Below, one piece after another: positions 1 through 64,000 of a DNA stretch of 64,000 bases. This DNA comes from Acetobacter ghanensis (GTDB lineage: Bacteria > Pseudomonadota > Alphaproteobacteria > Acetobacterales > Acetobacteraceae). Positions within the stretch are counted from its first letter, which is position 1, and every line of letters begins with the position of its first letter. The notes beneath the pieces were generated by a model. It had not been told where the DNA came from. It worked only from the letters and a program-made list of their open reading frames with translations, and did not search any database. The position numbers and the translations under genes were made by a program. The stretch lies in contig NZ_LN609302.1 in NCBI RefSeq assembly GCF_001499675.1, positions 1,339,896-1,403,895 of the forward strand. The letters run 5' to 3'.

Positions 1-1
1 T

Positions 2-550
2 TTCGGCGCAGCACCCCGGGCGGATGTAATGGCACGCGTTGTGCACTGGCAGCTGGCAAAGCGCCGCGCTGGTACGCACAAGGTCAAGGGCATGGGCGAA
101 GTGTCCGGCACGACCAAAAAGCCGTATCGTCAGAAGGGTACAGGTAGTGCACGTCAGGGCTCCCTGCGCGCTCCCCAGTACCGTACTGGTGGTGTGGTGC
201 ATGGTCCGGTTGTGCGTGATCATGGCTACGACCTGCCTAAAAAGGTGCGTCGTCTGGGCCTGATCTCCGCTCTGTCGCAGAAAGCTGCCGAAGGTAAGCT
301 GGTTGTTCTGGATGCCGCCTCTGGCGTGACCAAGACCAGTGATCTGGCCAAGAAGCTGCAGGGGCTTGGGTGGGGTTCTGCCCTGATCGTGGATGCATCC
401 GTGGACGAAAATTTCGTGCGCGCTGCTCGTAACCTGCCAAAGATCGACATTCTGCCGACCATTGGCGCGAATGTTTATGACATTCTGAACCATGAGGTGC
501 TTGCTATTACGCAGGCAGGCCTTGAAGGACTGAAGGAACGCCTGGCATGA
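2..550 (+). CDS. rplD: 50S ribosomal protein L4 (5' end outside window)
   Basis: Large-subunit protein L4, a 23S rRNA binder lining the exit tunnel; in some bacteria it also represses its own operon. The frame is open from base 2, so the gene starts upstream; an ATG at 29 is internal because L4 normally has about 40 more N-terminal residues. The conserved tunnel-loop segment rich in G, R and Q ([15 protein letters not shown]) and the C-terminal Rossmann-like part ([12 protein letters not shown]) are visible. The stop overlaps the rplW start by 4 bp (ATGA), indicating translational coupling. Identity is clear. Confidence 0.97.
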
Positions 551-882
551 CGAATATTCTTGCTATTCGCAAGAAAGCCGAGCGTCTCTCTCGGGAGGCT
601 CTGTACGACATCGTGCGGACGCCTGTCATCACCGAGAAGGCGACTGCGCTTTCTGAAAAAAATCAGGTTGTTTTCAAGGTCGCGATGACGGCTAGCAAGC
701 CTGAAATCAAGGTTGCGGTGGAAACGCTGTTCGGGGTCAAGGTTGTTGGCGTCAACACCCTTGTCCAGAAAGGTAAAACCAAACGCTTTAAAGGGCGTCT
801 GGGTCAGCGTTCTGACGTTAAGAAGGCGTTCGTTCAGCTTGCAGAAGGTCAGTCCATCGACCTGACCGCGAAGCTGGCGTGA
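547..882 (+). CDS. rplW: 50S ribosomal protein L23
   Basis: L23 sits at the exit of the peptide tunnel and docks trigger factor and SRP. 111 residues, slightly longer than the usual ~100 owing to an N-terminal stretch ([20 protein letters not shown]) before the canonical core, which begins at about D21 with [12 protein letters not shown]. The core carries the family pattern [21 protein letters not shown] and the basic GKTKRFKGR loop. The ATG overlaps the rplD stop. An internal start is possible but none has a better ribosome site. Confidence 0.96.
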
Positions 883-898
883 CCAAGGGTAGAAACTA

Positions 899-1729
899 AT
901 GGCACTGAAGCACTTTAATCCTGTCACGCCGAGCCTGCGTGGTACGGTTCTGATTGATCGTGCTGACCTCTGGAAGGGCAAGCCGGTCAAGCAGCTCACC
1001 GAAGGTAAGAGCAAGTCAGGCGGTCGTAACAATAACGGCCGTATTACTTCTCGCTTTCGTGGTGGCGGTCATAAGCAGTCCTATCGTTATGTAGACTTCA
1101 AGCGTCGTAAATTCGACGTGCTGGGTACTGTGGAGCGTCTTGAATACGATCCCAACCGCACGGCCTTTATTGCGCTGGTGAAGTACGAAGACGGTGAGCT
1201 GGCTTATATTCTTGCTCCCCAGCGTCTGAAGGTCGGTGACAATGTCATCGCCGGCACGCGCGTGGACATCAAGCCTGGGAATGCTATGCCGCTTGCTTCC
1301 ATTCCGGTGGGTACGATTATCCATAACATCGAACTGAAGCAGGGTGCTGGTGGTAAGCTGGCCCGTTCCGCTGGAACGTATGCTCAGTTGGTTGGTAAGG
1401 ATTCCGGCTACGCCCAGATCAAGCTGCAGTCTGGTGAATTGCGTGTTGTTCGCGGTGAGTGCATGGCAACTGTAGGTGCCGTGTCCAATCCGGACAACAT
1501 GAACCAGCATATGGGTAAGGCTGGTCGCTCTCGCTGGCTGGGTCGCCGTCCGCATAACCGCGGCGTGGTGATGAACCCGGTTGATCATCCGCATGGTGGT
1601 GGTGAAGGCCGCACATCTGGTGGTCGTCATCCGGTTACGCCGTGGGGCAAGCCCACCAAAGGTTACAAAACTCGGGTCAACAAGCGGACGGACGGTCTGA
1701 TTATCCGTCGTCGGAAGACCGGCAAGTAA
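899..1729 (+). CDS. rplB: 50S ribosomal protein L2
   Basis: L2 is a core 23S rRNA-binding protein needed for subunit association and peptidyl transfer. 276 residues, normal length. The C-terminal hallmark [14 protein letters not shown] lies at about 226-239, with His230 matching the histidine implicated near the peptidyl-transferase centre. The OB-fold (about 75-130) and SH3-like domain are intact. It starts 16 bp after rplW with a GGTAGAAACTA leader, within the same operon. Confidence 0.98.
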
Positions 1730-1742
1730 GGGGCAATAGAAG

Positions 1743-2021
1743 ATGGCACGTTCCGTCTGGAAAGGTCCGTTCGTCGACGGGTATCTGCTGAACAAGGCTG
1801 AAGTATCCCGCGCATCGGGTCGGAATGAAGTGATCAAGATCTGGTCGCGTCGTTCAACGATTCTTCCGCAGTTCGTTGGTCTGACGTTCGGTGTTTATAA
1901 CGGTCAGAAGTTCCTGCCTGTGCAGGTGACGGAGAACATGGTTGGCCATAAGTTTGGCGAATTCTCTCCCACCCGTACGTTCCATGGGCATGGTGCTGAC
2001 AAGAAGTCTAAGCGGGGCTAA
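1743..2021 (+). CDS. rpsS: 30S ribosomal protein S19
   Basis: Small-subunit head protein that forms a complex with S13 and contacts tRNA. 92 residues, standard size; begins [16 protein letters not shown] and contains the family block [13 protein letters not shown] and the C-terminal [12 protein letters not shown] motif. Lies 13 bp after rplB with a purine-rich ribosome site (AAGGGGCAATAGAAG) before the ATG. Nothing unusual. Confidence 0.98.
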
Positions 2022-2029
2022 GAGCACAG

Positions 2030-2440
2030 ATGAGCAAGCCGAAGCATCCGCGCACGCTCGCGGAAACAGAAGCGCAAGCTATCACGCGTAACATTCGGGT
2101 TAGCCCCCGCAAGTTGAACCTTGTGGCAGGCCTGATCCGTAATAAACCTGCATCTCAGGCAATTGCGACGCTGACATTCTCCAAGCGCCGTATCGCTCAG
2201 CAGGTTAAGAAAACGCTGGAAAGCGCGATCGCTAATGCTGAAAACAATCACCAGCTGGATGTTGACCAGCTGGTGGTGAAAACGGCCGAAGTGGGCAAGT
2301 CCATTGTCATGCGGCGTTTTCACGCACGTGGCCGTGGTCGTTCCGCACGTGTTGAGAAGTTTTTCAGTCACCTGAAGATTGTTGTAGCCGAACGGGCCGT
2401 TGTGTCTGACGCGGCTTCTTCCGAGCAGAAGGCGGCCTGA
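2030..2440 (+). CDS. rplV: 50S ribosomal protein L22
   Basis: L22 lines the nascent-peptide tunnel with L4 and is a site of macrolide resistance changes. 136 residues; it has a 15-residue N-terminal tail before the conserved core starting near [13 protein letters not shown] and ends in a short Ala/Ser/Glu tail. The rRNA-binding beta hairpin is in [27 protein letters not shown]. It follows rpsS by 8 bp and precedes rpsC by 3 bp. Confidence 0.97.
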
Positions 2441-2443
2441 GAT

Positions 2444-3121
2444 ATGGGGCATAAAGTCAATCCGATCGGGCTGCGGCTCGGTATCAACCGCACGTGGGAC
2501 AGCCGCTGGTACGCAGACGCAGATTATTCCCGTCTGCTGCACGAAGACCTTAAGCTTCGTGCATTCCTGCGTCGCAAGCTGGCTGGGGCAGGTGTGTCTC
2601 GTGTTGTGATCGAACGTCCGGCCAAAAAGCCGCGTGTTACGATCTATGCGGCACGTCCTGGCGTGGTTATCGGCAAGAAGGGTCAGGACATCGACGCTCT
2701 GCGTAAAGAGCTGACCCGCATGGCTGGCACCGAAGTGGCGTTGAACATTGTTGAAATCCGCAAGCCGGAAATCGATGCAACGCTGGTGGCAGAAAACATT
2801 GCCCAGCAGCTGGAACGCCGTGTGGCTTTCCGTCGTGCCATGAAGCGCGCCGTGCAGTCCGCTATGCGTCTGGGGGCCCAAGGTATCCGGATCAACTGCT
2901 CCGGTCGTCTGGGTGGTGCCGAAATCGCACGTATTGAGTGGTATCGCGAAGGTCGTGTGCCTCTGCACACTCTGCGGGCCGATATCGATTATGGTACGGC
3001 AACGGCTATGACCACCTATGGCACCTGCGGTGTGAAGGTATGGATCTTCAAGGGTGAAATTCTTGCTCATGATCCGTTGGCACAGGATCGCCGGGCGGCC
3101 GAACAGGCTCCTCAGCGCTGA
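2444..3121 (+). CDS. rpsC: 30S ribosomal protein S3
   Basis: S3 forms part of the mRNA entry channel with S4 and S5 and has helicase-like activity. 225 residues. The N-terminal [13 protein letters not shown] signature is followed by a type II KH domain with the GxxG loop in [11 protein letters not shown], and the C-terminal domain contains [17 protein letters not shown] residues (here [13 protein letters not shown]) and the [10 protein letters not shown] end. Normal size for Alphaproteobacteria. Confidence 0.98.
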
Positions 3122-3138
3122 GGAGAGGATAAAAAATA

Positions 3139-3555
3139 ATGCTTTCCCCTAAGCGGACAAAATTCCGCAAAGCACATAAAGGCCGTATCCACGGTCTTGC
3201 AAAAAGCGGTACCACACTGAACTTTGGTACGTTCGGCCTTAAGGCTCTGCAGCCGGAACGTATTACGGCTCGCCAGATCGAGGCATCCCGTCGTGCCATT
3301 ACCCGCGCCATGAAACGCGCTGGTCGAGTTTGGATTCGTATCTTTCCGGATATTCCGGTCTCGACAAAGCCCGCAGAAGTGCGTATGGGCTCCGGTAAGG
3401 GATCGCCTGAATACTGGGTGGCCCGTGTGAAGCCTGGTCGTATTTTGTTTGAGATCGAAGGTGTTCCGCCGGAACTGGCGCGTGAAGCGCTGGCTCTTGG
3501 TGCCGCCAAGTTGCCGATCAAGACCAAATTTGTGACCCGAATTGGAGATGCGTGA
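3139..3555 (+). CDS. rplP: 50S ribosomal protein L16
   Basis: L16 organises the A-site tRNA region of the large subunit. 138 residues; opens with [16 protein letters not shown] and carries the conserved GFGLKAL-like segment (FGTFGLKAL), [14 protein letters not shown] and the C-terminal [16 protein letters not shown] end. GAGGAGAGG lies upstream of the ATG at 3121-3128. The stop is one base before the chosen rpmC start. Confidence 0.98.
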
Positions 3556-3556
3556 G

Positions 3557-3793
3557 ATGGTAAAGGCAGTAAAGCCAGCTGATTTGCGCGCTAAAACGCC
3601 GGACGAGCTTGAAGCTCGTCTGGTTGAGCTTAAGCGTGAGCAGCTCAACTTGCGTTTCCAGCAGGCCACCGGGCAGACAGAATCGCAGAGCCGAGTCCGT
3701 GCGGTCCGTCGTGAAATTGCGCGCATCAAGACAATTGCTGCGCAGAACGCAAAGAATGCAGCAGGTGCAAAAACATCTGCTGCCAATGCCTGA
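3557..3793 (+). CDS. rpmC: 50S ribosomal protein L29
   Basis: Small two-helix protein next to L23 at the tunnel exit. I chose the ATG at 3557 (MVKAVKPADLRAK, 78 residues) rather than the in-frame TTG at 3542 or ATG at 3548, because the GGAG at 3544-3547 is 9 bases from 3557 and L29 proteins start a few residues before the DLR motif. The helical core ELEARLVELKREQLNLRFQQATGQ is canonical; the Ala/Lys-rich tail is longer than usual. Confidence 0.93.
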   Translation: MVKAVKPADLRAKTPDELEARLVELKREQLNLRFQQATGQTESQSRVRAVRREIARIKTIAAQNAKNAAGAKTSAANA

Positions 3794-3806
3794 GGAGAGG
3801 TAGCCG

Positions 3807-4076
3807 ATGCCGAGGCGCGTCCTGACCGGACGTGTGACGAGCGACAAGATGGACAAGACCGTAACGGTTCTTGTCGATCGTCGCGTCATGCATCCCGTTT
3901 ATAAGAAGTTCATCCGTCGTTCCAAGAAATATGCGGCGCATGATGAAGAAAACATCTGCAAGATCGGTGATTCTGTGCGGATTGTTGAATGTGCACCTAT
4001 TTCGCGGCGTAAGACGTGGACCGTGATTTCCCGCAACGGTGAAGCCGTGGGCGCGGAAGCAGCTGCGTCGGCCTAA
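3807..4076 (+). CDS. rpsQ: 30S ribosomal protein S17
   Basis: Primary 16S rRNA-binding OB-fold protein needed early in 30S assembly. 89 residues, starts [19 protein letters not shown] and contains the family signature near [27 protein letters not shown] at 3792-3800 serves as ribosome site. Sits 13 bp after rpmC in the usual L16-L29-S17 order. Confidence 0.97.
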
Positions 4077-4094
4077 CGTAAGGATTTCTAGGTT

Positions 4095-4463
4095 ATGATC
4101 CATCCCGAGACCAACCTCGATGTGGCCGACAATTCCGGTGCACGTCAGGTGCAGTGCATTAAGGTGCTGGGCGGTTCCAAGCGGAAGTCTGCCTCGGTCG
4201 GCGACGTGATCGTCGTTTCCGTCAAGGAAGCCATCCCCCGTGGGAAGGTGAAGAAGGGCGATGTTCACCAGGCCGTTATCGTGCGTACCTCTTACCCGGT
4301 TCGTCGTCCCGATGGCAGTGCCATTCGGTTCGACCGCAATGCGGCTGTGCTGATCAACAAGCAGCAGGAGCCGATCGGTACCCGTATTTTTGGTCCGGTC
4401 GTGCGTGAACTGCGTGCGAAGAAGTTCATGAAGATCATCTCTCTCGCGCCGGAGGTGCTGTAA
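4095..4463 (+). CDS. rplN: 50S ribosomal protein L14
   Basis: Large-subunit interface protein contacting L19 and 16S rRNA. 122 residues, the standard length; begins [27 protein letters not shown] and contains the L14 signature around [17 protein letters not shown]. First gene of the classical spc block, but read on from rpsQ with only 18 bp between. Its stop shares one base with the rplX start (TAATG). Confidence 0.98.
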
Positions 4464-4783
4464 TGGCTGCCCGTATTAAAAAAGGCGATACGGTTGTCGT
4501 CATCACCGGCTCTTCCAAGGGTGTGCAGGGTGAGGTTCTGGAGGTTCGTCCTTCAGAAGATCGTGCTGTTGTGCGTGGTGTTGCGATTGCTAAACGTCAC
4601 CAGCGCGCTCGTCGCATGGGTGAAGAAGGTGGGATTATTGCCCGTGAGGCAGCCGTCCACCTCTCCAACCTGAAGCTGGTCGATCCTGCTTCCAAAAAAC
4701 CGACACGCGTTGGTTTCCGGGTGCTTGAAAACGGCAAAAAAGTTCGCGTTGCCAAGGCGACTGGCGAAGTGATTGAAGGTTGA
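4463..4783 (+). CDS. rplX: 50S ribosomal protein L24
   Basis: Assembly-initiating 23S rRNA protein with a KOW fold. 106 residues; the KOW motif is [24 protein letters not shown] at about 5-28. Translationally coupled to rplN through the overlapping TAATG. The C-terminal part (THxxVxxR-type contacts, here [18 protein letters not shown]) is complete. Confidence 0.97.
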
Positions 4784-4793
4784 GAGGCCAGGT

Positions 4794-5363
4794 ATGAGTG
4801 CGAATCAGGAAGGGCGTTCCCTCCCGCGCCTTCACCAGCGCTATGAGAGTGAACTTCGTGCCAAGCTGCGTGAGCAGTTTGGGTATAGCAACGAAATGCA
4901 GGTGCCGCGGCTTGAAAAAATCGTCCTGAATATGGGCGTTGGCGAAGCCGCGGGTGACCAGAAGAAGCTGGATGCAGCTGTTGCGGAAATGACCCTTATT
5001 GCAGGTCAGAAGCCGGTTAAGACGGTTGCTAAAAAGGCAATCGCTGGCTTTAAGATCCGCGAAGGGCTGCCGATTGGCTGTAAGGTTACGCTGCGTCGGG
5101 CTCGGATGTACGAATTTCTCGATCGTCTTGTGACGATTGCGATGCCGCGTATCCGTGACTTCCGTGGTCTCCCTGCGACGAAAGGCTTTGACGGTCGGGG
5201 CAATTTTGCTCTTGGCCTGAAAGAGCAGATCGTTTTCCCGGAAATTGAATACGACAAAGTGGATGAAATCCGCGGTATGGATGTCGTGTTCGTGACCAGC
5301 GCGAAAACGGATGCCGAAGCTAAGGCTTTGCTGAAGGCGTTTGATCTTCCCTTCTTGGGATGA
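4794..5363 (+). CDS. rplE: 50S ribosomal protein L5
   Basis: 5S rRNA-binding protein of the central protuberance. Start placed at ATG 4794, which follows GAGAGGCCAGG; the upstream in-frame TTG at 4773 would overlap rplX. This gives 189 residues ([17 protein letters not shown]), about ten more at the N terminus than E. coli L5. The family block [17 protein letters not shown] and the [20 protein letters not shown] stretch are intact. Confidence 0.97.
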
Positions 5364-5390
5364 TACAGGCTGCTTTATTGTGTGATCTTG

Positions 5391-5410
5391 GAAAACCGTC
5401 GAAGGTTTTC
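5391..5410 (+). other. Hairpin between rplE and rpsN
   Basis: Perfect 7-bp stem GAAAACC / GGTTTTC with a 6-base loop (GTCGAA), 24 bases before the rpsN ATG in a 71-bp spacer, unusually wide for this operon. It is not followed by a T-run, so it is not a terminator. It might be an mRNA processing or ribosomal-protein binding site; this is inference. Confidence 0.4.
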
Positions 5411-5434
5411 GAAGGGTTCCGGAGGTAATGTTGT

Positions 5435-5740
5435 ATGGCTAAAACATCTGCCATCCTGCGTAATGCTAAACGCAAGCGCATGGCGGCACGGGATAATGAG
5501 AAGCGTACCGCTCTCAAGAATATCGTGATGGATCGTTCTCTGCCCGTGGAAGATCGGTTCGATGCGTCTCTCAAGCTGGCAGAACTGCCGCGCAACGGTT
5601 CTCGTGTGCGCGTGCGTCTGCGTTGCAAGCTGACAGGTCGTTCTCGCGGTAACTACCGCAAGTTTGAGCTGTGTCGTATCGCTTTCCGTGATCTGGCCTC
5701 TGAAGGTCAGATTCCGGGAGTCGTGAAAGCTAGCTGGTAA
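5435..5740 (+). CDS. rpsN: 30S ribosomal protein S14 (zinc-independent long form)
   Basis: Late-assembling 30S head protein. 101 residues, i.e. the long form: the short zinc-binding S14 is about 61 residues with two CxxC motifs, which are absent here. Conserved C-terminal block [30 protein letters not shown] is present. GGAGG at 5421-5425 precedes the ATG. Confidence 0.97.
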
Positions 5741-5749
5741 GGGCTCGAG

Positions 5750-6148
5750 ATGTCGCTTTCAGATCCTTTGGGTGATATGCTCACCCGCATTCGCAACGCT
5801 CAGCGTGCGCGTCACAACTCTTGTGTTGCTCCGGCATCCAATCTGCGTGTGAACGTGCTGGAAGCTTTGCAGCGCGAAGGTTACATCCGTGGTTACAAGC
5901 GTGAAGAAGTGCGTAAGGGTATTGCCCAGCTGCACATCGAGCTGAAGTATGCGGAAGGTGAACCGGTTATTCGTGAAATCCAGCGCGTTTCTCGCCCTGG
6001 CCGTCGCGTCTATTCCAAAATTAAAGAACTGCCGCGCGTCTGTGCTGGTCTGGGTGTTTCTATCCTTTCCACACCGCGTGGTGTTCTGTCCGATGTAGAG
6101 GCCCGCGCCGCCAATGTTGGTGGTGAAGTCCTTTGCCGCGTATTCTGA
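5750..6148 (+). CDS. rpsH: 30S ribosomal protein S8
   Basis: Primary 16S rRNA binder; in E. coli it is the translational repressor of the spc operon. 132 residues. Begins MSLSDPLGDMLTRIRNAQRA and carries the C-terminal S8 signature in STPRGVLSDVEARAANVGGEVLCRVF. Follows rpsN by 9 bp. Whether the rplE-rpsN spacer hairpin is its target is unknown. Confidence 0.98.
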   Translation: MSLSDPLGDMLTRIRNAQRARHNSCVAPASNLRVNVLEALQREGYIRGYKREEVRKGIAQLHIELKYAEGEPVIREIQRVSRPGRRVYSKIKELPRVCAGLGVSILSTPRGVLSDVEARAANVGGEVLCRVF

Positions 6149-6158
6149 GGAGGGATAA

Positions 6159-6692
6159 ATGTCACGAGTAGGCAAGTATCCCGTCGAAGTGCCGGCAGGG
6201 GTTACAGTTTCCATCGCGGACGGTGTTTTCAAGGCCAAGGGTAAGCTGGGTGAGCTTTCTCTGCCGATCTCCAGTCACGTTACGGCTGAAGTTAAGGACA
6301 GCTCGGTTGTTGTGCAGCCGAACGGTACTGAAACTCAGGCTCGCATGATGTGGGGAACAACACGCGCACTCATCGCTTGTGCGGTCAAAGGTGTTTCCGA
6401 AGGGTTTTCTAAGACTCTGGAAATTACCGGGACAGGTTATCGTGCTGCAGTGCAGGGTTCTAACCTTGTTATGAACCTTGGTTTCTCTCACGACGTTATC
6501 TATCCGATTCCGGCTGGCATCAAAATTTCTACCCCGCGGCCGACCGCGATTGTGGTGGAAGGGATTGATAAGCAGCGTGTTGGCCAGGTGGCTCTGGATA
6601 TTCGTAGCTACCGTAAGCCTGAGCCCTATAAAGGCAAAGGTGTGCGGTACGATACGGAAACTATCCGCCGTAAGGAAGGCAAGAAGAAATAA
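6159..6692 (+). CDS. rplF: 50S ribosomal protein L6
   Basis: Two-domain protein near the sarcin-ricin loop and factor-binding site. 177 residues, the standard size; starts [15 protein letters not shown] and ends with the signature block [31 protein letters not shown] at 6147-6153 is the ribosome site. One-base overlap with rplR (TAATG). Confidence 0.98.
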
Positions 6693-7054
6693 TGAGCACT
6701 CAGCAGGAATTGCGGAATCGGCGGCGCGCGCGTCTCCGTTTTCAGCTTCGCCGCAAGGCTGGTGGCCGTCCTCGTCTGTCGGTTTTCCGGTCTGGTAAGA
6801 ACATCTATGCTCAGGTGATTGATGACGCGCAGGGTGTTACCTTGGCTGCAGCATCAACGCTCGATAAAGAACTGCGTGAAGCTCTGAAGAGCGGTGCTAC
6901 GCGGGAAGGCGCAGGTGCTGTTGGCAAGCTGGTTGCTCAGCGTGCTGTGGCTGCTGGCGTATCTCAGGTCGTATTCGACCGGGGATCTTATCTTTATCAC
7001 GGGCGCGTCAAGGCCCTGGCGGAGGCGGCCCGTGAGGGCGGTCTCTCCTTCTGA
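6692..7054 (+). CDS. rplR: 50S ribosomal protein L18
   Basis: 5S rRNA-binding partner of L5. 120 residues; [25 protein letters not shown] is the typical N-terminal basic region and the C terminus [26 protein letters not shown] is canonical. Coupled to rplF by start/stop overlap. Confidence 0.97.
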
Positions 7055-7069
7055 GGAAAGGATCACGGA

Positions 7070-7645
7070 ATGGCTCGTGAACCAAGAGAAGGCGGTCGAG
7101 GCGGCCGTGAGCGTGAACGCGAAGGCGATGAACTGGTTGATAAGCTGGTAACCATCAATCGCGTTGCTAAGGTTGTTAAGGGTGGTCGGCGCTTTGCGTT
7201 TGCTGCTCTGGTTGTGGTTGGTGACCAGAAAGGTCGTGTGGGCTACGGTGCTGGTAAAGCACGTGAAGTTCCCGAAGCTATCCGCAAGGCAACTGAACGC
7301 GCCAAGCGCGGCATGATCCGTGTCCCCATGAAAGAAGGGCGCACGCTGCATCATGACGTTGCTGGTCACTTTGGTGCTGGTAAAGTTGTGCTGCGCTCAG
7401 CTGAAGCCGGGACTGGGATCATCGCTGGTGGGCCAATGCGTGCGGTGTTTGAAAGCCTTGGCATTAACGATGTTGTTGCCAAGTCTCTGGGAACCCGGAA
7501 CCCGCATAACATGGTTAAGGCTACGTTCGACGCTCTGACCCGTTGTGCCAGCCCCCGCGCTGTGGCGAACCGTCGTGGCAAGAAAGTGGCGGAAATCTTT
7601 GGCAAGCGCGACCAGGCTGCTGGTGCGGAGGCTGCAGATGTCTGA
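7070..7645 (+). CDS. rpsE: 30S ribosomal protein S5
   Basis: S5 shapes the mRNA channel and decoding fidelity. 191 residues, longer than E. coli because of an Arg/Glu/Gly-rich N-terminal tail (residues 1-22) before the dsRNA-binding-like domain [23 protein letters not shown]. The S5 signature is at [26 protein letters not shown]. Its last 8 bases overlap the rpmD start. Confidence 0.97.
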
Positions 7646-7823
7646 TAAAAAGACCTTTAAGGTGATTCAGGTTGCGTCCGGTAACGGACGTAAGCCAGGT
7701 CAGCAGGCAACCCTGATCGGGCTTGGTCTGAATAAGATCGGGCGCGAAAAGGTTCTGGAAGATACTCCGTCTACTCGGGGTATGGTCCGCAAGGTGGCCC
7801 ACCTGGTGAAGGTGGAGGACTGA
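7638..7823 (+). CDS. rpmD: 50S ribosomal protein L30
   Basis: Small large-subunit protein. The start at 7638 (ATGTCTGA, overlapping the rpsE stop by 8 bp) yields 61 residues, the typical L30 length; extending upstream to 7545 would add 31 residues from another frame of rpsE. The core [29 protein letters not shown] matches the family. Confidence 0.95.
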
Positions 7824-7824
7824 A

Positions 7825-8313
7825 ATGAGACTTAACGAGCTTCGTGATAACGAAGGCGCTCGCTACCGCAAAAAGCGGCTAGGGCGCGGTATTGGTTCCG
7901 GTAAGGGCAAGACGTCCGGTAAGGGTGTGAAAGGCCAGAAGGCACGTGAGGGTGTTTCCCTCAACGGGTTTGAAGGTGGTCAGCTCCCGATTTATCGTCG
8001 TCTGCCGAAGCGGGGCTTTAAAAATATCTTCCGCAAGGTCTATGCACCGGTTAACCTTGGTGCGGTAGAACAGGCTTTGGCTGATGGTAAGCTGGAAAAT
8101 GGCGTTACCATTACGGAAGAAGCGCTGAAAAAAGCTGGTCTGGTTGGGACTGGTAAGTATGCAGGCGTTCGTATTCTGGGTGAAGGCGAACTGACCAAAG
8201 GCGTTTCTTTTGAAGTGTCTGGTGTTTCTGCTTCTGCTAAGGCTGCTATTGAAAAAGTTGGCGGCAGCATTAAGCTGCTGGTAGCAGCGCCTGTGGAAGC
8301 TAGCGCCTCCTGA
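7825..8313 (+). CDS. rplO: 50S ribosomal protein L15
   Basis: Late-assembly large-subunit protein. 162 residues; begins [41 protein letters not shown], the glycine/lysine-rich signature of L15, and includes [18 protein letters not shown]. Starts one base after the rpmD stop. Followed by a hairpin before secY. Confidence 0.98.
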
Positions 8314-8323
8314 TTGCGTTGGG

Positions 8324-8352
8324 GAGAGAACAGTGGGAGGCCCTGTTCTCTC
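8324..8352 (+). terminator. Hairpin between rplO and secY, possible attenuator
   Basis: Perfect 10-bp stem GAGAGAACAG / CTGTTCTCTC with a 9-base loop, then TTCTTT. The T tract is weak, so partial termination or an mRNA processing site between the ribosomal genes and secY is more likely than full stop. The spacer to secY is 139 bp, the largest in this operon. Confidence 0.5.
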
Positions 8353-8452
8353 TTCTTTGCCTAGATCAGAAAAGCTGTCTGAAATTTTTCAGGCAATCAT
8401 GCCAGCGTCTCCACTTTGTGTGGCGGCGCTGTTTGTGTGAAAGGACGGATGC

Positions 8453-9805
8453 ATGGCTTCCGCGGCCGAACAACTGGCTGCCAATTTTAACGTAGGCTCT
8501 TTTGCTAAGGCAACGGAACTCAAGAAACGGATCTGGTTTACGCTAGGTGCGCTGATTGTTTACCGTTTGGGAACGTATATTCCTGTGCCTGGTGTGGACG
8601 CTACGGTTATGGGGCAGCTTCTGGCGCAGCATCAGGGCGGCATTCTTGGAATGTTCAACATGTTCTCGGGGGGCGCCCTTGGGCGCATGACCGTGTTTGC
8701 GTTGAACATTATGCCCTATATCTCTGCGTCTATTATTGTGCAGCTGATGTCTACGGCTGTGCCTTCTCTTGAGGCTCTCAAGAAGGAAGGTGAGCAGGGG
8801 CGCAAGAAGCTTAACCAGTATACGCGCTACCTTACGGTACTGATTGCGGTTTTTCAGGCTTATGGCATCGCGATAGGGCTGGAGAATGTCCAGAGTGGTG
8901 CTGCGGTTGTGAACCCTGGTCCCCTCTTTCTGGTGACGTGTGTTACAGCGCTGGTGGGCGGTACCATGTTCCTGATGTGGCTTGGTGAGCAGATTACGTC
9001 ACGTGGTGTTGGTAATGGTATTTCTCTCATTATCTTTGCCGGGATCGTTGCAAACCTTCCACATGCTTTGGTCAGCCTTTTCCAACTGAGCTACACTGGG
9101 GCGCTGTCTTCCTTTTTTGTCCTGCTATTCCTTGTTCTGGCCGGCCTGACAATTATGTTTATTGTCTTTATGGAGCAGGCTCAGCGACGGGTGGTTATTC
9201 AGTACCCCAAACGTCAGATGGGGCAGCGCATGTTTGGTGGAGACACCACGCATATGCCTCTTAAGGTGAATACGGCTGGGGTCATTCCTCCTATCTTTGC
9301 ATCCTCCGTGCTTTTGATTCCTGTCACGCTGGCGGGGTTCATGAACGGCAAATCTTTGCCCGGATGGCTATCATTTCTGGGTGAGTCGCTGGGGCAGGGG
9401 CAGCCTCTGTATCTGCTCTTTTATGCATTGATGATTGTCTTCTTTTCGTACTTCTACGCAGCGGTGACGTTTAATCCGTCAGAGACGGCGGACAACCTGC
9501 GTAAGCAGGGGGGGTTTATCCCTGGTGTGCGTCCGGGGGCTTCAACAGCTTCTTATTTCGATAAGATCCTGACGCGTCTGACGACGATTGGGGCGGCATA
9601 CATGGTTGCAGTCTGTCTTCTGCCGCAGATCTTGATCAGCCGTTACAACGTGCCGTTTTATTTTGGCGGGACCAGTCTGATTATTATTGTATCAGTGACA
9701 ATTGATACGGTGACGCAGGTGCAGTCTCATCTGGTGGCGCACCAGTATCAGGGGTTGATGCGCAAGTCCCGTGGCGGCAGGAAACAGAGGATCATCAGAC
9801 GATGA
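8453..9805 (+). CDS. secY: Protein translocase subunit SecY
   Basis: Channel-forming subunit of the SecYEG inner-membrane translocon. 450 residues with ten predicted membrane spans, beginning at TLGALIVYRLGTYIPVPGVD. The plug region (about 60-85, GILGMFNMFSGGALGRMTVFAL) and the cytoplasmic C5 loop (FNPSETADNLRKQGGFIPG) that contacts SecA are recognisable. The stop overlaps adk (ATGA). Placement after rplO is universal. Confidence 0.98.
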   Translation: MASAAEQLAANFNVGSFAKATELKKRIWFTLGALIVYRLGTYIPVPGVDATVMGQLLAQHQGGILGMFNMFSGGALGRMTVFALNIMPYISASIIVQLMSTAVPSLEALKKEGEQGRKKLNQYTRYLTVLIAVFQAYGIAIGLENVQSGAAVVNPGPLFLVTCVTALVGGTMFLMWLGEQITSRGVGNGISLIIFAGIVANLPHALVSLFQLSYTGALSSFFVLLFLVLAGLTIMFIVFMEQAQRRVVIQYPKRQMGQRMFGGDTTHMPLKVNTAGVIPPIFASSVLLIPVTLAGFMNGKSLPGWLSFLGESLGQGQPLYLLFYALMIVFFSYFYAAVTFNPSETADNLRKQGGFIPGVRPGASTASYFDKILTRLTTIGAAYMVAVCLLPQILISRYNVPFYFGGTSLIIIVSVTIDTVTQVQSHLVAHQYQGLMRKSRGGRKQRIIRR

Positions 9806-10470
9806 ACATTATTTTTCTGGGCCCGCCTGGGGCTGGAAAAGGCACCCAGTCCAAGATTCTGGAAGAACGTCATGGTCTGGTGCAGATTTCCACAGGGGAT
9901 ATGCTGCGCGCAGAAGTTGCGCGTGGGTCCGATGTCGGGAATCAGGCAAAAGCGCTGATGGTTGCTGGTAAGCTGGTGCCGGATGCGTTGATTATTGCCA
10001 TGCTGAAAGATCGGATTGCCCAGCCCGATTGCCAGAAAGGCTTCATACTGGATGGTTTTCCACGGACCTTGGCGCAAGCCGAGGAACTGGATACTATGCT
10101 GGCTGCTGATGGGAAGAGCATTGATGTTGTGCTCTTTCTGGACGTGGATGAGGAAATTCTGGCCGACCGTATTTCAGGACGTTTCACCTGCGCTAAATGT
10201 GGGCAGACCTATAATGAAGCGTCCAACCCTCCTGCCAAGGAAGGTGAATGCGATGCTTGCGGGAGCCATGAGTTCAAGCGCCGGGCAGACGATAAGCGTG
10301 AGACGGTTGTTGAACGTTTGAAAGAATACCGCAATCTTACCGCACCGATTCTACCGTTTTATGAAAAAACGGGGCGTTTGCGTAAGGTAAATGGCATGCT
10401 TCCGGCTGCTGAAGTGACAGCAGAAATTGAAGCAGCGCTTGAAGATAGCGGCGCGATCACGAAGAAGTGA
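9802..10470 (+). CDS. adk: Adenylate kinase with zinc-type lid
   Basis: Converts ATP + AMP to 2 ADP. 222 residues; P-loop GPPGAGKGT at 7-15, NMP-binding domain, LID at about 122-165 and DGFPRT at 84-89. The LID holds four cysteines (130, 133, 150, 153) in the CxxC...CxxC arrangement that binds zinc in some adenylate kinases, unlike the cysteine-poor E. coli lid. Co-translated with secY, as in other Alphaproteobacteria. Confidence 0.97.
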   Translation: MNIIFLGPPGAGKGTQSKILEERHGLVQISTGDMLRAEVARGSDVGNQAKALMVAGKLVPDALIIAMLKDRIAQPDCQKGFILDGFPRTLAQAEELDTMLAADGKSIDVVLFLDVDEEILADRISGRFTCAKCGQTYNEASNPPAKEGECDACGSHEFKRRADDKRETVVERLKEYRNLTAPILPFYEKTGRLRKVNGMLPAAEVTAEIEAALEDSGAITKK

Positions 10471-10480
10471 TCAGTTTTCG

Positions 10481-10507
10481 TTGACTTGTAACGGTGGTCG
10501 GTATATT
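10481..10507 (+). promoter_or_regulatory. Possible promoter upstream of rpsM
   Basis: TTGACT (10481-10486) and TATATT (10502-10507) with a 15-base spacer, shorter than the 17 optimum, in the 121-bp gap after adk. It could add transcription of rpsM-rpsK-rpoA-rplQ. Prediction from sequence match only. Confidence 0.35.
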
Positions 10508-10591
10508 TCGCGGCCACCAAGTGAAATCCGCCCAGTCAAAACAGGGCTATGAGCCGTTCGCTGTAAAAGCGGGCGAACAGGAGTATAAGGC

Positions 10592-10969
10592 GTGGCACGT
10601 ATTGCCGGCGTGAATGTCCCGACAAACAAGCGGGTTGTGATCGGGCTTCAGTATATTTATGGAATTGGCGCATCTAAGGCGGCAGAAATCTGCAAGACCT
10701 TAGAGATTCCGGAAGCAAAGCGGGTTAACGAACTCAGCGACGATGAAATCATGAAGCTCCGTGAGCTGATTGATGGCACCTATCGCGTTGAAGGCGACCT
10801 GCGTCGTGAAATTGCGATGAACATTAAGCGCCTGATGGATCTTGGTTGCTACCGCGGCCTGCGTCATCGTCGTGGTCTGCCGGTTCGCGGTCAGCGGACG
10901 CATACCAATGCCCGTACCCGTAAGGGTAAGGCAGTGGCTATTGCCGGCAAGAAGAAAGCAACGCGTTAA
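10592..10969 (+). CDS. rpsM: 30S ribosomal protein S13
   Basis: Head protein touching P-site tRNA and forming intersubunit bridges. 125 residues, GTG start (AGGAGTATAAGGC precedes it). Begins [26 protein letters not shown] and ends with the basic [24 protein letters not shown] tail; helix-two-turn-helix intact. Confidence 0.97.
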
Positions 10970-10987
10970 TCCAATTCGCTAAGGCGG

Positions 10988-11009
10988 CCAGCCTGCATAT
11001 GTAGGCTGG
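10988..11009 (+). other. Hairpin between rpsM and rpsK
   Basis: Near-perfect palindrome: CCAGCCT / AGGCTGG stem (7 bp plus one G.T pair) enclosing CATATG. Lies in the 63-bp spacer, followed by GACAGGGACTGAGG, so not a terminator. Possible processing or regulatory structure. Confidence 0.4.
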
Positions 11010-11032
11010 ACAGGGACTGAGGTAGAAAAGAC

Positions 11033-11425
11033 ATGGCGAAAGCCGCAACACCGCGTGTTCGTAAAAAAGAGCGTAAGAACATTATTTCGGGCGTGGCGCA
11101 TGTGCTCTCCACGTTCAACAACACCATGATCACCATCTCTGATGCCCAGGGGAATGCTATTTCCTGGTCTTCTGCTGGTGCACAGGGCTTTAAAGGCTCG
11201 CGGAAGTCTACGCCTTATGCGGCGCAGGTTGCGGCTGAAGACGCCGGTCGTAAGGCCCGTGAACACGGCATGGAAACGCTGGAAATCGAAGTTTCCGGTC
11301 CTGGGTCGGGGCGTGAAAGCGCGCTGCGTGCCCTGCAGGCCGTTGGTTTCACCATCACGTCTATTCGTGATATGACACCCGTCCCGCACAATGGCTGCCG
11401 CCCGCGCAAGCGTCGCCGCGTCTGA
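11033..11425 (+). CDS. rpsK: 30S ribosomal protein S11
   Basis: Platform protein interacting with mRNA in the E site. 130 residues, with the family pattern [23 protein letters not shown] and the invariant C terminus [16 protein letters not shown]. The next gene is rpoA; rpsD is not present between them, as is usual in Alphaproteobacteria. Confidence 0.98.
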
Positions 11426-11435
11426 GCTTACGAGC

Positions 11436-11467
11436 GGAAAAGCGGCCTGTTAACACGCTGCTTTTCC
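11436..11467 (+). other. Hairpin in the rpsK-rpoA spacer
   Basis: Stem GGAAAAGC (11436-11443) / GCTTTTCC (11460-11467) with extra inner GC pairs, in the 110-bp spacer before rpoA, followed by ATTTGTTGTG. Could attenuate or process the transcript between the ribosomal proteins and the polymerase subunit; no direct evidence. Confidence 0.35.
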
Positions 11468-11535
11468 ATTTGTTGTGTCCACTTCAGAGAAATCGCTGCG
11501 TTGGCAGTGGTTTTTCGTATTGAAAGGCCGGTCCA

Positions 11536-12555
11536 TTGGTCCTTCAGAAAAACTGGCAATCTCTGATCAAGCCCGAAAAGCTTGAAGTTGAATCCGGAGT
11601 GGAGCCCGCTCGTATCGCAACCGTAGTGGCTGAGCCGCTGGAACGCGGTTTTGGTATGACGCTCGGTAACGCTCTGCGTCGGGTTCTGCTGTCTTCTCTT
11701 CAAGGCGCGGCGGTCACGGCGGTTCAGATTGACGGCGTTCTGCACGAGTTTTCGTCTGTTGCAGGTGTCCGGGAAGATGTGACTGACATCGTCCTGAACA
11801 TCAAGCAGCTGGCGTTGCGCATGCACGGTGAAGGGCCGAAGCGTATGGTGCTGACGGCCACTGGCCCCGGCGAAGTGCGCGCAAGCCAGATCCAGACAGG
11901 TCATGACATTGAAATCATGAACCCTGATCTGGTCATCTGCACGCTTGATGATGGCGTTAAGCTGGGTATGGAATTTATTGTTAATACCGGAAAAGGCTAT
12001 GTTCCTGCGGCGGCTAACCGTCCGGAAGATGCCCCGATCGGCCTGATCCCGGTTGATGCAATTTATTCGCCTGTAAAGCGTGTGTCCTACAAGGTTGAGC
12101 CGACCCGTGTTGGTCAGGTTACCGACTACGACAAGCTGCTGCTTACGGTCGAAACCAATGGTGCGGTGACACCGGAAGATGCAGTGGCTCTGGCCGCACG
12201 CATTCTGCAGGATCAGTTGCAGCTGTTCATCAACTTTGATGAGCCGCGTCCTGTGCAGGCTGAAGAGCCTGAGGATGACCTGCCGTTCAACCGTAATCTG
12301 CTGCGCAAGGTGGATGAGCTTGAATTGTCTGTTCGTAGCGCAAACTGCCTGAAGAACGACAACATCATCTACATCGGGGATCTGGTTCAGAAGAGTGAGC
12401 AGGAAATGCTGCGCACACCGAACTTTGGCCGTAAATCCCTGAACGAAATTAAGGAAGTCCTGACCTCCATGGGACTGTCCTTGGGTATGAATGTGCCGGC
12501 TTGGCCGCCGGAAAATATTGAAGAGTTGGCAAAGCGGCTTGATGAGCCGTTTTGA
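11536..12555 (+). CDS. rpoA: DNA-directed RNA polymerase subunit alpha
   Basis: Alpha subunit: the N-terminal domain (about 1-235) dimerises and scaffolds beta/beta', the C-terminal domain (about 255-325) binds UP elements and activators. 339 residues from a TTG start at 11536 preceded by GAAAGG; no ATG or GTG fits the conserved beginning [39 protein letters not shown] is the classical signature, and [23 protein letters not shown] marks the CTD. Confidence 0.97.
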
Positions 12556-12586
12556 TCTGACTTTTCTCGATACTAGGAACTGAACC

Positions 12587-13012
12587 ATGCGTCACCGGAT
12601 TGCCGGCAGAAAGCTCGGCGTTACCTCTTCTCACCGTGCAGCCATGTTCCGCAACATGGCTGTGGCTCTCATCAAGCATGAGCAGATCACCACTACGCTT
12701 CCCAAAGCGAAGGAACTGCGTCCGTTTGTTGAAAAGCTGATCACCCTTGGCAAGCGTGGCGATCTGCATGCACGTCGGCAGGCTTTTGCTGTGCTGCGTG
12801 ACGATGTGATCGTGAAAAAGCTGTTTGCTGCTGTGGCAGAACGCTACAAAGCACGCAATGGCGGTTACACCCGCGTTCTGCGTGCAGGCGTTCGCTATGG
12901 CGATGCCGCTCAGATGGCCGTGATCGAACTGATCGACCGCGATGTGAGCGCAAAAGGGCAGGACAGCGGTCCCCGCCCGGAAGTGGAAGATAAGCAGGAT
13001 CTCGCTGCTTAA
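12587..13012 (+). CDS. rplQ: 50S ribosomal protein L17
   Basis: Tunnel-exit large-subunit protein and last gene of the superoperon. 141 residues; [24 protein letters not shown] is the canonical start and [18 protein letters not shown] the usual middle. The C terminus has a 20-residue polar tail. A strong terminator follows 26 bp later. Confidence 0.98.
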
Positions 13013-13038
13013 TTTTTTGCTTTCAAGCAGAATGAAGA

Positions 13039-13067
13039 AAGCTGGCCTTCCGGGGCCAGCTTTTTTT
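13039..13067 (+). terminator. Rho-independent terminator after rplQ
   Basis: AAGCTGGCC (13039-13047) / GGCCAGCTT (13054-13062), a perfect 9-bp stem with a 6-base loop and run of T at 13061-13067. Ends the ribosomal superoperon. Confidence 0.9.
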
Positions 13068-13091
13068 ATGTCGTTTTATTGAGACTGATAT

Positions 13092-13124
13092 GTAGATAAA
13101 TCTACGTGAAATAAAATCATTTCA
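13092..13124 (+). promoter_or_regulatory. Two adjacent dyads upstream of the ABC importer
   Basis: GTAGAT-AA-ATCTAC (13092-13105) followed directly by TGAAAT-N6-ATTTCA (13107-13124), just upstream of the predicted -35 box. They look like binding sites for a dimeric regulator. No regulator gene is adjacent. Confidence 0.45.
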
Positions 13125-13141
13125 TGCACGTGTGTGAGTGA

Positions 13142-13172
13142 TTGACAAAGACGCGAATATATCCACTATTAT
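13142..13172 (+). promoter_or_regulatory. Predicted promoter for the ABC importer operon
   Basis: Consensus -35 TTGACA (13142-13147) and -10 TATTAT (13167-13172) with a 19-base spacer; a 17-base alternative would use ACTATT at 13165. AT-rich surroundings and position 36 bp before the start codon support it. Confidence 0.5.
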
Positions 13173-13207
13173 TTTTGATAAAATATTTCATCGGAAGAGA
13201 TCTCATC

Positions 13208-14248
13208 ATGAAACGTGCGTTGCTAAAAATGCTCACGCTTGCCGCCGTGGCATTCGGCTGGGCAGCAAACCCGGTTCAGGCGGCTGAGAGTATCCGCATT
13301 GGCTATATTCCTGTTCTTGGGTCTTCTGCATTGTTTGTGGTGGATGGAGAAGGATGGGCCAAGCAGGCTGGTCTGGATGTCCAGCTTGTGCGGTTTACAT
13401 CTGGCCCTCAGGCTATTCAGGCGCTGGTTTCTGGGCGGATTGATGGCTACGTGGCCGGGGTTCTGCCTTTGTTGCAGGCGCGTGCACATGGTGTGGATGT
13501 CAAAGTCGTGGCCACGGCTTCTATCGAAGAGCTTTCTGTTATTGCGCGCGGCGCTTTGGCGGATGGCATCAAACCCGATGATACTAGCGGGCTTACGCCT
13601 GACGCGGTTAAGGCGATTTTTGCGCGCTTCAAACAGGATCAGAAGCGGTTGCCGCGCTTGGCTGCACAGCCGGCTGGTTCCGTGCCAGATACATTGCTGC
13701 GCTACTGGCTGCAAAAACAGCTTGGTTTTGAGCAGGTCAACACGGTGGCATCCATTGTTGGCGTCGATATTGATGCCGCACAGCAGGCTTTTCTGGCAGG
13801 TGCTGTAGATGGTGCGGTGTTGAGGGAACCGGCTCTAACGGTTGTTAAAACCCGTCTGCCCGATGCCCGGATACTGGCTTCTGGCCACGATATGATGCCT
13901 GACCAACCTGGGTCAGTGCTGGCAATTGTTAAACCAGATGCGGCTGAACATAAGGCATGGGTAGGCACACTGACAAACCTGTTTGTGCGCGCCACAACCC
14001 TGCTGGCCCAACACCCGGATGAAGCCGTGCCATTTGTGCAAAAGGCGCTGGGTGGTGGTATGTTGAATGACGATGTGATGAAAACAGCATTGGAACATTC
14101 GGCATCCCGGTTTGTCAGTGATCCGGCGCGTATTGTGGAAAGCGTGAGGCAGTTGCAGGATTTTGAAGTGTCGGCCGGCTTGCTGCGTAAGGCAGAGCCA
14201 GTTGAGGATCTGTTTGAGATGGGACTGTGGCAGCAGGCCAAACCGTGA
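13208..14248 (+). CDS. ABC transporter substrate-binding protein (nitrate/sulfonate/taurine type)
   Basis: Periplasmic binding protein delivering a small anionic substrate to the permease encoded next door; family resembles SsuA/TauA/NMT1. 346 residues from ATG 13208, chosen because GGAAGAGA lies 8-15 bases upstream and a signal peptide follows (MKRALLKML, cleavage near VQA-AES at 25). Mature start SIRIGYIPVLGSSALFVVDGEGW is the usual beginning of the fold, and GAVDGAVLREPALTVV is the second-lobe region. The substrate cannot be told from sequence; sulfur-assimilation genes are not nearby. Confidence 0.85.
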   Translation: MKRALLKMLTLAAVAFGWAANPVQAAESIRIGYIPVLGSSALFVVDGEGWAKQAGLDVQLVRFTSGPQAIQALVSGRIDGYVAGVLPLLQARAHGVDVKVVATASIEELSVIARGALADGIKPDDTSGLTPDAVKAIFARFKQDQKRLPRLAAQPAGSVPDTLLRYWLQKQLGFEQVNTVASIVGVDIDAAQQAFLAGAVDGAVLREPALTVVKTRLPDARILASGHDMMPDQPGSVLAIVKPDAAEHKAWVGTLTNLFVRATTLLAQHPDEAVPFVQKALGGGMLNDDVMKTALEHSASRFVSDPARIVESVRQLQDFEVSAGLLRKAEPVEDLFEMGLWQQAKP

Positions 14249-15009
14249 GCAGAAAACTGTCTGGTTCTTTGCGTCTGGGGCTGGGGCTACTGGGGCTGGT
14301 TCTGTTTTTCGGTTTGTGGGAGGCAGCGGTCCAGTCTGGGTTGCTGCCTGCCGGTATGGTTCCGGCGCCATCCTCACTTGGTCCAGCGTGGCTGGATGAG
14401 GTGCGCGGCGGGTTCTGGCAGCAGGCTATTCTGGATAGCCTAAACCATTACCTTCTGGGACTTTTGATCGGGTCCATACTGGGGGCGGGCCTTGGCATAT
14501 TGTGCGGTATGCTTGGCTTGCTGGATGGTCTGCTGGAAGGCGTTGTACGCCTTTTGCGCCCCGTGCCTGGTCTGGCATGGGTGCCGTTTGCCATCCTCTG
14601 GTTCGGCCTGAGCACGGCCGGGGCAACCTTTGTTATTGCGATATCGGTTTTCTGGATCAACTTTTACGCAGCCCATAGTGCGGTAAAAGGGGTGGACCCC
14701 GAACTGTATGAACTGGCCTCCGCCTTTGGGCATGGCAGCTTTTTGGGGCGGCTGTTCAAGATTGTTCTGCCCGCTTCTGCTCCCGGTATTATGGCTGGCC
14801 TGCGGACCGGGCTGGGGCAGGGATGGATGTCCGTTGTCGCGGCGGAGCTGTTCGGTGTGCCGGGTATTGGGGCACGGATGATGCAGGCATCAAGCCTTTT
14901 GGCAACGGATGTGGTTGTTGTTTATATGCTGACCATGGCCATGTTGTATGCCATTACCGATTTTCTTTTTGGGTTTGTACGTAAATGGGTTCTCAGATGG
15001 CAACCATGA
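14245..15009 (+). CDS. ABC transporter permease (SsuC/TauC family)
   Basis: Inner-membrane channel subunit of the same importer. 254 residues from GTG 14245, which overlaps the binding-protein stop (GTGA); a GTG at 14227 would lengthen the overlap. About six membrane spans, with the EAA-type cytoplasmic loop ELYELASAFGHGSFLGRLFKIVLPASAPGIMAGLR at about 155-195 that engages the ATPase. Belongs to the binding-protein-dependent transport inner-membrane family. Confidence 0.87.
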   Translation: MSRKLSGSLRLGLGLLGLVLFFGLWEAAVQSGLLPAGMVPAPSSLGPAWLDEVRGGFWQQAILDSLNHYLLGLLIGSILGAGLGILCGMLGLLDGLLEGVVRLLRPVPGLAWVPFAILWFGLSTAGATFVIAISVFWINFYAAHSAVKGVDPELYELASAFGHGSFLGRLFKIVLPASAPGIMAGLRTGLGQGWMSVVAAELFGVPGIGARMMQASSLLATDVVVVYMLTMAMLYAITDFLFGFVRKWVLRWQP

Positions 15010-15815
15010 TGCAGGCGGATATGGTTGCGTCTTTGAATGATGTTGGTCTTTCGCACGATGGTGGCAACAATTTTGTGTTGCGGCATGTTAGCCTGACGCT
15101 TGCCCGTGGGGAGTTTGTGGCTCTTCTGGGGCCATCCGGTGTAGGTAAATCTACGCTACTGCGTGTGCTGATGGGACTTATGCATCCAACCGAAGGACAG
15201 ATTGGGGGCAGTGCCTGCGCCTCTGGCGCCAGTAAGGCGGATACAACGCGGCGCAGTCGGGCCATGGTGTTTCAGGATGCACGATTGCTGCCGTGGCGTT
15301 CGGTCCTACGGAATGTCATGTTCGGGCTGGAAGGCCTGCACCTGAATAAAAATGAGAAAAAAGCCCGTGCGCAGGAAGCTCTGCGACTGGTCGGGCTGGA
15401 AGAGGCGGCAGACCGGCTGCCCCGCCGTCTGTCCGGTGGGCAACGGCAGCGGGTAGGGGTGGCGCGTGCGCTGACCGTAAACCCGGACCTGCTGCTGATG
15501 GATGAACCCTTTGGGGCATTGGACCCCATTACCCGGACAAGCCTTCAGGAAGAATTGCAGCGCATATGGCAACAGACGCACAAAACTGTTCTGTTTGTTA
15601 CGCATGACATAGAGGAAGCCCTGCGGTTGGCCACACGTGTTGTGGTGCTGGCAGGCGGCCCCCCTGCGGGGATCACGGGTGAAATTGTGGTGGATATGCC
15701 TGAACGGAACCCGGATAGCCCAGCATTCCGTACCTATGCCGCCCGCCTGCGCGCCATGATTGCAGGAGAGCCAGATCCGGGTGGTGAAGCGTATTGGCGC
15801 TCGGCTGAAATCTAG
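15006..15815 (+). CDS. ABC transporter ATP-binding protein (SsuB/TauB family)
   Basis: ATPase of the importer. Walker A GPSGVGKST, Q-loop VFQDARLLPW, signature LSGGQRQRVGVARAL, Walker B LLLMDEPFGALD and H-loop VTHDIEEALRLA are all present. Start uncertain: ATGs at 14985, 14997, 15006 and 15009 are in frame; I use 15006, which overlaps the permease stop as ATGA. About 269 residues. The last gene of the operon. Confidence 0.87.
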   Translation: MMQADMVASLNDVGLSHDGGNNFVLRHVSLTLARGEFVALLGPSGVGKSTLLRVLMGLMHPTEGQIGGSACASGASKADTTRRSRAMVFQDARLLPWRSVLRNVMFGLEGLHLNKNEKKARAQEALRLVGLEEAADRLPRRLSGGQRQRVGVARALTVNPDLLLMDEPFGALDPITRTSLQEELQRIWQQTHKTVLFVTHDIEEALRLATRVVVLAGGPPAGITGEIVVDMPERNPDSPAFRTYAARLRAMIAGEPDPGGEAYWRSAEI

Positions 15816-15900
15816 TCTTGAGCGAAAAAATCGTTCACACATGCATCTTTAGGGGTGCGACACGCGTTAACCCTCAATCCAGTATGGAGGACATCCTCGT

Positions 15901-16134
15901 ATGAGTGATGAGATCAAGGCAGACTACAGTCTTGAAGACGGTATTGGCAGCCTTCAGGACGGTGCCGATGGCCTGTTTGGTAAACTGCCCAGTTACGACG
16001 CCCTTAATCCGGGGCAGCGGAGTGCCGCAGCCGAAGCATTGCGGGATGTTGTTATCGACCAGCCGTTGTTTGCGGTCACCGTAGCAGGGCTTGCCGGTCT
16101 GCTTATTGGAATTTTTCTGCGTCGTAGGGCGTAA
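15901..16134 (+). CDS. Small tail-anchored membrane protein (DUF883/ElaB-like)
   Basis: 77 residues: a charged N-terminal half followed by one C-terminal membrane span (AVTVAGLAGLLIGIFLRRRA) ending in arginines. This layout resembles the DUF883/ElaB family of membrane-anchored, ribosome-associated or stress proteins, but the similarity is by architecture only. GGAGGA lies 10 bases before the ATG. Function unknown. Confidence 0.7.
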   Translation: MSDEIKADYSLEDGIGSLQDGADGLFGKLPSYDALNPGQRSAAAEALRDVVIDQPLFAVTVAGLAGLLIGIFLRRRA

Positions 16135-16188
16135 CCCGTTTCAGGCTTTTTGGCTCTGGTCGGGATTTTAAATGCAAGGGAGTTCATT

Positions 16189-16365
16189 ATGCTGAAACTG
16201 GCGCTGTTTTTTCTGGTTGTGTCTATTGTTGCAGGGCTGTTTGGTTTTGGCGGAATTGCCTCTGCCTCGGCTGGTATGGCTAAAATTCTGTTCTTTATTG
16301 CGATTGTGCTGTTTGTCGTGTTCCTGGTGGTGGCCCTTCTGGCCGGTCGTGCGGTTATGAAGTAA
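16189..16365 (+). CDS. DUF1328 family small membrane protein
   Basis: 58 residues with two membrane spans ([20 protein letters not shown] and [21 protein letters not shown]). The pattern [20 protein letters not shown] and the short size match the DUF1328 (YtjA) family of unknown function, widespread in Proteobacteria. Start at ATG 16189 with AAGGGAG upstream; an upstream in-frame start at 16150 has no ribosome site. Likely co-transcribed with the preceding small membrane gene and ended by a bidirectional terminator. Confidence 0.85.
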
Positions 16366-16393
16366 CCGCTGGTACGACAAGACACGGCATATA

Positions 16394-16430
16394 AAAAAAC
16401 CTCCGGGGCCAAAAGCTCCGGAGGTTTTTT
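16394..16430. terminator. Bidirectional terminator
   Basis: AAAAAACCTCCGG / CCGGAGGTTTTTT, a 13-bp perfect stem with an 11-base loop between the convergent DUF1328 gene (+) and the efflux operon (-); A and T tracts serve each strand. Confidence 0.9.
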
Positions 16431-16458
16431 GTTGGAGAGATGCCTCTTTCCGCCCGGT

Positions 16459-18012
16459 TCAGTTTTTATCCTTCTGGATAAAAGAAGGCAGGAAGGGGTT
16501 ATCCGTCTGCATGGAGTCTTTGCTGGGCAGTTCGGAAGCATCCCAGCCGCCGCCCAGTGCTTCCACCAGACTGACAGAGTCCAGAATACGGCTTTGCTGG
16601 ATTTGCAGTGCGGTTTCCGCGTTGGAAAGGGCCGTGACTTCTGCAGTGATGACGGTCGTATAGATTTGTGTGCCAGCCATGTACTGGTTGAATGCAACCG
16701 TAACGGCCTTGTTGGCGGCTTCCAGCGCAACATGCTGCTGGTCGGCCTGTTCGGCCAGAATGCGCAGGTTAGAGAGTTGATCTTCTACCCCCTGTAGCGC
16801 GGTTAACACGGTCTGGCGATAAGTGGCCACGTAGGCATCGTAATTGGTATCGGCTTCCCGGACCGCAGCCGTACGGGCGCCACCTTCAAACAGAGTTTCT
16901 GTCGCTGAGGCACCAAGGGTCCATATGCGGTTGGCCACCTGCACAAGGGAGCCAACAGGGTCACCACTATAGGAGTAGGTCGCGGTCAGCTTGACGTCTG
17001 GGTAGAAGGCCGCCATAGCCGCGCCAATCTGGGCGTTATATTCCTCCATCCGGCGTTCGGCCGCTGCAATGTCCGGGCGACGCTGGAGCAGGCTCGCAGG
17101 AACCATGACCGGGATGGCAGGAATAGCGCGAGGGAGCGCCCCATGGGGGATAGAAAGCTCCGCAGGGGCTTTGCCCATCAGCACGGCAATGGCATGTTCG
17201 TATTGGGCGCGGGCTATGCCGGTTGCGGTGGCCTGAGCCCGGGTCTGCTCAAGTTGTGTCTGGGCTTGGAGCAAGGTTGTGGGGTCTGCTGTGCCTGCAT
17301 CGTACTGATTTTTGGTAATCTGGTATGACCGCTCATAAAATGCGACGTTTTTTGTCAGCAGGTCGTACAGACTGTCCTGATACCGCAGGTTGAAATAGGC
17401 TGTAGCCAATTGCGCCTGATAGGATAGGCGCGCATTGGCAAGGTCTGCCGCTGTAGCCTGCGCCTCGGTGACCTGCGCCTGAATTTGCCGTCTGATTTTG
17501 CCCCACAAGTCCAGATCCCACGATGCGGTTGGTCCCATGGAATAGGTGTTTTCGGTCGTGTTGGACGGGGTGTAGGACGAACTGCTGCTGCCGTCAGACC
17601 CGTAATTGATAATGGTGCCGCTGGAGCGGGAGCCTCGCCCCGAACTCTGGCGGTTGAAGGCCAAAGACCCGCTGAGGGTCGGATAAAGCTGCGCCCTGAC
17701 CGCATTAATGGTGGCGCGGGCGTTGCGGTAGCGCGCCTCGTACTGGACGACGTTCTGGTTGTTGATGTCCACCTGTGCTTCCAACTCGTTCAACAACGGG
17801 TCGTTATAGATGGTCCACCATGAGCCTTTAGGGAGCGCCGCCAAATGCGGGCTTGCGTAGTCCCACCCCGGAGCAGGGCGAAGTTCCTTGAACACGGGCG
17901 AAATAATGGGGGTGGGACGTTTGTAGTTAGGGCCCACCATGCAGCCCGTCAGAATGACGGGAGCCAGCAGTAAGGATAGGCGAAGGGAACGGAAGGAACG
18001 GGAAGAAGGCAT
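16459..18012 (-). CDS. RND efflux outer-membrane lipoprotein (NodT/OprM family)
   Basis: TolC-like channel completing the tripartite pump. 517 residues; signal peptide with lipobox LTGC, lipidation at Cys24, then MVGPNYKRPTP, the family hallmark right after the cysteine. Two repeated outer-membrane efflux domains with coiled coils (about 60-260 and 290-480). Last gene in the operon, starting one base after the second pump gene ends. Confidence 0.92.
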   Translation of the reverse strand: MPSSRSFRSLRLSLLLAPVILTGCMVGPNYKRPTPIISPVFKELRPAPGWDYASPHLAALPKGSWWTIYNDPLLNELEAQVDINNQNVVQYEARYRNARATINAVRAQLYPTLSGSLAFNRQSSGRGSRSSGTIINYGSDGSSSSSYTPSNTTENTYSMGPTASWDLDLWGKIRRQIQAQVTEAQATAADLANARLSYQAQLATAYFNLRYQDSLYDLLTKNVAFYERSYQITKNQYDAGTADPTTLLQAQTQLEQTRAQATATGIARAQYEHAIAVLMGKAPAELSIPHGALPRAIPAIPVMVPASLLQRRPDIAAAERRMEEYNAQIGAAMAAFYPDVKLTATYSYSGDPVGSLVQVANRIWTLGASATETLFEGGARTAAVREADTNYDAYVATYRQTVLTALQGVEDQLSNLRILAEQADQQHVALEAANKAVTVAFNQYMAGTQIYTTVITAEVTALSNAETALQIQQSRILDSVSLVEALGGGWDASELPSKDSMQTDNPFLPSFIQKDKN

Positions 18013-21000
18013 TCAGCTATCCTGCCTGGAGCTGCGGGAAAACGAAAAAGAGCGGAGAAAAGCGTGTGTGCGCAACCGCCATGTATCAAATGTCAGATAA
18101 ATGACGGGTGTTGTATAAAGTGTAAGAGCCTGACTGACGATTAGCCCGCCCACAATGGCAATGCCCAGCGGGTGCCGCAGCTCTGCACCGTATCCGTTGG
18201 TGACCATAAGCGGTGCGGCGCCAAGTGCGGCTGCAACCGATGTCATCATAATAGGGCGGAAGCGGAGCAGGCAGGCGGTGCGAATGGCATCATAAGGGGA
18301 CATGCCATGTTCCCGTTCGGCCATGATGGCAAAATCCACCAGCATGATGGCATTTTTTTTCACAATGCCAATCAGCAGGATCACACCGATCATGGCGATA
18401 AGGGAAAATTCTTCCCCCGCCAGTTGCAGGGCCAGCAGTGCGCCCACGCCAGCGGATGGAAGGGTGGAGAGAATGGTCAGGGGGTGTACATAACTTTCGT
18501 ACAGCACGCCCAGGGTAATATACACCGCCACAAGGGCCGCCAGAATAAGCAGCGGTTCATCGCTGACAGCTTTCTGGAATTGGGCGGCGTTACCAGCAAA
18601 ACTACCATGGATGGTGGTGGGCATGTGCAGGGCAACTTGCGCCGTGTTGATGATCTGCGTTGCCGTACCGAGTGAGACCCCCTTGGCCAGATTGAACGAG
18701 AGCGTTGCTGCAACAGCCAGCCCCTGATGGTTGACGGAAAGCGGGGTACGGCTGGGAACCAGACGCGTGACCAGCGTAAGGGGAACCATTGATTCGGATG
18801 AGGTACTAACGGCCGACCCGTTGGAGGCCCCAGATCCTCCCGCCAATGCGTTGGCGACTTGGTTTTTGAAGGACAGGGTGCTTTGCGTGGATTCCGTATC
18901 GCCTGTGGATGAGGTGCTGGAGGCATTTCGGACCCGTATGGTGTTGGATGCGGTGCCCCCTCCGGCGGTCCCCCCGGCAACACTGACCCATACTTGCATC
19001 AGGCTTTCCGGGTTTGACCAGTTTTTGGGGTCGGCTTCCATAATCACGCGGTACTGGTTGAGCCGGTTGTAAATAACGGAGGCAGACCGCTGACCAAACG
19101 CATCGTACAGCGTGTTGGAAAGAAGCTGGGGCGTAATGCTCACACGGGCAGAAGTATCGCGGTCAATCTCGGTGCTGATGGCGGACCCGCCGAGTTGTAC
19201 GTCGGAGGAGAGGGAGGTCAGCTCCGGGTGGCGGCGCAACTCCGCTAGCAGGCGGGATGTCCAGCTATAAAGTTCGGAAGAGTTTTCGCCCTCCAGCGTA
19301 TATTGGTAGGAGGCATTGCTCTGCCGCGCACCGGCACGGATAGCGCCGGGTTGCATGAGGAAAAAGTTGGCGCCAACCAGATTGCGCAGCTTGCGGTTTA
19401 CGCGGGCTATCAGGTCGGTTGGTGTGTCTTTGCGCGCACTTTTGTCCTTGAGTTGCAAGAACAGCCCCGCCTCGTTGGAGGAGCCACGCCCACCAATAAA
19501 GGAGGAGACACTTTCCACGTCCTTGTCGTGCATGAGCACGTTTTGCACGTCTGTCAGTTTTTTGGCCAAGGCCCCGAAGGAGATCGACTGATCCCCCTGT
19601 AAATGCCCCATGAGCATACCGGTATCTTCCACCGGGAAAAAACCTTTGGGCATGAGGGCAAACAGTGCCCCCGTGAGCACCAGCGTAAAGGGCAGGCTGA
19701 GTAGCACGGTTTTGTGGTAGCGCAGTGCAATGTCCAGCGACCGGGCATAGCCTGCCTGCATCCGGTCCAGAAAAAGGGTCATGGCCGCAATGGCGTGGCG
19801 CAGGAGGCTGCCAGAGCCTGCCGGGGCCGTTCCCGCCGTGTGGGGGACCAGAAGGTAGGCAGCCATCATGGGGGTGAGCGTGAGGGACAGCACCATCGAA
19901 ATCAGGATGGTAATGGAGACTGTCATGGCAAATTCATGGAACAGCCGCCCCGCCAGCCCGCCCATAAGCAGGATAGGCAGGAAGACGGCAATCAGGGAAA
20001 TGGAGATGGAGATAACCGTAAAAGCCACCTCGCCACTGCCTTTTATGGCCGCGTCACGCGGGTGAAGTCCCTCCTCAATGTAACGGGCAATGTTTTCCAT
20101 CACCACAATGGCGTCATCCACGACAAAACCGGTAGAAACCGTAAGCGCCATGAGAGACATGTTGTCGAGCGAAAAGCCCAGCAGACGCATAACGCCAAAC
20201 GTGGCCACAATGGAGGTGGGTACCACCACGGCGGGAATAAGCGTCATCCGGACAGAATGAAGGAACAGCAGCACAACCAGCACAACCAGTATGACCGAGA
20301 TCAGCAGGGTTAGCTGTGTATCCACAAGGGCTGCACGGATGGTCAGCGAGCGGTCCAGCCCAACATGCAGTTCCACGCCCCCCGGTAGGGCGGATTTGAG
20401 CATGGGCATTTCCGCATTGATCTGGTCCACCGTGTGAATCACGTTGGCCCCCGCCTGTGGAAAGACAACGGCAATAACGGAGGGCTGGTTGTTATAATAC
20501 CCGGCGTTGCGTAGGTCTTCCACGCTGTCCTGCACGCTGGCGACATCAGCCAGCCGGACAGGGCGGTTGTTGCGCCATGCAATAATCAGGTCCCGATAAT
20601 CCTGCGCGGTACGGACCTGGTCATTCGTATCCAGCGTGTAGCGTGCGCCGTTCTGGTCAATAATCCCTTTGGGTGTGTGGGCATTGGCAGAGGCCAGAGC
20701 TGCACGCACGTCTTCAAACCCAATACCGTATTTAAAGAGTGGGAGAGGGTTGATTTCCGCGCGGATGGCGGGCAGCGCACTCCCGCTGATTTCGACCTGT
20801 CCTACCCCCTGTATGGCGGAAAGATGCTGCACCAGTACGTTGGTTGCGTAGTCATACAACTGGGGGCGGGTGTGGGTGTCTGATGTCAGCGTCAGAATCA
20901 GAATGGGCGCGCCGTTGGGATTGGCTTTGCGGTAGCTGGGGTTCTGCCGCAGGGAGGAGGGCATATCCGCATGGGCTGCCTGCAAGGCGGCCTCCACATC

Positions 21001-21318
21001 CCGCGCTGCACCATTAATATCGCGCGAGAGGGCGAACTGGAGCGTAATGCGTGTGCTGTTCTCGGTAGATTGGGATGTCATTTCCGTAACATCCGCAATC
21101 TGCCCCAGATGCCGCTCTAGTGGAGCAGCAACCGCGCTGGCAATTTCCTCCGGTGACCCACCAGCCTGCCGCGCCTGTATCTGAATAACCGGGAAGTCTA
21201 CATTGGGCAGGTCCGCCACAGGTAGGCCGCGGTAGCCCAGCAGGCCCCCAAGAAACAGGGCTATGGTCAGCAGAATAGTGGCAACAGGCCGGTCAATAAA
21301 AATCCGGCTTATGTTCAC
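18013..21318 (-). CDS. mdtC: RND multidrug efflux permease, MdtC-like
   Basis: Inner-membrane proton/drug antiporter. 1101 residues, about 60-70 longer than most family members because of a Ser/Thr/Gly/Asn-rich stretch around 780-840 (low-complexity, in the periplasmic docking region). Starts [23 protein letters not shown] with the usual first span; the TM4 aspartate pair is in [14 protein letters not shown] (about 405). Paired with the adjacent RND gene, as in heteromultimeric MdtBC pumps. The symbol is by operon analogy. Confidence 0.88.
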
Positions 21319-24300
21319 AGCACGGCCTGCCCGTCAGGAGGGGAGGGTGTGCGCGCATGGCGGAGGTTGCTCCATTTATGGGCCCACGTGTCCAGCGTAA
21401 GATAGATGACTGGCGTGGTAAACAGCGTTAGCAACTGGGAGAGGGCAAGCCCGCCAATAATAGCCAGCCCCAGCGGGTAGCGCAGCTCCGACCCTGTGCC
21501 GTGCGAAAGCACCATGGGGACAGCCCCCAGCATGGCAGCCAGTGTGGTCATGAGAATGGGGCGAAAACGCAGGGTGGCCGCCGTGCGGATGGAACGCAGG
21601 CTGTCCATGCCATGCTCACGCTCCGCCTCCAGTGCGAAGTCGATCATCATGATGGCGTTTTTCTTGACGATGCCAATCAGCAGCACAATGCCGATAATGC
21701 CCATGATATCGAGGTTCACCCCCGCAATCATCAGGGTCAGCAGTGCGCCAATGGCGGCCGAAGGCAGGGTGGAAAGAATGGTGACCGGGTGGATGAAGCT
21801 CTCATACAGAATACCCAGCACAATATAGACGGCAATAATGGCCGCAGCCACCAGAAACAGCTCGTTGCTGAGTGAGCCTTCAAACGCCGCAGCCGTACCC
21901 TGAAAAGAGGTTTGGAAAGCGGAGGGGAGGTGAATATCCGCCTCAGCCCGCCGGATGGCGGCCGTGGCATCCCCCAGTGCATAACCGGGCGCGAGGTTGA
22001 AGGAGATGGTTGTGGCCGGAAACTGCCCGAAGTGAGTTAGCAGCAGGGGGGCTGTCTCCTGCGTAACCTGTGTGACGGCAGGCAGCGGCACCAGCCCGGA
22101 GGTGGGGGAGCGTGTGGGGCCGGAAGTGCTCTCGCCCGAATTGCCGCTTATACCCGGCAGATACAGCTGGTTAAGGGAGGACAGGTCAGCCTGAAAACGT
22201 GGGTCGGCCTCCAGAATGACGCGGTACTGGTTGGACTGCGTATAGATTGTGGAAATCTGCCGCTGGCCAAAGCTGTCATACAGCACGTTATCCACCGTTT
22301 GAGGGGTGATCGAGTATCGAGCCCCCGTCGCGCGGTCCAAGGTTACGCGGGCCACCAGCCCGGCAGCCTGTAGGTCGGATGTTACATCTGTAAGGGAGGG
22401 CTCCTGCTGCAACCGTTCTATCAACTTGGGCACCCAGACCGTAAAGGCGTTGTAGTCCGGGTTTTCCAGCAGGAACTGGTACTGCGTTGCAGAGACGGTT
22501 GTATCCAGCGAGAGGTCCTGAACGGGTTGCAGGTAGAGTTTGATCCCCGCAACCTGTGCCGTTTCCTGCTCCAGCCGGGCCGCAATCTCGGTGGCGGAGG
22601 AGGAACGGTCATCATGCGGTTTCAGGTTGATCAGGAAGCGCCCTTGGTTGAGCGTTGCGTTCTGCCCGTCCACCCCTACAAAGGAGGACAGAGAGGCCAC
22701 ATCCGGGTCCTTCAGGATAACAGCGGCCAGTTCCTGCTGGTGCGTCTTCATGCTCTCGAATGAGATGGATTGGGCCGCAACAGAAATGCCCTGAATGACC
22801 CCCGTATCCTGTACGGGGAAAAACCCTTTGGGAATGTACCAGCCCAAAAGGCCTGTCAGAACCAGTGTGCCAACAGCAACGGCTAGGGTCAGCTTGCGCC
22901 ATTCCAACACCACATCCAGCATCCGGTCGTAGGCCGCAATCAGCTTTTCGGTTGCGGTTTCCATTCGGGCGGACCAGCGCAGGAAAGGCGTTGCCGCCGT
23001 CTGGGCATCATGCGGGCGCTCGGACAGAATACGGGCGCACATCATGGGCACCAGCGTAAGCGATACCACTGCGGAAATGATGATGGTGGTGGCCAGTGTA
23101 AGCGCAAATTCGTGGAACAGTCGCCCCACCACATCGCTCATGAACAGGAGCGGAATCAGCACGGCAATGAGCGAGATGGTTAGGGAGATAATGGTAAAGC
23201 CAATTTCTCCCGCACCTTTTAGCGCCGCACTCATGCGGTCTTCGCCCGCTTCCACATAGCGCGAGATGTTTTCGATCATCACAATGGCATCGTCCACCAC
23301 AAAGCCGGTGGCGATGGTCAGAGCCATGAGGGACAGATTGTCGAGCGAAAAACCAAGCAGATACATGATAGCCAGCGTGCCAATAATGGAGAGTGGCACG
23401 GAAAGGCTGGGAATGATGGTGGCGGGAACGTTGCGCAAAAAGACAAAAATAACCGCCACAACCAGAACAAGAGCCAGAAAAAGCTCAAACTGCACATCAG
23501 ATACAGAGGAGCGGATGGTCGTTGTGCGGTCTGTCAGGGGGACAATATCAATGCCCGGTGGCAGCGTCTGGCGCAGGGTGGGCAGGGTGGCCTTAACATT
23601 GTCCACCACGGCAATCACATTCGCACCCGGCTGGCGCTGCACGTTCATGATCAGCGCCGGGGTCTGGTTGGACCACGCAGCAAGCTGCGTGTTTTCCGGG
23701 CCAATAACAACGGTGGCGACGTCCCGTATGCGTACCGGCCCGCTGCTTTGGTAAGCAATAACCTGATTAAGCAGCATCTCGGGGCTGGTTATCTGGCCAT
23801 CAACCCGCAATGTGGCCGAGCGTTGTGCACCGTCAAATGTCCCGGTGGGGGAATTGACGTTGACGTTGCCAATGGTGGTGCGCAGCGTATCCAGGTCAAT
23901 GCCATAGGACGTGAGTTTGGGAATGTTCACCCGGACCCGGTAGGCCTTGCGGTTCCCGCCTGAAAGCGTGACCAGCCCCACGCCAGAAATCTGGCTGATC
24001 TTTTGCGCCAGTCGGGTATCCACGTAATCTTCCACTTCCGGCAGCGGAATGGTGGAGGATGTGATGCCCAGCGTCAGCACGGGTGTGTCCGCAGGGTTGA
24101 CCTTGGCATAAACCGGAGGGGCAGGCAGATCGGTCGGTAGGAGCGAGTTGGCCTGATTGATGGCGGCCTGCACCTCCTGCTCCGCCACGTCCATGGACAT
24201 GGAAAGGTCAAAACGCAGGGTAATGACCGACGCCCCGCCGGATGAGCGCGATGTCATCTGGTCCAGCCCCGGCATCTGGCCGAGCTGTGTTTCCAGCGGT

Positions 24301-24494
24301 GCGGTCACCGAGGTTGCCATAACATCCGGCCCGGCGCCGGGGTAAAAGGTCTCCACCGTAATGGTGGGGTAATCAACCTGAGGCAGGGCGGAAATGGGCA
24401 GAAAATGGTAGCCCAGTAACCCGGCCATAAAAATGGCCAGCATCAGCAATGTGGTTGCGACAGGCCTGCGGATGAAAATGGCAGATGGGTTCAC
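21315..24494 (-). CDS. mdtB: RND multidrug efflux permease, MdtB-like
   Basis: Partner permease of the same efflux system. 1059 residues with the AcrB-type architecture: 12 spans, two large periplasmic loops, TM4 aspartates in [14 protein letters not shown] (about 405). Overlaps both neighbours by 4 bp (ATGA), so the three inner components are translationally coupled. In E. coli MdtB and MdtC form a mixed trimer exporting bile salts and novobiocin; the substrate here is unknown. Confidence 0.88.
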
Positions 24495-25699
24495 GGCGTG
24501 GCATGGTCCGGTGTTGGAGTGGGGGCCGTGGCGGGGATGGTTACTTTAATGCCTGCGCGCAAATGGTCCGTGCCGTCTGTAACCACACGGTCACCCTCTT
24601 TGAGGCCGGATGTCACAACGCTGAGTGTGCCGTTGGAAATGCCGGTTGTAACCGGCTGCACGCTTACCGTGTTATCGTCTTTTACTACATAGACAAACAG
24701 ACCGGAGGGGCCGGTCTGCACGGCGGTTGTGGGCAGGAGCAGCACATGGTCCAGCGTTTTAACCAATAGGCGCGCGTTAACAAACTGGTTGGGGAACAGG
24801 TGCTCGTCTTCATTGGTAAAAATGGCACGCAGGCGCACTGTGCCTGTGGCGGTATCAATCTGACTGTCCAATGTGCTGACGGTGCCATCCGCAATTTTTT
24901 GCGTGTTGGCGCTGTTCCAAGCTGAAACTGGCAGGGACTTGCGCGCCTGCAACTGCTCGAACACCTCTGGTAACTGGTCCTGCGGAAGCGTGAAAATAAC
25001 AGAGATCGGCTGCATCTGGGTCAGTATGGCCAGACCGCCGGACTGCCCTGCTGCAACATAGTTCCCCTGATCCACCGCGCGGATACCAATACGGCCATCC
25101 ACAGGTGCAATAATGTGACAGTAGATCAGTTGTAGCTTCTGGTTATCCACCAGTGCCTGATCGGCTTTGACCGTGCCTTCAAGCTGTTTGACCGTAAACT
25201 GCTGGTCGCGGGCGGTTTTGGCGTCAATACTGTCCTGCTTTATCAGGCGCTGGTAGCGGGCACTGTCCACTCTAGCCTGTTCAAGCTGGGCTTTGTCCTG
25301 GGCCAGTTGGCCCTCATACTGTTCCAGCAGAACCTGATAAGGGCGTGGGTCAATCAGCGCCAGCAGGTCACCTTTGTGCACATGCTGGCCTTCCGTAAAG
25401 AGCACCTGCGTCAGGTAGCCCTCTACACGCGTTTGCACCGTTACGTTGGTAATGGGCACAACCGTGCCCAGCTCCGTCAGTTCCACGGGCATGTTGCCAG
25501 CATGAACGGTTTGTACCGCCACGGGCTGGCTCTCGCTGGAATCAGCGGTGCTGTGGCGTGATTTGTGGCTTGCATGGGGGCGCAGAAGCGCAAAGCCCAG
25601 AATGCAGGATGCCACCACTATACCCCCCACCATAAGCAGGCGTTTTTTGGAAGACCGTGGTTTGGAGGGAGTGGCGGAAACCGGAGAGTTATCGTCCAT
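24491..25699 (-). CDS. mdtA: RND efflux periplasmic adaptor, MdtA-like
   Basis: Membrane-fusion protein bridging the pumps and the outer-membrane channel. 402 residues: membrane anchor at about 20-40 ([20 protein letters not shown]), lipoyl halves around [19 protein letters not shown] and [20 protein letters not shown], coiled-coil between them, and beta-barrel [17 protein letters not shown]. First gene of the four-gene operon; the 179-bp upstream gap holds no visible regulator gene. Confidence 0.9.
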
Positions 25700-25831
25700 G
25701 AGGTGCGCTGTTCGTTAACCTAAGTTGCGTCAAAAAAATCAGGGGAACGCTGTGCATAGGGGCACCCTGCCTGTGGTGGAGAAGTGTGCGGAACTCTTTA
25801 CGCAAGTGCAAGCCTCGTCATTGAAACTGTG

Positions 25832-25853
25832 CATAAAATAACATTTCTTTATG
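25832..25853 (-). promoter_or_regulatory. AT-rich inverted repeat upstream of mdtA
   Basis: CATAAA-N10-TTTATG in the 179-bp gap between the MFS gene and mdtA, in locally AT-rich sequence. Could be an operator or promoter element; no clear -35/-10 pair was found for either direction. Confidence 0.25.
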
Positions 25854-25878
25854 TAATCTGTGCGTTAAAAACGTGCCG

Positions 25879-27273
25879 TTAACGGCGGTTCCCGCTCATG
25901 TTTGCCCCCGCAGAAGGCGAAAGTGTGGCGCACACTGGCACGGCCAGAAGGGAAATGGCGCCCGTAACCACAAAGCCCAGTGCAAAGTCGGTCATGTTGG
26001 CTGGTGTGTTGTGGTGTAGCTTGCTCAGCAGCGTAAGCGTTCCGGCCGCAATGCAGATTCCGGCCGAAAGCATGATCTGCTGCATGGTGGAATACAGGCT
26101 GGTGGCGGCGCTCATCCTGTCTGCTGGAATATCCGCATAGGCAACCGTGTTATAGGCGGAAAACTGGAGAGACTGCGCAGCCCCTGCCAGCGTAAGCACA
26201 AGGGAGAGCAGCCACAGCGGGTAAGAGGGACGGAATGCGGCAATCAGCCCAAAAACCAGAGCGGCAGAGGAGCCGTTGGCAATAAGAATGGTGCGGAAGC
26301 CCCAGCGTTTGAGCAGGGCTGGCACAAAGGGGCGCATGGCAATGGCCCCAAGTGGCGCCACAAACGTAACCAGCCCGCTCTGAGCCGCAGTCAGCCCCGC
26401 CCCGATCTGGAGGAAGGAGGGGAGCAAAAAGGGGAGAGAGCCAACTGCAATACGAGATGCCGCGCCACCAAAGACGGAAATACGAAACGTCTGGAACCGC
26501 ATCAACCGCAGGTCCAGGAGTGGAAAAGAGGTACGGCCAGCGTGGTAGGTATATATGCCAAGCAGCATCAACCCCGTGCCCAGCAGGCCTGCAACCAGAG
26601 ACGTAGAGCCGGTACCGTGGCTGAACAACTCCGCAAAGACGGAGAGAATAGCCAGCCCACCGCCTGCCAGCAGGAGACCTTTGACGTCAAAGGGAGGGGG
26701 CGTTGCCTCGCGTACTTCGGGAATAAAGCGGTACGTCAGAATTAGCCCGATAATGCCTACAGGAATATTGAGGTAAAAATTCCACCGCCATGACAGCCAT
26801 GTCGTGATGTATCCCCCCACAACGGGGCCCAGCAGCGGGCCAAGGGTGGCGGGCAGCATCATCCACGTCATGGTGCGGACAAGCTGGTCCGCTGGCGTGC
26901 TGCGAATAACAGCCAGCCGCCCCACAGGCACCATCAATGCCCCGCCAATACCCTGTATTGTGCGCATAACAGCCAAAAACAGCAAAGAATGGGCTGTGCC
27001 GCAAAAAATTGAGCTGCCAACAAAAATGCAGATGGCCAGCATCAGGATCGTTCGGCTGCCCAGACGGTCCGCCAACGCCCCGGATGCGGGAATGAAGATG
27101 GCCAGACCTATGATGTAGGACGTCAGGGCAACGGAGGTGGCGACCGTATCCACATGCAGGCTGTGGGCAATGGAGGGCAGGGCAGTTGCCAGAATGGTGC
27201 CATCAAGCTGTTCCATAAAAAACATGGAACCAACAATGAGTGCAGTCAGTTGTGTGGACGTCGGAGAAGGCAT
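25879..27273 (-). CDS. MFS multidrug exporter, DHA2 family
   Basis: Drug/H+ antiporter with about 14 membrane spans. 464 residues; MFFMEQLDGTILATALPSIAHSLH is the typical first-span motif of this group and ATLGPLLGPVVGGYITTWLSWRWNFYLNIPVG is antiporter motif C followed by the WRW loop. Same strand and 179 bp upstream of the RND operon, so the two may be co-expressed. Substrate unknown. Confidence 0.87.
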   Translation of the reverse strand: MPSPTSTQLTALIVGSMFFMEQLDGTILATALPSIAHSLHVDTVATSVALTSYIIGLAIFIPASGALADRLGSRTILMLAICIFVGSSIFCGTAHSLLFLAVMRTIQGIGGALMVPVGRLAVIRSTPADQLVRTMTWMMLPATLGPLLGPVVGGYITTWLSWRWNFYLNIPVGIIGLILTYRFIPEVREATPPPFDVKGLLLAGGGLAILSVFAELFSHGTGSTSLVAGLLGTGLMLLGIYTYHAGRTSFPLLDLRLMRFQTFRISVFGGAASRIAVGSLPFLLPSFLQIGAGLTAAQSGLVTFVAPLGAIAMRPFVPALLKRWGFRTILIANGSSAALVFGLIAAFRPSYPLWLLSLVLTLAGAAQSLQFSAYNTVAYADIPADRMSAATSLYSTMQQIMLSAGICIAAGTLTLLSKLHHNTPANMTDFALGFVVTGAISLLAVPVCATLSPSAGANMSGNRR

Positions 27274-27385
27274 GCCTAGTCAGAGACGCGTTTTTGCGGT
27301 CTGATGCAACAGGCGATCGTGCAGATCTCCGGTCGCTTTCATGCGCGGACCGCTACAAAACGGTTCAGAAAAGGAGAAAGTCGTC

Positions 27386-27691
27386 ATGGCTAAAGATAAA
27401 ATCGACAATATCGAAAACAAGATTGAAGCCAAGGCCCGGGACGTTCAGGGGCATGTTAAGGATGCCGCAGGTGGTCTGACGGGTGATATCGGCCTTCAGG
27501 CTGATGGAAAGTTCGATCAGTTCGCTGGGCACGTGCAAGAAGATTTTGCAGACCTGTATGAAGAAGGTGAAAGCGCGCTTGAAAAAGCAGTGACCTTTGT
27601 GCGTGATAAGCCATTGCTTTCATTGGGTATTGTGTCCGTTGTGGGCGTTCTGCTCGGCTGGCTCTTCTTCCCCCGTCGCAGCGGTTCCTAA
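27386..27691 (+). CDS. CsbD-like stress protein with C-terminal membrane span
   Basis: 101 residues. The N-terminal two-thirds is hydrophilic and resembles CsbD (KIEAKARDVQGHVKDAAGGLTGD); the C terminus is one membrane span (PLLSLGIVSVVGVLLGWLFFPRR) of the DUF883/ElaB type. Start at ATG 27386 preceded by AAGGAG; the longer in-frame start at 27341 lacks a site. CsbD proteins are general-stress induced but their role is unknown. Confidence 0.8.
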   Translation: MAKDKIDNIENKIEAKARDVQGHVKDAAGGLTGDIGLQADGKFDQFAGHVQEDFADLYEEGESALEKAVTFVRDKPLLSLGIVSVVGVLLGWLFFPRRSGS

Positions 27692-27702
27692 AAATCATTT
27701 GA

Positions 27703-27790
27703 CCGGGACTCTTGCGCTCCCGGGTAAAAAAATGCTTTTCCTTCCCTACGGAGTCGCGATTGCTGCGACTCGGTAATTTTAACCGAGTCG
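27703..27790 (+). promoter_or_regulatory. GANTC cluster and alternative hairpins upstream of rnhB-ccrM
   Basis: Four GANTC sites (27707, 27751, 27767, 27785) fall within 83 bp. Three of them sit in hairpin arms: GAGTCGC (27751-27757) can pair with GCGACTC (27765-27771), and CGACTCGGT (27766-27774) with ACCGAGTCG (27782-27790); the two pairings share bases, so they exclude each other. A further stem CCGGGA / TCCCGG lies at 27703-27723. GANTC is the methylation site of CcrM, encoded downstream. In Caulobacter, methylation of GANTC sites in the ccrM leader reduces its transcription. Confidence 0.6.
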
Positions 27791-27815
27791 TTTCAAGCGG
27801 ACGGGAAGGGATGCA

Positions 27816-28445
27816 ATGCCGGACTTTAGGCGGGAACAACAGCATGGCGGTCTGGTCGCCGGAGTGGATGAAGTGGGTCGTGGCCCGCTTGCCGGTCCGG
27901 TTGTGGCTGCCGCCGTGGTGTTTGCCCGTGGCGTGCCAGATGACCTTGCCGCCGTTATTGATGATTCCAAAAAATTAAAACCCGCATTGCGCGAGGCCAT
28001 TGCCGAGCGTCTGCCCCATGTGCCCGGTGTGGCCATTGGCGTGGGTGCCGCCTCCACGGCGGAAATCGACCGTATCAACATCTATCATGCGTCCCACCTT
28101 GCCATGCAGCGTGCTGTTGCGCGTCTGCCGGTCAGGCCAGACCATGTGTTGGTCGATGGTAATAAAATTCCGGATTTTGGGTGTAGTGCTGAGGCCATTG
28201 TAGGCGGGGACGGGGTTAGCCTGTCCATTGCCGCAGCCTCCATTGTGGCCAAGGTGGTGCGTGACCGCATCATGGCGCGGCTGGATGTGCGCTGGCCCGA
28301 CTACGGATGGGAGAAAAATGCAGGGTATGGCACGGCGGTTCACCGTCAGGCCCTCATGCATGTAGGCGTGACCCCGCATCACAGAAAAACATTCGGCACC
28401 GTACGCCGGCAGATGGAACATTTAGTAACGGAGACCCCGGCATGA
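27816..28445 (+). CDS. rnhB: Ribonuclease HII
   Basis: Removes ribonucleotides from DNA and RNA-DNA hybrids. 209 residues. Catalytic acidic residues in [14 protein letters not shown] (Asp18, Glu19), the DDSKKL motif at 49-54, and Asp114 in [20 protein letters not shown] follows. The stop overlaps the ccrM start (ATGA), so the two are translationally coupled, an arrangement also seen in other Alphaproteobacteria. Confidence 0.95.
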
Positions 28446-29545
28446 GCGGCGCAAAAGCAGTTTCCATGGACCTTCCGCTTGATCAGATCCTGCGTGGAGA
28501 ATGTGTGGAGACCATGCGCTCCCTGCCAACAGGCTCGGTGGACTGTATTTTTGCTGACCCGCCGTACAACCTGCAACTGCGTGGCGAACTGCGCCGCCCG
28601 GACGACAGCGTTGTAGATGGCGTGGATGATGACTGGGACAAGTTTTCCGACCTGCAGGAATATGACCGGTTCACGCGGGAATGGTTGAGCGAGGCCCGCC
28701 GTCTGCTGCATAAAGATGGCACGATCTGGGTTATCGGTTCCTACCATAACATCTTCCGCCTCGGGGCCATTTTGCAGGACCTCGGGTTCTGGATTTTGAA
28801 CGACGTGGTGTGGCGCAAATCCAACCCCATGCCCAACTTCCGTGGCCGTCGTTTTACTAATGCGCACGAAACGCTCATCTGGGCTGCTCGCAGTCAGGAT
28901 AGTCGTTATCGCTTCAACTATCAGGCCATGAAGGCACTGAATGATGACGTGCAGATGCGCTCGGACTGGTACCTGCCGCTGTGCACGGGCAACGAGCGCC
29001 TGCGTAACGAGCACGGGCTGAAGCTGCACCCCACCCAGAAGCCCGAAAGCCTGCTGCACCGTGTGCTGCTGGCCTCCACAACGGTGAATGATGTGGTGCT
29101 CGACCCGTTCTCGGGTTCTGGCACAACGGCGGCTATGGCCCGTCGTCTGCGCCGCCACTTTGTGGGCATTGAGCGGCACCCGGATTATGTGGAAGCTGCC
29201 ATGGCACGCGTTGCCCGCGAAGTGCCGCTTGATGATGACGCCATACAGACCACGCAGGACAAGCGCGAGGCTCCACGGGTGCCGTTTGGTAGTCTGGTGG
29301 AGCAGGGGGCGCTGGTAGCCGGTACGGTCCTGAGCGATAAAAAGCAGCGTATTCAGGCTACCGTTGCCGCCGATGGCACGCTGGTGAGTGGTGCCAAGCG
29401 TGGCTCAATCCATAAAATGGGCGCCATGCTGACCAACGCACCGTCCTGCAATGGCTGGACATTCTGGCATTTTGAGCGTGAGGGCGTCTTGCTGCCGCTT
29501 GATGTGCTGCGTCAGGAAAGTCTGGAAGCCGCTGCGGCCCGGTAG
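28442..29545 (+). CDS. ccrM: Cell-cycle GANTC adenine methyltransferase CcrM
   Basis: N6-adenine DNA methyltransferase acting at GANTC. 367 residues; catalytic motif IV DPPY (39-42, in [10 protein letters not shown]) precedes SAM-binding motif [10 protein letters not shown] (221-229), the beta-class order. The C-terminal domain of about 85 residues (from [21 protein letters not shown]) is typical of CcrM and absent from plain restriction-system enzymes. No restriction endonuclease is nearby, which supports a solitary cell-cycle enzyme. Essential or near-essential in several Alphaproteobacteria. Confidence 0.95.
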
Positions 29546-29574
29546 GGCTGGGGGTACACAGAGTAATAAAAAGT

Positions 29575-29600
29575 GGGGCGCATTATGCGCCCCTTTTTTT
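29575..29600. terminator. Bidirectional terminator
   Basis: GGGGCGCA / TGCGCCCC, 8-bp stem with a TTA loop, T7 on the plus side and a T-rich tract on the minus side; between convergent ccrM and the ankyrin gene. Confidence 0.88.
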
Positions 29601-29624
29601 ATGCTGTTATTTTAAATGGGCAGT

Positions 29625-30218
29625 TTAGCTGCCACCAAAGCCGAGAAAGCCAATGGCAGGCTGGGCTGTGCCACCCGTGCGGTCATAATGCGGGTCATGC
29701 GCCTTGTCGGCGGGTTCTTCCCCAATATCCGCGCTGCCACCACCGACATGCAGGCCGGAAGTGGTCACACTCCCCAAGCTGTCACCACCCTGAATGCTGG
29801 TTGAATTCCGGAGGGACAGCAGCAGGAAGGTAATGGGGTTGCGGTTCAGGTCGATGGACATATCAAGAGGTGTCTGCCCCAGAATGTTCCGGCCATTCAG
29901 GTCCGCACCACGGTTGATGGCATCACGCGCGGAGGAGACGCTCCCCCGGTTGATGGCTTCGAACAGTGCTACTGTGGGTTCCACATCCTTGTTGGGGTGT
30001 CCGCCGCCTTCACCAGCTTCATCATCGCCTCCTTCAGCACCGGGAATGGCTGTGGGGGGGGCTGCCCGTTTGGCGGCCTTACTGCTTTCCGATTTTTCAG
30101 CAGCTTCTGCGGCCGCAGCCTGCTCTTCGGCCTCATCAGCCAGTGCCGGAACCGCAACAAACGTGGCAAGGCTGCTGAACAGCAGAGCGGATGAAACAAG
30201 GCGTGAAAAACGGGTCAT
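29625..30218 (-). CDS. Secreted ankyrin-repeat protein
   Basis: 197 residues from ATG 30218, chosen because a signal peptide begins there (MTRFSRLVSSALLFSSLATF, cleavage near ALA-DEA). Then a Glu/Ala/Lys-rich segment (about 27-65), one to one-and-a-half ankyrin repeats (VALFEAINRGSVSSARDAINRGADLNGRNILGQTPLDMSI), and a Gly-rich disordered tail. Predicted periplasmic; function unknown. Lies 69 bp after the BatA/MoxR-type operon on the same strand, possibly co-transcribed. Confidence 0.75.
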   Translation of the reverse strand: MTRFSRLVSSALLFSSLATFVAVPALADEAEEQAAAAEAAEKSESSKAAKRAAPPTAIPGAEGGDDEAGEGGGHPNKDVEPTVALFEAINRGSVSSARDAINRGADLNGRNILGQTPLDMSIDLNRNPITFLLLSLRNSTSIQGGDSLGSVTTSGLHVGGGSADIGEEPADKAHDPHYDRTGGTAQPAIGFLGFGGS

Positions 30219-30287
30219 TGTCTGTCCATTAATACAGGTGACCTTTAGCGTATCACACCGCACGGGAGTGGAAAAGACGGCCCGGTT

Positions 30288-32447
30288 CTATCGGGTCCGG
30301 CCTTCCCGCCACCACGCGGCAAACAGCAGCGCCAGAGCAAGCAGCATAGCGAGGGGAGCGGGGAGCAACGGCACAGGCGTTCTGCCCGTTACCAGATGCG
30401 CGTCCCGTTGGGCAAAAGCCAGCCAGTTTGTTCCATGTAACGAACCAGACGAAGCCAGACGGGCGCTTGGCGTCTGCATGGCGGCACTGGTGTTACCCAG
30501 CCAGAAAATGCCGCCTCCCGTCATTTTGGCTATGTCTGCAACACGGGTTGCAGTGGCGCGGAGGTCGGTCATCTCCCGCGTGTTGTCCTGCTCCGGGGCG
30601 GCATAAGTTGTATGTGTGCCATCGGAAATACGCCAGATGCCGGATTCTGTTACGGGGACACTGGCCGTTTGTGTGCCCGCCACATCACCCGGATGCAGGG
30701 CCACGGTGCGGCTTTGCCCGGAAGGGGATGTGAGCGTGACACTGGCGGTGGATTGCGCGTCTATGCTGTGGCGGGTTATCCGCAGCGTGTTGGCGGTCAT
30801 GCTGGCTGTAAGCTGCTCCTCTTCCAGCTCAGGTTCCTTCATCAGCCAGTGTGAAATGCGCCGGAGGAGTTCCGCCTGTGGGCCGCCTCCGTCCTCACCG
30901 CGTGACCATAGCCAGATCTGGTCGGATAGCAGCAGGGCAATCCGACCCTGTTCGACCCGGTCCAGCACCAGCAGGGGGCTGTTGTCCGGGCCGCTCATCA
31001 GCACTTCACCATGAGTGGTGTCCGGGTGCAGAGCGCGGTACCATGGGCCCCACATGCCCGGTACGGCCGTGGCGCTGGTCAGGGCGTCCTGTCCGGCGGT
31101 GGTTCCGGGTGCGCCGGGCAAAGAGGCGGTAACAGGGTGCCTGCGCCCGGTATCGGTCAGCGTAGGGCGGAAGCGGTTGACGAGCATACTGCTCTGGTCC
31201 GGCACCACATGGGCAGGCAGGACATCCCCCACCGGCGTATCCTGCAAGGAGCCGGGACCAATGAATTCCGGACCGGCCGTGAGCAGAAGCCCCCCACCGC
31301 GGCGTACAAAATTGGCAATGTTTTCCAAGTAGCTGTGGGGCAGAATGTGCCTGTTTTCAAAACCATCCAGAATGATCAGATCAAACTGGTTGATCTTTTC
31401 CTGAAACAGCTCCCGCACCGGGAAGGCAATAAGCGCCAGATCAGACAGGGGGGTGCCATCGTCTTTTTCTGGTGGCCGCAGGATGGTGAAGTGAATCAGA
31501 TCGACCGATGGGTCAGCCTTGAGCAGCCTGCGCCAGACCCGCTCGCCTTGGTTGGGCGTGCCTGAAATGAGCAGCACCCGCAGGCGGTCCCGAATGCCGG
31601 TAATATGCGCCACGGTCTGGTTGTTAAGCGGGGAGGCTTCTCCCGGTAGGGGAGAGACGGAAAGACTGACAAGCAAAGGCCCCGGCTGGGTCACGGGCAC
31701 GGTAATTTCCTGCGCGGTGCCGCTGGTGACGGGAATATGCTGTGGTTCTTCTCCGTTAATCCGCACAGTCAGGTCTGCTGGTGTGCCGGTTTGTGTGCCC
31801 GGTCCCATATCATCCACCTGAACGCGTAGCTTGGCGGTCTGGCCTGCAATGGCGTAGGGCGGGGCTTCCAGAATACTTAGCTTGCGGTCTTTTTCTTCCC
31901 CACTGGCGGTCAGCAGAACGTGTAAGGGAAGTGTGGCGCGGTTCCCATTGTCCAGCACAGGGCGCAGGCGCTCCGGTATGGTGGTGGGGACATCCGCAAT
32001 TTCGCCATCCGTAACCATCATCGCCCCGGCAAACTGGGCGGCTGGAATATCTGCCGCAGCCTGATCAAGCGCGTCAAACAGCCGTGTGCCATCATGCCCG
32101 TTACCGCGCACCGTTACGGTGCGGATGCTCAGCCCCGGCACCTTGGTGTGGTCAAGGGCATCGGCTGCCTGCCGGGCAATGGCGGCACGCTGGCCAAGCG
32201 CCATGGAAGGCGACTGGTCAACGACGAGCAGGGCCGTCTGGGGGAGTGAGCGTTTTTGCTCATGGTAATGTTGCGGCCCAACCAGCCACAGCAGCACAAT
32301 GCCCACGGCTCCCAATCGCAGGAAGGCCCCTTTGCTCCGGCTGAACAGACCCCAGCTACACAGAAGCAGCGCCAGAAGCCCCAGTATGGCCAGCAGCCAT
32401 AAAGGCACCAAAGGTGCCACACCAAGGGAGGCAGGAATGGCGCTCAT
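30288..32447 (-). CDS. Membrane protein with class-I amidotransferase-like/VWA-like domain
   Basis: 719 residues. Two N-terminal spans (about 12-32 and 43-60), a VWA-like segment starting ALLVVDQSPSMALGQ (the DxSxS-type motif is present as DQSPS), an immunoglobulin-like middle part, then a domain resembling glutamine-amidotransferase-like folds (RVLLISGTPNQGERVWRRLL ... RRGGGLLLTAGPEFIGPGSL), and a final span (LLPAPLAMLLALALLFAAWW). Such proteins end MoxR/DUF58 operons in many Alphaproteobacteria. Biochemical role unknown; start overlaps the upstream gene by 4 bp. Confidence 0.75.
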   Translation of the reverse strand: MSAIPASLGVAPLVPLWLLAILGLLALLLCSWGLFSRSKGAFLRLGAVGIVLLWLVGPQHYHEQKRSLPQTALLVVDQSPSMALGQRAAIARQAADALDHTKVPGLSIRTVTVRGNGHDGTRLFDALDQAAADIPAAQFAGAMMVTDGEIADVPTTIPERLRPVLDNGNRATLPLHVLLTASGEEKDRKLSILEAPPYAIAGQTAKLRVQVDDMGPGTQTGTPADLTVRINGEEPQHIPVTSGTAQEITVPVTQPGPLLVSLSVSPLPGEASPLNNQTVAHITGIRDRLRVLLISGTPNQGERVWRRLLKADPSVDLIHFTILRPPEKDDGTPLSDLALIAFPVRELFQEKINQFDLIILDGFENRHILPHSYLENIANFVRRGGGLLLTAGPEFIGPGSLQDTPVGDVLPAHVVPDQSSMLVNRFRPTLTDTGRRHPVTASLPGAPGTTAGQDALTSATAVPGMWGPWYRALHPDTTHGEVLMSGPDNSPLLVLDRVEQGRIALLLSDQIWLWSRGEDGGGPQAELLRRISHWLMKEPELEEEQLTASMTANTLRITRHSIDAQSTASVTLTSPSGQSRTVALHPGDVAGTQTASVPVTESGIWRISDGTHTTYAAPEQDNTREMTDLRATATRVADIAKMTGGGIFWLGNTSAAMQTPSARLASSGSLHGTNWLAFAQRDAHLVTGRTPVPLLPAPLAMLLALALLFAAWWREGRTR

Positions 32448-35209
32448 GGTCTGTCCTCCAGCCGTTTGAGGAGCATGGGCACGTGTACCTGATCAGCCTT
32501 GTAGCTCCCGGTCAGGGCGTAAATAACGGTGTTCAGCCCAAACCGGTAGGCCTGCAACCGTTGGTCGCTCCCGCCGGGAATAACGGCAAACGGTGTGTTG
32601 CCCGTGCCGTCCACAGCCCATGCGTGCGCCCAGTCGGCAGAGCCAATAATGACCGGGCTGACATCATCATTTTCGGCATCGCCTTCCTTGGCGACCCATA
32701 TGGGCTGGCCTGCATACCGGCCGGGAAAATCGTGCAGGAGGTAAAAGGTGTGGGCCAGCAGGTGGTGATCGGTCATGACCACTAGCGGAGGAACCAGCAG
32801 ACCGGTTGTGACCCGGCGTAGCGCCGCACTGGTGCCCGGTGCATCCGCTGTAAATCCGCTATCGGCATTGCTGTTGCTGCTATCCTGCCCCTGCGTGTCT
32901 ATCAGCAGAATACCGCCGTGGGCCATAAAGGTGTTCAACGCTGCGGTCATAGCCGGGGTGGTGGTGGCGTCTGCCGTAATTGGCCAATACAGCAGGGGGT
33001 AGTAGCTCAGGTCATCCGTGCCGGGGTGCACGGCATCCGGATGGCCCATAACGGCGGATGTACGGGCATTTACAAAGTCAGATAGGCCTTGCAGCCCTTG
33101 GCGGGATGCTTCGTCCACATCCTCATGCCCGCTAACAATGTATCCGAGCCGGGTTTCCAGCGCAGCGGCGGGCACCCGGTTTGTTACGCTGGTATCAGAG
33201 TTCTGTGCGTGCGCGGGGTGGGGTGTTGCACACAGTGCGGCAAACAGGACCAGCAACGGTGCGGCCCCCCGATGTACGGGGAGTTTTCCCGCCCGCATAA
33301 GGCCCACTGCCAGACCATCCAGCAGCAACAGCAGCAGGGCGACCAGCAGGCAGTAGCGGCCTAGCGGCTTATCTGCCTGCTGGCCGGAGGAATCCGTAAT
33401 GGTGCCGACCGGTGCGGCAGGTTGTAGGCTATCTATCCCGCTGGCGGCATTAAGTGCCCTGCGTCCATCCGTGGGGCCATACAGGCCGGGAGGGTGAGTG
33501 GGAGAGACGGATGTTGTGGCAAACACATTGCCCGGTATGCCACGCGCTGTTGGGGGAGGCGGTCCCGCCATGCCTTCACCATCCAGTGTTATGGCCGGGG
33601 CCAACATGGCGTTGTCTGCCGGAATGCTCAATCCGTTGGCGTGTTCGGTCAGGCGTTGGAGCATGGCAACAAACAGGCCGGATAGAGGCAGGTTGGACCA
33701 GTCCGCAGTACTGCTGACATGGAACAGAATAACCTCCCCCTTGCCCAGTTCGGCATGGGTTACCAGTGGTGTGCCATCCGCCAGCCGCGCCCATACGTGT
33801 TGCTCCAGATCTGCAGATGGGCTGGCCAATACCTGACGTGAGACCGTGACATCGCCGGGAATGCTTAACCCTCTGAACGGGGATGTCTGATCGAACGGAG
33901 CCAACTGCTGTGGGGTGCCCCACGTCATGGAACCACCAAGCTGGCGTGCACCATCTAGCAGGGGGATGGGCAGGAGGTTCTGCGTTGTGTCCGATGGGGC
34001 CGGGGTGTCTGCATCATGCTGGCTGCCAGCAAGTGCTGGTCCTGCAAAACGGATGAGTGTTCCGCCGTTTTTTATCCATTCCAGAACGGTTTTCTGGCTC
34101 TGGGCGCCAGCCAGTGTTCCATCAGGTGCAATCAGCACGGATAACGGGCGGCTGAGCAAGGATTCCAGATTACCTTCATGCAGGTCGGAGAGCGGGGCCA
34201 GTGCGCGACGAAGGTAGAAGATGGAACCGATCAGAGGCGTATCTGCTCCCCCCGTGGACAACAGGCCAACCGGGCGCAGGCGCGTATTTTCGTCCAGCAG
34301 GACGGTTGTGGCCGCACTGGCAACACCCTGCACGTTGAGAGTGTCTATCCGGTTGCGTACGGCAACGGGCAGATTGACCTTTACATCCGCCTGCGTGGCG
34401 TTGGCGGCAACTGGTACGGGGACCACGGCCAGCGTGCCACCATCCGTTGCACGGGCGGCTACGTGCAAAAGGCGAGGTTGGTTGAAAGGCTGCACAATCA
34501 GACGCGCCATCACACCATCCGTTGTCACGGGGGTGGGTACAAGCGCCATGTTTGCCTGTGCGGAAAAACGGATTTCCTGCACAGCCCCACGTGCATGAAG
34601 GGCCTGTGCAAAAGCATTATCCCCTTTTGTGGCCACGGTATCAGCCAGATACACAATCCGGGCAAAGGGTATGGCAGGCAGGTGCAGGATATGCTGTGCA
34701 GCCTGTTCCCGATCTGTTGGCCACGGGTTGGGGTGGCGGCTGTTAAGCATCTGCCGTACGGCGGCGGCCGGTTGTGGGGCAGGAGCGGTCGGGCCTGCGG
34801 CCTCATCCGCCTGAGGCGCTGTCCCCATGACAAGCAGGCTGGAGCGTGTGCGTTCAGCATCATCCACAATGCTTTGCGCGGTTGCCATGCGCTCGGCCCA
34901 GTCCACAGCACTCAACATGCCATCATCCAGAACCAGCAGAACAGGCCCTTGGGTTAGCACCTGTTCACGGTTGCCGGGAATAAACGGGCGCGCAAAACCC
35001 ACAATCAGCAGGCTGATGGCCAGAAGGCGGAGCAGCAGAAGCCACGGGGGAGAACGTGCCGCCTCTGTTTCCTTCGGGTGCAGTCTGGCCAAAAACGCAA
35101 TGGGTGGAAAAGCCTGCTGGCGTGCGCGCGGAGGTGTGGCGCGGAGTAGCCACCAGACTAATGGCAGGCAAATCAGGGCAGACAGCAGGATGGGGGACTG
35201 AAAAATCAT
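32444..35209 (-). CDS. BatA-like/DUF4159 membrane protein
   Basis: 921 residues. The N terminus is the BatA (aerotolerance) anchor domain: FQSPILLSALICLPLVWWLLR, then a second span at about 58-75. A VWA-like region follows (VLLVLDDGMLSAVDW). Two more spans near 640-690 (YCLLVALLLLLLDGLAVGLM; LLVLFAALCATPHPAHAQN) separate it from the C-terminal DUF4159 domain (from TRLGYIVSGHEDVDEAS). Overlaps both neighbours by 4 bp. Role unproved; the family associates with MoxR chaperones in envelope stress. Confidence 0.78.
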   Translation of the reverse strand: MIFQSPILLSALICLPLVWWLLRATPPRARQQAFPPIAFLARLHPKETEAARSPPWLLLLRLLAISLLIVGFARPFIPGNREQVLTQGPVLLVLDDGMLSAVDWAERMATAQSIVDDAERTRSSLLVMGTAPQADEAAGPTAPAPQPAAAVRQMLNSRHPNPWPTDREQAAQHILHLPAIPFARIVYLADTVATKGDNAFAQALHARGAVQEIRFSAQANMALVPTPVTTDGVMARLIVQPFNQPRLLHVAARATDGGTLAVVPVPVAANATQADVKVNLPVAVRNRIDTLNVQGVASAATTVLLDENTRLRPVGLLSTGGADTPLIGSIFYLRRALAPLSDLHEGNLESLLSRPLSVLIAPDGTLAGAQSQKTVLEWIKNGGTLIRFAGPALAGSQHDADTPAPSDTTQNLLPIPLLDGARQLGGSMTWGTPQQLAPFDQTSPFRGLSIPGDVTVSRQVLASPSADLEQHVWARLADGTPLVTHAELGKGEVILFHVSSTADWSNLPLSGLFVAMLQRLTEHANGLSIPADNAMLAPAITLDGEGMAGPPPPTARGIPGNVFATTSVSPTHPPGLYGPTDGRRALNAASGIDSLQPAAPVGTITDSSGQQADKPLGRYCLLVALLLLLLDGLAVGLMRAGKLPVHRGAAPLLVLFAALCATPHPAHAQNSDTSVTNRVPAAALETRLGYIVSGHEDVDEASRQGLQGLSDFVNARTSAVMGHPDAVHPGTDDLSYYPLLYWPITADATTTPAMTAALNTFMAHGGILLIDTQGQDSSNSNADSGFTADAPGTSAALRRVTTGLLVPPLVVMTDHHLLAHTFYLLHDFPGRYAGQPIWVAKEGDAENDDVSPVIIGSADWAHAWAVDGTGNTPFAVIPGGSDQRLQAYRFGLNTVIYALTGSYKADQVHVPMLLKRLEDRP

Positions 35210-36204
35210 ACGCGTTGGCTCATCTGGGCATGGAGTGCCAGTAGCGTGGGAAGCAGGGCCATATCGGTCTGATGGTGCACAATGGAGTGGCCGGAGCGGC
35301 TTGTGGTTTGGTCAAGCCAGTGGGTGCGGGCGGCAACAAGGTTTCCATAATCGTCCCGCAGGCTCTGCACATGGGGCAGTTCCAGCGGTGCCTCCTGCTC
35401 AAGGCCCGAAAATTCGGTGCGACCGGAATACGGCAATGTGTTTTCTGCCGGGTCGGTCATATGGAGCAGGTAGGCGCGGGCCGGGTGGGCCGCCAGTTGG
35501 CGCAGGCAATCCTGCAACGCAGCTTCGGGGCAGAGCAGATCACTGGCGAGGAGCAGCCGTGCACGCCGTGGAACCAGAATGGGGGCAGGCAAAGCCGCAT
35601 CTGTTGCGTGGCTGTTGGTCGCTAGTGTGCAAAGCCCAAGAGCCAGACGTTCTAGCGCAGAAGAGGCAGGCGGCAGAGGTGTAATGCCGGTAGGGGAGAG
35701 AAGCTGCACCCGCTCACCATTGCGCAGCAGGAGTGCGGCCATGCTGAGCAAGAGCAGAACGGCACGGTCGAGCTTGCCGGGCAGCGTGTTGGTGGACCGC
35801 CACTGCATGGAACCTGAAAAATCGCACCACAGCAGGATCGTTTGCGCGGCTTCGGCTTCTGTCTCACGCACATGGGCGCGGGCGGTGCGGGCGGACTGGC
35901 GCCAGTCGATCCGGTTAACCGGTTCCCCCGGCTGTGCGGGCCTGTATTGCCAGAATGTATCTCCCCACCCCGCGCGGCGCTGGGGGTGCAGGCCAGAGGC
36001 AAGGGTGGTGGCCATCTGGCTGGCATGAAGCAGCAGGTCTGGCATACGGGTGGCCAGTGTCTGGGCTTGGCACGCTATGTCCGCCGTGGCGGCAAGCGGG
36101 GTTGCTGTGTTTTGGCCCCCTCCTGCGTACCCGCCAGCCTCAGCGTTATGTTCGCCAGAAAGCCAGCGCCACACAGTGTTGGGGAACGATCTGGACCGGC
36201 TCAC
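35206..36204 (-). CDS. DUF58 domain protein
   Basis: Cytoplasmic VWA-like protein that pairs with MoxR ATPases. The hallmark is GWGDTFWQYRPAQPGEPVNRIDWRQSARTARAHVRE, followed by the MIDAS-like WCDFSGSMQW. Start uncertain: GTG 36204 (332 residues, just after the moxR stop) is used; a TTG at 36240 preceded by GGAAG would give 344 residues and overlap moxR. Likely function is assembly or regulation of a membrane complex, unproved. Confidence 0.82.
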   Translation of the reverse strand: MSRSRSFPNTVWRWLSGEHNAEAGGYAGGGQNTATPLAATADIACQAQTLATRMPDLLLHASQMATTLASGLHPQRRAGWGDTFWQYRPAQPGEPVNRIDWRQSARTARAHVRETEAEAAQTILLWCDFSGSMQWRSTNTLPGKLDRAVLLLLSMAALLLRNGERVQLLSPTGITPLPPASSALERLALGLCTLATNSHATDAALPAPILVPRRARLLLASDLLCPEAALQDCLRQLAAHPARAYLLHMTDPAENTLPYSGRTEFSGLEQEAPLELPHVQSLRDDYGNLVAARTHWLDQTTSRSGHSIVHHQTDMALLPTLLALHAQMSQRV

Positions 36205-36208
36205 AGGG

Positions 36209-37228
36209 TCAGCCCAGAGTCTTGACCAGCCGGGCCACAATATCTTCCGGTGTTACGCCCGCGGCCCGGGCGGCAAAAGTTAGCGCCATACGGTGGGCCA
36301 GTACGGGGCGGGCCAGTGCCGCGACGTCTTCCAGACCGGGGGAGAGCCTGCCGTCCAGCAGTGCGCGGGCGCGGGTGGCCAGCATGAGTGTCTGTGCTGC
36401 ACGGGGGCCGGGGCCCCATGCAATCTGCTCACGCAGGGTGGCGTCGGGCGTGCTCTGGGGGCGTGCTGCGCGGACAAGGTTGATAATAGCGTCCAGCACT
36501 TTTTCCCCTACCGGCATACGGCGGACGAGGTCCTGCGCCTGCATAAGGGTTGCCGCATCTATAACCTGCTGGGCGCGTTTGTCCTGCGCGCCGGTTGTTG
36601 CCAGCAGCATGGCGCGTTCGGAACCGGCATCGGGGAAAGTCAGCCCGATCTGGAGCATGAAGCGATCAAGCTGCGCTTCGGGGAGCGGGTAGGTGCCTTC
36701 CTGCTCCATGGGGTTTTGTGTTGCCAGAACGTGGAACGGGCGGGGCAGCGGGTATTCCACCCCCGCTACGGTGACGTGGTGTTCCTGCATGGCCTGTAGC
36801 AGGGCGGACTGGGTGCGTGGGCTTGCGCGGTTTATTTCATCCGCCATCAGCAACTGACTGAACACCGGCCCCTGCACAAAGCGGAAGCTGCGGTGGCCGC
36901 TGGCATCCTCATCCAGAATTTCGCTGCCCGTAATGTCGGAGGGCATCAGGTCGGGGGTAAACTGTACGCGACGGGCGTTTAGCCCCAGTACGGTGCCAAG
37001 GGTGGTCACCAGTAATGTCTTGCCCAGACCGGGAGCCCCAACCAGCAGGGCATGGCCACCAGCCAGAACAGTGGTCAGAGTCTGGCGGATTGTTTGATCC
37101 TGCCCGAAAATGACGGTTGAAATTTCCTGCTGGACGGCGGCAAGCCGTTCACAGATACGATCTGCCTCCCTTACTTCTGGGGGGGAGGAAGGCTGTTGTG
37201 CCGGGAACGGTGCGTCTGATGTGGTCAT
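36209..37228 (-). CDS. MoxR-family AAA+ ATPase
   Basis: Chaperone-like ATPase. 339 residues; Walker A GAPGLGKT at 64-71, Walker B LLMADEINRASPRTQSALLQAM at about 127-147, sensor and arginine-finger region in FHVLATQNPMEQEGTYPLPEAQLDRF. First gene of the four-gene operon moxR-DUF58-BatA/DUF4159-amidotransferase-like. MoxR proteins are thought to remodel VWA-domain partners such as those downstream. Confidence 0.9.
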   Translation of the reverse strand: MTTSDAPFPAQQPSSPPEVREADRICERLAAVQQEISTVIFGQDQTIRQTLTTVLAGGHALLVGAPGLGKTLLVTTLGTVLGLNARRVQFTPDLMPSDITGSEILDEDASGHRSFRFVQGPVFSQLLMADEINRASPRTQSALLQAMQEHHVTVAGVEYPLPRPFHVLATQNPMEQEGTYPLPEAQLDRFMLQIGLTFPDAGSERAMLLATTGAQDKRAQQVIDAATLMQAQDLVRRMPVGEKVLDAIINLVRAARPQSTPDATLREQIAWGPGPRAAQTLMLATRARALLDGRLSPGLEDVAALARPVLAHRMALTFAARAAGVTPEDIVARLVKTLG

Positions 37229-37329
37229 GGATCCAGTCTGAATTACATGCAGGGCTTACATCAAGCGGGGTAAGCTCCCTATATCATTGTGCACAACACA
37301 AGGACACGCATTAACAGGATGGTGAGTCA

Positions 37330-37929
37330 GTGAAAGGTGAACAGGCGGGCAACGCGCAAGCCCTTTCGTGCCACGATAAGCACGGGACCGATAGCCCCGA
37401 TGAGGCGGAAAACAGGCGTCTGCCGTTTTTGGTCCGGCGGGATGGCGTGTGGCTTTACCGTGGCTCCGAAATCAAGCGGAAGGCTATGTCCTGCCTGTTT
37501 GGCTCCCTCCTCACGCGGGACAAGCAGGGTGCGTACCTGCTGCGTACACCGTTTGAGAGCGGGCTGATTGAGGTTGAGGATGTTCCTTTTCTGGCGGTGG
37601 AGCTGGACTGGAGCGGTGTGGGGCGGATGCAGCGCCTCTGTTTCCGCACCAATATGGACGAGGTGGTGGTGGCGGATGCCGAACACCCGATTCGGACCTT
37701 GTGGGATGTTCCAGCCGAAGCCTGCCCGGAGGGATGCCCGCCATACTTGACCGTGCGACAGGGGGATGGGCGTTACCCGCTGGAAGCACGTCTGTCCCGC
37801 GCGGTATGGTACGAACTGGCTGCCTTGGCCGAGCCGGGAGCCTGTCAGGGTGTGCCCTGCATGGGGGCCTGGAGCTGCGGCCGCTTTTTCCCCATTGCGC
37901 GTATGGCGGTCGATGATGGAGACGCATAA
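37330..37929 (+). CDS. DUF1285 domain protein
   Basis: 199 residues, GTG start at 37330 preceded by GGATGGTGAG. The block LPFLVRRDGVWLYRGSEIKRKAMSCLFGSLLTRDKQGAYLLRTPFE matches the DUF1285 family of unknown function. The ORF overlaps the cca start by 17 bp, so translation is probably coupled. Cysteines at the C-terminal end (CQGVPCMGAWSC) are notable. Confidence 0.85.
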   Translation: MKGEQAGNAQALSCHDKHGTDSPDEAENRRLPFLVRRDGVWLYRGSEIKRKAMSCLFGSLLTRDKQGAYLLRTPFESGLIEVEDVPFLAVELDWSGVGRMQRLCFRTNMDEVVVADAEHPIRTLWDVPAEACPEGCPPYLTVRQGDGRYPLEARLSRAVWYELAALAEPGACQGVPCMGAWSCGRFFPIARMAVDDGDA

Positions 37930-39139
37930 TCCCATTATCAGCAGGCTGAACGCACAGCAGCAGGCGGCGTTGGCGCGGCTATGGACGGTTTTGCCCGCCA
38001 TGCGGCTAGTCGGCGGCGTTGTGCGTGACCTGCTGGCTGGGCGACCCATTGCCGATATTGATCTGGCTACGCCTGAACCACCCACGCAGGTTATGGAGCG
38101 CCTTCAGGCGCACGGCATCCATGTGGTGGCGACCGGCCTGCAACATGGCACCGTTACAGCCGTGCTGGAGGGGATTCCTTACGAAATCACCACCCTCAGA
38201 TGTGATGTGGAAACCGATGGACGACATGCCGTTGTGCGCTGGACGCAGGACTGGCGGCAGGATGCCGAGCGGCGGGATTTTACCATAAACGCCATGTCGG
38301 TCGATCAGGCCGATGAGCTGTACGACTATTTTGACGGGCAGGCGGATCTGGCGGCCGGGCAGGTGCGTTTTGTGGGGCAGGCAGCCACGCGAATAGAAGA
38401 GGATGCGCTGCGTATCCTGCGTTTTTTCAGGTTTTATGGTCGCTACGGGCAAGGCGAGCCGGACCAGCAGGCCATGCAGGCCATAGCATCTGGCGCTGCC
38501 TTGCTGGATGGCCTGTCCGTCGAGCGGATATGGATGGAATTGCGGCGGATTCTGACCGGGCCAAACGTGGCGGCTATTCTGCACTATATGGATCAGACCG
38601 GTGTGCTGGCGCGTATTCTGCCGGAGGGGCGGGCACTGGCGCGGTGCCTGCGTCTGTTGGACTATGGCGCACCAGCCAACGCAGTGCTCAGGCTGGTAGG
38701 GTTGAGCACGGACGCACCCGCTGTGGCCCGTCGTCTGAAGTTCTCCCGCGCTGAAGCCGGGCAGGTCCGGGCATTTGGTCAGGCTACTCCCATGCCCGAA
38801 CCGGGCATGGCGGATGATGATCTGCGGCGTCTTCTGGCGGATGAACCCTATGATGTGCTGGAGGGGCGGGTATGGCTGCATCAGGCGGAACAGGTCAGAA
38901 CGCCTGATGAAAATACGGCGTTTGCACAGCTTAGGCAGAGGTTGCAGCACATTGCGCCACCGATTTTCCCTGTTGCCGGGCGGGATGTTGTCGCCTTGGG
39001 TGGGCAGGCTGGGCCAGAAATAGGGCGGGTTATAGGGCTTGTCCGCCAGTGGTGGCTGGACGGAGGGTGCCGTGCAGGGGCGGAAGCCTGCCGGATGCAG
39101 ATAAAGCACCTTCTGGGCGCAAAAGCGGAACAAAGCTGA
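37913..39139 (+). CDS. cca: CCA-adding enzyme / tRNA nucleotidyltransferase
   Basis: Adds or repairs the 3'-CCA end of tRNA. 408 residues from ATG 37913 (ATG 37916 is equally possible). Class II polymerase-beta signature: GGVVRD (34-39), metal-binding DID (48-50), RRDFTINAMS and the EEDALRILRFFRFYGRY motif. Could be a poly(A) polymerase paralogue, but the absence of another candidate in the window and the size favour CCA addition. Overlaps the upstream gene. Confidence 0.88.
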   Translation: MMETHNPIISRLNAQQQAALARLWTVLPAMRLVGGVVRDLLAGRPIADIDLATPEPPTQVMERLQAHGIHVVATGLQHGTVTAVLEGIPYEITTLRCDVETDGRHAVVRWTQDWRQDAERRDFTINAMSVDQADELYDYFDGQADLAAGQVRFVGQAATRIEEDALRILRFFRFYGRYGQGEPDQQAMQAIASGAALLDGLSVERIWMELRRILTGPNVAAILHYMDQTGVLARILPEGRALARCLRLLDYGAPANAVLRLVGLSTDAPAVARRLKFSRAEAGQVRAFGQATPMPEPGMADDDLRRLLADEPYDVLEGRVWLHQAEQVRTPDENTAFAQLRQRLQHIAPPIFPVAGRDVVALGGQAGPEIGRVIGLVRQWWLDGGCRAGAEACRMQIKHLLGAKAEQS

Positions 39140-39186
39140 CCCCGGCCTCTTACATGCAGGGCAAATAGACTGGTAGAGAAAGAGGC

Positions 39187-40970
39187 ATGACGTCCCAGCC
39201 ACATGCCTCCCGTTCCCTGCCGTCCAGCACAATAACGCCGAATGATACGCAAACTTTGCTGAAAAGGCTGTGGCGTACGCAGGTGCGCCAGCATTCCGGG
39301 CTTATTGTTGCTGTTATTGTGCTTACAGTGCTGACGGCATCGCTTACCGCGCTTTATCCGCTGGTTATCCAACGGGCGTTGGATATGTTTGCAAGCCGGG
39401 ATTCCCGTATTCTGTATCAGGTGCCCATGCTGGTGGTGGTCATCACCTTCGCCAAGGCCCTGTCGCAATATGCGCAGACATTGGCAACGCAGGGGTTGGT
39501 GCTGCTGGTGATCCGTGGGTTGCAGGAGCAGATGTTTGAACATCTGATTACGACCGATATCGCCCATGTGGAGCGCGAGGCTCCGGCCAAGCTTGCCGCG
39601 CGGTTTACCACGGATGTCATTTCCATCCGGGACACCATGATTCGGGCCGTTAATTCCATGGGGGATGTGGTTACGGTCGTGGGGCTGATTGTGTCCATGC
39701 TCTATATGGATTGGGAACTCAGCCTGATTGCCGCCATACTGTACCCCGTAGCGGCTGTGCCGATCCAACGGTTAGGCAAGCGCGTACGGCGTGCTTCGGG
39801 TGGGATGCAGGAGCGGGTAGGGGAAACGGCGGCGTTTCTGACCGAAAGTTTTGCGCAGGCTCGTACCGTGCGGGTTTACAGGCTGGAGGAAAGCGAGCGG
39901 GCCCGGGCCGTGCTCTCGTTTGGTCATCTGTATCATGCCATGCTGCGGATTACCCGCGGTCGCGCCAAAGTAGAGCCTCTGCTGGAGGCGCTGGGTGGGG
40001 CCGCTGTTGCCGCCGTGCTGGGTTTTGCTGGCTGGCGGGCTGCTATGGGTGGTGCAACGCTGGGTGATTTTCCGGTTTTGTGGCTGCGTTGCTGCTGGCG
40101 TCCCGCCCATTACGTGCGCTTGGCGCACTAAACGCCGCTTTGCAGGAAGGGCTTGCAGGGCTTGCGCGCGTGTTTGCGGTGATGGATGAACCCCCAGCGG
40201 TAACCGACAGCCCTCATGCCCGCCCTCTTCCCGCCGGGGATGGCCACCTTGTGTTTGATAACGTGGGATTCGTTTATTCCGATGGTCGCGTGGGTCTTGA
40301 TCATCTGAGTTTTGATGCGCAACCGGGGTGTACAGTGGCGCTGGTCGGGCCATCGGGGGGCGGTAAGTCAACGGCTCTTTCCCTTGTGCCCCGCCTGCAT
40401 GATGTGACATCCGGGCGTATTCTGCTCGACGGCATGGACCTAAGGGATGTGCAGTTGGAAAGTCTGCGGGGCAGTATGGCCTATGTCAGCCAGGACCCGC
40501 TTCTGTTTGATTTGTCCGTGCGGGAAAATATTCTAATTGGCCGCCCCGGCGCATCGGAGGCGGAGGTTGCCGCTGCGGCACGTGCAGCAGCGGCGGAGCG
40601 GTTTATTCTGGCGCTGCCTAATGGGTACGATACGGTTGTGGGGCCGGGCGGGCAGCGCCTGTCTGGCGGGCAGCGGCAGCGTGTGGCTCTGGCGCGCGCC
40701 CTGCTACGCAACCCACGCCTGCTTTTGCTGGATGAGGCCACAAGCGCGCTGGATAGTGAAAACGAAGCACTGGTGCAGGATGCGCTGGCTACGTTGCGCA
40801 AGGGGCGCACGACTCTTGTGGTCGCGCACCGTCTGTCCACCGTGCGCTCGGCAGATATGATTGTGGTGATGAAGGACGGGCACGCAGTGGAATGTGGTAC
40901 GCATGATACGTTAATTCAGCAGGATGGTTTGTATGCCCGGCTGGTCCGCACCCAAGGGTTGGAACGCTAG
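39187..40970 (+). pseudogene. MsbA-like ABC exporter half-transporter, frameshifted
   Basis: Fused membrane and ATPase exporter of the MsbA/LmrA type. The first part (39187-40131) has the six-span domain; its frame ends prematurely in FPVLWLRCCW. The second part (frame visible from about 40074) continues GFVAALLLASRPLRALGALNAALQ and holds Walker A GPSGGGKST, signature LSGGQRQRVALARALL and Walker B LLLLDEATSALDSE. Restoring one base in the T run at 40068-40071 rejoins the frames as GDFSGFVAALLL, about 594 residues. Either a real inactivation or a sequence error; see findings. Confidence 0.85.
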
Positions 40971-41056
40971 GATTCGGGCCGGGGTTTTGCATTATAAAAA
41001 GAATTTATCGGCATCTGGTGCACAGTGGCGCTTGATGCGTAGGTATGAACGTGCCA

Positions 41057-41081
41057 CATACTGACCGAACTGGTCGGTCAG
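41057..41081 (+). promoter_or_regulatory. Probable TetR-type operator upstream of emrAB
   Basis: CTGACCGA (41061-41068) and TCGGTCAG (41074-41081), a perfect 8-bp dyad with a 5-base spacer, 58 bp before the emrA ATG. A possible -10 CATACT (41057-41062) with TTGATG at 41032 overlaps it, a usual repressor layout. The regulator gene is not in the adjacent sequence. Confidence 0.55.
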
Positions 41082-41138
41082 CGGTGCTGGCCGAAAAAAA
41101 ACGCTGCGCAGGATGTGTTTGAGAGGGCAAGGAACAGA

Positions 41139-42322
41139 ATGGCCGACGACCATAACGAACAGTCTTTTTCATCATCCGGCACGGAGGAGCAGAACAACGC
41201 TCAGGAGCAGCAGCCGCAGGCCAAAAAAAGAACGGCCGGGGTAAGGCTATTCTAACAGGCGTTGTGGGCTGTCTGGTTGTTGCGGGGGGCCTTTACTGGT
41301 TCATGACCCGTAATGAGGTGGAAACGGATGATGCCTTTACCGCAGGCCGGGCCATTACCATTGCGCCGCATGTGAGCGGTTATGTGACCGAACTGCTGGT
41401 GAACGATAACCAGTTTGTGCGCAAAGGGCAGGTTCTTGCCCGTATTGACCCGCGCGACTGGGAAGCGGATAGGGACAAAGCTGCCGCTCAGTTGGCCAAT
41501 GCACAGGCTGCGGCCCAGGCGAGCGATATGATGCACCGTGTCGCGTTGCTGGAATTCCCAGGTAAGCTGTTGCAGGCTCAGGGGCAGTTGGCCGATGCTA
41601 AAGCCCAGTTGTTCAAGGCGGAGACGGATTACCGCCGCCAGCACGGTGTTGAGCGTGCTGCAACGTCCCAGCAGGCGATAGATTACGCCAAGGCTGCGTT
41701 GGAAACAGCGCAGGCGCGCGTTATGGCATCCGAAGGTGCCGTGCAAATGGCGGAACCTGTGCAGCCGAATATTGAAAACGCAGCTGTGCAGATTTCGCAG
41801 CAGGAAGCGCAGGTCAAGGCGGCGCAGGCCGCTCTGGTGTCCGCCGCACTGAATGTGGAATGGACCGTTATCCGTGCCCCGCATGATGGCTGGATTTCGC
41901 AGCGTAATATTGAACAGGGCAACTATGTCCGTCAGGGGCAGAGCCTGTTTGCTATTGTTGAGCCAGAAGTCTGGGTTGTTGCTAACTATAAGGAAACACA
42001 GGTCACCAGAATGCGCCCCGGCCAGAAGGTGGACATTCGGGTTGATGCTTACCCCAGCCTCAAGCTGCACGGGCATATTGATTCCCTGCAAAAAGGCACA
42101 GGGGCAACGTTTAGTGCGTTCCCGCCCGAAAATGCGACTGGCAACTACGTCAAGATTGTGCAGCGCTTACCTGTTAAAATCCTGATTGATGAAGGTCTGG
42201 ACCCTGACCAGCCGCTGGCTCTTGGTCTGTCTGTTGAACCGACTGTTCATGTGGATACGCAAGGCCATTCCGATGCCCCGCCTCGTGGTGGTGAGGATAA
42301 CGGCGGGCAGGTTGCTCCATGA
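41139..42322 (+). pseudogene. emrA: EmrA-type HlyD membrane-fusion protein, N-terminal frameshift
   Basis: Periplasmic adaptor for the EmrB exporter. Starting at ATG 41139 (AAGGAA upstream) the frame runs MADDHNEQSFSSSGTEEQ and stops after 38 codons at 41253. The correct continuation (NGRGKAILTGVVGCLVVAGGLYWFMTRNEVETDDAFTAG) is in another frame, needing one more A in the run at 41223-41229. From there the protein is intact: lipoyl-type VSGYVTELLVNDNQFVRKGQVLARIDP, coiled-coil, then TVIRAPHDGWISQRNIEQGNYV. A GTG at 41264 could start a shorter protein. Its stop overlaps emrB (ATGA). Confidence 0.82.
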
Positions 42323-43896
42323 GCGGACAGGCTGACGCAGCAGCAGCAGGGTGGAAGCCAAAGCATAATCCGTGGACGGTTGCTTTTGTGGTGACCATGG
42401 CGGCGTTCATGGAAATTCTGGACACCACCATTGTCAACGTTTCCCTGCCGCATATCGCGGGCAGCCTTTCCAGCACGTATGATGATGCAACGTGGACGCT
42501 AACGGCCTATCTGGTTGCCAACGGCATTGTGCTCACCATTTCGGGCTGGTTGGGAAAAGTGTTTGGCCGCAAACACTATTTTCTCATCTGTATTACCATG
42601 TTCACCGTGTCGTCCTTTTTGTGCGGTATGGCGACCAGTCTGGGTGAGCTGGTTGTTTTCAGGCTTATGCAGGGGTTTTTTGGTGGGGGGCTTCAACCTA
42701 ACCAGCAATCCATTATTCTGGACAGCTTCCCTCCCGCTAAACGTGCCGCAGCTTTTGGGCTTACAGCCATTGCTGCGGTTGTGGGGCCGGTTATTGGCCC
42801 AACCTTGGGCGGGTGGATTACGGATAACTTCTCATGGCGGTGGATCTTTTTCATTAACGTGCCATTTGGTTTTTTGACCACCCTTGGGGTTATGGCCGTT
42901 GTGGAAGACCCGCCGTGGGCGCGGAAGCAGAAGGCCCCCGTGGATGTTATTGGTATCAGCCTGATTACCCTTGGGTTTAGCTGCCTTGAAGTTATGGTGG
43001 ACCGCGGGGAAGATGCGGACTGGTTTGGCTCCAATTTTATCCGCATTATGGGCGTTCTGGCTTTTCTGGGTCTGACAGGGGCAGTTTTCTGGCTGCTTCA
43101 TACGGATAAACCCGCTGTGGACCTGCGGGTTTTTAAAGACCGGAACTTTGCTGTCGGTACGGCTCTTATGGGAGCCATGGGGGCACTGTTGTATGCCTCG
43201 GCCATTGTGGTGCCGCAGTTTGCTCAGCAGGTTATGGGGTACACGGCGACACTGTCCGGCCTGCTGCTGTCCCCCGGTGGTATAGCCGTTATTGTGCTTA
43301 TCCCCATTGTGGGCAGGCTTATGACCATGACCAGCGTGCGCAATGTTATTGCCATAGGTTTTGGACTTATGGGGATAGCCCTGTTCTATTCTGCCCAGTT
43401 GCTGCCGTTGCTGGATTTTCAGCACCTTATGCTTTTCCGTATGAGCCAGACGGCCTGCCTTGCCTTCCTGTTTGTGCCTCTGTCCACCATTGCGTATTCG
43501 ACTATTCCCGAGCGGTTGAACCCCGATGCTTCAGCCATGTTCAGTATGGCGCGTAACGTTTTGGGGTCTTTGGCTATTTCGGGTGCAACGGCGCTGCTGA
43601 TGGAGCGCAAGCAGGCGCACCAGTCCTACACAGTGCAGTGGATGACGCCGTTTCATGAGCCATTCAATGCGTATCAGGATCAGGTGCGGCAGGTTGCTCT
43701 GGCCCGTGGTGCGCCAGAAGGCTTGGCGGATTCCGTAGCGCAGCACACTTTGTTTAAGGAATTTACGCGGCAGGTTGCCATGTTGTCCTACAATGAGGTG
43801 TTCATGATTTTGGGGATTGGCGCATTTTTGTGCGTGCCGCTGTGCTTCCTGCTTTCTCCTTTGCGTGGAGATGGAAAAGCACGTGGAGCACACTGA
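42319..43896 (+). CDS. emrB: EmrB-type MFS drug exporter (DHA2)
   Basis: Inner-membrane drug/proton antiporter with 14 spans. 525 residues; first-span motif MAAFMEILDTTIVNVSLPHIAGSL and motif C AAVVGPVIGPTLGGWITDNFSWRW. Coupled to emrA by 4-bp overlap; with an outer-membrane channel it would form a tripartite pump. Substrate cannot be inferred. Confidence 0.92.
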   Translation: MSGQADAAAAGWKPKHNPWTVAFVVTMAAFMEILDTTIVNVSLPHIAGSLSSTYDDATWTLTAYLVANGIVLTISGWLGKVFGRKHYFLICITMFTVSSFLCGMATSLGELVVFRLMQGFFGGGLQPNQQSIILDSFPPAKRAAAFGLTAIAAVVGPVIGPTLGGWITDNFSWRWIFFINVPFGFLTTLGVMAVVEDPPWARKQKAPVDVIGISLITLGFSCLEVMVDRGEDADWFGSNFIRIMGVLAFLGLTGAVFWLLHTDKPAVDLRVFKDRNFAVGTALMGAMGALLYASAIVVPQFAQQVMGYTATLSGLLLSPGGIAVIVLIPIVGRLMTMTSVRNVIAIGFGLMGIALFYSAQLLPLLDFQHLMLFRMSQTACLAFLFVPLSTIAYSTIPERLNPDASAMFSMARNVLGSLAISGATALLMERKQAHQSYTVQWMTPFHEPFNAYQDQVRQVALARGAPEGLADSVAQHTLFKEFTRQVAMLSYNEVFMILGIGAFLCVPLCFLLSPLRGDGKARGAH

Positions 43897-43922
43897 ATAA
43901 AAACGAAGTAAGACTGTACATA

Positions 43923-43972
43923 AAAAAAAGGCGGTTGGGAGAGATATGCCTCTCCCAACCGCCTAAATTTTT
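43923..43972. terminator. Bidirectional terminator
   Basis: Perfect 14-bp stem GGCGGTTGGGAGAG (43930-43943) / CTCTCCCAACCGCC (43950-43963), 6-base loop, flanked by an A8 run and by ATTTTTGTTTT. Between convergent emrB and rppH. Confidence 0.9.
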
Positions 43973-43975
43973 GTT

Positions 43976-44482
43976 TTAGCCCGCAACAGCAAACTGGCCA
44001 AAATCTTTGACCAGTCTCTCATAGATGGGTTTTTTAAAACCGACAGAGTGGCTAGGCAAAGATGCCAGATCTACCCACATCCATGCGTCAAATTCAGCAG
44101 GGAGGTGGCTATCTAGCTGAATGTCGGATTCTGTGCCGGTAAACCGCAAGGCAAACCACTTTTGGGTTTGTCCACGGTAACGGCCACCAAGGGCATGGCC
44201 AATCAGGGCATCAGGAAGGTCGTATTGAATCCAGTCTGGGTGTTCGGCCAGAATGGTAACACGGTCCGTGCCGATTTCTTCCCCCACCTCGCGCAATACC
44301 GCAGTGCGGGGGTCTTCCCCTTCGTCTATCCCACCCTGTGGGCACTGCCATGTCCCTTCCGAAAGAGGGCCGCCAGCACCCGGCATATCCGTACGACGGG
44401 CAATAAAAACACGGCCCTCTGCATTAAAAATCAGAGCGCCGACATTGGGGCGGTAAGGTAGGCTGTTCGGGTCCACTGGCAT
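43976..44482 (-). CDS. rppH: RNA pyrophosphohydrolase
   Basis: Nudix hydrolase that removes pyrophosphate from 5' ends of mRNA, starting decay. 168 residues. Nudix box at 50-71 (GGIDEGEDPRTAVLREVGEEIG-type spacing). RPNVGALIFNAEGRVFIARRTD and the C-terminal WMWVDLASLPSHSVGFKKPIYERLVKDF are typical. Shares one base with the stop of the upstream gene (TAATG). Confidence 0.94.
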   Translation of the reverse strand: MPVDPNSLPYRPNVGALIFNAEGRVFIARRTDMPGAGGPLSEGTWQCPQGGIDEGEDPRTAVLREVGEEIGTDRVTILAEHPDWIQYDLPDALIGHALGGRYRGQTQKWFALRFTGTESDIQLDSHLPAEFDAWMWVDLASLPSHSVGFKKPIYERLVKDFGQFAVAG

Positions 44483-45597
44483 TAACGGTGCGCCCCCATG
44501 TTAGGCATTGGGTTGGAAAGGTTGACGCGCATCTGCCCATTATTGGCCGGCTGGGGCTGACTGGCCGGGTCTGGCGGCAAAATAAGCTGGCTGACTGGCA
44601 CCAGTGTTATGCCAACGTCCTTGAGGTGCGGCAGCCATGCCCGCAGGCAAGCCAGCGCAACGGGGCGCAAGGGGCCCAGCACACCAATGGCGCGGCCATT
44701 CTGGCGGGCAAGCTGCTGGAGTTTGAGCAACTGGATATCAATATTGACAATATCTTCGTCGGTATTGATCGCAACATCAGCGGAGCCTACCGCATCGCTG
44801 CTGTCCATCCGCGTTTCAGGCGTTGCATTCAGGTACAGCAGACCACGCTGGTCCAGCACGGTCAGGATAGGTTTGAAGCCGCTGGAATTGGGGAAGCTTC
44901 CGCCATTCTGCCCATCAAACGCATTGGTCACGCCAACATAACCCGCCAGATGAGACAGGGACCAGTTCAGGTTATCCATGTTCTGCTGGGCAGAGAGCAG
45001 GAGGCCCAGAGCTTTAGGGCCTTCACTGTCTGTTGGAGCGTCTTTGCTGGCATCAGCGGCTTTACCACTTTCGCCCTGCATAGGCAGGGAGAGCAGGAGT
45101 TCGTGCTGGTGCTGGCGTGCAGCTTCCATAATGGCATCGGGGTCAGCCACGTAGGGGGAGACAGCGAGGGATATTTGACCGGGGAGGGAGGAAATGGCTT
45201 CTTTGGTCAGGTCGTCAGACTGCCCAACACCGTCAATCAGCAACGCCACCATGGGTGTGCCGGGCGGAACTTCTACATGAGGAGCCGCATAAACCTGCCG
45301 GGGCAGGGTGTTATGTGGTCCCCGTTTGGGCAGAGGAAAGCCGCCCGGTCCGGCAGCTTTTTCCAGCAGGCTGGCCTGTGGTGGCGGAATGTTAACCAGA
45401 TGCGCAACTCCGGCCTCGCCCCGGTTTCCGTTTTCTGCGGAGACGTCAATGTCCTCCCCGCCAGCAATCTGGTGGGGAGGACCCATAACCTGTAGGGCAA
45501 GGGCCAGTGCAGCGGTAGCCGTAAGGCAGCCCCCCCAGAAGCGGATGAACAACCGGCCGTTAGCCGGAAGCTGCTGCCATAGGCTGGGAGTACGCAT
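44482..45597 (-). CDS. Divergent polysaccharide deacetylase (YibQ-like)
   Basis: 371 residues from ATG 45597, for which AAAGG lies 9 bases upstream; a GTG two codons earlier is less likely. One membrane anchor or signal segment (FWGGCLTATAALALALQVMG), a linker, then the divergent polysaccharide deacetylase fold: VALLIDGVGQSDDLTKEAISSLPGQISLAVSPY, HELLLSLPMQGE, and VLDQRGLLYLNATPE. These proteins occur beside envC and ctpA in many Proteobacteria; peptidoglycan-related function is inference. Confidence 0.82.
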   Translation of the reverse strand: MRTPSLWQQLPANGRLFIRFWGGCLTATAALALALQVMGPPHQIAGGEDIDVSAENGNRGEAGVAHLVNIPPPQASLLEKAAGPGGFPLPKRGPHNTLPRQVYAAPHVEVPPGTPMVALLIDGVGQSDDLTKEAISSLPGQISLAVSPYVADPDAIMEAARQHQHELLLSLPMQGESGKAADASKDAPTDSEGPKALGLLLSAQQNMDNLNWSLSHLAGYVGVTNAFDGQNGGSFPNSSGFKPILTVLDQRGLLYLNATPETRMDSSDAVGSADVAINTDEDIVNIDIQLLKLQQLARQNGRAIGVLGPLRPVALACLRAWLPHLKDVGITLVPVSQLILPPDPASQPQPANNGQMRVNLSNPMPNMGAHR

Positions 45598-45623
45598 GAC
45601 CACTGCCTTTTACCTGCTATGCG

Positions 45624-47072
45624 TTAGTTGTGAGCCGGACAATCGGCCTTGGCTGCGGGTTTGACCGGTGGCAGGGAGGCCGTGGGGTCAGGGGCAGGCA
45701 GACCAGCCATAGAGCGCACAATCCGTAGACCTTCCTGAAGCTGAAAGTCCGTAGCCGGTTTGTTGTACTCGAACTCTGGCCAGTTAGCCGGGGGCTGGTC
45801 AGGAATGATCTTGGCAATGGCGGGCAGGTCCGTGCGTGGCTGCGCCTTGGTCTGGTTGCCCCCCTGATTTTTGAGGATATGTTCCAGATCAGCTTCACGC
45901 AGGCTGAACGCCGGGTCCTCACGCGTTTCCTTGACAATAATGTCAGGGGTAATGCCCAGCGCCTGAATGGAGCGGCCAGATGGGGTGTAGTAGCGCGCGG
46001 TGGTCAGACGTACAGCGCCGTTACCCGGAATGGGGATAATGGACTGGACGGAGCCTTTACCAAAGGTACGCGTACCAACCAGTACGGCGCGGTGGTGGTC
46101 CTGCAATGCGCCAGACACAATTTCCGACGCGGAGGCGGAGCCGCCATTGGTCAGCACAACCATGGGCAGGCCATCTGTAATGTCCGTTCCATGGGCATCC
46201 CAGCGCTGGCTATCCTTGGCATGGCGTGCGCGGGTGGACACAATCTCACCCGACCGAATGAAGCTGGAGGAAACCTCTACCGCCTGATCCAGCAGACCAC
46301 CGGGGTCGTTACGCAGGTCAAGCACAAGGCCGCCCAGTTTGCCGCCAGCCTGCTGTTTGAGGCTGTTATACCCCTTGAGCAGCTCTTTTTCCGTGGTTTC
46401 GTTAAACTGGGCAATACGCAGGTAGCCAATGCGGTCGTACAGGGCGGATTTAACCACATCAATATGGATAATTTCCCGCGTGAGCGTGACCGTAATGGGC
46501 TTGGGCGTTTTTTCCCGCACAAGGGTCAGGGTAATTTTGGTGTTGGCTTTGCCGCGCATTTTTTTAACGGCTTCATCTAGCGGGGTGCCATCTATGGTGT
46601 GGCCATCCACGGCAATAATGTAGTCGCCCGGCTTGATTCCAGCGCGGAAGCCCGGTGTGCCATCAATGGGGGAGACCACCCGGATGTGGCCGTCCTGCTG
46701 CTGCAATTCCAGCCCAAGGCCGCCAAACTCGCCTTTCATCTGGACCATCATGTCATCATACTGCTTTTGCGTCATGTATGAGCTGTGGGGGTCCAGACCG
46801 CTGAGCATACCATTCAGGGCGTTGGTGATCAGGTCCCGGTCGGAAACGGGCTCAACATAGTCAGCCCGGACCAGATCCAGCACCGTGCCAAACAGCGTTA
46901 GCAGGCGATAGGTTTCGGCATGGTTGGTGGTGGGGGAGGCATCCGGGGTAGCGTTTTCTGCCTGAGCTGGTGTGCCCAGGAATCCAGCGCCATTGTTGTG
47001 TCCGGGATGAAAAGTCAGGGCAAGGCCGGTCATGGCTGCGGCGCCGAGCATCAGACCTGTGCGGAACTTCAT
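45624..47072 (-). CDS. ctpA: Carboxy-terminal processing protease (S41)
   Basis: Periplasmic serine protease trimming C termini of envelope proteins. 482 residues from ATG 47072 with AGGAGA 9 bases upstream; a longer in-frame start at 47132 adds a non-signal extension. Signal peptide, PDZ domain (about 105-185, with the DYIIAVDG core), then the S41 domain with SASASE (312-317) and Lys339; the Ser314-Lys339 spacing of 25 fits the catalytic dyad. Confidence 0.93.
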   Translation of the reverse strand: MKFRTGLMLGAAAMTGLALTFHPGHNNGAGFLGTPAQAENATPDASPTTNHAETYRLLTLFGTVLDLVRADYVEPVSDRDLITNALNGMLSGLDPHSSYMTQKQYDDMMVQMKGEFGGLGLELQQQDGHIRVVSPIDGTPGFRAGIKPGDYIIAVDGHTIDGTPLDEAVKKMRGKANTKITLTLVREKTPKPITVTLTREIIHIDVVKSALYDRIGYLRIAQFNETTEKELLKGYNSLKQQAGGKLGGLVLDLRNDPGGLLDQAVEVSSSFIRSGEIVSTRARHAKDSQRWDAHGTDITDGLPMVVLTNGGSASASEIVSGALQDHHRAVLVGTRTFGKGSVQSIIPIPGNGAVRLTTARYYTPSGRSIQALGITPDIIVKETREDPAFSLREADLEHILKNQGGNQTKAQPRTDLPAIAKIIPDQPPANWPEFEYNKPATDFQLQEGLRIVRSMAGLPAPDPTASLPPVKPAAKADCPAHN

Positions 47073-47186
47073 GCGATCTTGTCTCCTGTCGCAGGGCTGT
47101 GGCCCGTGCGCTTGTTCTTCCTGTCTTTTCAAATGCGCGCGCCGGTTGGGGCCGGGGGCATTGCGAACGGTGCCTAAGCAACCGGC

Positions 47187-47215
47187 ATAATGCGCAAGAC
47201 TAGCGTGTTCCGCAA
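47187..47215 (-). promoter_or_regulatory. Possible ctpA promoter
   Basis: On the minus strand, TTGCGG (47215-47210) and CATTAT (47192-47187) are separated by exactly 17 bases in the 182-bp envC-ctpA gap. Moderate match. Confidence 0.4.
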
Positions 47216-47254
47216 CAGAGGGAAACTACTCCAGAACGCAACCCGCCTTACTCT

Positions 47255-48673
47255 TTACAGAAACGGAGCCGGGTTGACGGTTTTCTGCCCATTGCGCAAC
47301 TGGATGAAAAGTGTGGCGGAACTGCCTGTGGCATTCATGTGTCCCAGCGGAGCGCCTTTTGTCAAACTCTGCGCGGTATCCACACTCAACTCGGAAAGCC
47401 CGGCAAGAACAAAGCGATAGTGGCGCCCGCAATTCAGAATGACCATCTGCCCGTAGCTGCGGAAGGCCCCCGCAAAGTCCACACTGCCCGAGCAGGGAGC
47501 CCGCACGCTCGCACCGGGCGGGGTGCGGTAAGTCATACCTGTGGCAGGCCCGGAATCGCTGGGGGCGCCCCAGCCGGAAATCAGGCGGCCAGCAACAGGC
47601 TGTGCGCCGGAGCCAGAGCTGCGTGCGGCAAGCCCCGGCCCTTCGTTTCCGTTCAGGCTGGCTTCCTGCTGGCGGGCTGCACGGACCCGCTCGGCCTGAT
47701 GGGCCTGCTCGGCTGCCGCAATCTCGCGTTGCAGGGCATCACGGGCCTTGTTTTCCAGCGCATCTAGCCGGGCAATGGCATCCTGTAGGCTGGAAGCGCG
47801 CTGGGTGGCCGCCTGTAGTTGCTGTGCGGCGCTCAGGGCGACCTTGCTGGCCTGTTTTTGGGCAATGCGGGCCTGCGCGGCCTGCTGGCGCACGGCATCA
47901 CGTTGCTGGCTCTGGGTCTGTTTTAGCCCGGCAAGGGTCGCGTACTGGGCGGAAAGTTCCGTATCTACCGCACTCAGTCGCGCCTGCTGTGCTCGCATGG
48001 CCTGTGCCTGCACCTCCATTTGTCGGGACAGCCCGCGGAGGACCAGAAACCCCGTTACGGCGTCCCCTTGGGGTACCGGGGCAGCAAGAAGTGTATCGGA
48101 CGGATAGAGCGACAGGCGCTCGGCCAATGGCAGAATAGGGACAAGGGCACGCGCGTTGTTGCGCAAGGAGGCCTGAAGCTGCGTCTGTTCATCCCGGATC
48201 GAACTAATGCGGTCGCTCAGGTCGGAAATTTGCTGCTCCGTATCATGGAGTTGGCTTGTGGCCGTAACCGATGCAGCCGACAGAGCCAAAGCCTGATTGC
48301 GGGCCTGTGCGGCAGCGGCCTGCGCTGCGTTGTTTTTTAGTCGGGAGGCCTCAATGGCAGCGGCTTGCCGGGCCTTTTCCATTTCCATGGCTTTGTGTTG
48401 TGCGCGTGCAGCTTCCACCGCAGCCTGTGCCTGCTGGACGGAGCGGACCTGCCTGCCGCGTACAGGCAGATGGTCCATCTGCGGGGTGCTCGGAGCGTGT
48501 GTGTTTTTTGTGCTGGTGGTGTGGCTTTTTTTATGGGCCACTTCCTTGTGTTCAGCGCACCAGACCGGGGAGGCCAGAAGCATACAGCTCCCCAGCCATA
48601 ATGCAGCCCCGGCCAGCCTTTTGCCAGAAGATGGACGTATAGCGGGAGGAAAAGGTGGCCGGGGGGTGGTCAT
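47255..48673 (-). CDS. envC: Murein hydrolase activator EnvC
   Basis: Periplasmic coiled-coil protein that activates amidases at division. 472 residues: signal peptide (to about SPVWCAEH), long Ala/Gln/Glu/Arg coiled coil (about 75-335), then a LytM/M23 domain (about 360-472). The catalytic HxH is not visible at its expected place (LFIQLRNGQKTVNP instead of LHFEIR), so the domain is probably non-catalytic, as in EnvC. Starts right after the gpmI stop (48674). Confidence 0.87.
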   Translation of the reverse strand: MTTPRPPFPPAIRPSSGKRLAGAALWLGSCMLLASPVWCAEHKEVAHKKSHTTSTKNTHAPSTPQMDHLPVRGRQVRSVQQAQAAVEAARAQHKAMEMEKARQAAAIEASRLKNNAAQAAAAQARNQALALSAASVTATSQLHDTEQQISDLSDRISSIRDEQTQLQASLRNNARALVPILPLAERLSLYPSDTLLAAPVPQGDAVTGFLVLRGLSRQMEVQAQAMRAQQARLSAVDTELSAQYATLAGLKQTQSQQRDAVRQQAAQARIAQKQASKVALSAAQQLQAATQRASSLQDAIARLDALENKARDALQREIAAAEQAHQAERVRAARQQEASLNGNEGPGLAARSSGSGAQPVAGRLISGWGAPSDSGPATGMTYRTPPGASVRAPCSGSVDFAGAFRSYGQMVILNCGRHYRFVLAGLSELSVDTAQSLTKGAPLGHMNATGSSATLFIQLRNGQKTVNPAPFL

Positions 48674-50212
48674 TCAGTGTGCAAGCAGGGACACGCCCGT
48701 CATCTCGGCTGGTTTGGGCAGGTTCAGAATATCCAGCAGGGTAGGGGCAAGGTCTGCCAGTTTACCGCCATCGTGCAGCTTGGTGGTGTTGGCACCCGCT
48801 ACAATGAGCGGCACAAGGTTCAGCGTGTGCGCGGTGTGCGGGCCACCCGTCTGCGGGTCTTTCATGGTTTCGCAGTTGCCGTGGTCGGCTGTGACCAGCA
48901 GCACACCGTGCTGCTCTTTGAGTGCCTGCGCAATACGTCCCAGCCCGGTATCGACGGTCTCCACTGCTGTAATGGCCGCAGCCAGCACGCCGGTATGACC
49001 GACCATGTCCGGATTGGCAAAGTTGAGCACAATCAGGTCGTATTCCCCGCTGTTAATAGCGGCTACGGCTTTGTCGGTCAGTTCCGGGGCGGACATTTCG
49101 GGCTGTAGGTCGTAGGTGGCGACCTTGGGAGAGGGCACAAGAATACGGTCTTCACCCTCAAACAGTTTTTCGCGCCCGCCATTCATGAAGTAGGTGACGT
49201 GCGGGTATTTTTCGGTCTCCGCCATACGGAGCTGGCGCAGCCCGGCGTGGGCGACAACCTCACCCAGCAGGTTGGTGAGTTCCTCCGGGGGGAAGAGGAC
49301 GGTCAGGTAATCCGTTAGCGCATCGCTGTAATGGGTCATGGCGAGGGCAGCGGCAAACCTTATGACCTTAGTGCGCACAAAACCGGCAAAGTCCGGTACC
49401 AGTAGGGCATCCATAAGCTGACGGATGCGATCCGCACGGAAGTTGAAGGACAGAATACCGTCCCCGTCCCGCATACCCGTATAGCCAGCAAGAACGGTTG
49501 GAAGAATAAATTCGTCCGAAATATCCTGCGCGTAAGCGTTGCTTATGGCATCTTCTGGGGTTGGGGCCTGCGGGCCGGTGGCGCAGACCATAGCGTCGTA
49601 GGCTTTTTCCACCCGGTCCCACCGTTTGTCGCGGTCCATGGCGTAATACCGGCCAGAAATGGTGGCAAGCTGCACGCTGGCTGGCAGGGCCGCGCGGAGG
49701 TGTTGCAGGTAGGTTGCCGCCGAGCGGGGAGCGGTGTCTCGCCCATCCGTAAACAGGTGGAAAGAGACCGGCACACCGGCATCGCTGACAATGCGCGCAA
49801 GAGCAGCCGCATGGTCCTGATGGGAGTGCACCCCACCGGCTGAGACCAGCCCCATAAGGTGGCATGTGCCCCCGGTTTTTTTGAGCGTGGCAATAAAATC
49901 GGTCAGGGCTGGGTTGCGCGCCAGACTTCCATCCTGAATGGCGCTGAAAATGCGGGGCAGTTCCTGCATAACAACCCGTCCGGCCCCAATGTTCAGGTGC
50001 CCAACTTCCGAATTGCCCATCTGCCCATTGGGCAGGCCCACATCCTCCCCACTCGTGCGCAGGAAGCTGTGCGGATTGTTCTGCCATAGCCGGTCAAAAT
50101 TGGGTGTTCTGGCCAGTTGGACGGCATTGTCCGACGAGTCTTCGCGCCAGCCAAAACCGTCCAGAATGACAAGCATGGCAGTGCGCTTTTGCGGCGTAAG
50201 GGTGGATGTCAT
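48674..50212 (-). CDS. gpmI: 2,3-bisphosphoglycerate-independent phosphoglycerate mutase
   Basis: Interconverts 3- and 2-phosphoglycerate using two Mn ions. 512 residues; LVILDGFGWRED (Asp18) and the phosphoserine motif QMGNSEVGHLNIGAG (Ser68) are conserved, as are VTADHGNCE metal ligands near 440. ATG 50212 is preceded by AAGAGG 9 bases away. The leader contains a structured element that pairs with this site. Confidence 0.96.
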   Translation of the reverse strand: MTSTLTPQKRTAMLVILDGFGWREDSSDNAVQLARTPNFDRLWQNNPHSFLRTSGEDVGLPNGQMGNSEVGHLNIGAGRVVMQELPRIFSAIQDGSLARNPALTDFIATLKKTGGTCHLMGLVSAGGVHSHQDHAAALARIVSDAGVPVSFHLFTDGRDTAPRSAATYLQHLRAALPASVQLATISGRYYAMDRDKRWDRVEKAYDAMVCATGPQAPTPEDAISNAYAQDISDEFILPTVLAGYTGMRDGDGILSFNFRADRIRQLMDALLVPDFAGFVRTKVIRFAAALAMTHYSDALTDYLTVLFPPEELTNLLGEVVAHAGLRQLRMAETEKYPHVTYFMNGGREKLFEGEDRILVPSPKVATYDLQPEMSAPELTDKAVAAINSGEYDLIVLNFANPDMVGHTGVLAAAITAVETVDTGLGRIAQALKEQHGVLLVTADHGNCETMKDPQTGGPHTAHTLNLVPLIVAGANTTKLHDGGKLADLAPTLLDILNLPKPAEMTGVSLLAH

Positions 50213-50219
50213 GGAGTTG

Positions 50220-50288
50220 GGCCTCTTCTTATGTTTTTTGGTTATGGCATGAATAATGCCACCAAAATGCAGGGAAGATAAAGAGGCC
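50220..50288 (-). promoter_or_regulatory. Structured gpmI leader able to sequester its ribosome site
   Basis: On the mRNA (minus) strand, GGCCTCTT (50288-50281) is the exact complement of AAGAGGCC (50227-50220), which contains the gpmI Shine-Dalgarno. Between them is a second hairpin: TTTTGGT / ACCAAAA plus GGCAT / ATGCC (50236-50267). The structure is seen; its effect on translation is inference. Confidence 0.5.
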
Positions 50289-50313
50289 AGAAGACCGGGG
50301 GGATACGGGTACC

Positions 50314-50351
50314 AAAAAGGGGGTGTGGAACAGGCTCCACACCCCCTTTTT
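50314..50351. terminator. Rho-independent terminator between ilvA and gpmI
   Basis: AAAAAGGGGGTGTGGA / TCCACACCCCCTTTTT, 16-bp stem with a 6-base loop; the minus-strand copy ends in T5 and lies 28 bp after the ilvA stop. Confidence 0.9.
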
Positions 50352-50378
50352 GCACCAAGCTGTCAGGCCAGAAAAGCC

Positions 50379-51575
50379 TCAGGCCCGCCGGACGATATAA
50401 GACAGGCCAAGAGCCTTGGTAATAAGAGCCGCGTGCTCAGGGTCTCGCGCTTCAATCATGACTTCAAGCTGAGCCGCCTGCACGGAGGGCGCCGCAAAAA
50501 GCCGCTGGTGCGAGACTTCGATAATATTGCCGCCAGCCTCTCCAATGGTTTTGGAAATATCGGCTAGAACGCCGGGGCGGTCGGGAATTTCCATGACCAG
50601 GCGCAAAATGCGCCCGTCGCGCAGCATGGCGCGTAGGAGGGTATTGGCCAGAATCCGGCTATCAATGTTTCCGCCAGAAATCGGCAGAGCCACCTTTTTA
50701 CCGCGGAACAGTTCTGGGTAGGTCAGAATAGCGGCAAGAGCCGCAGCACCTGCGCCCTCGCTAACCTGCTTTGCCCCTTCCGCCAGCAGGGTAATGGCGT
50801 TCTCAATCGCACATTCGGAGACAACGAGAACCTTGTCTACCTGCTTACGAATAACCTCGTCCGTCTGCTTGCCAATCTGTAGAACGGCAATACCTTCGGC
50901 AATGGTGGAGCCACCATTGGGGTGCGTTGCTGGGCCGGGAAAAGCTGCAAGGGAATCATAGGATTCAACCTGTACGCCAATCAGTTCCATGCCCGGGCGC
51001 ATTGTGCGGGCCGCAACGGCGCAGCCTGCCAGCAGGCCACCACCACCAATGGGGGCAACCAGCATGTCCAGCGGACCTGCATCTTCCAGCAGTTCCAGCG
51101 CGCAGGTGCCCTGACCCGCCATTACCGCGGGATCATCATACGGGTGCACAAACGTCCGGCCCTCCCGCGCCTGAAGGTCCTGCGCAAACATCAGGGCTTC
51201 GGCAAAGGTTTCGCCCTCCAGCACCACGCGCGCACCCCAGTTACGGGTCCGGATAACTTTGCCCGTCGGTGTGAACTTGGGCATGACAATAACCGCATCA
51301 ATGCCCAACAGACTGGCATGGCGTGCAACGCCCTGTGCGTGGTTGCCAGCGGATACAGCTATCACGCCGCGTGCGCGTTCCTCTGGCGTTAGCAGCGCCA
51401 GTTTATTGGCTGCCCCTCGTTCCTTGAAGGAGCCGACAGCCTGAAGGTTTTCCAGCTTGAGCGTAATTTCAGCCCCCGTTGCGCGGGAGAGCGCATGGGA
51501 GGGCAGCGTAGGCGTGCGAATAACCTTGCCACGAATACGTTCGGCCGCGGCCGTGACATCTTCAAACGAGATCAT
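50379..51575 (-). CDS. ilvA: Threonine ammonia-lyase (threonine dehydratase)
   Basis: PLP enzyme turning threonine into 2-oxobutanoate, first step to isoleucine. 398 residues from ATG 51575, one base after the greA stop; an upstream extension to 51662 runs through greA. PLP lysine in SFKERGAANKL (Lys51), GGGGLLAG phosphate loop, and one C-terminal ACT domain (from about 325, LVMEIPDRPGVLADISKTIGEAGGNIIEVSHQR). The one-ACT form can be biosynthetic or catabolic. Confidence 0.93.
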   Translation of the reverse strand: MISFEDVTAAAERIRGKVIRTPTLPSHALSRATGAEITLKLENLQAVGSFKERGAANKLALLTPEERARGVIAVSAGNHAQGVARHASLLGIDAVIVMPKFTPTGKVIRTRNWGARVVLEGETFAEALMFAQDLQAREGRTFVHPYDDPAVMAGQGTCALELLEDAGPLDMLVAPIGGGGLLAGCAVAARTMRPGMELIGVQVESYDSLAAFPGPATHPNGGSTIAEGIAVLQIGKQTDEVIRKQVDKVLVVSECAIENAITLLAEGAKQVSEGAGAAALAAILTYPELFRGKKVALPISGGNIDSRILANTLLRAMLRDGRILRLVMEIPDRPGVLADISKTIGEAGGNIIEVSHQRLFAAPSVQAAQLEVMIEARDPEHAALITKALGLSYIVRRA

Positions 51576-51576
51576 A

Positions 51577-52050
51577 TCAGATGAATTTGACGGACAGGAT
51601 TTCGTAAGTCCGGTCGCCACCAGGGGCGGGTACGGACACGGTATCGCCTTCCTGCTTGCCAATCAGAGCTTTGGCGAGAGGGGAGGAGATGGAAATTTTG
51701 CTCTGCTTGATGTCCGCCTCATGCAGGCCGACGATCTGGTAGGTGATTTCCTTGTCCGTATCCTCGTCAACAAGGCATACGGTGGCGCCAAATTTGACGT
51801 GGCTGCCAGACAGGGAGGAAGGCTCGATTACCTCTGCGGTGGAGATCAGCTCTTCCAGTTCCTGAATACGCCCTTCAATAAAGGACTGGCGCTCCCGCGC
51901 GGCATGGTATTCAGCATTTTCTGAAAGGTCGCCATGGCTGCGTGCTTCCGCAATGGCGCGGATTACAGCCGGGCGTTCTTCTGATCTCAGTTTGCGCAGC
52001 TCATCTTCAAGCTGCAGCAGACCCTTGCCCGTCATCGGAGTTTTCTGCAA
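51577..52050 (-). CDS. greA: Transcription elongation factor GreA
   Basis: Rescues stalled RNA polymerase by stimulating transcript cleavage. Best start is TTG 52050 ([18 protein letters not shown], 157 residues, the family length), with GGGGA 7 bases before; an ATG at 52035 would lose the conserved QKxPMT beginning, and an ATG at 52137 adds 29 unrelated residues. Coiled-coil with acidic tip in [22 protein letters not shown], then the C-terminal FKBP-like domain. Confidence 0.92.
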
Positions 52051-52196
52051 GACGTGTCCCCAGAATAAAAGCTGCCGGACCAGCCGGCCCGGCGCAGTAG
52101 TTACATCAATAATCGCGTCGGGTGACGCCTCACGCATGTGGGGTTTGGCCCGGCATGGAGAACGGAGGGATGGCCGGTCAGGCCACCCCTGTGCGT

Positions 52197-55100
52197 TCAG
52201 AACGAACCACTAAAGTATGACTGAAGTGGCGCAACATCAAGCGGTCCTTCACGCATTGCCGCAATCGCATGGATTGCAGCCCGTGCGCCCGCCATGGTGG
52301 TGTAGTGGGGCACGCCCAGCACAAGGGCGGAGCGGCGGATGTCAAAACTGTCCGCCACCGACTGTGCACCCTGCGCTGTATTAATGACCATCTGCACTTC
52401 GCCAGAGCGAATGGCGTCCACGCAGTGCGGGCGGCCTTCCAGCACCTTGTTGACCACGTTTACCTCAATGCCGGACTCACGCAGCTTGCGTGCGGTGCCC
52501 CGTGTGGCCACGATCTTGAAGCCCATGGAAGCCAGCAGGCGGCCAAGAGGCGGCAGTTGTGGCTTGTCGCTTTCGCGCACGGACAGGAACACCGTGCCAC
52601 TCATGGGCAGGCGTACGCCAGCGCCAAGCTGGGACTTGGCAAAGGCCCGCTCGAACGACGTATCCAGCCCCATGACCTCACCCGTGGAGCGCATTTCCGG
52701 CCCAAGGATGGTGTCCACTTCCGCAAAGCGGTTGAAAGGGAACACCGCTTCCTTAACCGCAACATGCGGCACTACGGCCCGGTCATCCAGATTGAAGGTG
52801 GAGAGCTTGCTGCCCGCCATAACGCGTGCGCCAATTTTGGCAACCGGAACACCCGTCGCCTTGGCCACGAACGGTACGGTGCGCGAGGCGCGAGGATTGA
52901 CCTCGAGCACAAAGATCTCCTGATCCTTGATGGCGTACTGGACGTTCATCAGCCCCACAATGCCAAGCTCGCGGGCCATGGCTTCGGTCTGGGCCTTAAG
53001 CTCGGTCACAATGGCGGGGGAGAGGGTATAAGGCGGCAGGGCGCAAGCGCTGTCGCCCGAGTGAATACCCGCTTCCTCAATGTGCTCCATAACCCCGGCC
53101 ACGTACACGTCCGTGCCATCGGCAATGCAGTCCACGTCCGCTTCAATCGCTTCGTTCAGGTAGCGGTCAAGCAGGATCGGGCCAGAGGAAATTTCGTGCC
53201 CGGCCACCCGCAGCACGTCACGCATGTAACGCTGGAGGGAGGCGCGGTCGTAAACAATTTCCATGGCCCGGCCGCCCAGAACATAGGAGGGGCGTACGAC
53301 GACGGGGTAACCCACCTGTTCGGCTACCTGTTCGGCTTCTTCAGGCGTGCGGGCAATGCCATTTTCAGGCTGGCGGAGGCCAAGCTTGTGCAGCATGGCC
53401 TGGAAGCGCTCGCGGTCTTCTGCACGGTCAATAGCGTCTGCAGGGGTGCCCAGCAGCGGAATACCCGCAGCTTCCAGCGCGCGGGAGAGCTTGAGCGGGG
53501 TCTGCCCACCATACTGCACGATGCAGCCTTTGACCGTCCCCTTACGCTGTTCGCAGCGGATAAGGGAGATCACGTCTTCCGCCGTCAGCGGTTCAAAATA
53601 CAGACGGTCAGATGTGTCATAGTCGGTCGAGACCGTCTCGGGGTTGCAGTTGACCATAATGGTTTCATACCCGGCCTCACGCAAAGCGTAAGCGGCATGA
53701 ACGCAGCAGTAGTCAAACTCGATGCCCTGACCAATCCGGTTGGGGCCACCACCAAGGATGACAATCTTTTCGCGGTCAGTCGGGTCCGATTCACAAATCG
53801 GCGGCGCAAAATGCCCTTCGTAGCTGGAATACATATAGGGCGTGGCCGAGGCGAACTCACCCGCGCAGGTGTCAATCCTGCGGTAAACCGGCGTAACGCC
53901 TGCTTCCGTGCGGAGCAGGGCAACCTCTTCAGGCTGTGTGCCGGACAGGCGGGAGAGCTGCACGTCTGAAAAGCCAAGGGCTTTAAGGCGGCGCAGGCTC
54001 TGGGCATCCTTGGGCAGGCCGTGGTGTTCGACTTCGCGCTCGGCATGGATGATTTTTTCCATCTCACGCAGGAACCACGGCTCAAACTTGCAGGCTTCGT
54101 GAATGGCCTCAACCGACAGGCCAGCCCGCAGTGCCTGTGCAGCCATGAGAATACGCTCCGGCCGAGGCTGGGAGAGTGCTGCGCGGAAGGCATCTTCACC
54201 CCCATCGCCGGGAACTTCCACGGGGTCCAGTCCATGCAGGCCGGTTTCCATCGAGCGCAGGCCCTTCTGGAGCGCTTCGGGGAAGGAGCGGCCAATGGCC
54301 ATGGCTTCCCCAACCGACTTCATGGAAGTGGAGAGCAGGGCCGGTGCGCCGGGGAATTTTTCAAACGTAAAGCGCGGAATCTTGACCACAACGTAGTCAA
54401 TGGTCGGCTCAAAGGAGGCAGGAGTTGTGCGCGTGATGTCGTTTTTCAGCTCATCCAGCGTGTAACCCACGGCCAGCTTGGCAGCGACCTTGGCAATGGG
54501 GAAGCCGGTGGCTTTGGATGCCAGAGCCGAGGAGCGCGAGACGCGGGGGTTCATCTCAATCACAACCATGCGGCCATCGGCGGGGTTTACGCCGAACTGC
54601 ACGTTGGAACCGCCCGTTTCCACCCCAATGGCACGCAGGCAGGCCAGCGAGGCATCGCGCATACGCTGGTATTCCTTGTCGGTCAGCGTAAGGGCAGGGG
54701 CTACGGTAATGGAGTCACCCGTATGGATGCCCATGGGGTCGATGTTTTCGATCGAGCAGATGATGATGCAGTTGTCCGCCGTGTCGCGCACAACTTCCAT
54801 TTCATACTCTTTCCAGCCCAGTACGGATTCCTCAACCAGCACTTCCGTGGTGGGGGAGGCATCCAGACCGGACAGGACAATCCGCTCGAACTCTTCACGG
54901 TTGTAGGCAATACCACCGCCCGAGCCGCCCATGGTAAAGGAAGGGCGGATAATGGTGGGGAAGCCAATCTGCTTGAGCGCTTCGTGCGCTTCGGCCAGCG
55001 TGTGGGCAATAAAGCTGCGCGGGCTTTCAATGCCAATGGCGTCCATGGCCTCGCGGAATTTCTGGCGATCTTCCGCACGGTCGATCACCTCGGCCTTGGC

Positions 55101-55451
55101 GCCAATCAGCTCAACATTGTGTTTTTCCAGAAAGCCCGAAGCATGGAGTGCCATGGCTGTGTTCAGGGCCGTCTGCCCGCCCATGGTGGGCAGCACTGCG
55201 TCGGGTTTTTCCTTGAGGATAATGCGCTCGACCACTTCCGGCGTAATGGGCTCCACATAGGTGGCGTCCGCAAGGCCGGGGTCGGTCATGATGGTGGCGG
55301 GGTTGGAGTTGACCAGAATAACCCGGTACCCTTCTTCCCGCAGGGCCTTGCAGGCCTGTGCGCCGGAATAGTCGAACTCGCACGCCTGACCGATAACAAT
55401 GGGACCGGCGCCGATGATGAGGATGGAGCGGATGTCTGTCCGTTTGGGCAT
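52197..55451 (-). CDS. carB: Carbamoyl-phosphate synthase large subunit
   Basis: Synthesises carbamoyl phosphate from ammonia, bicarbonate and 2 ATP for arginine and pyrimidine biosynthesis. 1084 residues, two homologous ATP-grasp halves ([29 protein letters not shown] at the start; [23 protein letters not shown] in the second half) and a C-terminal MGS-like allosteric domain (from about 950). [15 protein letters not shown] is the first ATP loop. 16 bp after carA. Confidence 0.97.
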
Positions 55452-55467
55452 GATGCGTTCGGTCCTG

Positions 55468-56874
55468 TTAGTGCTTGACGCCGTTGGTGTCGATCAGGGT
55501 GACAAACCGTTCAAACAGATAAAAGCTGTCCGACGGGCCGGGGCTTGCCTCGGGGTGATACTGTACGGAAAAGGCCGCGTATTTGTCGGACGCTAGTCCT
55601 TCGTTTGACCCGTCAAACAGGCTGACATGGGTGACGTGTGCGTTCTCGGGCAGGGTTTTGGCATCCACGGCAAAACCGTGGTTCTGGCTGGTAATTTCCA
55701 CCTTGCCGGTTGCAAGGTCCTGCACAGGCTGGTTGGCACCGCGGTGGCCGCGTTCCATCTTGTAGGTTTTGGCCCCAAGAGCCTGCGCCAGCAGCTGGTG
55801 GCCAAGGCAGATGCCAAACAGCGGTATGCCTGCTTCCAGTACGGTGCGGATGGCAGGCACGGCGTAGGTGGCGGTGGCTGCCGGGTCGCCCGGACCGTTG
55901 GAGAGGAACACGCCTTCGGGCTTAAGGGCGAGGATCTGCTCACCCGTGGTTGTGGCGGGCACTACGGTCACGTCGCAGCCAGCGCTTACAAGGCAGCGCA
56001 GAATGTTGCGTTTTGCTCCGTAATCCACGGCCACAACCTTGCGGCGGCGGCCTGTGGGGGTTGCGGTGCCGTTGGGCCACGACCACACACCTTCCGACCA
56101 GTCATAGGGCGCTGCACAGGTGACTTCCTTGGCAAGGTCCATGCCTTCCAAGCCCGGCCATGCGGCCACTTCTGCGGCAATGGCGTCCAGGTCGAACTTG
56201 CCATCAGCAGGGAATACGAGGGCTGCGGTCTGTGCGCCACCATCACGGATTTTCAGGGTCAGGCTGCGGGTGTCCACGCCGGCAATGCCGGGCATTCCGT
56301 TCTGCTTCAGCCATGCGTCAAGGCTGCTGGTGGCGCGCCAGTTTGCCTGTTCGGTCGGGTCTTCCTTGACCACCAGCCCAAGGGCGAAGGGGCGCGCAGC
56401 TTCGTCATCTTCCGCATTTGTGCCGACATTGCCGATATGCGGGAAGGTGAAGGTAATGATCTGCCCGGCAAAGGAGGGGTCGGTCAGGGTTTCCTGATAC
56501 CCGGTCATGCCGGTGGAAAAGCAGATTTCCCCAATGGCGGGCTTGGGTGTGAAGGCGCCAAAGCCTTTCCCCCACAATACGCTGCCATCTGCGAGAACAA
56601 GAGCGGCGGTCGCGCCATCCGGGCGGGCTTGAGGCATGGATGATCCTGTCTGGCTGCCTCCCGCAAGCGGGGAGGGTCTGTCTGTAACTGCGGGTGCGGG
56701 CTGGAGGTCCTGAAGGGAAAGACCCGTGGCGTGGGCAATGGCCGGCCAGTGGCGGGAGGGAATGGCCTGCGCCTGCCGCCATTTGCGAATGGCCTCGGTG
56801 CCAACGCCGGTCAGTCGCGCTGTGGCTTCCGGACCGCCTATGCGGGCGATAATGGAGTCGATTGACATGGGCAT
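55468..56874 (-). CDS. carA: Carbamoyl-phosphate synthase small subunit with N-terminal helix-turn-helix
   Basis: Glutaminase subunit delivering ammonia to CarB. 468 residues against about 380 usual: residues 4-60 form a YdaS/Cro-like helix-turn-helix ([19 protein letters not shown] ... [20 protein letters not shown] ... LQDLQP), then a Pro/Gly/Ser linker (61-86), then a complete CarA from about 88. Catalytic Cys356 (FGICLGHQ), His440 and Glu442 are present. GGGAGGA lies before the long start at 56874. An internal ATG at 56637 with CAGGA upstream could make a normal-length CarA, so two products are possible. Confidence 0.9.
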
Positions 56875-56923
56875 GTGCGAACTGGTTCCTCCCGGAGCGC
56901 TCTTTTAGCAGCATGTCATGCGG

Positions 56924-56986
56924 GTGGGAAGAAATTTCCCACATAGCGCGTAGGGACAGTGCGTCCGGTGGGAAGTTTATTCCCAG
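56924..56986. promoter_or_regulatory. Pair of GTGGGAA-N5-TTCCCA dyads upstream of carA
   Basis: GTGGGAA-GAAAT-TTCCCAC (56924-56942) and GTGGGAA-GTTTA-TTCCCAG (56968-56986), centres 44 bp apart, in the 212-bp gap between divergent carA and yqeY. The first arm is 50 bp from the carA start codon. Duplicated dyads of this type look like an operator for a dimeric regulator; the protein is unknown. Confidence 0.65.
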
Positions 56987-57086
56987 AAGGCTGCGTGCCG
57001 TATCACGGAGTACCTGTTTTTTGCCGTGGCGAGTGATATGGTGCCGACCGAAATACCAATACAGCAGAGATGGAGCGTAGAGAAGT

Positions 57087-57542
57087 ATGACCCTTCGTGA
57101 AAGCCTGATGGCAGATCTGAAAACGGCAATGAAGGCGGGCGAAAGCGCGCGTGTTGCTACCATTCGCATGATTACGGCCAAGCTCAAGGACGTGGAAATT
57201 GCAGGCCGTGCGAAGGGGAACGAAGGGCTGAGCGAGGACGAAGGCATTTCCGCCCTGCGCGGGATGATTAAGTCCCGCACGGAATCCGCCAACCTCTACC
57301 GCGAAGCCGGGCGTCCGGAACTGGCGGATAAGGAAGAAGCGGAAATTGCCGTTATTCGCGCTTACCTGCCGCCTGAACTGGATGAGGCAACCCTGAACAG
57401 CGCAGTAGAAGAAGCCATTGCCAGCACCGGTGCAGCCTCCATGAAGGACATGGGCAAGGTCATGGGTGTGCTCAAAGGTAAATTTGGCGCAGCGCTGGAT
57501 ATGGGGCGCGCCAGTGCTGCCGTAAAAGCACGGTTGGGCTAA
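57087..57542 (+). CDS. GatB/YqeY domain protein
   Basis: 151 residues, the standalone YqeY-type domain found at the C terminus of GatB (MTLRESLMADLKTAMKAGESARVATIRMI is its usual start). Often lies directly before dnaG. Proposed to act in tRNA-dependent amidation or on RNA, not established. GAGCGTAGAGAAGT precedes the ATG. Divergent from carA. Confidence 0.93.
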   Translation: MTLRESLMADLKTAMKAGESARVATIRMITAKLKDVEIAGRAKGNEGLSEDEGISALRGMIKSRTESANLYREAGRPELADKEEAEIAVIRAYLPPELDEATLNSAVEEAIASTGAASMKDMGKVMGVLKGKFGAALDMGRASAAVKARLG

Positions 57543-57566
57543 GGCGTAGTGTGACGGCAGACCCCA

Positions 57567-59396
57567 ATGGCCATTGATTCCAATTTTTTGGATGAACTGC
57601 GGGCGCGTACTCCCATAACGTCCGTTATCGGGCGTAGGGTCAAACTCGCCCGCTCTGGCCGTAACTGGAAGGGGTGCTGCCCGTTTCATGGGGAGAAGAC
57701 CCCCTCTTTTTACGTGTATGACGATCATTTCCACTGCTTTGGCTGTGGGGTGCATGGAGATGTCATCTCTTTTGTCATGCAGATGGAGGGGAAGAATTTT
57801 CCCGAGGCGGTGGAGGAATTATCCGCCGCTGTAGGCATGGAGGTGCCCAAGGATAGCCGTGCCACGCGTGAGCAGGTGGCGCATGTCCGCTCTTTGGAGG
57901 ACGTGTTGGAGGCCGCACAGGCCGTATGGTCTGCCGCACTTTACAGGCCGGAGGGCCGGGCCGGGCTGGAGTATCTGCTGGGACGGGGACTAACGCGAGA
58001 GACCATAACCGCCTTTGGGTTGGGCTGGGCCAGCGCGGGCCGTGGGCATTTGGTTGAAGCCTTGGCGCCGCAGGGTATTACGTCCGAGCAGATGGCCGAA
58101 GCCGGGTTGATGCGGATTGATGAGGAGGGGCGGCCCAAAGGGGAGTTGTTCTGGGGGCGCGTGACCTTTCCCATTCGGGACCGCAAGGGGCGTCTGGTCT
58201 CTTTTGGTGGGCGTATTCTGGGGGATGGGCAGCCCAAATATCTGAATGGGCCGGAAACGCCGCTTTTTTCCAAGCGGCGGTTGCTGTTCGGGCTAGATCG
58301 GGCCCGTGCGGCCGTGCGGGCGCCAAGACCCAAGGGTATGGTGGCCCCGGACCTGATTGTGGTGGAAGGGTATATGGATGTCATAGCCTTGCATCAGGCA
58401 GGGTTTACGGGGGCTGTGGCGCCACTGGGTACGGCCCTTACGCCGGAGCAGCTTGAGGTGCTCTGGCAGGTCGATCGTGCACCCATTCTGTGTTTTGATG
58501 GGGATGGCGCAGGGCGTCGGGCAGCGGTTAAAGCGGCGGAAACCGGTCTGCCTTTGCTGGCGCCAGACCACACATTGCGGATTTGCCTGCTGCCAGACGG
58601 GGAGGACCCGGATAGTCTGGTGCGCCAGCGTGGTGCGCAGTTTGTTGCTGAATTTTTTGCGGAAGCCTCTCCCCTGTCTAGCGTGCTGTTCGATCTGCTG
58701 GTCGGAGGTGTGACCAACCCGGGGCCGGAGGAGCGGGCAGCCCTGCGGCGCAGACTGACGGATGTTGCCGCCCTCATTCCGGACAAGGCTCTTGCCTCGG
58801 AATATCGTGCAACGCTGTTGGATCGTTTTTTTGCAACGTTCCGCTCAAAGGGAAAAGGGCGGCAGAAGGGAGGTTCTCCCAGTTTTGCTGCGCCGGGCGC
58901 TGTGCAGGACACGCACACGGTGGATATGGACCATGTGCGGGAGTTGCAGCGGCTCATGCTGCTCCTGCTGGTGGACCACCCGCAACTGGTGGCAGAAGTG
59001 GAAGAAGCCCTGTGCCGCCTTGACTTACCAGTGGATTTTGCGCCATTGCGGGGTGTGCTTCTGGATTTGTCGGCCGATGGTCAGTTGCCCGCAACGGGTG
59101 ATGACCTGCGAACATGGCTGGGGGAGCACGGACAGGAAGCAACTCTGGCCCCGCTCATGCGTGTTGATGGCACGGGGCTGAGCCACGGGGACGTGGAAAC
59201 TGTTGCTGCCAGAACACGATGGTGGCATTTTTACGGCTTGTTGTACCGTGACCAGTTTGTGCGTGAGGTGACGGACGATGTGGCCCGTTTTTTTTCGGAA
59301 AAAACGGGAGATACCGGCCAGTGGCAAAGATTACAGGCGCGGCTGGAGGCCATGGAGCGCCTGCGCCGTGGCGGTCTGGATGATGCGGATATCTGA
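57567..59396 (+). CDS. dnaG: DNA primase
   Basis: Makes RNA primers for replication. 609 residues. Zinc ribbon CHC2: Cys38-x2-His41 ... Cys57-x2-Cys60 (residues CPFH and CFGC). TOPRIM domain in LIVVEGYMDVIALHQAGF and ILCFDGDGAGRRAA. The C-terminal DnaB-binding region is divergent. 24 bp after yqeY, within the macromolecular-synthesis group dnaG-rpoD. Confidence 0.97.
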   Translation: MAIDSNFLDELRARTPITSVIGRRVKLARSGRNWKGCCPFHGEKTPSFYVYDDHFHCFGCGVHGDVISFVMQMEGKNFPEAVEELSAAVGMEVPKDSRATREQVAHVRSLEDVLEAAQAVWSAALYRPEGRAGLEYLLGRGLTRETITAFGLGWASAGRGHLVEALAPQGITSEQMAEAGLMRIDEEGRPKGELFWGRVTFPIRDRKGRLVSFGGRILGDGQPKYLNGPETPLFSKRRLLFGLDRARAAVRAPRPKGMVAPDLIVVEGYMDVIALHQAGFTGAVAPLGTALTPEQLEVLWQVDRAPILCFDGDGAGRRAAVKAAETGLPLLAPDHTLRICLLPDGEDPDSLVRQRGAQFVAEFFAEASPLSSVLFDLLVGGVTNPGPEERAALRRRLTDVAALIPDKALASEYRATLLDRFFATFRSKGKGRQKGGSPSFAAPGAVQDTHTVDMDHVRELQRLMLLLLVDHPQLVAEVEEALCRLDLPVDFAPLRGVLLDLSADGQLPATGDDLRTWLGEHGQEATLAPLMRVDGTGLSHGDVETVAARTRWWHFYGLLYRDQFVREVTDDVARFFSEKTGDTGQWQRLQARLEAMERLRRGGLDDADI

Positions 59397-59413
59397 ACTG
59401 AGATTGAATGTTC

Positions 59414-59444
59414 CTGAGCGTGTTCCTCTTGACTTCACGCTCAG
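59414..59444 (+). other. Hairpin after dnaG
   Basis: Perfect 9-bp stem CTGAGCGTG / CACGCTCAG with a 13-base loop, 17 bp after the dnaG stop. No T-run, so not a typical intrinsic terminator; may be a processing site. Confidence 0.4.
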
Positions 59445-59505
59445 TATATCCCACGTCCTGCCCGCCCCGAATAACGTGAACAGTATAGTGTGGTAAACTG
59501 GTCGT

Positions 59506-59528
59506 TCTGTATCCCGTCAGGATACAGA
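59506..59528 (+). other. Hairpin just before rpoD ribosome site
   Basis: TCTGTATCC / GGATACAGA, 9-bp stem with 5-base loop (CGTCA), ending one base before the GGGGGGAGGAG ribosome site of rpoD. Close enough to influence initiation. Confidence 0.5.
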
Positions 59529-59550
59529 TGGGGGGAGGAGCAGGTCTGGC

Positions 59551-61530
<1,980 letters not shown>

Positions 61531-61555
61531 TCTAGGTTTTCTTCAGCCTGTTACG

Positions 61556-61584
61556 CGCATGAAAGTGCTGGTCACTTTCATGCG
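61556..61584 (+). other. Perfect inverted repeat at the GNAT gene start
   Basis: CGCATGAAAGTG / CACTTTCATGCG, 12-bp perfect stem with a 5-base loop, 26 bp after the rpoD stop. No T-run follows. It contains the candidate start ATG 61559 and ends one base before the next ATG at 61586. Could terminate rpoD weakly or hide the start region. Confidence 0.55.
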
Positions 61585-62098
61585 TATGGGCCACCCACCT
61601 GCAACGCCCGCATTGGCTTTGCCGCAAGGGTGGGTGCTTGAAGATGATGTGCATCTTTCCGTTACTCAATATCGTACCCTGCATTACGGCGTTGGCCGGA
61701 ACTGTTGTTGGTGGATGCGGCAGGTTCTGTCCGACAAGGCGTTGGGGCGGCTGCTGGCAACTGCTCCCATAAAAATTGGCCTGTTGCGGGAGCGGGGACT
61801 CATCCGTGGGTTCTATGAACTCAATCTGACTGACCCGCAGGATATTAATCTGGCCTACTTTGGTCTGCTGCCCGAAGCCATAGGGCAGGGTGTCGGCCGG
61901 GCTTTTCTGGATGGGGTTTTGCGCCGGGCATGGGCTTATGGCCCCAAAACAGTCCGGGTTAACACCTGTACCGCCGACCATCCCCGCGCTCTGCCCCTGT
62001 ATAAACAGATGGGGTTTGAGGTTATCCGGCGCGTGGAGGAGGAATGGGATGTGCCAGACCGCCTTGGTCTGGATATTCCGGCACATCTGCGCTGCTAA
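61559..62098 (+). CDS. GNAT-family acetyltransferase
   Basis: 179 residues from ATG 61559; ATG 61586 (170 residues) is an alternative and ATG 61520 overlaps rpoD. None has a clear ribosome site. The GNAT core is INLAYFGLLPEAIGQGVGRAFLDGVLRRAW (acetyl-CoA loop in QGVGRA) and ALPLYKQMGFEVIRRVEE at the end. Substrate unknown. Confidence 0.78.
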   Translation: MKVLVTFMRMGHPPATPALALPQGWVLEDDVHLSVTQYRTLHYGVGRNCCWWMRQVLSDKALGRLLATAPIKIGLLRERGLIRGFYELNLTDPQDINLAYFGLLPEAIGQGVGRAFLDGVLRRAWAYGPKTVRVNTCTADHPRALPLYKQMGFEVIRRVEEEWDVPDRLGLDIPAHLRC

Positions 62099-62195
62099 AA
62101 TTCTTGCATTTTTGGGCAGGGTGTGGTTGACACTCCCTTTCCCTGCCGGGCTCAGGCATTGGTCCGGCTATACCCTTGGTTTCTGGCCTGTTCAG

Positions 62196-62219
62196 GAACC
62201 CCGCTGTCCGAAAGGGTTC
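62196..62219 (+). promoter_or_regulatory. Possible S6:S18 leader hairpin
   Basis: GAACCC / GGGTTC stem with a 12-base loop containing CCG, about 37 bases before the rpsF start. A leader element with a CCG motif bound by the S6:S18 complex is described upstream of rpsF in many bacteria; the match here is loose. Confidence 0.35.
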
Positions 62220-62256
62220 GGCGCGGAGGGGTTGATTGTATCCGAAGGGAGCAAAC

Positions 62257-62709
62257 ATGCCACTTTATGAAAGCGTGCTTATTGCACGTAATGATATTTC
62301 TCAGCAGCAGGTGGACGCGATTCTGGACGGTATTGCCGCTCAGATCGAAGCAGACGGCGGTGCCGTTCGCAAGCGCGAATACTGGGGCCTGCGTAGCCTC
62401 GCTTACCGCATCAAAAAGAACCGCAAGGGCCACTACGCCCTTCTGGGTCTGGAAGTGCGTTCCGAGCTGCTTAAGGAAATTGAACGCCAGCTTTCCCTCA
62501 ATGAAGACATCCTGCGTCTGCTGACGCTGCGGGTGGATGAAATTGACGAAGCTCCGTCCCCCGTTCTGTCCCGCAAGGGTGATGATCGCGGCGAACGCGG
62601 CTTCCGTGGTGGCGCCAAGCCGTCCGGTGGTCGCTTTGAAAGCGGTCGCGGTGGCCGTCGCGGTGGCGACGACCGGCCTGCTGAACAGTCCGAAAACGCA
62701 GCGGAGTAA
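62257..62709 (+). CDS. rpsF: 30S ribosomal protein S6 with Arg/Gly-rich tail
   Basis: Platform protein partnering S18. 150 residues from ATG 62257 (GAAGGGAG upstream), against about 100-135 usual. The ferredoxin-like core is MPLYESVLIARNDISQQQ to about residue 100; the tail (about 105-150) is rich in Gly, Arg and Asp (FRGGAKPSGGRFESGRGGRRGG). First of rpsF-rpsR-rplI. Confidence 0.96.
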   Translation: MPLYESVLIARNDISQQQVDAILDGIAAQIEADGGAVRKREYWGLRSLAYRIKKNRKGHYALLGLEVRSELLKEIERQLSLNEDILRLLTLRVDEIDEAPSPVLSRKGDDRGERGFRGGAKPSGGRFESGRGGRRGGDDRPAEQSENAAE

Positions 62710-62714
62710 TCTAG

Positions 62715-62990
62715 ATGTCTGAAACCACAGAAATCAATCCCGCCGCCCGTCGTCCGGCTGTTGGCGCTCGTCGTCCGTTCTACCGTCGTCGCAAGTCCTG
62801 CCCGTTCTCCGGCCCCAACGCGCCGAAGATCGACTACAAGGACGTGCGTCTTCTCAGCCGTTTCCTTTCCGAACGTGGAAAGATCGTGCCGAGCCGTATT
62901 ACGGCGGTTTCCGCAAAAAAGCAGCGTGAACTGGCACAGGCTATCAAGCGTGCCCGCTTCCTGGCTCTGCTTCCTTACGTTGTAAGCTGA
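62715..62990 (+). CDS. rpsR: 30S ribosomal protein S18
   Basis: S6 partner at the 30S platform. 91 residues with an N-terminal extension ([23 protein letters not shown]) before the conserved [40 protein letters not shown] core. Follows rpsF by 5 bp. Confidence 0.97.
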
Positions 62991-63001
62991 GGGGAACAAC
63001 C

Positions 63002-63592
63002 ATGGCTGCTACAGAAGTAATCCTGCTCCAGCGCGTTGCGCATCTGGGGCAGATGGGTGACGCGGTTAAGGTTCGTCCGGGTTATGCCCGTAACTACCTG
63101 CTGCCGCAGGGTATGGCTATTCGTGCGAACGAAGCCAACCGTGCCCGTTTTGACCGCGAACGGGCTCAGCTCGAAGCGCAGAACATCAAGAATCGTGAAG
63201 AAGCAGAACGTCTGTCCGAACGGATGGAAGGTCTGGCTGTTGTCCTGATCCGTCAGGCTGGTGACAGCGGCAGCCTGTATGGCTCCGTGAGCACCCGCGA
63301 TGTTGCGCAGTCCGTGTCGGAAGCTGGGTTCACCATCTCCCGCCAGCAGGTCTCCCTTGCACACCCCATCAAGTCTCTGGGGCTGTACGAAGTTAAGGTT
63401 GCCCTGCACCCGGAAGTGGTGGTGTCTGTTATCGTTAACGTTGCCCGTTCGCAGGAAGAAGCTGAACGTCAGGCACGTGGCGAAGCGACCTCCGTGGAAG
63501 AAGAAGCAACTCTGGCTGGCGACGAAGCTTTCGTTGAAGGCGAAATTGTTGCTGACGCAGAAGATGCCGAAACTCAGGACGCAACTGCCTGA
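63002..63592 (+). CDS. rplI: 50S ribosomal protein L9
   Basis: Elongated L1-stalk protein. 196 residues: N-terminal domain with the signature [26 protein letters not shown], connecting helix and C-terminal domain, plus a 40-residue acidic tail (from about 155, [18 protein letters not shown]), longer than in E. coli (149 residues). Confidence 0.96.
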
Positions 63593-63620
63593 TTTTTCGC
63601 TCTTGCGAGGTTATAAAAAG

Positions 63621-63650
63621 AGGATCGGCTTTTGGCCGGTCCTTTTTTTT
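63621..63650 (+). terminator. Rho-independent terminator after rplI
   Basis: AGGATCGGC / GCCGGTCCT (one T.G wobble), 5-base loop, T8 run at 63643-63650; closes rpsF-rpsR-rplI. Confidence 0.88.
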
Positions 63651-63711
63651 GGCCGTTTGCCCGTTTCGTTCTATGTAGTCACAGGACATTCAAACATAGG
63701 GAAACTTTTGC

Positions 63712-64000
63712 ATGAAACGCCTTCTAGACCCGATCTTACGGCATTTTGTGGAATCCGGTTCCCTGCGTGTGATGTGGCCGGATGGCACAACCACCGCCTA
63801 CAGGGGTACAAAGCCCGGCCCGCAGGCAGGCGTGCATTTAAAAAACACGGCAGCCGTCCGCTCTCTGGTTTTTAATCCGGGGCTTGCTTTTGGCGAGGCC
63901 TACATGAACGGCTTGCTGGAGCCGCTGGATTGTACGCTCTACGATCTGCTGGATCTGCTGATGCTGAACGCCATGAACCCCTCTGGGCATGTGACTGAGC
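63712..64000 (+). CDS. Cyclopropane-fatty-acyl-phospholipid synthase, N-terminal part (runs off window)
   Basis: ATG 63712 opens a frame of 96 codons to the window end: MKRLLDPILRHFVESGSLRVMWPDG, VRSLVFNPGLAFGEAYMNGLLEPLDCTLYDLLDLLM. This resembles the N-terminal domain of Cfa/methyltransferase proteins, which methylate unsaturated phospholipids for acid tolerance. The catalytic SAM domain is outside, so the call is provisional. Confidence 0.72.
   Translation, partial: MKRLLDPILRHFVESGSLRVMWPDGTTTAYRGTKPGPQAGVHLKNTAAVRSLVFNPGLAFGEAYMNGLLEPLDCTLYDLLDLLMLNAMNPSGHVTE

Follow-up and report, generated by a model that had tools for sequence, protein, structure and literature searches.

A predicted autogenous repressor role for the carbamoyl phosphate synthase subunit CarA of the Acetobacteraceae, with a Cro/YdaS-like helix-turn-helix and a 17-bp palindrome upstream of carAB

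The carAB operon lies at the branch point of arginine and pyrimidine synthesis. Among enzymes that double as repressors, BirA binds DNA by a winged helix-turn-helix (HTH) and PutA by a ribbon-helix-helix. The biotin ligase/repressor BirA and the proline dehydrogenase/repressor PutA are presented, in the excerpted text of PMC6978683, as trigger enzymes, DNA-binding enzymes that repress genes of their own pathway. In their working, these two appear nearest to the model proposed here for CarA of the Acetobacteraceae, whose role is predicted. CarA differs from both in being a subunit of a heteromeric synthase and in the Cro/YdaS-like type of its domain, as well as in having exact sites, in its own genome, only at its own operon and in an internal start that may give a domain-less form. 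The control of E. coli carAB involves many separate factors according to the excerpted text of PMC6245113, including the enzymes PepA, which wraps DNA, and PyrH, for which no direct DNA binding was found; E. coli CarA is not described as a regulator in that text. PepA and PyrH resemble the CarA model as enzymes acting in the transcriptional control of the same operon, but in E. coli it is other enzymes that act.

The Cro proteins of phages N15, Xfaso 1 and P22, together with YdaS, appear similar to the CarA HTH in fold and in the layout of the recognition helix. These phage and prophage proteins are small and free-standing, whereas the CarA HTH is part of a housekeeping enzyme throughout the family. 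Cro operators are typically palindromes of about 17 bp. A similar HTH fold on a metabolic enzyme is present in the HppE type; to our knowledge, the HTH of HppE and related phosphonate enzymes has no DNA role, and we know of no operator association for enzymes of this type. No prior report on point was found among the titles and abstract beginnings of open-licence papers.

The locus described here lies in a stretch of 64,000 nucleotides of the Acetobacter ghanensis genome (the window), and its features are collected in Table 1. The gap between carA and its divergent neighbour measures 212 bp; the divergent open reading frames (ORFs) begin at 57087 and extend to 61530, and we take them to be yqeY, dnaG and rpoD.

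Table 1. Observed and predicted features of the carA locus, numbered by position in the window.
Feature	Position	Strand	Remark
carB, large subunit	52197..55451	(-)	16 bp 3' of carA; remainder of the proposed autoregulated operon
carA, long form CarA-L, 468 aa	55468..56874	(-)	HTH, linker, CPSase small-chain domain and glutamine amidotransferase
N-terminal Cro/YdaS-like HTH, residues 4-57	56704..56865	(-)	profile matches, model and family conservation
Predicted recognition helix, residues 26-35	56770..56799	(-)	Gln34 (56773-56775) is the proposed specificity residue
Linker rich in Pro/Ser/Gly, residues 58-89	56608..56703	(-)	model confidence low there
Internal ATG (Met80), proposed start of CarA-S, 389 aa, without HTH	56635..56637	(-)	
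AGGA, Shine-Dalgarno-like, internal start	56644..56647	(-)	
GGGAGGA, Shine-Dalgarno-like, long start	56887..56893	(-)	
Predicted -10 hexamer TAAAAG	56902..56907	(-)	preceded by TGC (extended -10-like); 17 bp after operator arm
Proximal operator O1 (predicted), TGGGAAATTTCTTCCCA	56925..56941	(-)	right arm 56925-56930 at the predicted -35
Distal operator O2 (predicted), TGGGAATAAACTTCCCA	56969..56985	(-)	44 bp from O1

The N-terminal domain of CarA and its distribution

The CPSase and GATase domains were found by profile search (E values of 2.9e-47 and 1e-53, respectively) in the same ORF as the HTH-like domain, and CarA is predicted to be a functional CPSase small subunit, both domains being present and carB lying alongside. 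The claim of an earlier note, that CarA carries an N-terminal HTH of YdaS/Cro type, was upheld by the profile searches, though with scores under the Pfam cut-offs. The window HTH scored 25.1 bits against YdaS_toxin (PF15943, cut-off 30.0) and 22.5 bits against P22_Cro (PF14549, cut-off 30.2), and the HTH of five relatives was likewise below the cut-offs, with 22.0-29.1 bits for YdaS_toxin and at most 25.8 bits for P22_Cro; because of these scores, the domain is called Cro/YdaS-like and is not filed under either Pfam entry. At E <= 0.01, YdaS_toxin and P22_Cro were matched by 20 and 19, respectively, of 20 aligned rows, and one of the two entries was precomputed for nine of 120 homologues (hand count, among the matches listed). 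Against the PDB, the A1 profile matched N15 Cro (2hin, E = 0.0015), XPH1 and Xfaso 1 Cro. The AlphaFold2 model displayed the expected helices, with residues 26-35 as the recognition helix, and Foldseek and VIA-align both ranked Cro proteins first, with weak statistics. A Cro/repressor-type fold of five helices, with the HTH formed by helices 2-3, is a tentative assignment. Twelve positions were invariant in the 20-row alignment (G13, G14, A19, A28, R30, K31, W32, R33, P39, H42, W43 and G51). The dN/dS values of the HTH codons were 0.04-0.20 in ten Acetobacter pairs, similar to those of the enzyme part (0.08-0.22 in seven computable pairs), and the HTH reading frame is under purifying selection in Acetobacter. 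The CarA polypeptide is itself predicted to carry a domain of DNA-binding type, as a trigger enzyme does.

A CarA match was obtained in 298 of 299 family genomes and, among the matches listed (the better half), it started at residues 1-5. The loci of 200 of the 299 genomes were inspected, comprising the best-scoring rows and genomes chosen because they scored low or lacked an exact operator site, in batches of 30, 30, 100, 29 new and 11; the HTH was flagged by a correctly placed [RK]W[RK] motif together with a match beginning before residue 20. The conservation of the extension among Acetobacteraceae CarA, on which the earlier claim had been made to depend, was confirmed, with the HTH present in 194 of the 200 inspected genomes. 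The named loci in the CarA tree include Acetobacter, Gluconobacter, Komagataeibacter, Roseomonas, Acidocella and others. Among the remaining six genomes, three have a CarA truncated or split by the end of a contig (L133, L136 and L137) and three lack the HTH, namely G210 (Acetobacter, 1.7 Mb) and G029 and G116 (one genus, 1.9-2.1 Mb). Within the 49 genomes of the genus Acetobacter, a CarA match from residue 83 was found only in G210 and G712, the latter (1.5 Mb) with a match that starts at a contig end; a full carA match is missing from G709 (68% complete), and the match in G704 is broken. CarA without HTH is seen in small-genome lineages of 1.5-2.1 Mb (G210, with loci L119/L315; G029, L138; G116, L139; and G712). 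Class-wide, in 385 genomes, the CarA matches from outside the family began at residue 22 or later among the matches listed. The HTH profile gave no match at E <= 1 in 71 control loci (68 from other groups and three HTH-less family loci) and detected ten of ten positive loci.

Two further observations concern single genomes. In G088, the HTH and CarA proper lie in separate frames (L312:343-912 and 527-1756) with two operators present; an assembly frameshift and a real split cannot be told apart. The MAGs at L010 and L020, labelled Asaia bogorensis and Acidobacteria, have a CarA that falls with Roseomonas-type rows or a core identical to that of G080, a genome of the family, and their labels are probably wrong.

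The palindrome upstream of carA and residue 34

The palindrome TGGGAA-N5-TTCCCA spans 17 bp, and O1 and O2 are its sole exact copies in the window. The whole 2.84-Mb genome contains exactly these two, both just upstream of carA, and none of the reversed-pattern control. When one mismatch was allowed, six further sites were obtained in this genome versus eight for the control pattern, so that no target besides carA is supported and a wider regulon in the genome was rejected. Exact sites, usually one or two per genome, were found in 189 of the 299 family genomes and the reversed control in 17 (hand count), and 43 of 46 listed exact sites lie within 150 bp upstream of carA (34 genomes with known carA position, hand count). 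G072 has 11 exact sites, other genomes having at most three; the excess possibly reflects a repeat or a widened regulon.

In the 194 HTH-bearing genomes, the core GGAA-N5-TTCC was found no more than 160 bp upstream of carA in 189, whereas the spacer controls N3, N4, N6 and N7 gave 0, 2, 0 and 0, respectively, and the pattern controls gave 0 for TTCC-N5-GGAA and 1 for the reversed core. Within 200 bp, a perfect core is present in 190 of the 194 and a core with at most one mismatch in all of them. Two or three sites occur at 178 of the 194 loci, one core mismatch being allowed, with a commonest site-to-site spacing of 38-39 bp (68 of 113 loci with two perfect sites). Upstream of carA, the core was absent from all three HTH-less family genomes having upstream DNA, which represent two lineages, and from 67 of 67 loci of other groups within 160 bp.

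Residue 34, which directly follows RKWR, is Gln in most of the inspected genomes, and N15 Cro also has Gln at the matching position of the profile alignment. Among the 566 half-sites that go with Gln34, 507 have G as their second base (base 2), and among the 30 that go with Ser34, 27 have C, mostly as CCGGAA or GCGGAA. There are exceptions: base 2 is C in three Gln rows, two of which share an identical core, and A in the Gln row L232; His occurs once with C and once with G, and the Thr rows are mixed. In a tree of 113 CarA cores, non-Gln residues require five changes, and two Ser34 clades are separated by Gln/G rows, but not by starred branches, so that a single origin of non-Gln is still allowed by the tree. 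The covariation suggests that the CarA helix itself may read the site, on the strength of few independent events. L118 and L262, Gln34/G-type rows between the two Ser34/C-type clades, are natural material for the recognition code.

Enzyme-fused HTH domains need not bind DNA, and the palindrome could instead be the operator of a separate, unlinked factor controlling carAB, with the CarA HTH serving otherwise or not at all. This is unlikely: exact sites are found nowhere else in the A. ghanensis genome, the sites are missing in the three inspectable HTH-less family genomes as well as in the 67 loci of other groups, and the outer operator base tends to follow CarA residue 34. A second factor would need to track all three.

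Promoter geometry and the two starts of carA

In 117 of the 194 genomes (the spacer type), 11-15 nt separate the end of the last site from the assigned start codon, four of an initial 121 loci (L084, L087, L099 and L102), with distances of 0 or -2, having been excluded as false site calls. ATG was tried before other start codons in this assignment, so the long starts are assigned rather than proven. TTG stands exactly 6-4 nt before the site in 106 of the 117 loci and, in the 121-locus set with the four false calls, in any other register in 14 or fewer. The site is followed, in the same 121 loci, by T/C, then A (87%) and then T (57%), which is -10-like. The predicted operator of the spacer type would therefore coincide with the 17-bp spacer between the -35 and -10 elements. 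About 6-8 nt lie between the end of the predicted -10 and the start codon, an arrangement like that of leaderless mRNAs. For Gluconobacter oxydans, 62 leaderless mRNAs are described in the excerpted text of PMC5756330, and the term carA is absent from the main text of that paper. At the other 73 loci, including the window, the right arm TTCCCA occupies the expected -35 position, and T (75%) and A (77%) are found at the start of the would-be -10, exactly 17 bp after the arm. A simple consensus sigma-70 scan returned no promoter in the window, and the -10 listed in Table 1 was derived from the family comparison. With the operator within the -35/-10 spacer or over the -35, a bound protein would exclude RNA polymerase. 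On the divergent strand, an open frame starts no more than 90 nt from the distal operator in 151 of the 178 two-site relatives, which makes an effect on that operon conceivable; the idea that the distal site controls the divergent gene was rejected, no promoter hexamers being apparent in the opposite-strand base composition of the 178 loci.

The same geometry bears on whether the palindrome acts as an RNA hairpin, an attenuator or leader element in the carA mRNA. An inverted repeat with a 5-nt loop has the form of a hairpin, changed arms can remain complementary (CCGGAA/TTCCGG), and a match resembling a terminator, at 56954-56938, overlaps O1. The operator, however, lies upstream of the predicted transcription start in both promoter types and would not be transcribed from that promoter, for which reason the hairpin was rejected; furthermore, the inner GGAA/TTCC is conserved as sequence, beyond pairing, and two or three copies are present at most loci. 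An RNA element is accordingly considered most improbable. HppE, HEPD and MPnS also appeared among the similar folds in the Foldseek and VIA-align comparisons, but a structural or oligomerising HTH that does not bind DNA is very hard to credit, as it would not explain the operator, where this lies in the promoter, why site and domain are missing together, or the residue-34 link.

Signals for a second start are frequent in the linker. Linkers without a recognisable end were dropped from the 194 loci, leaving 170 (24 dropped) or 165 (29 dropped). Met is present in 114 of the 165 readable linkers, and in 90 of these it is preceded by a properly spaced Shine-Dalgarno 4-mer, versus 12.7 expected from codon shuffling. 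In the set of 170, ATG, GTG or TTG with a Shine-Dalgarno sequence was found inside 103 linkers (18.0 expected from codon shuffles) and ATG alone inside 92 (12.6 expected); by comparison, 76 of 742 Met codons of the enzyme part have one. The other 67 of the 170 linkers have no internal start with a Shine-Dalgarno sequence, so that two forms are not general. At the corresponding position, the G210 CarA, which has no HTH, starts with AGACAGGAT, identical to the internal start of the window. At spacer-type loci with a readable linker, 89 of 98 have no Shine-Dalgarno sequence at the long start, and 53 of these 89 have an internal one. These signals make it likely that both starts are used, giving two products in many species.

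The internal Shine-Dalgarno sequence and the start of the G210 protein would also agree with the short CarA alone being made, the upstream frame being a mis-annotated leader, but this is hardly tenable, given that the HTH codons evolve as protein in Acetobacter, that the HTH is kept family-wide and that spacer-type genomes have a predicted -10 suitably spaced upstream of the long start.

Proposed autorepression of carAB and its significance

CarA of the Acetobacteraceae is very probably a trigger enzyme, an autogenous repressor of carAB that would act through the 17-bp palindrome. The site statistics and the geometry fit a putative operator at its own promoter strongly, the promoter itself being predicted. 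The earlier guess of a moonlighting regulator, which named no target site, gains support from the predicted operator upstream of carA, its position in the promoter, the joint absence and the residue-34 link, all of them comparisons of sequence. In the mechanism envisaged, paired N-terminal Cro-like HTH domains would occupy TGGGAA-N5-TTCCCA as a dimer, and the occupied site would keep RNA polymerase off the carAB promoter; the second site, mostly 38-39 bp further up (44 bp in the window), may add cooperativity or looping. The linker start would yield an HTH-less CarA in many species. The synthase containing CarA-S would not repress, and CarA-L would be a gauge of CarA level or of CPSase assembly. 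One gene would thus encode two proteins, a leaderless or weakly led CarA-L repressor that reads CPSase assembly or level and a Shine-Dalgarno-started CarA-S that is the bulk enzyme subunit, a division of labour that is tentatively preferred. E. coli CPSase forms oligomers with ornithine and a heterodimer with UMP, according to the excerpt of PMC6245113, and since UMP there favours the heterodimer, a repressor governed simply by oligomer state would work in the opposite sense to UMP feedback. A sensor of the level of unassembled CarA is considered as likely as an oligomer-dependent repressor.

In the Acetobacteraceae, a repressor of phage type seems to have become joined to the enzyme itself. 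If true, this would be a clean case of a metabolic enzyme turned transcription factor, in which the natural variants of helix and operator would let the recognition code be read, and the carA promoter could find use, as it stands or retuned, in industrial acetic acid bacteria. If the two-protein reading also holds, the supply of pyrimidine and arginine precursors in these organisms would be run by an enzyme-built repressor, with its operator inside the promoter spacer.
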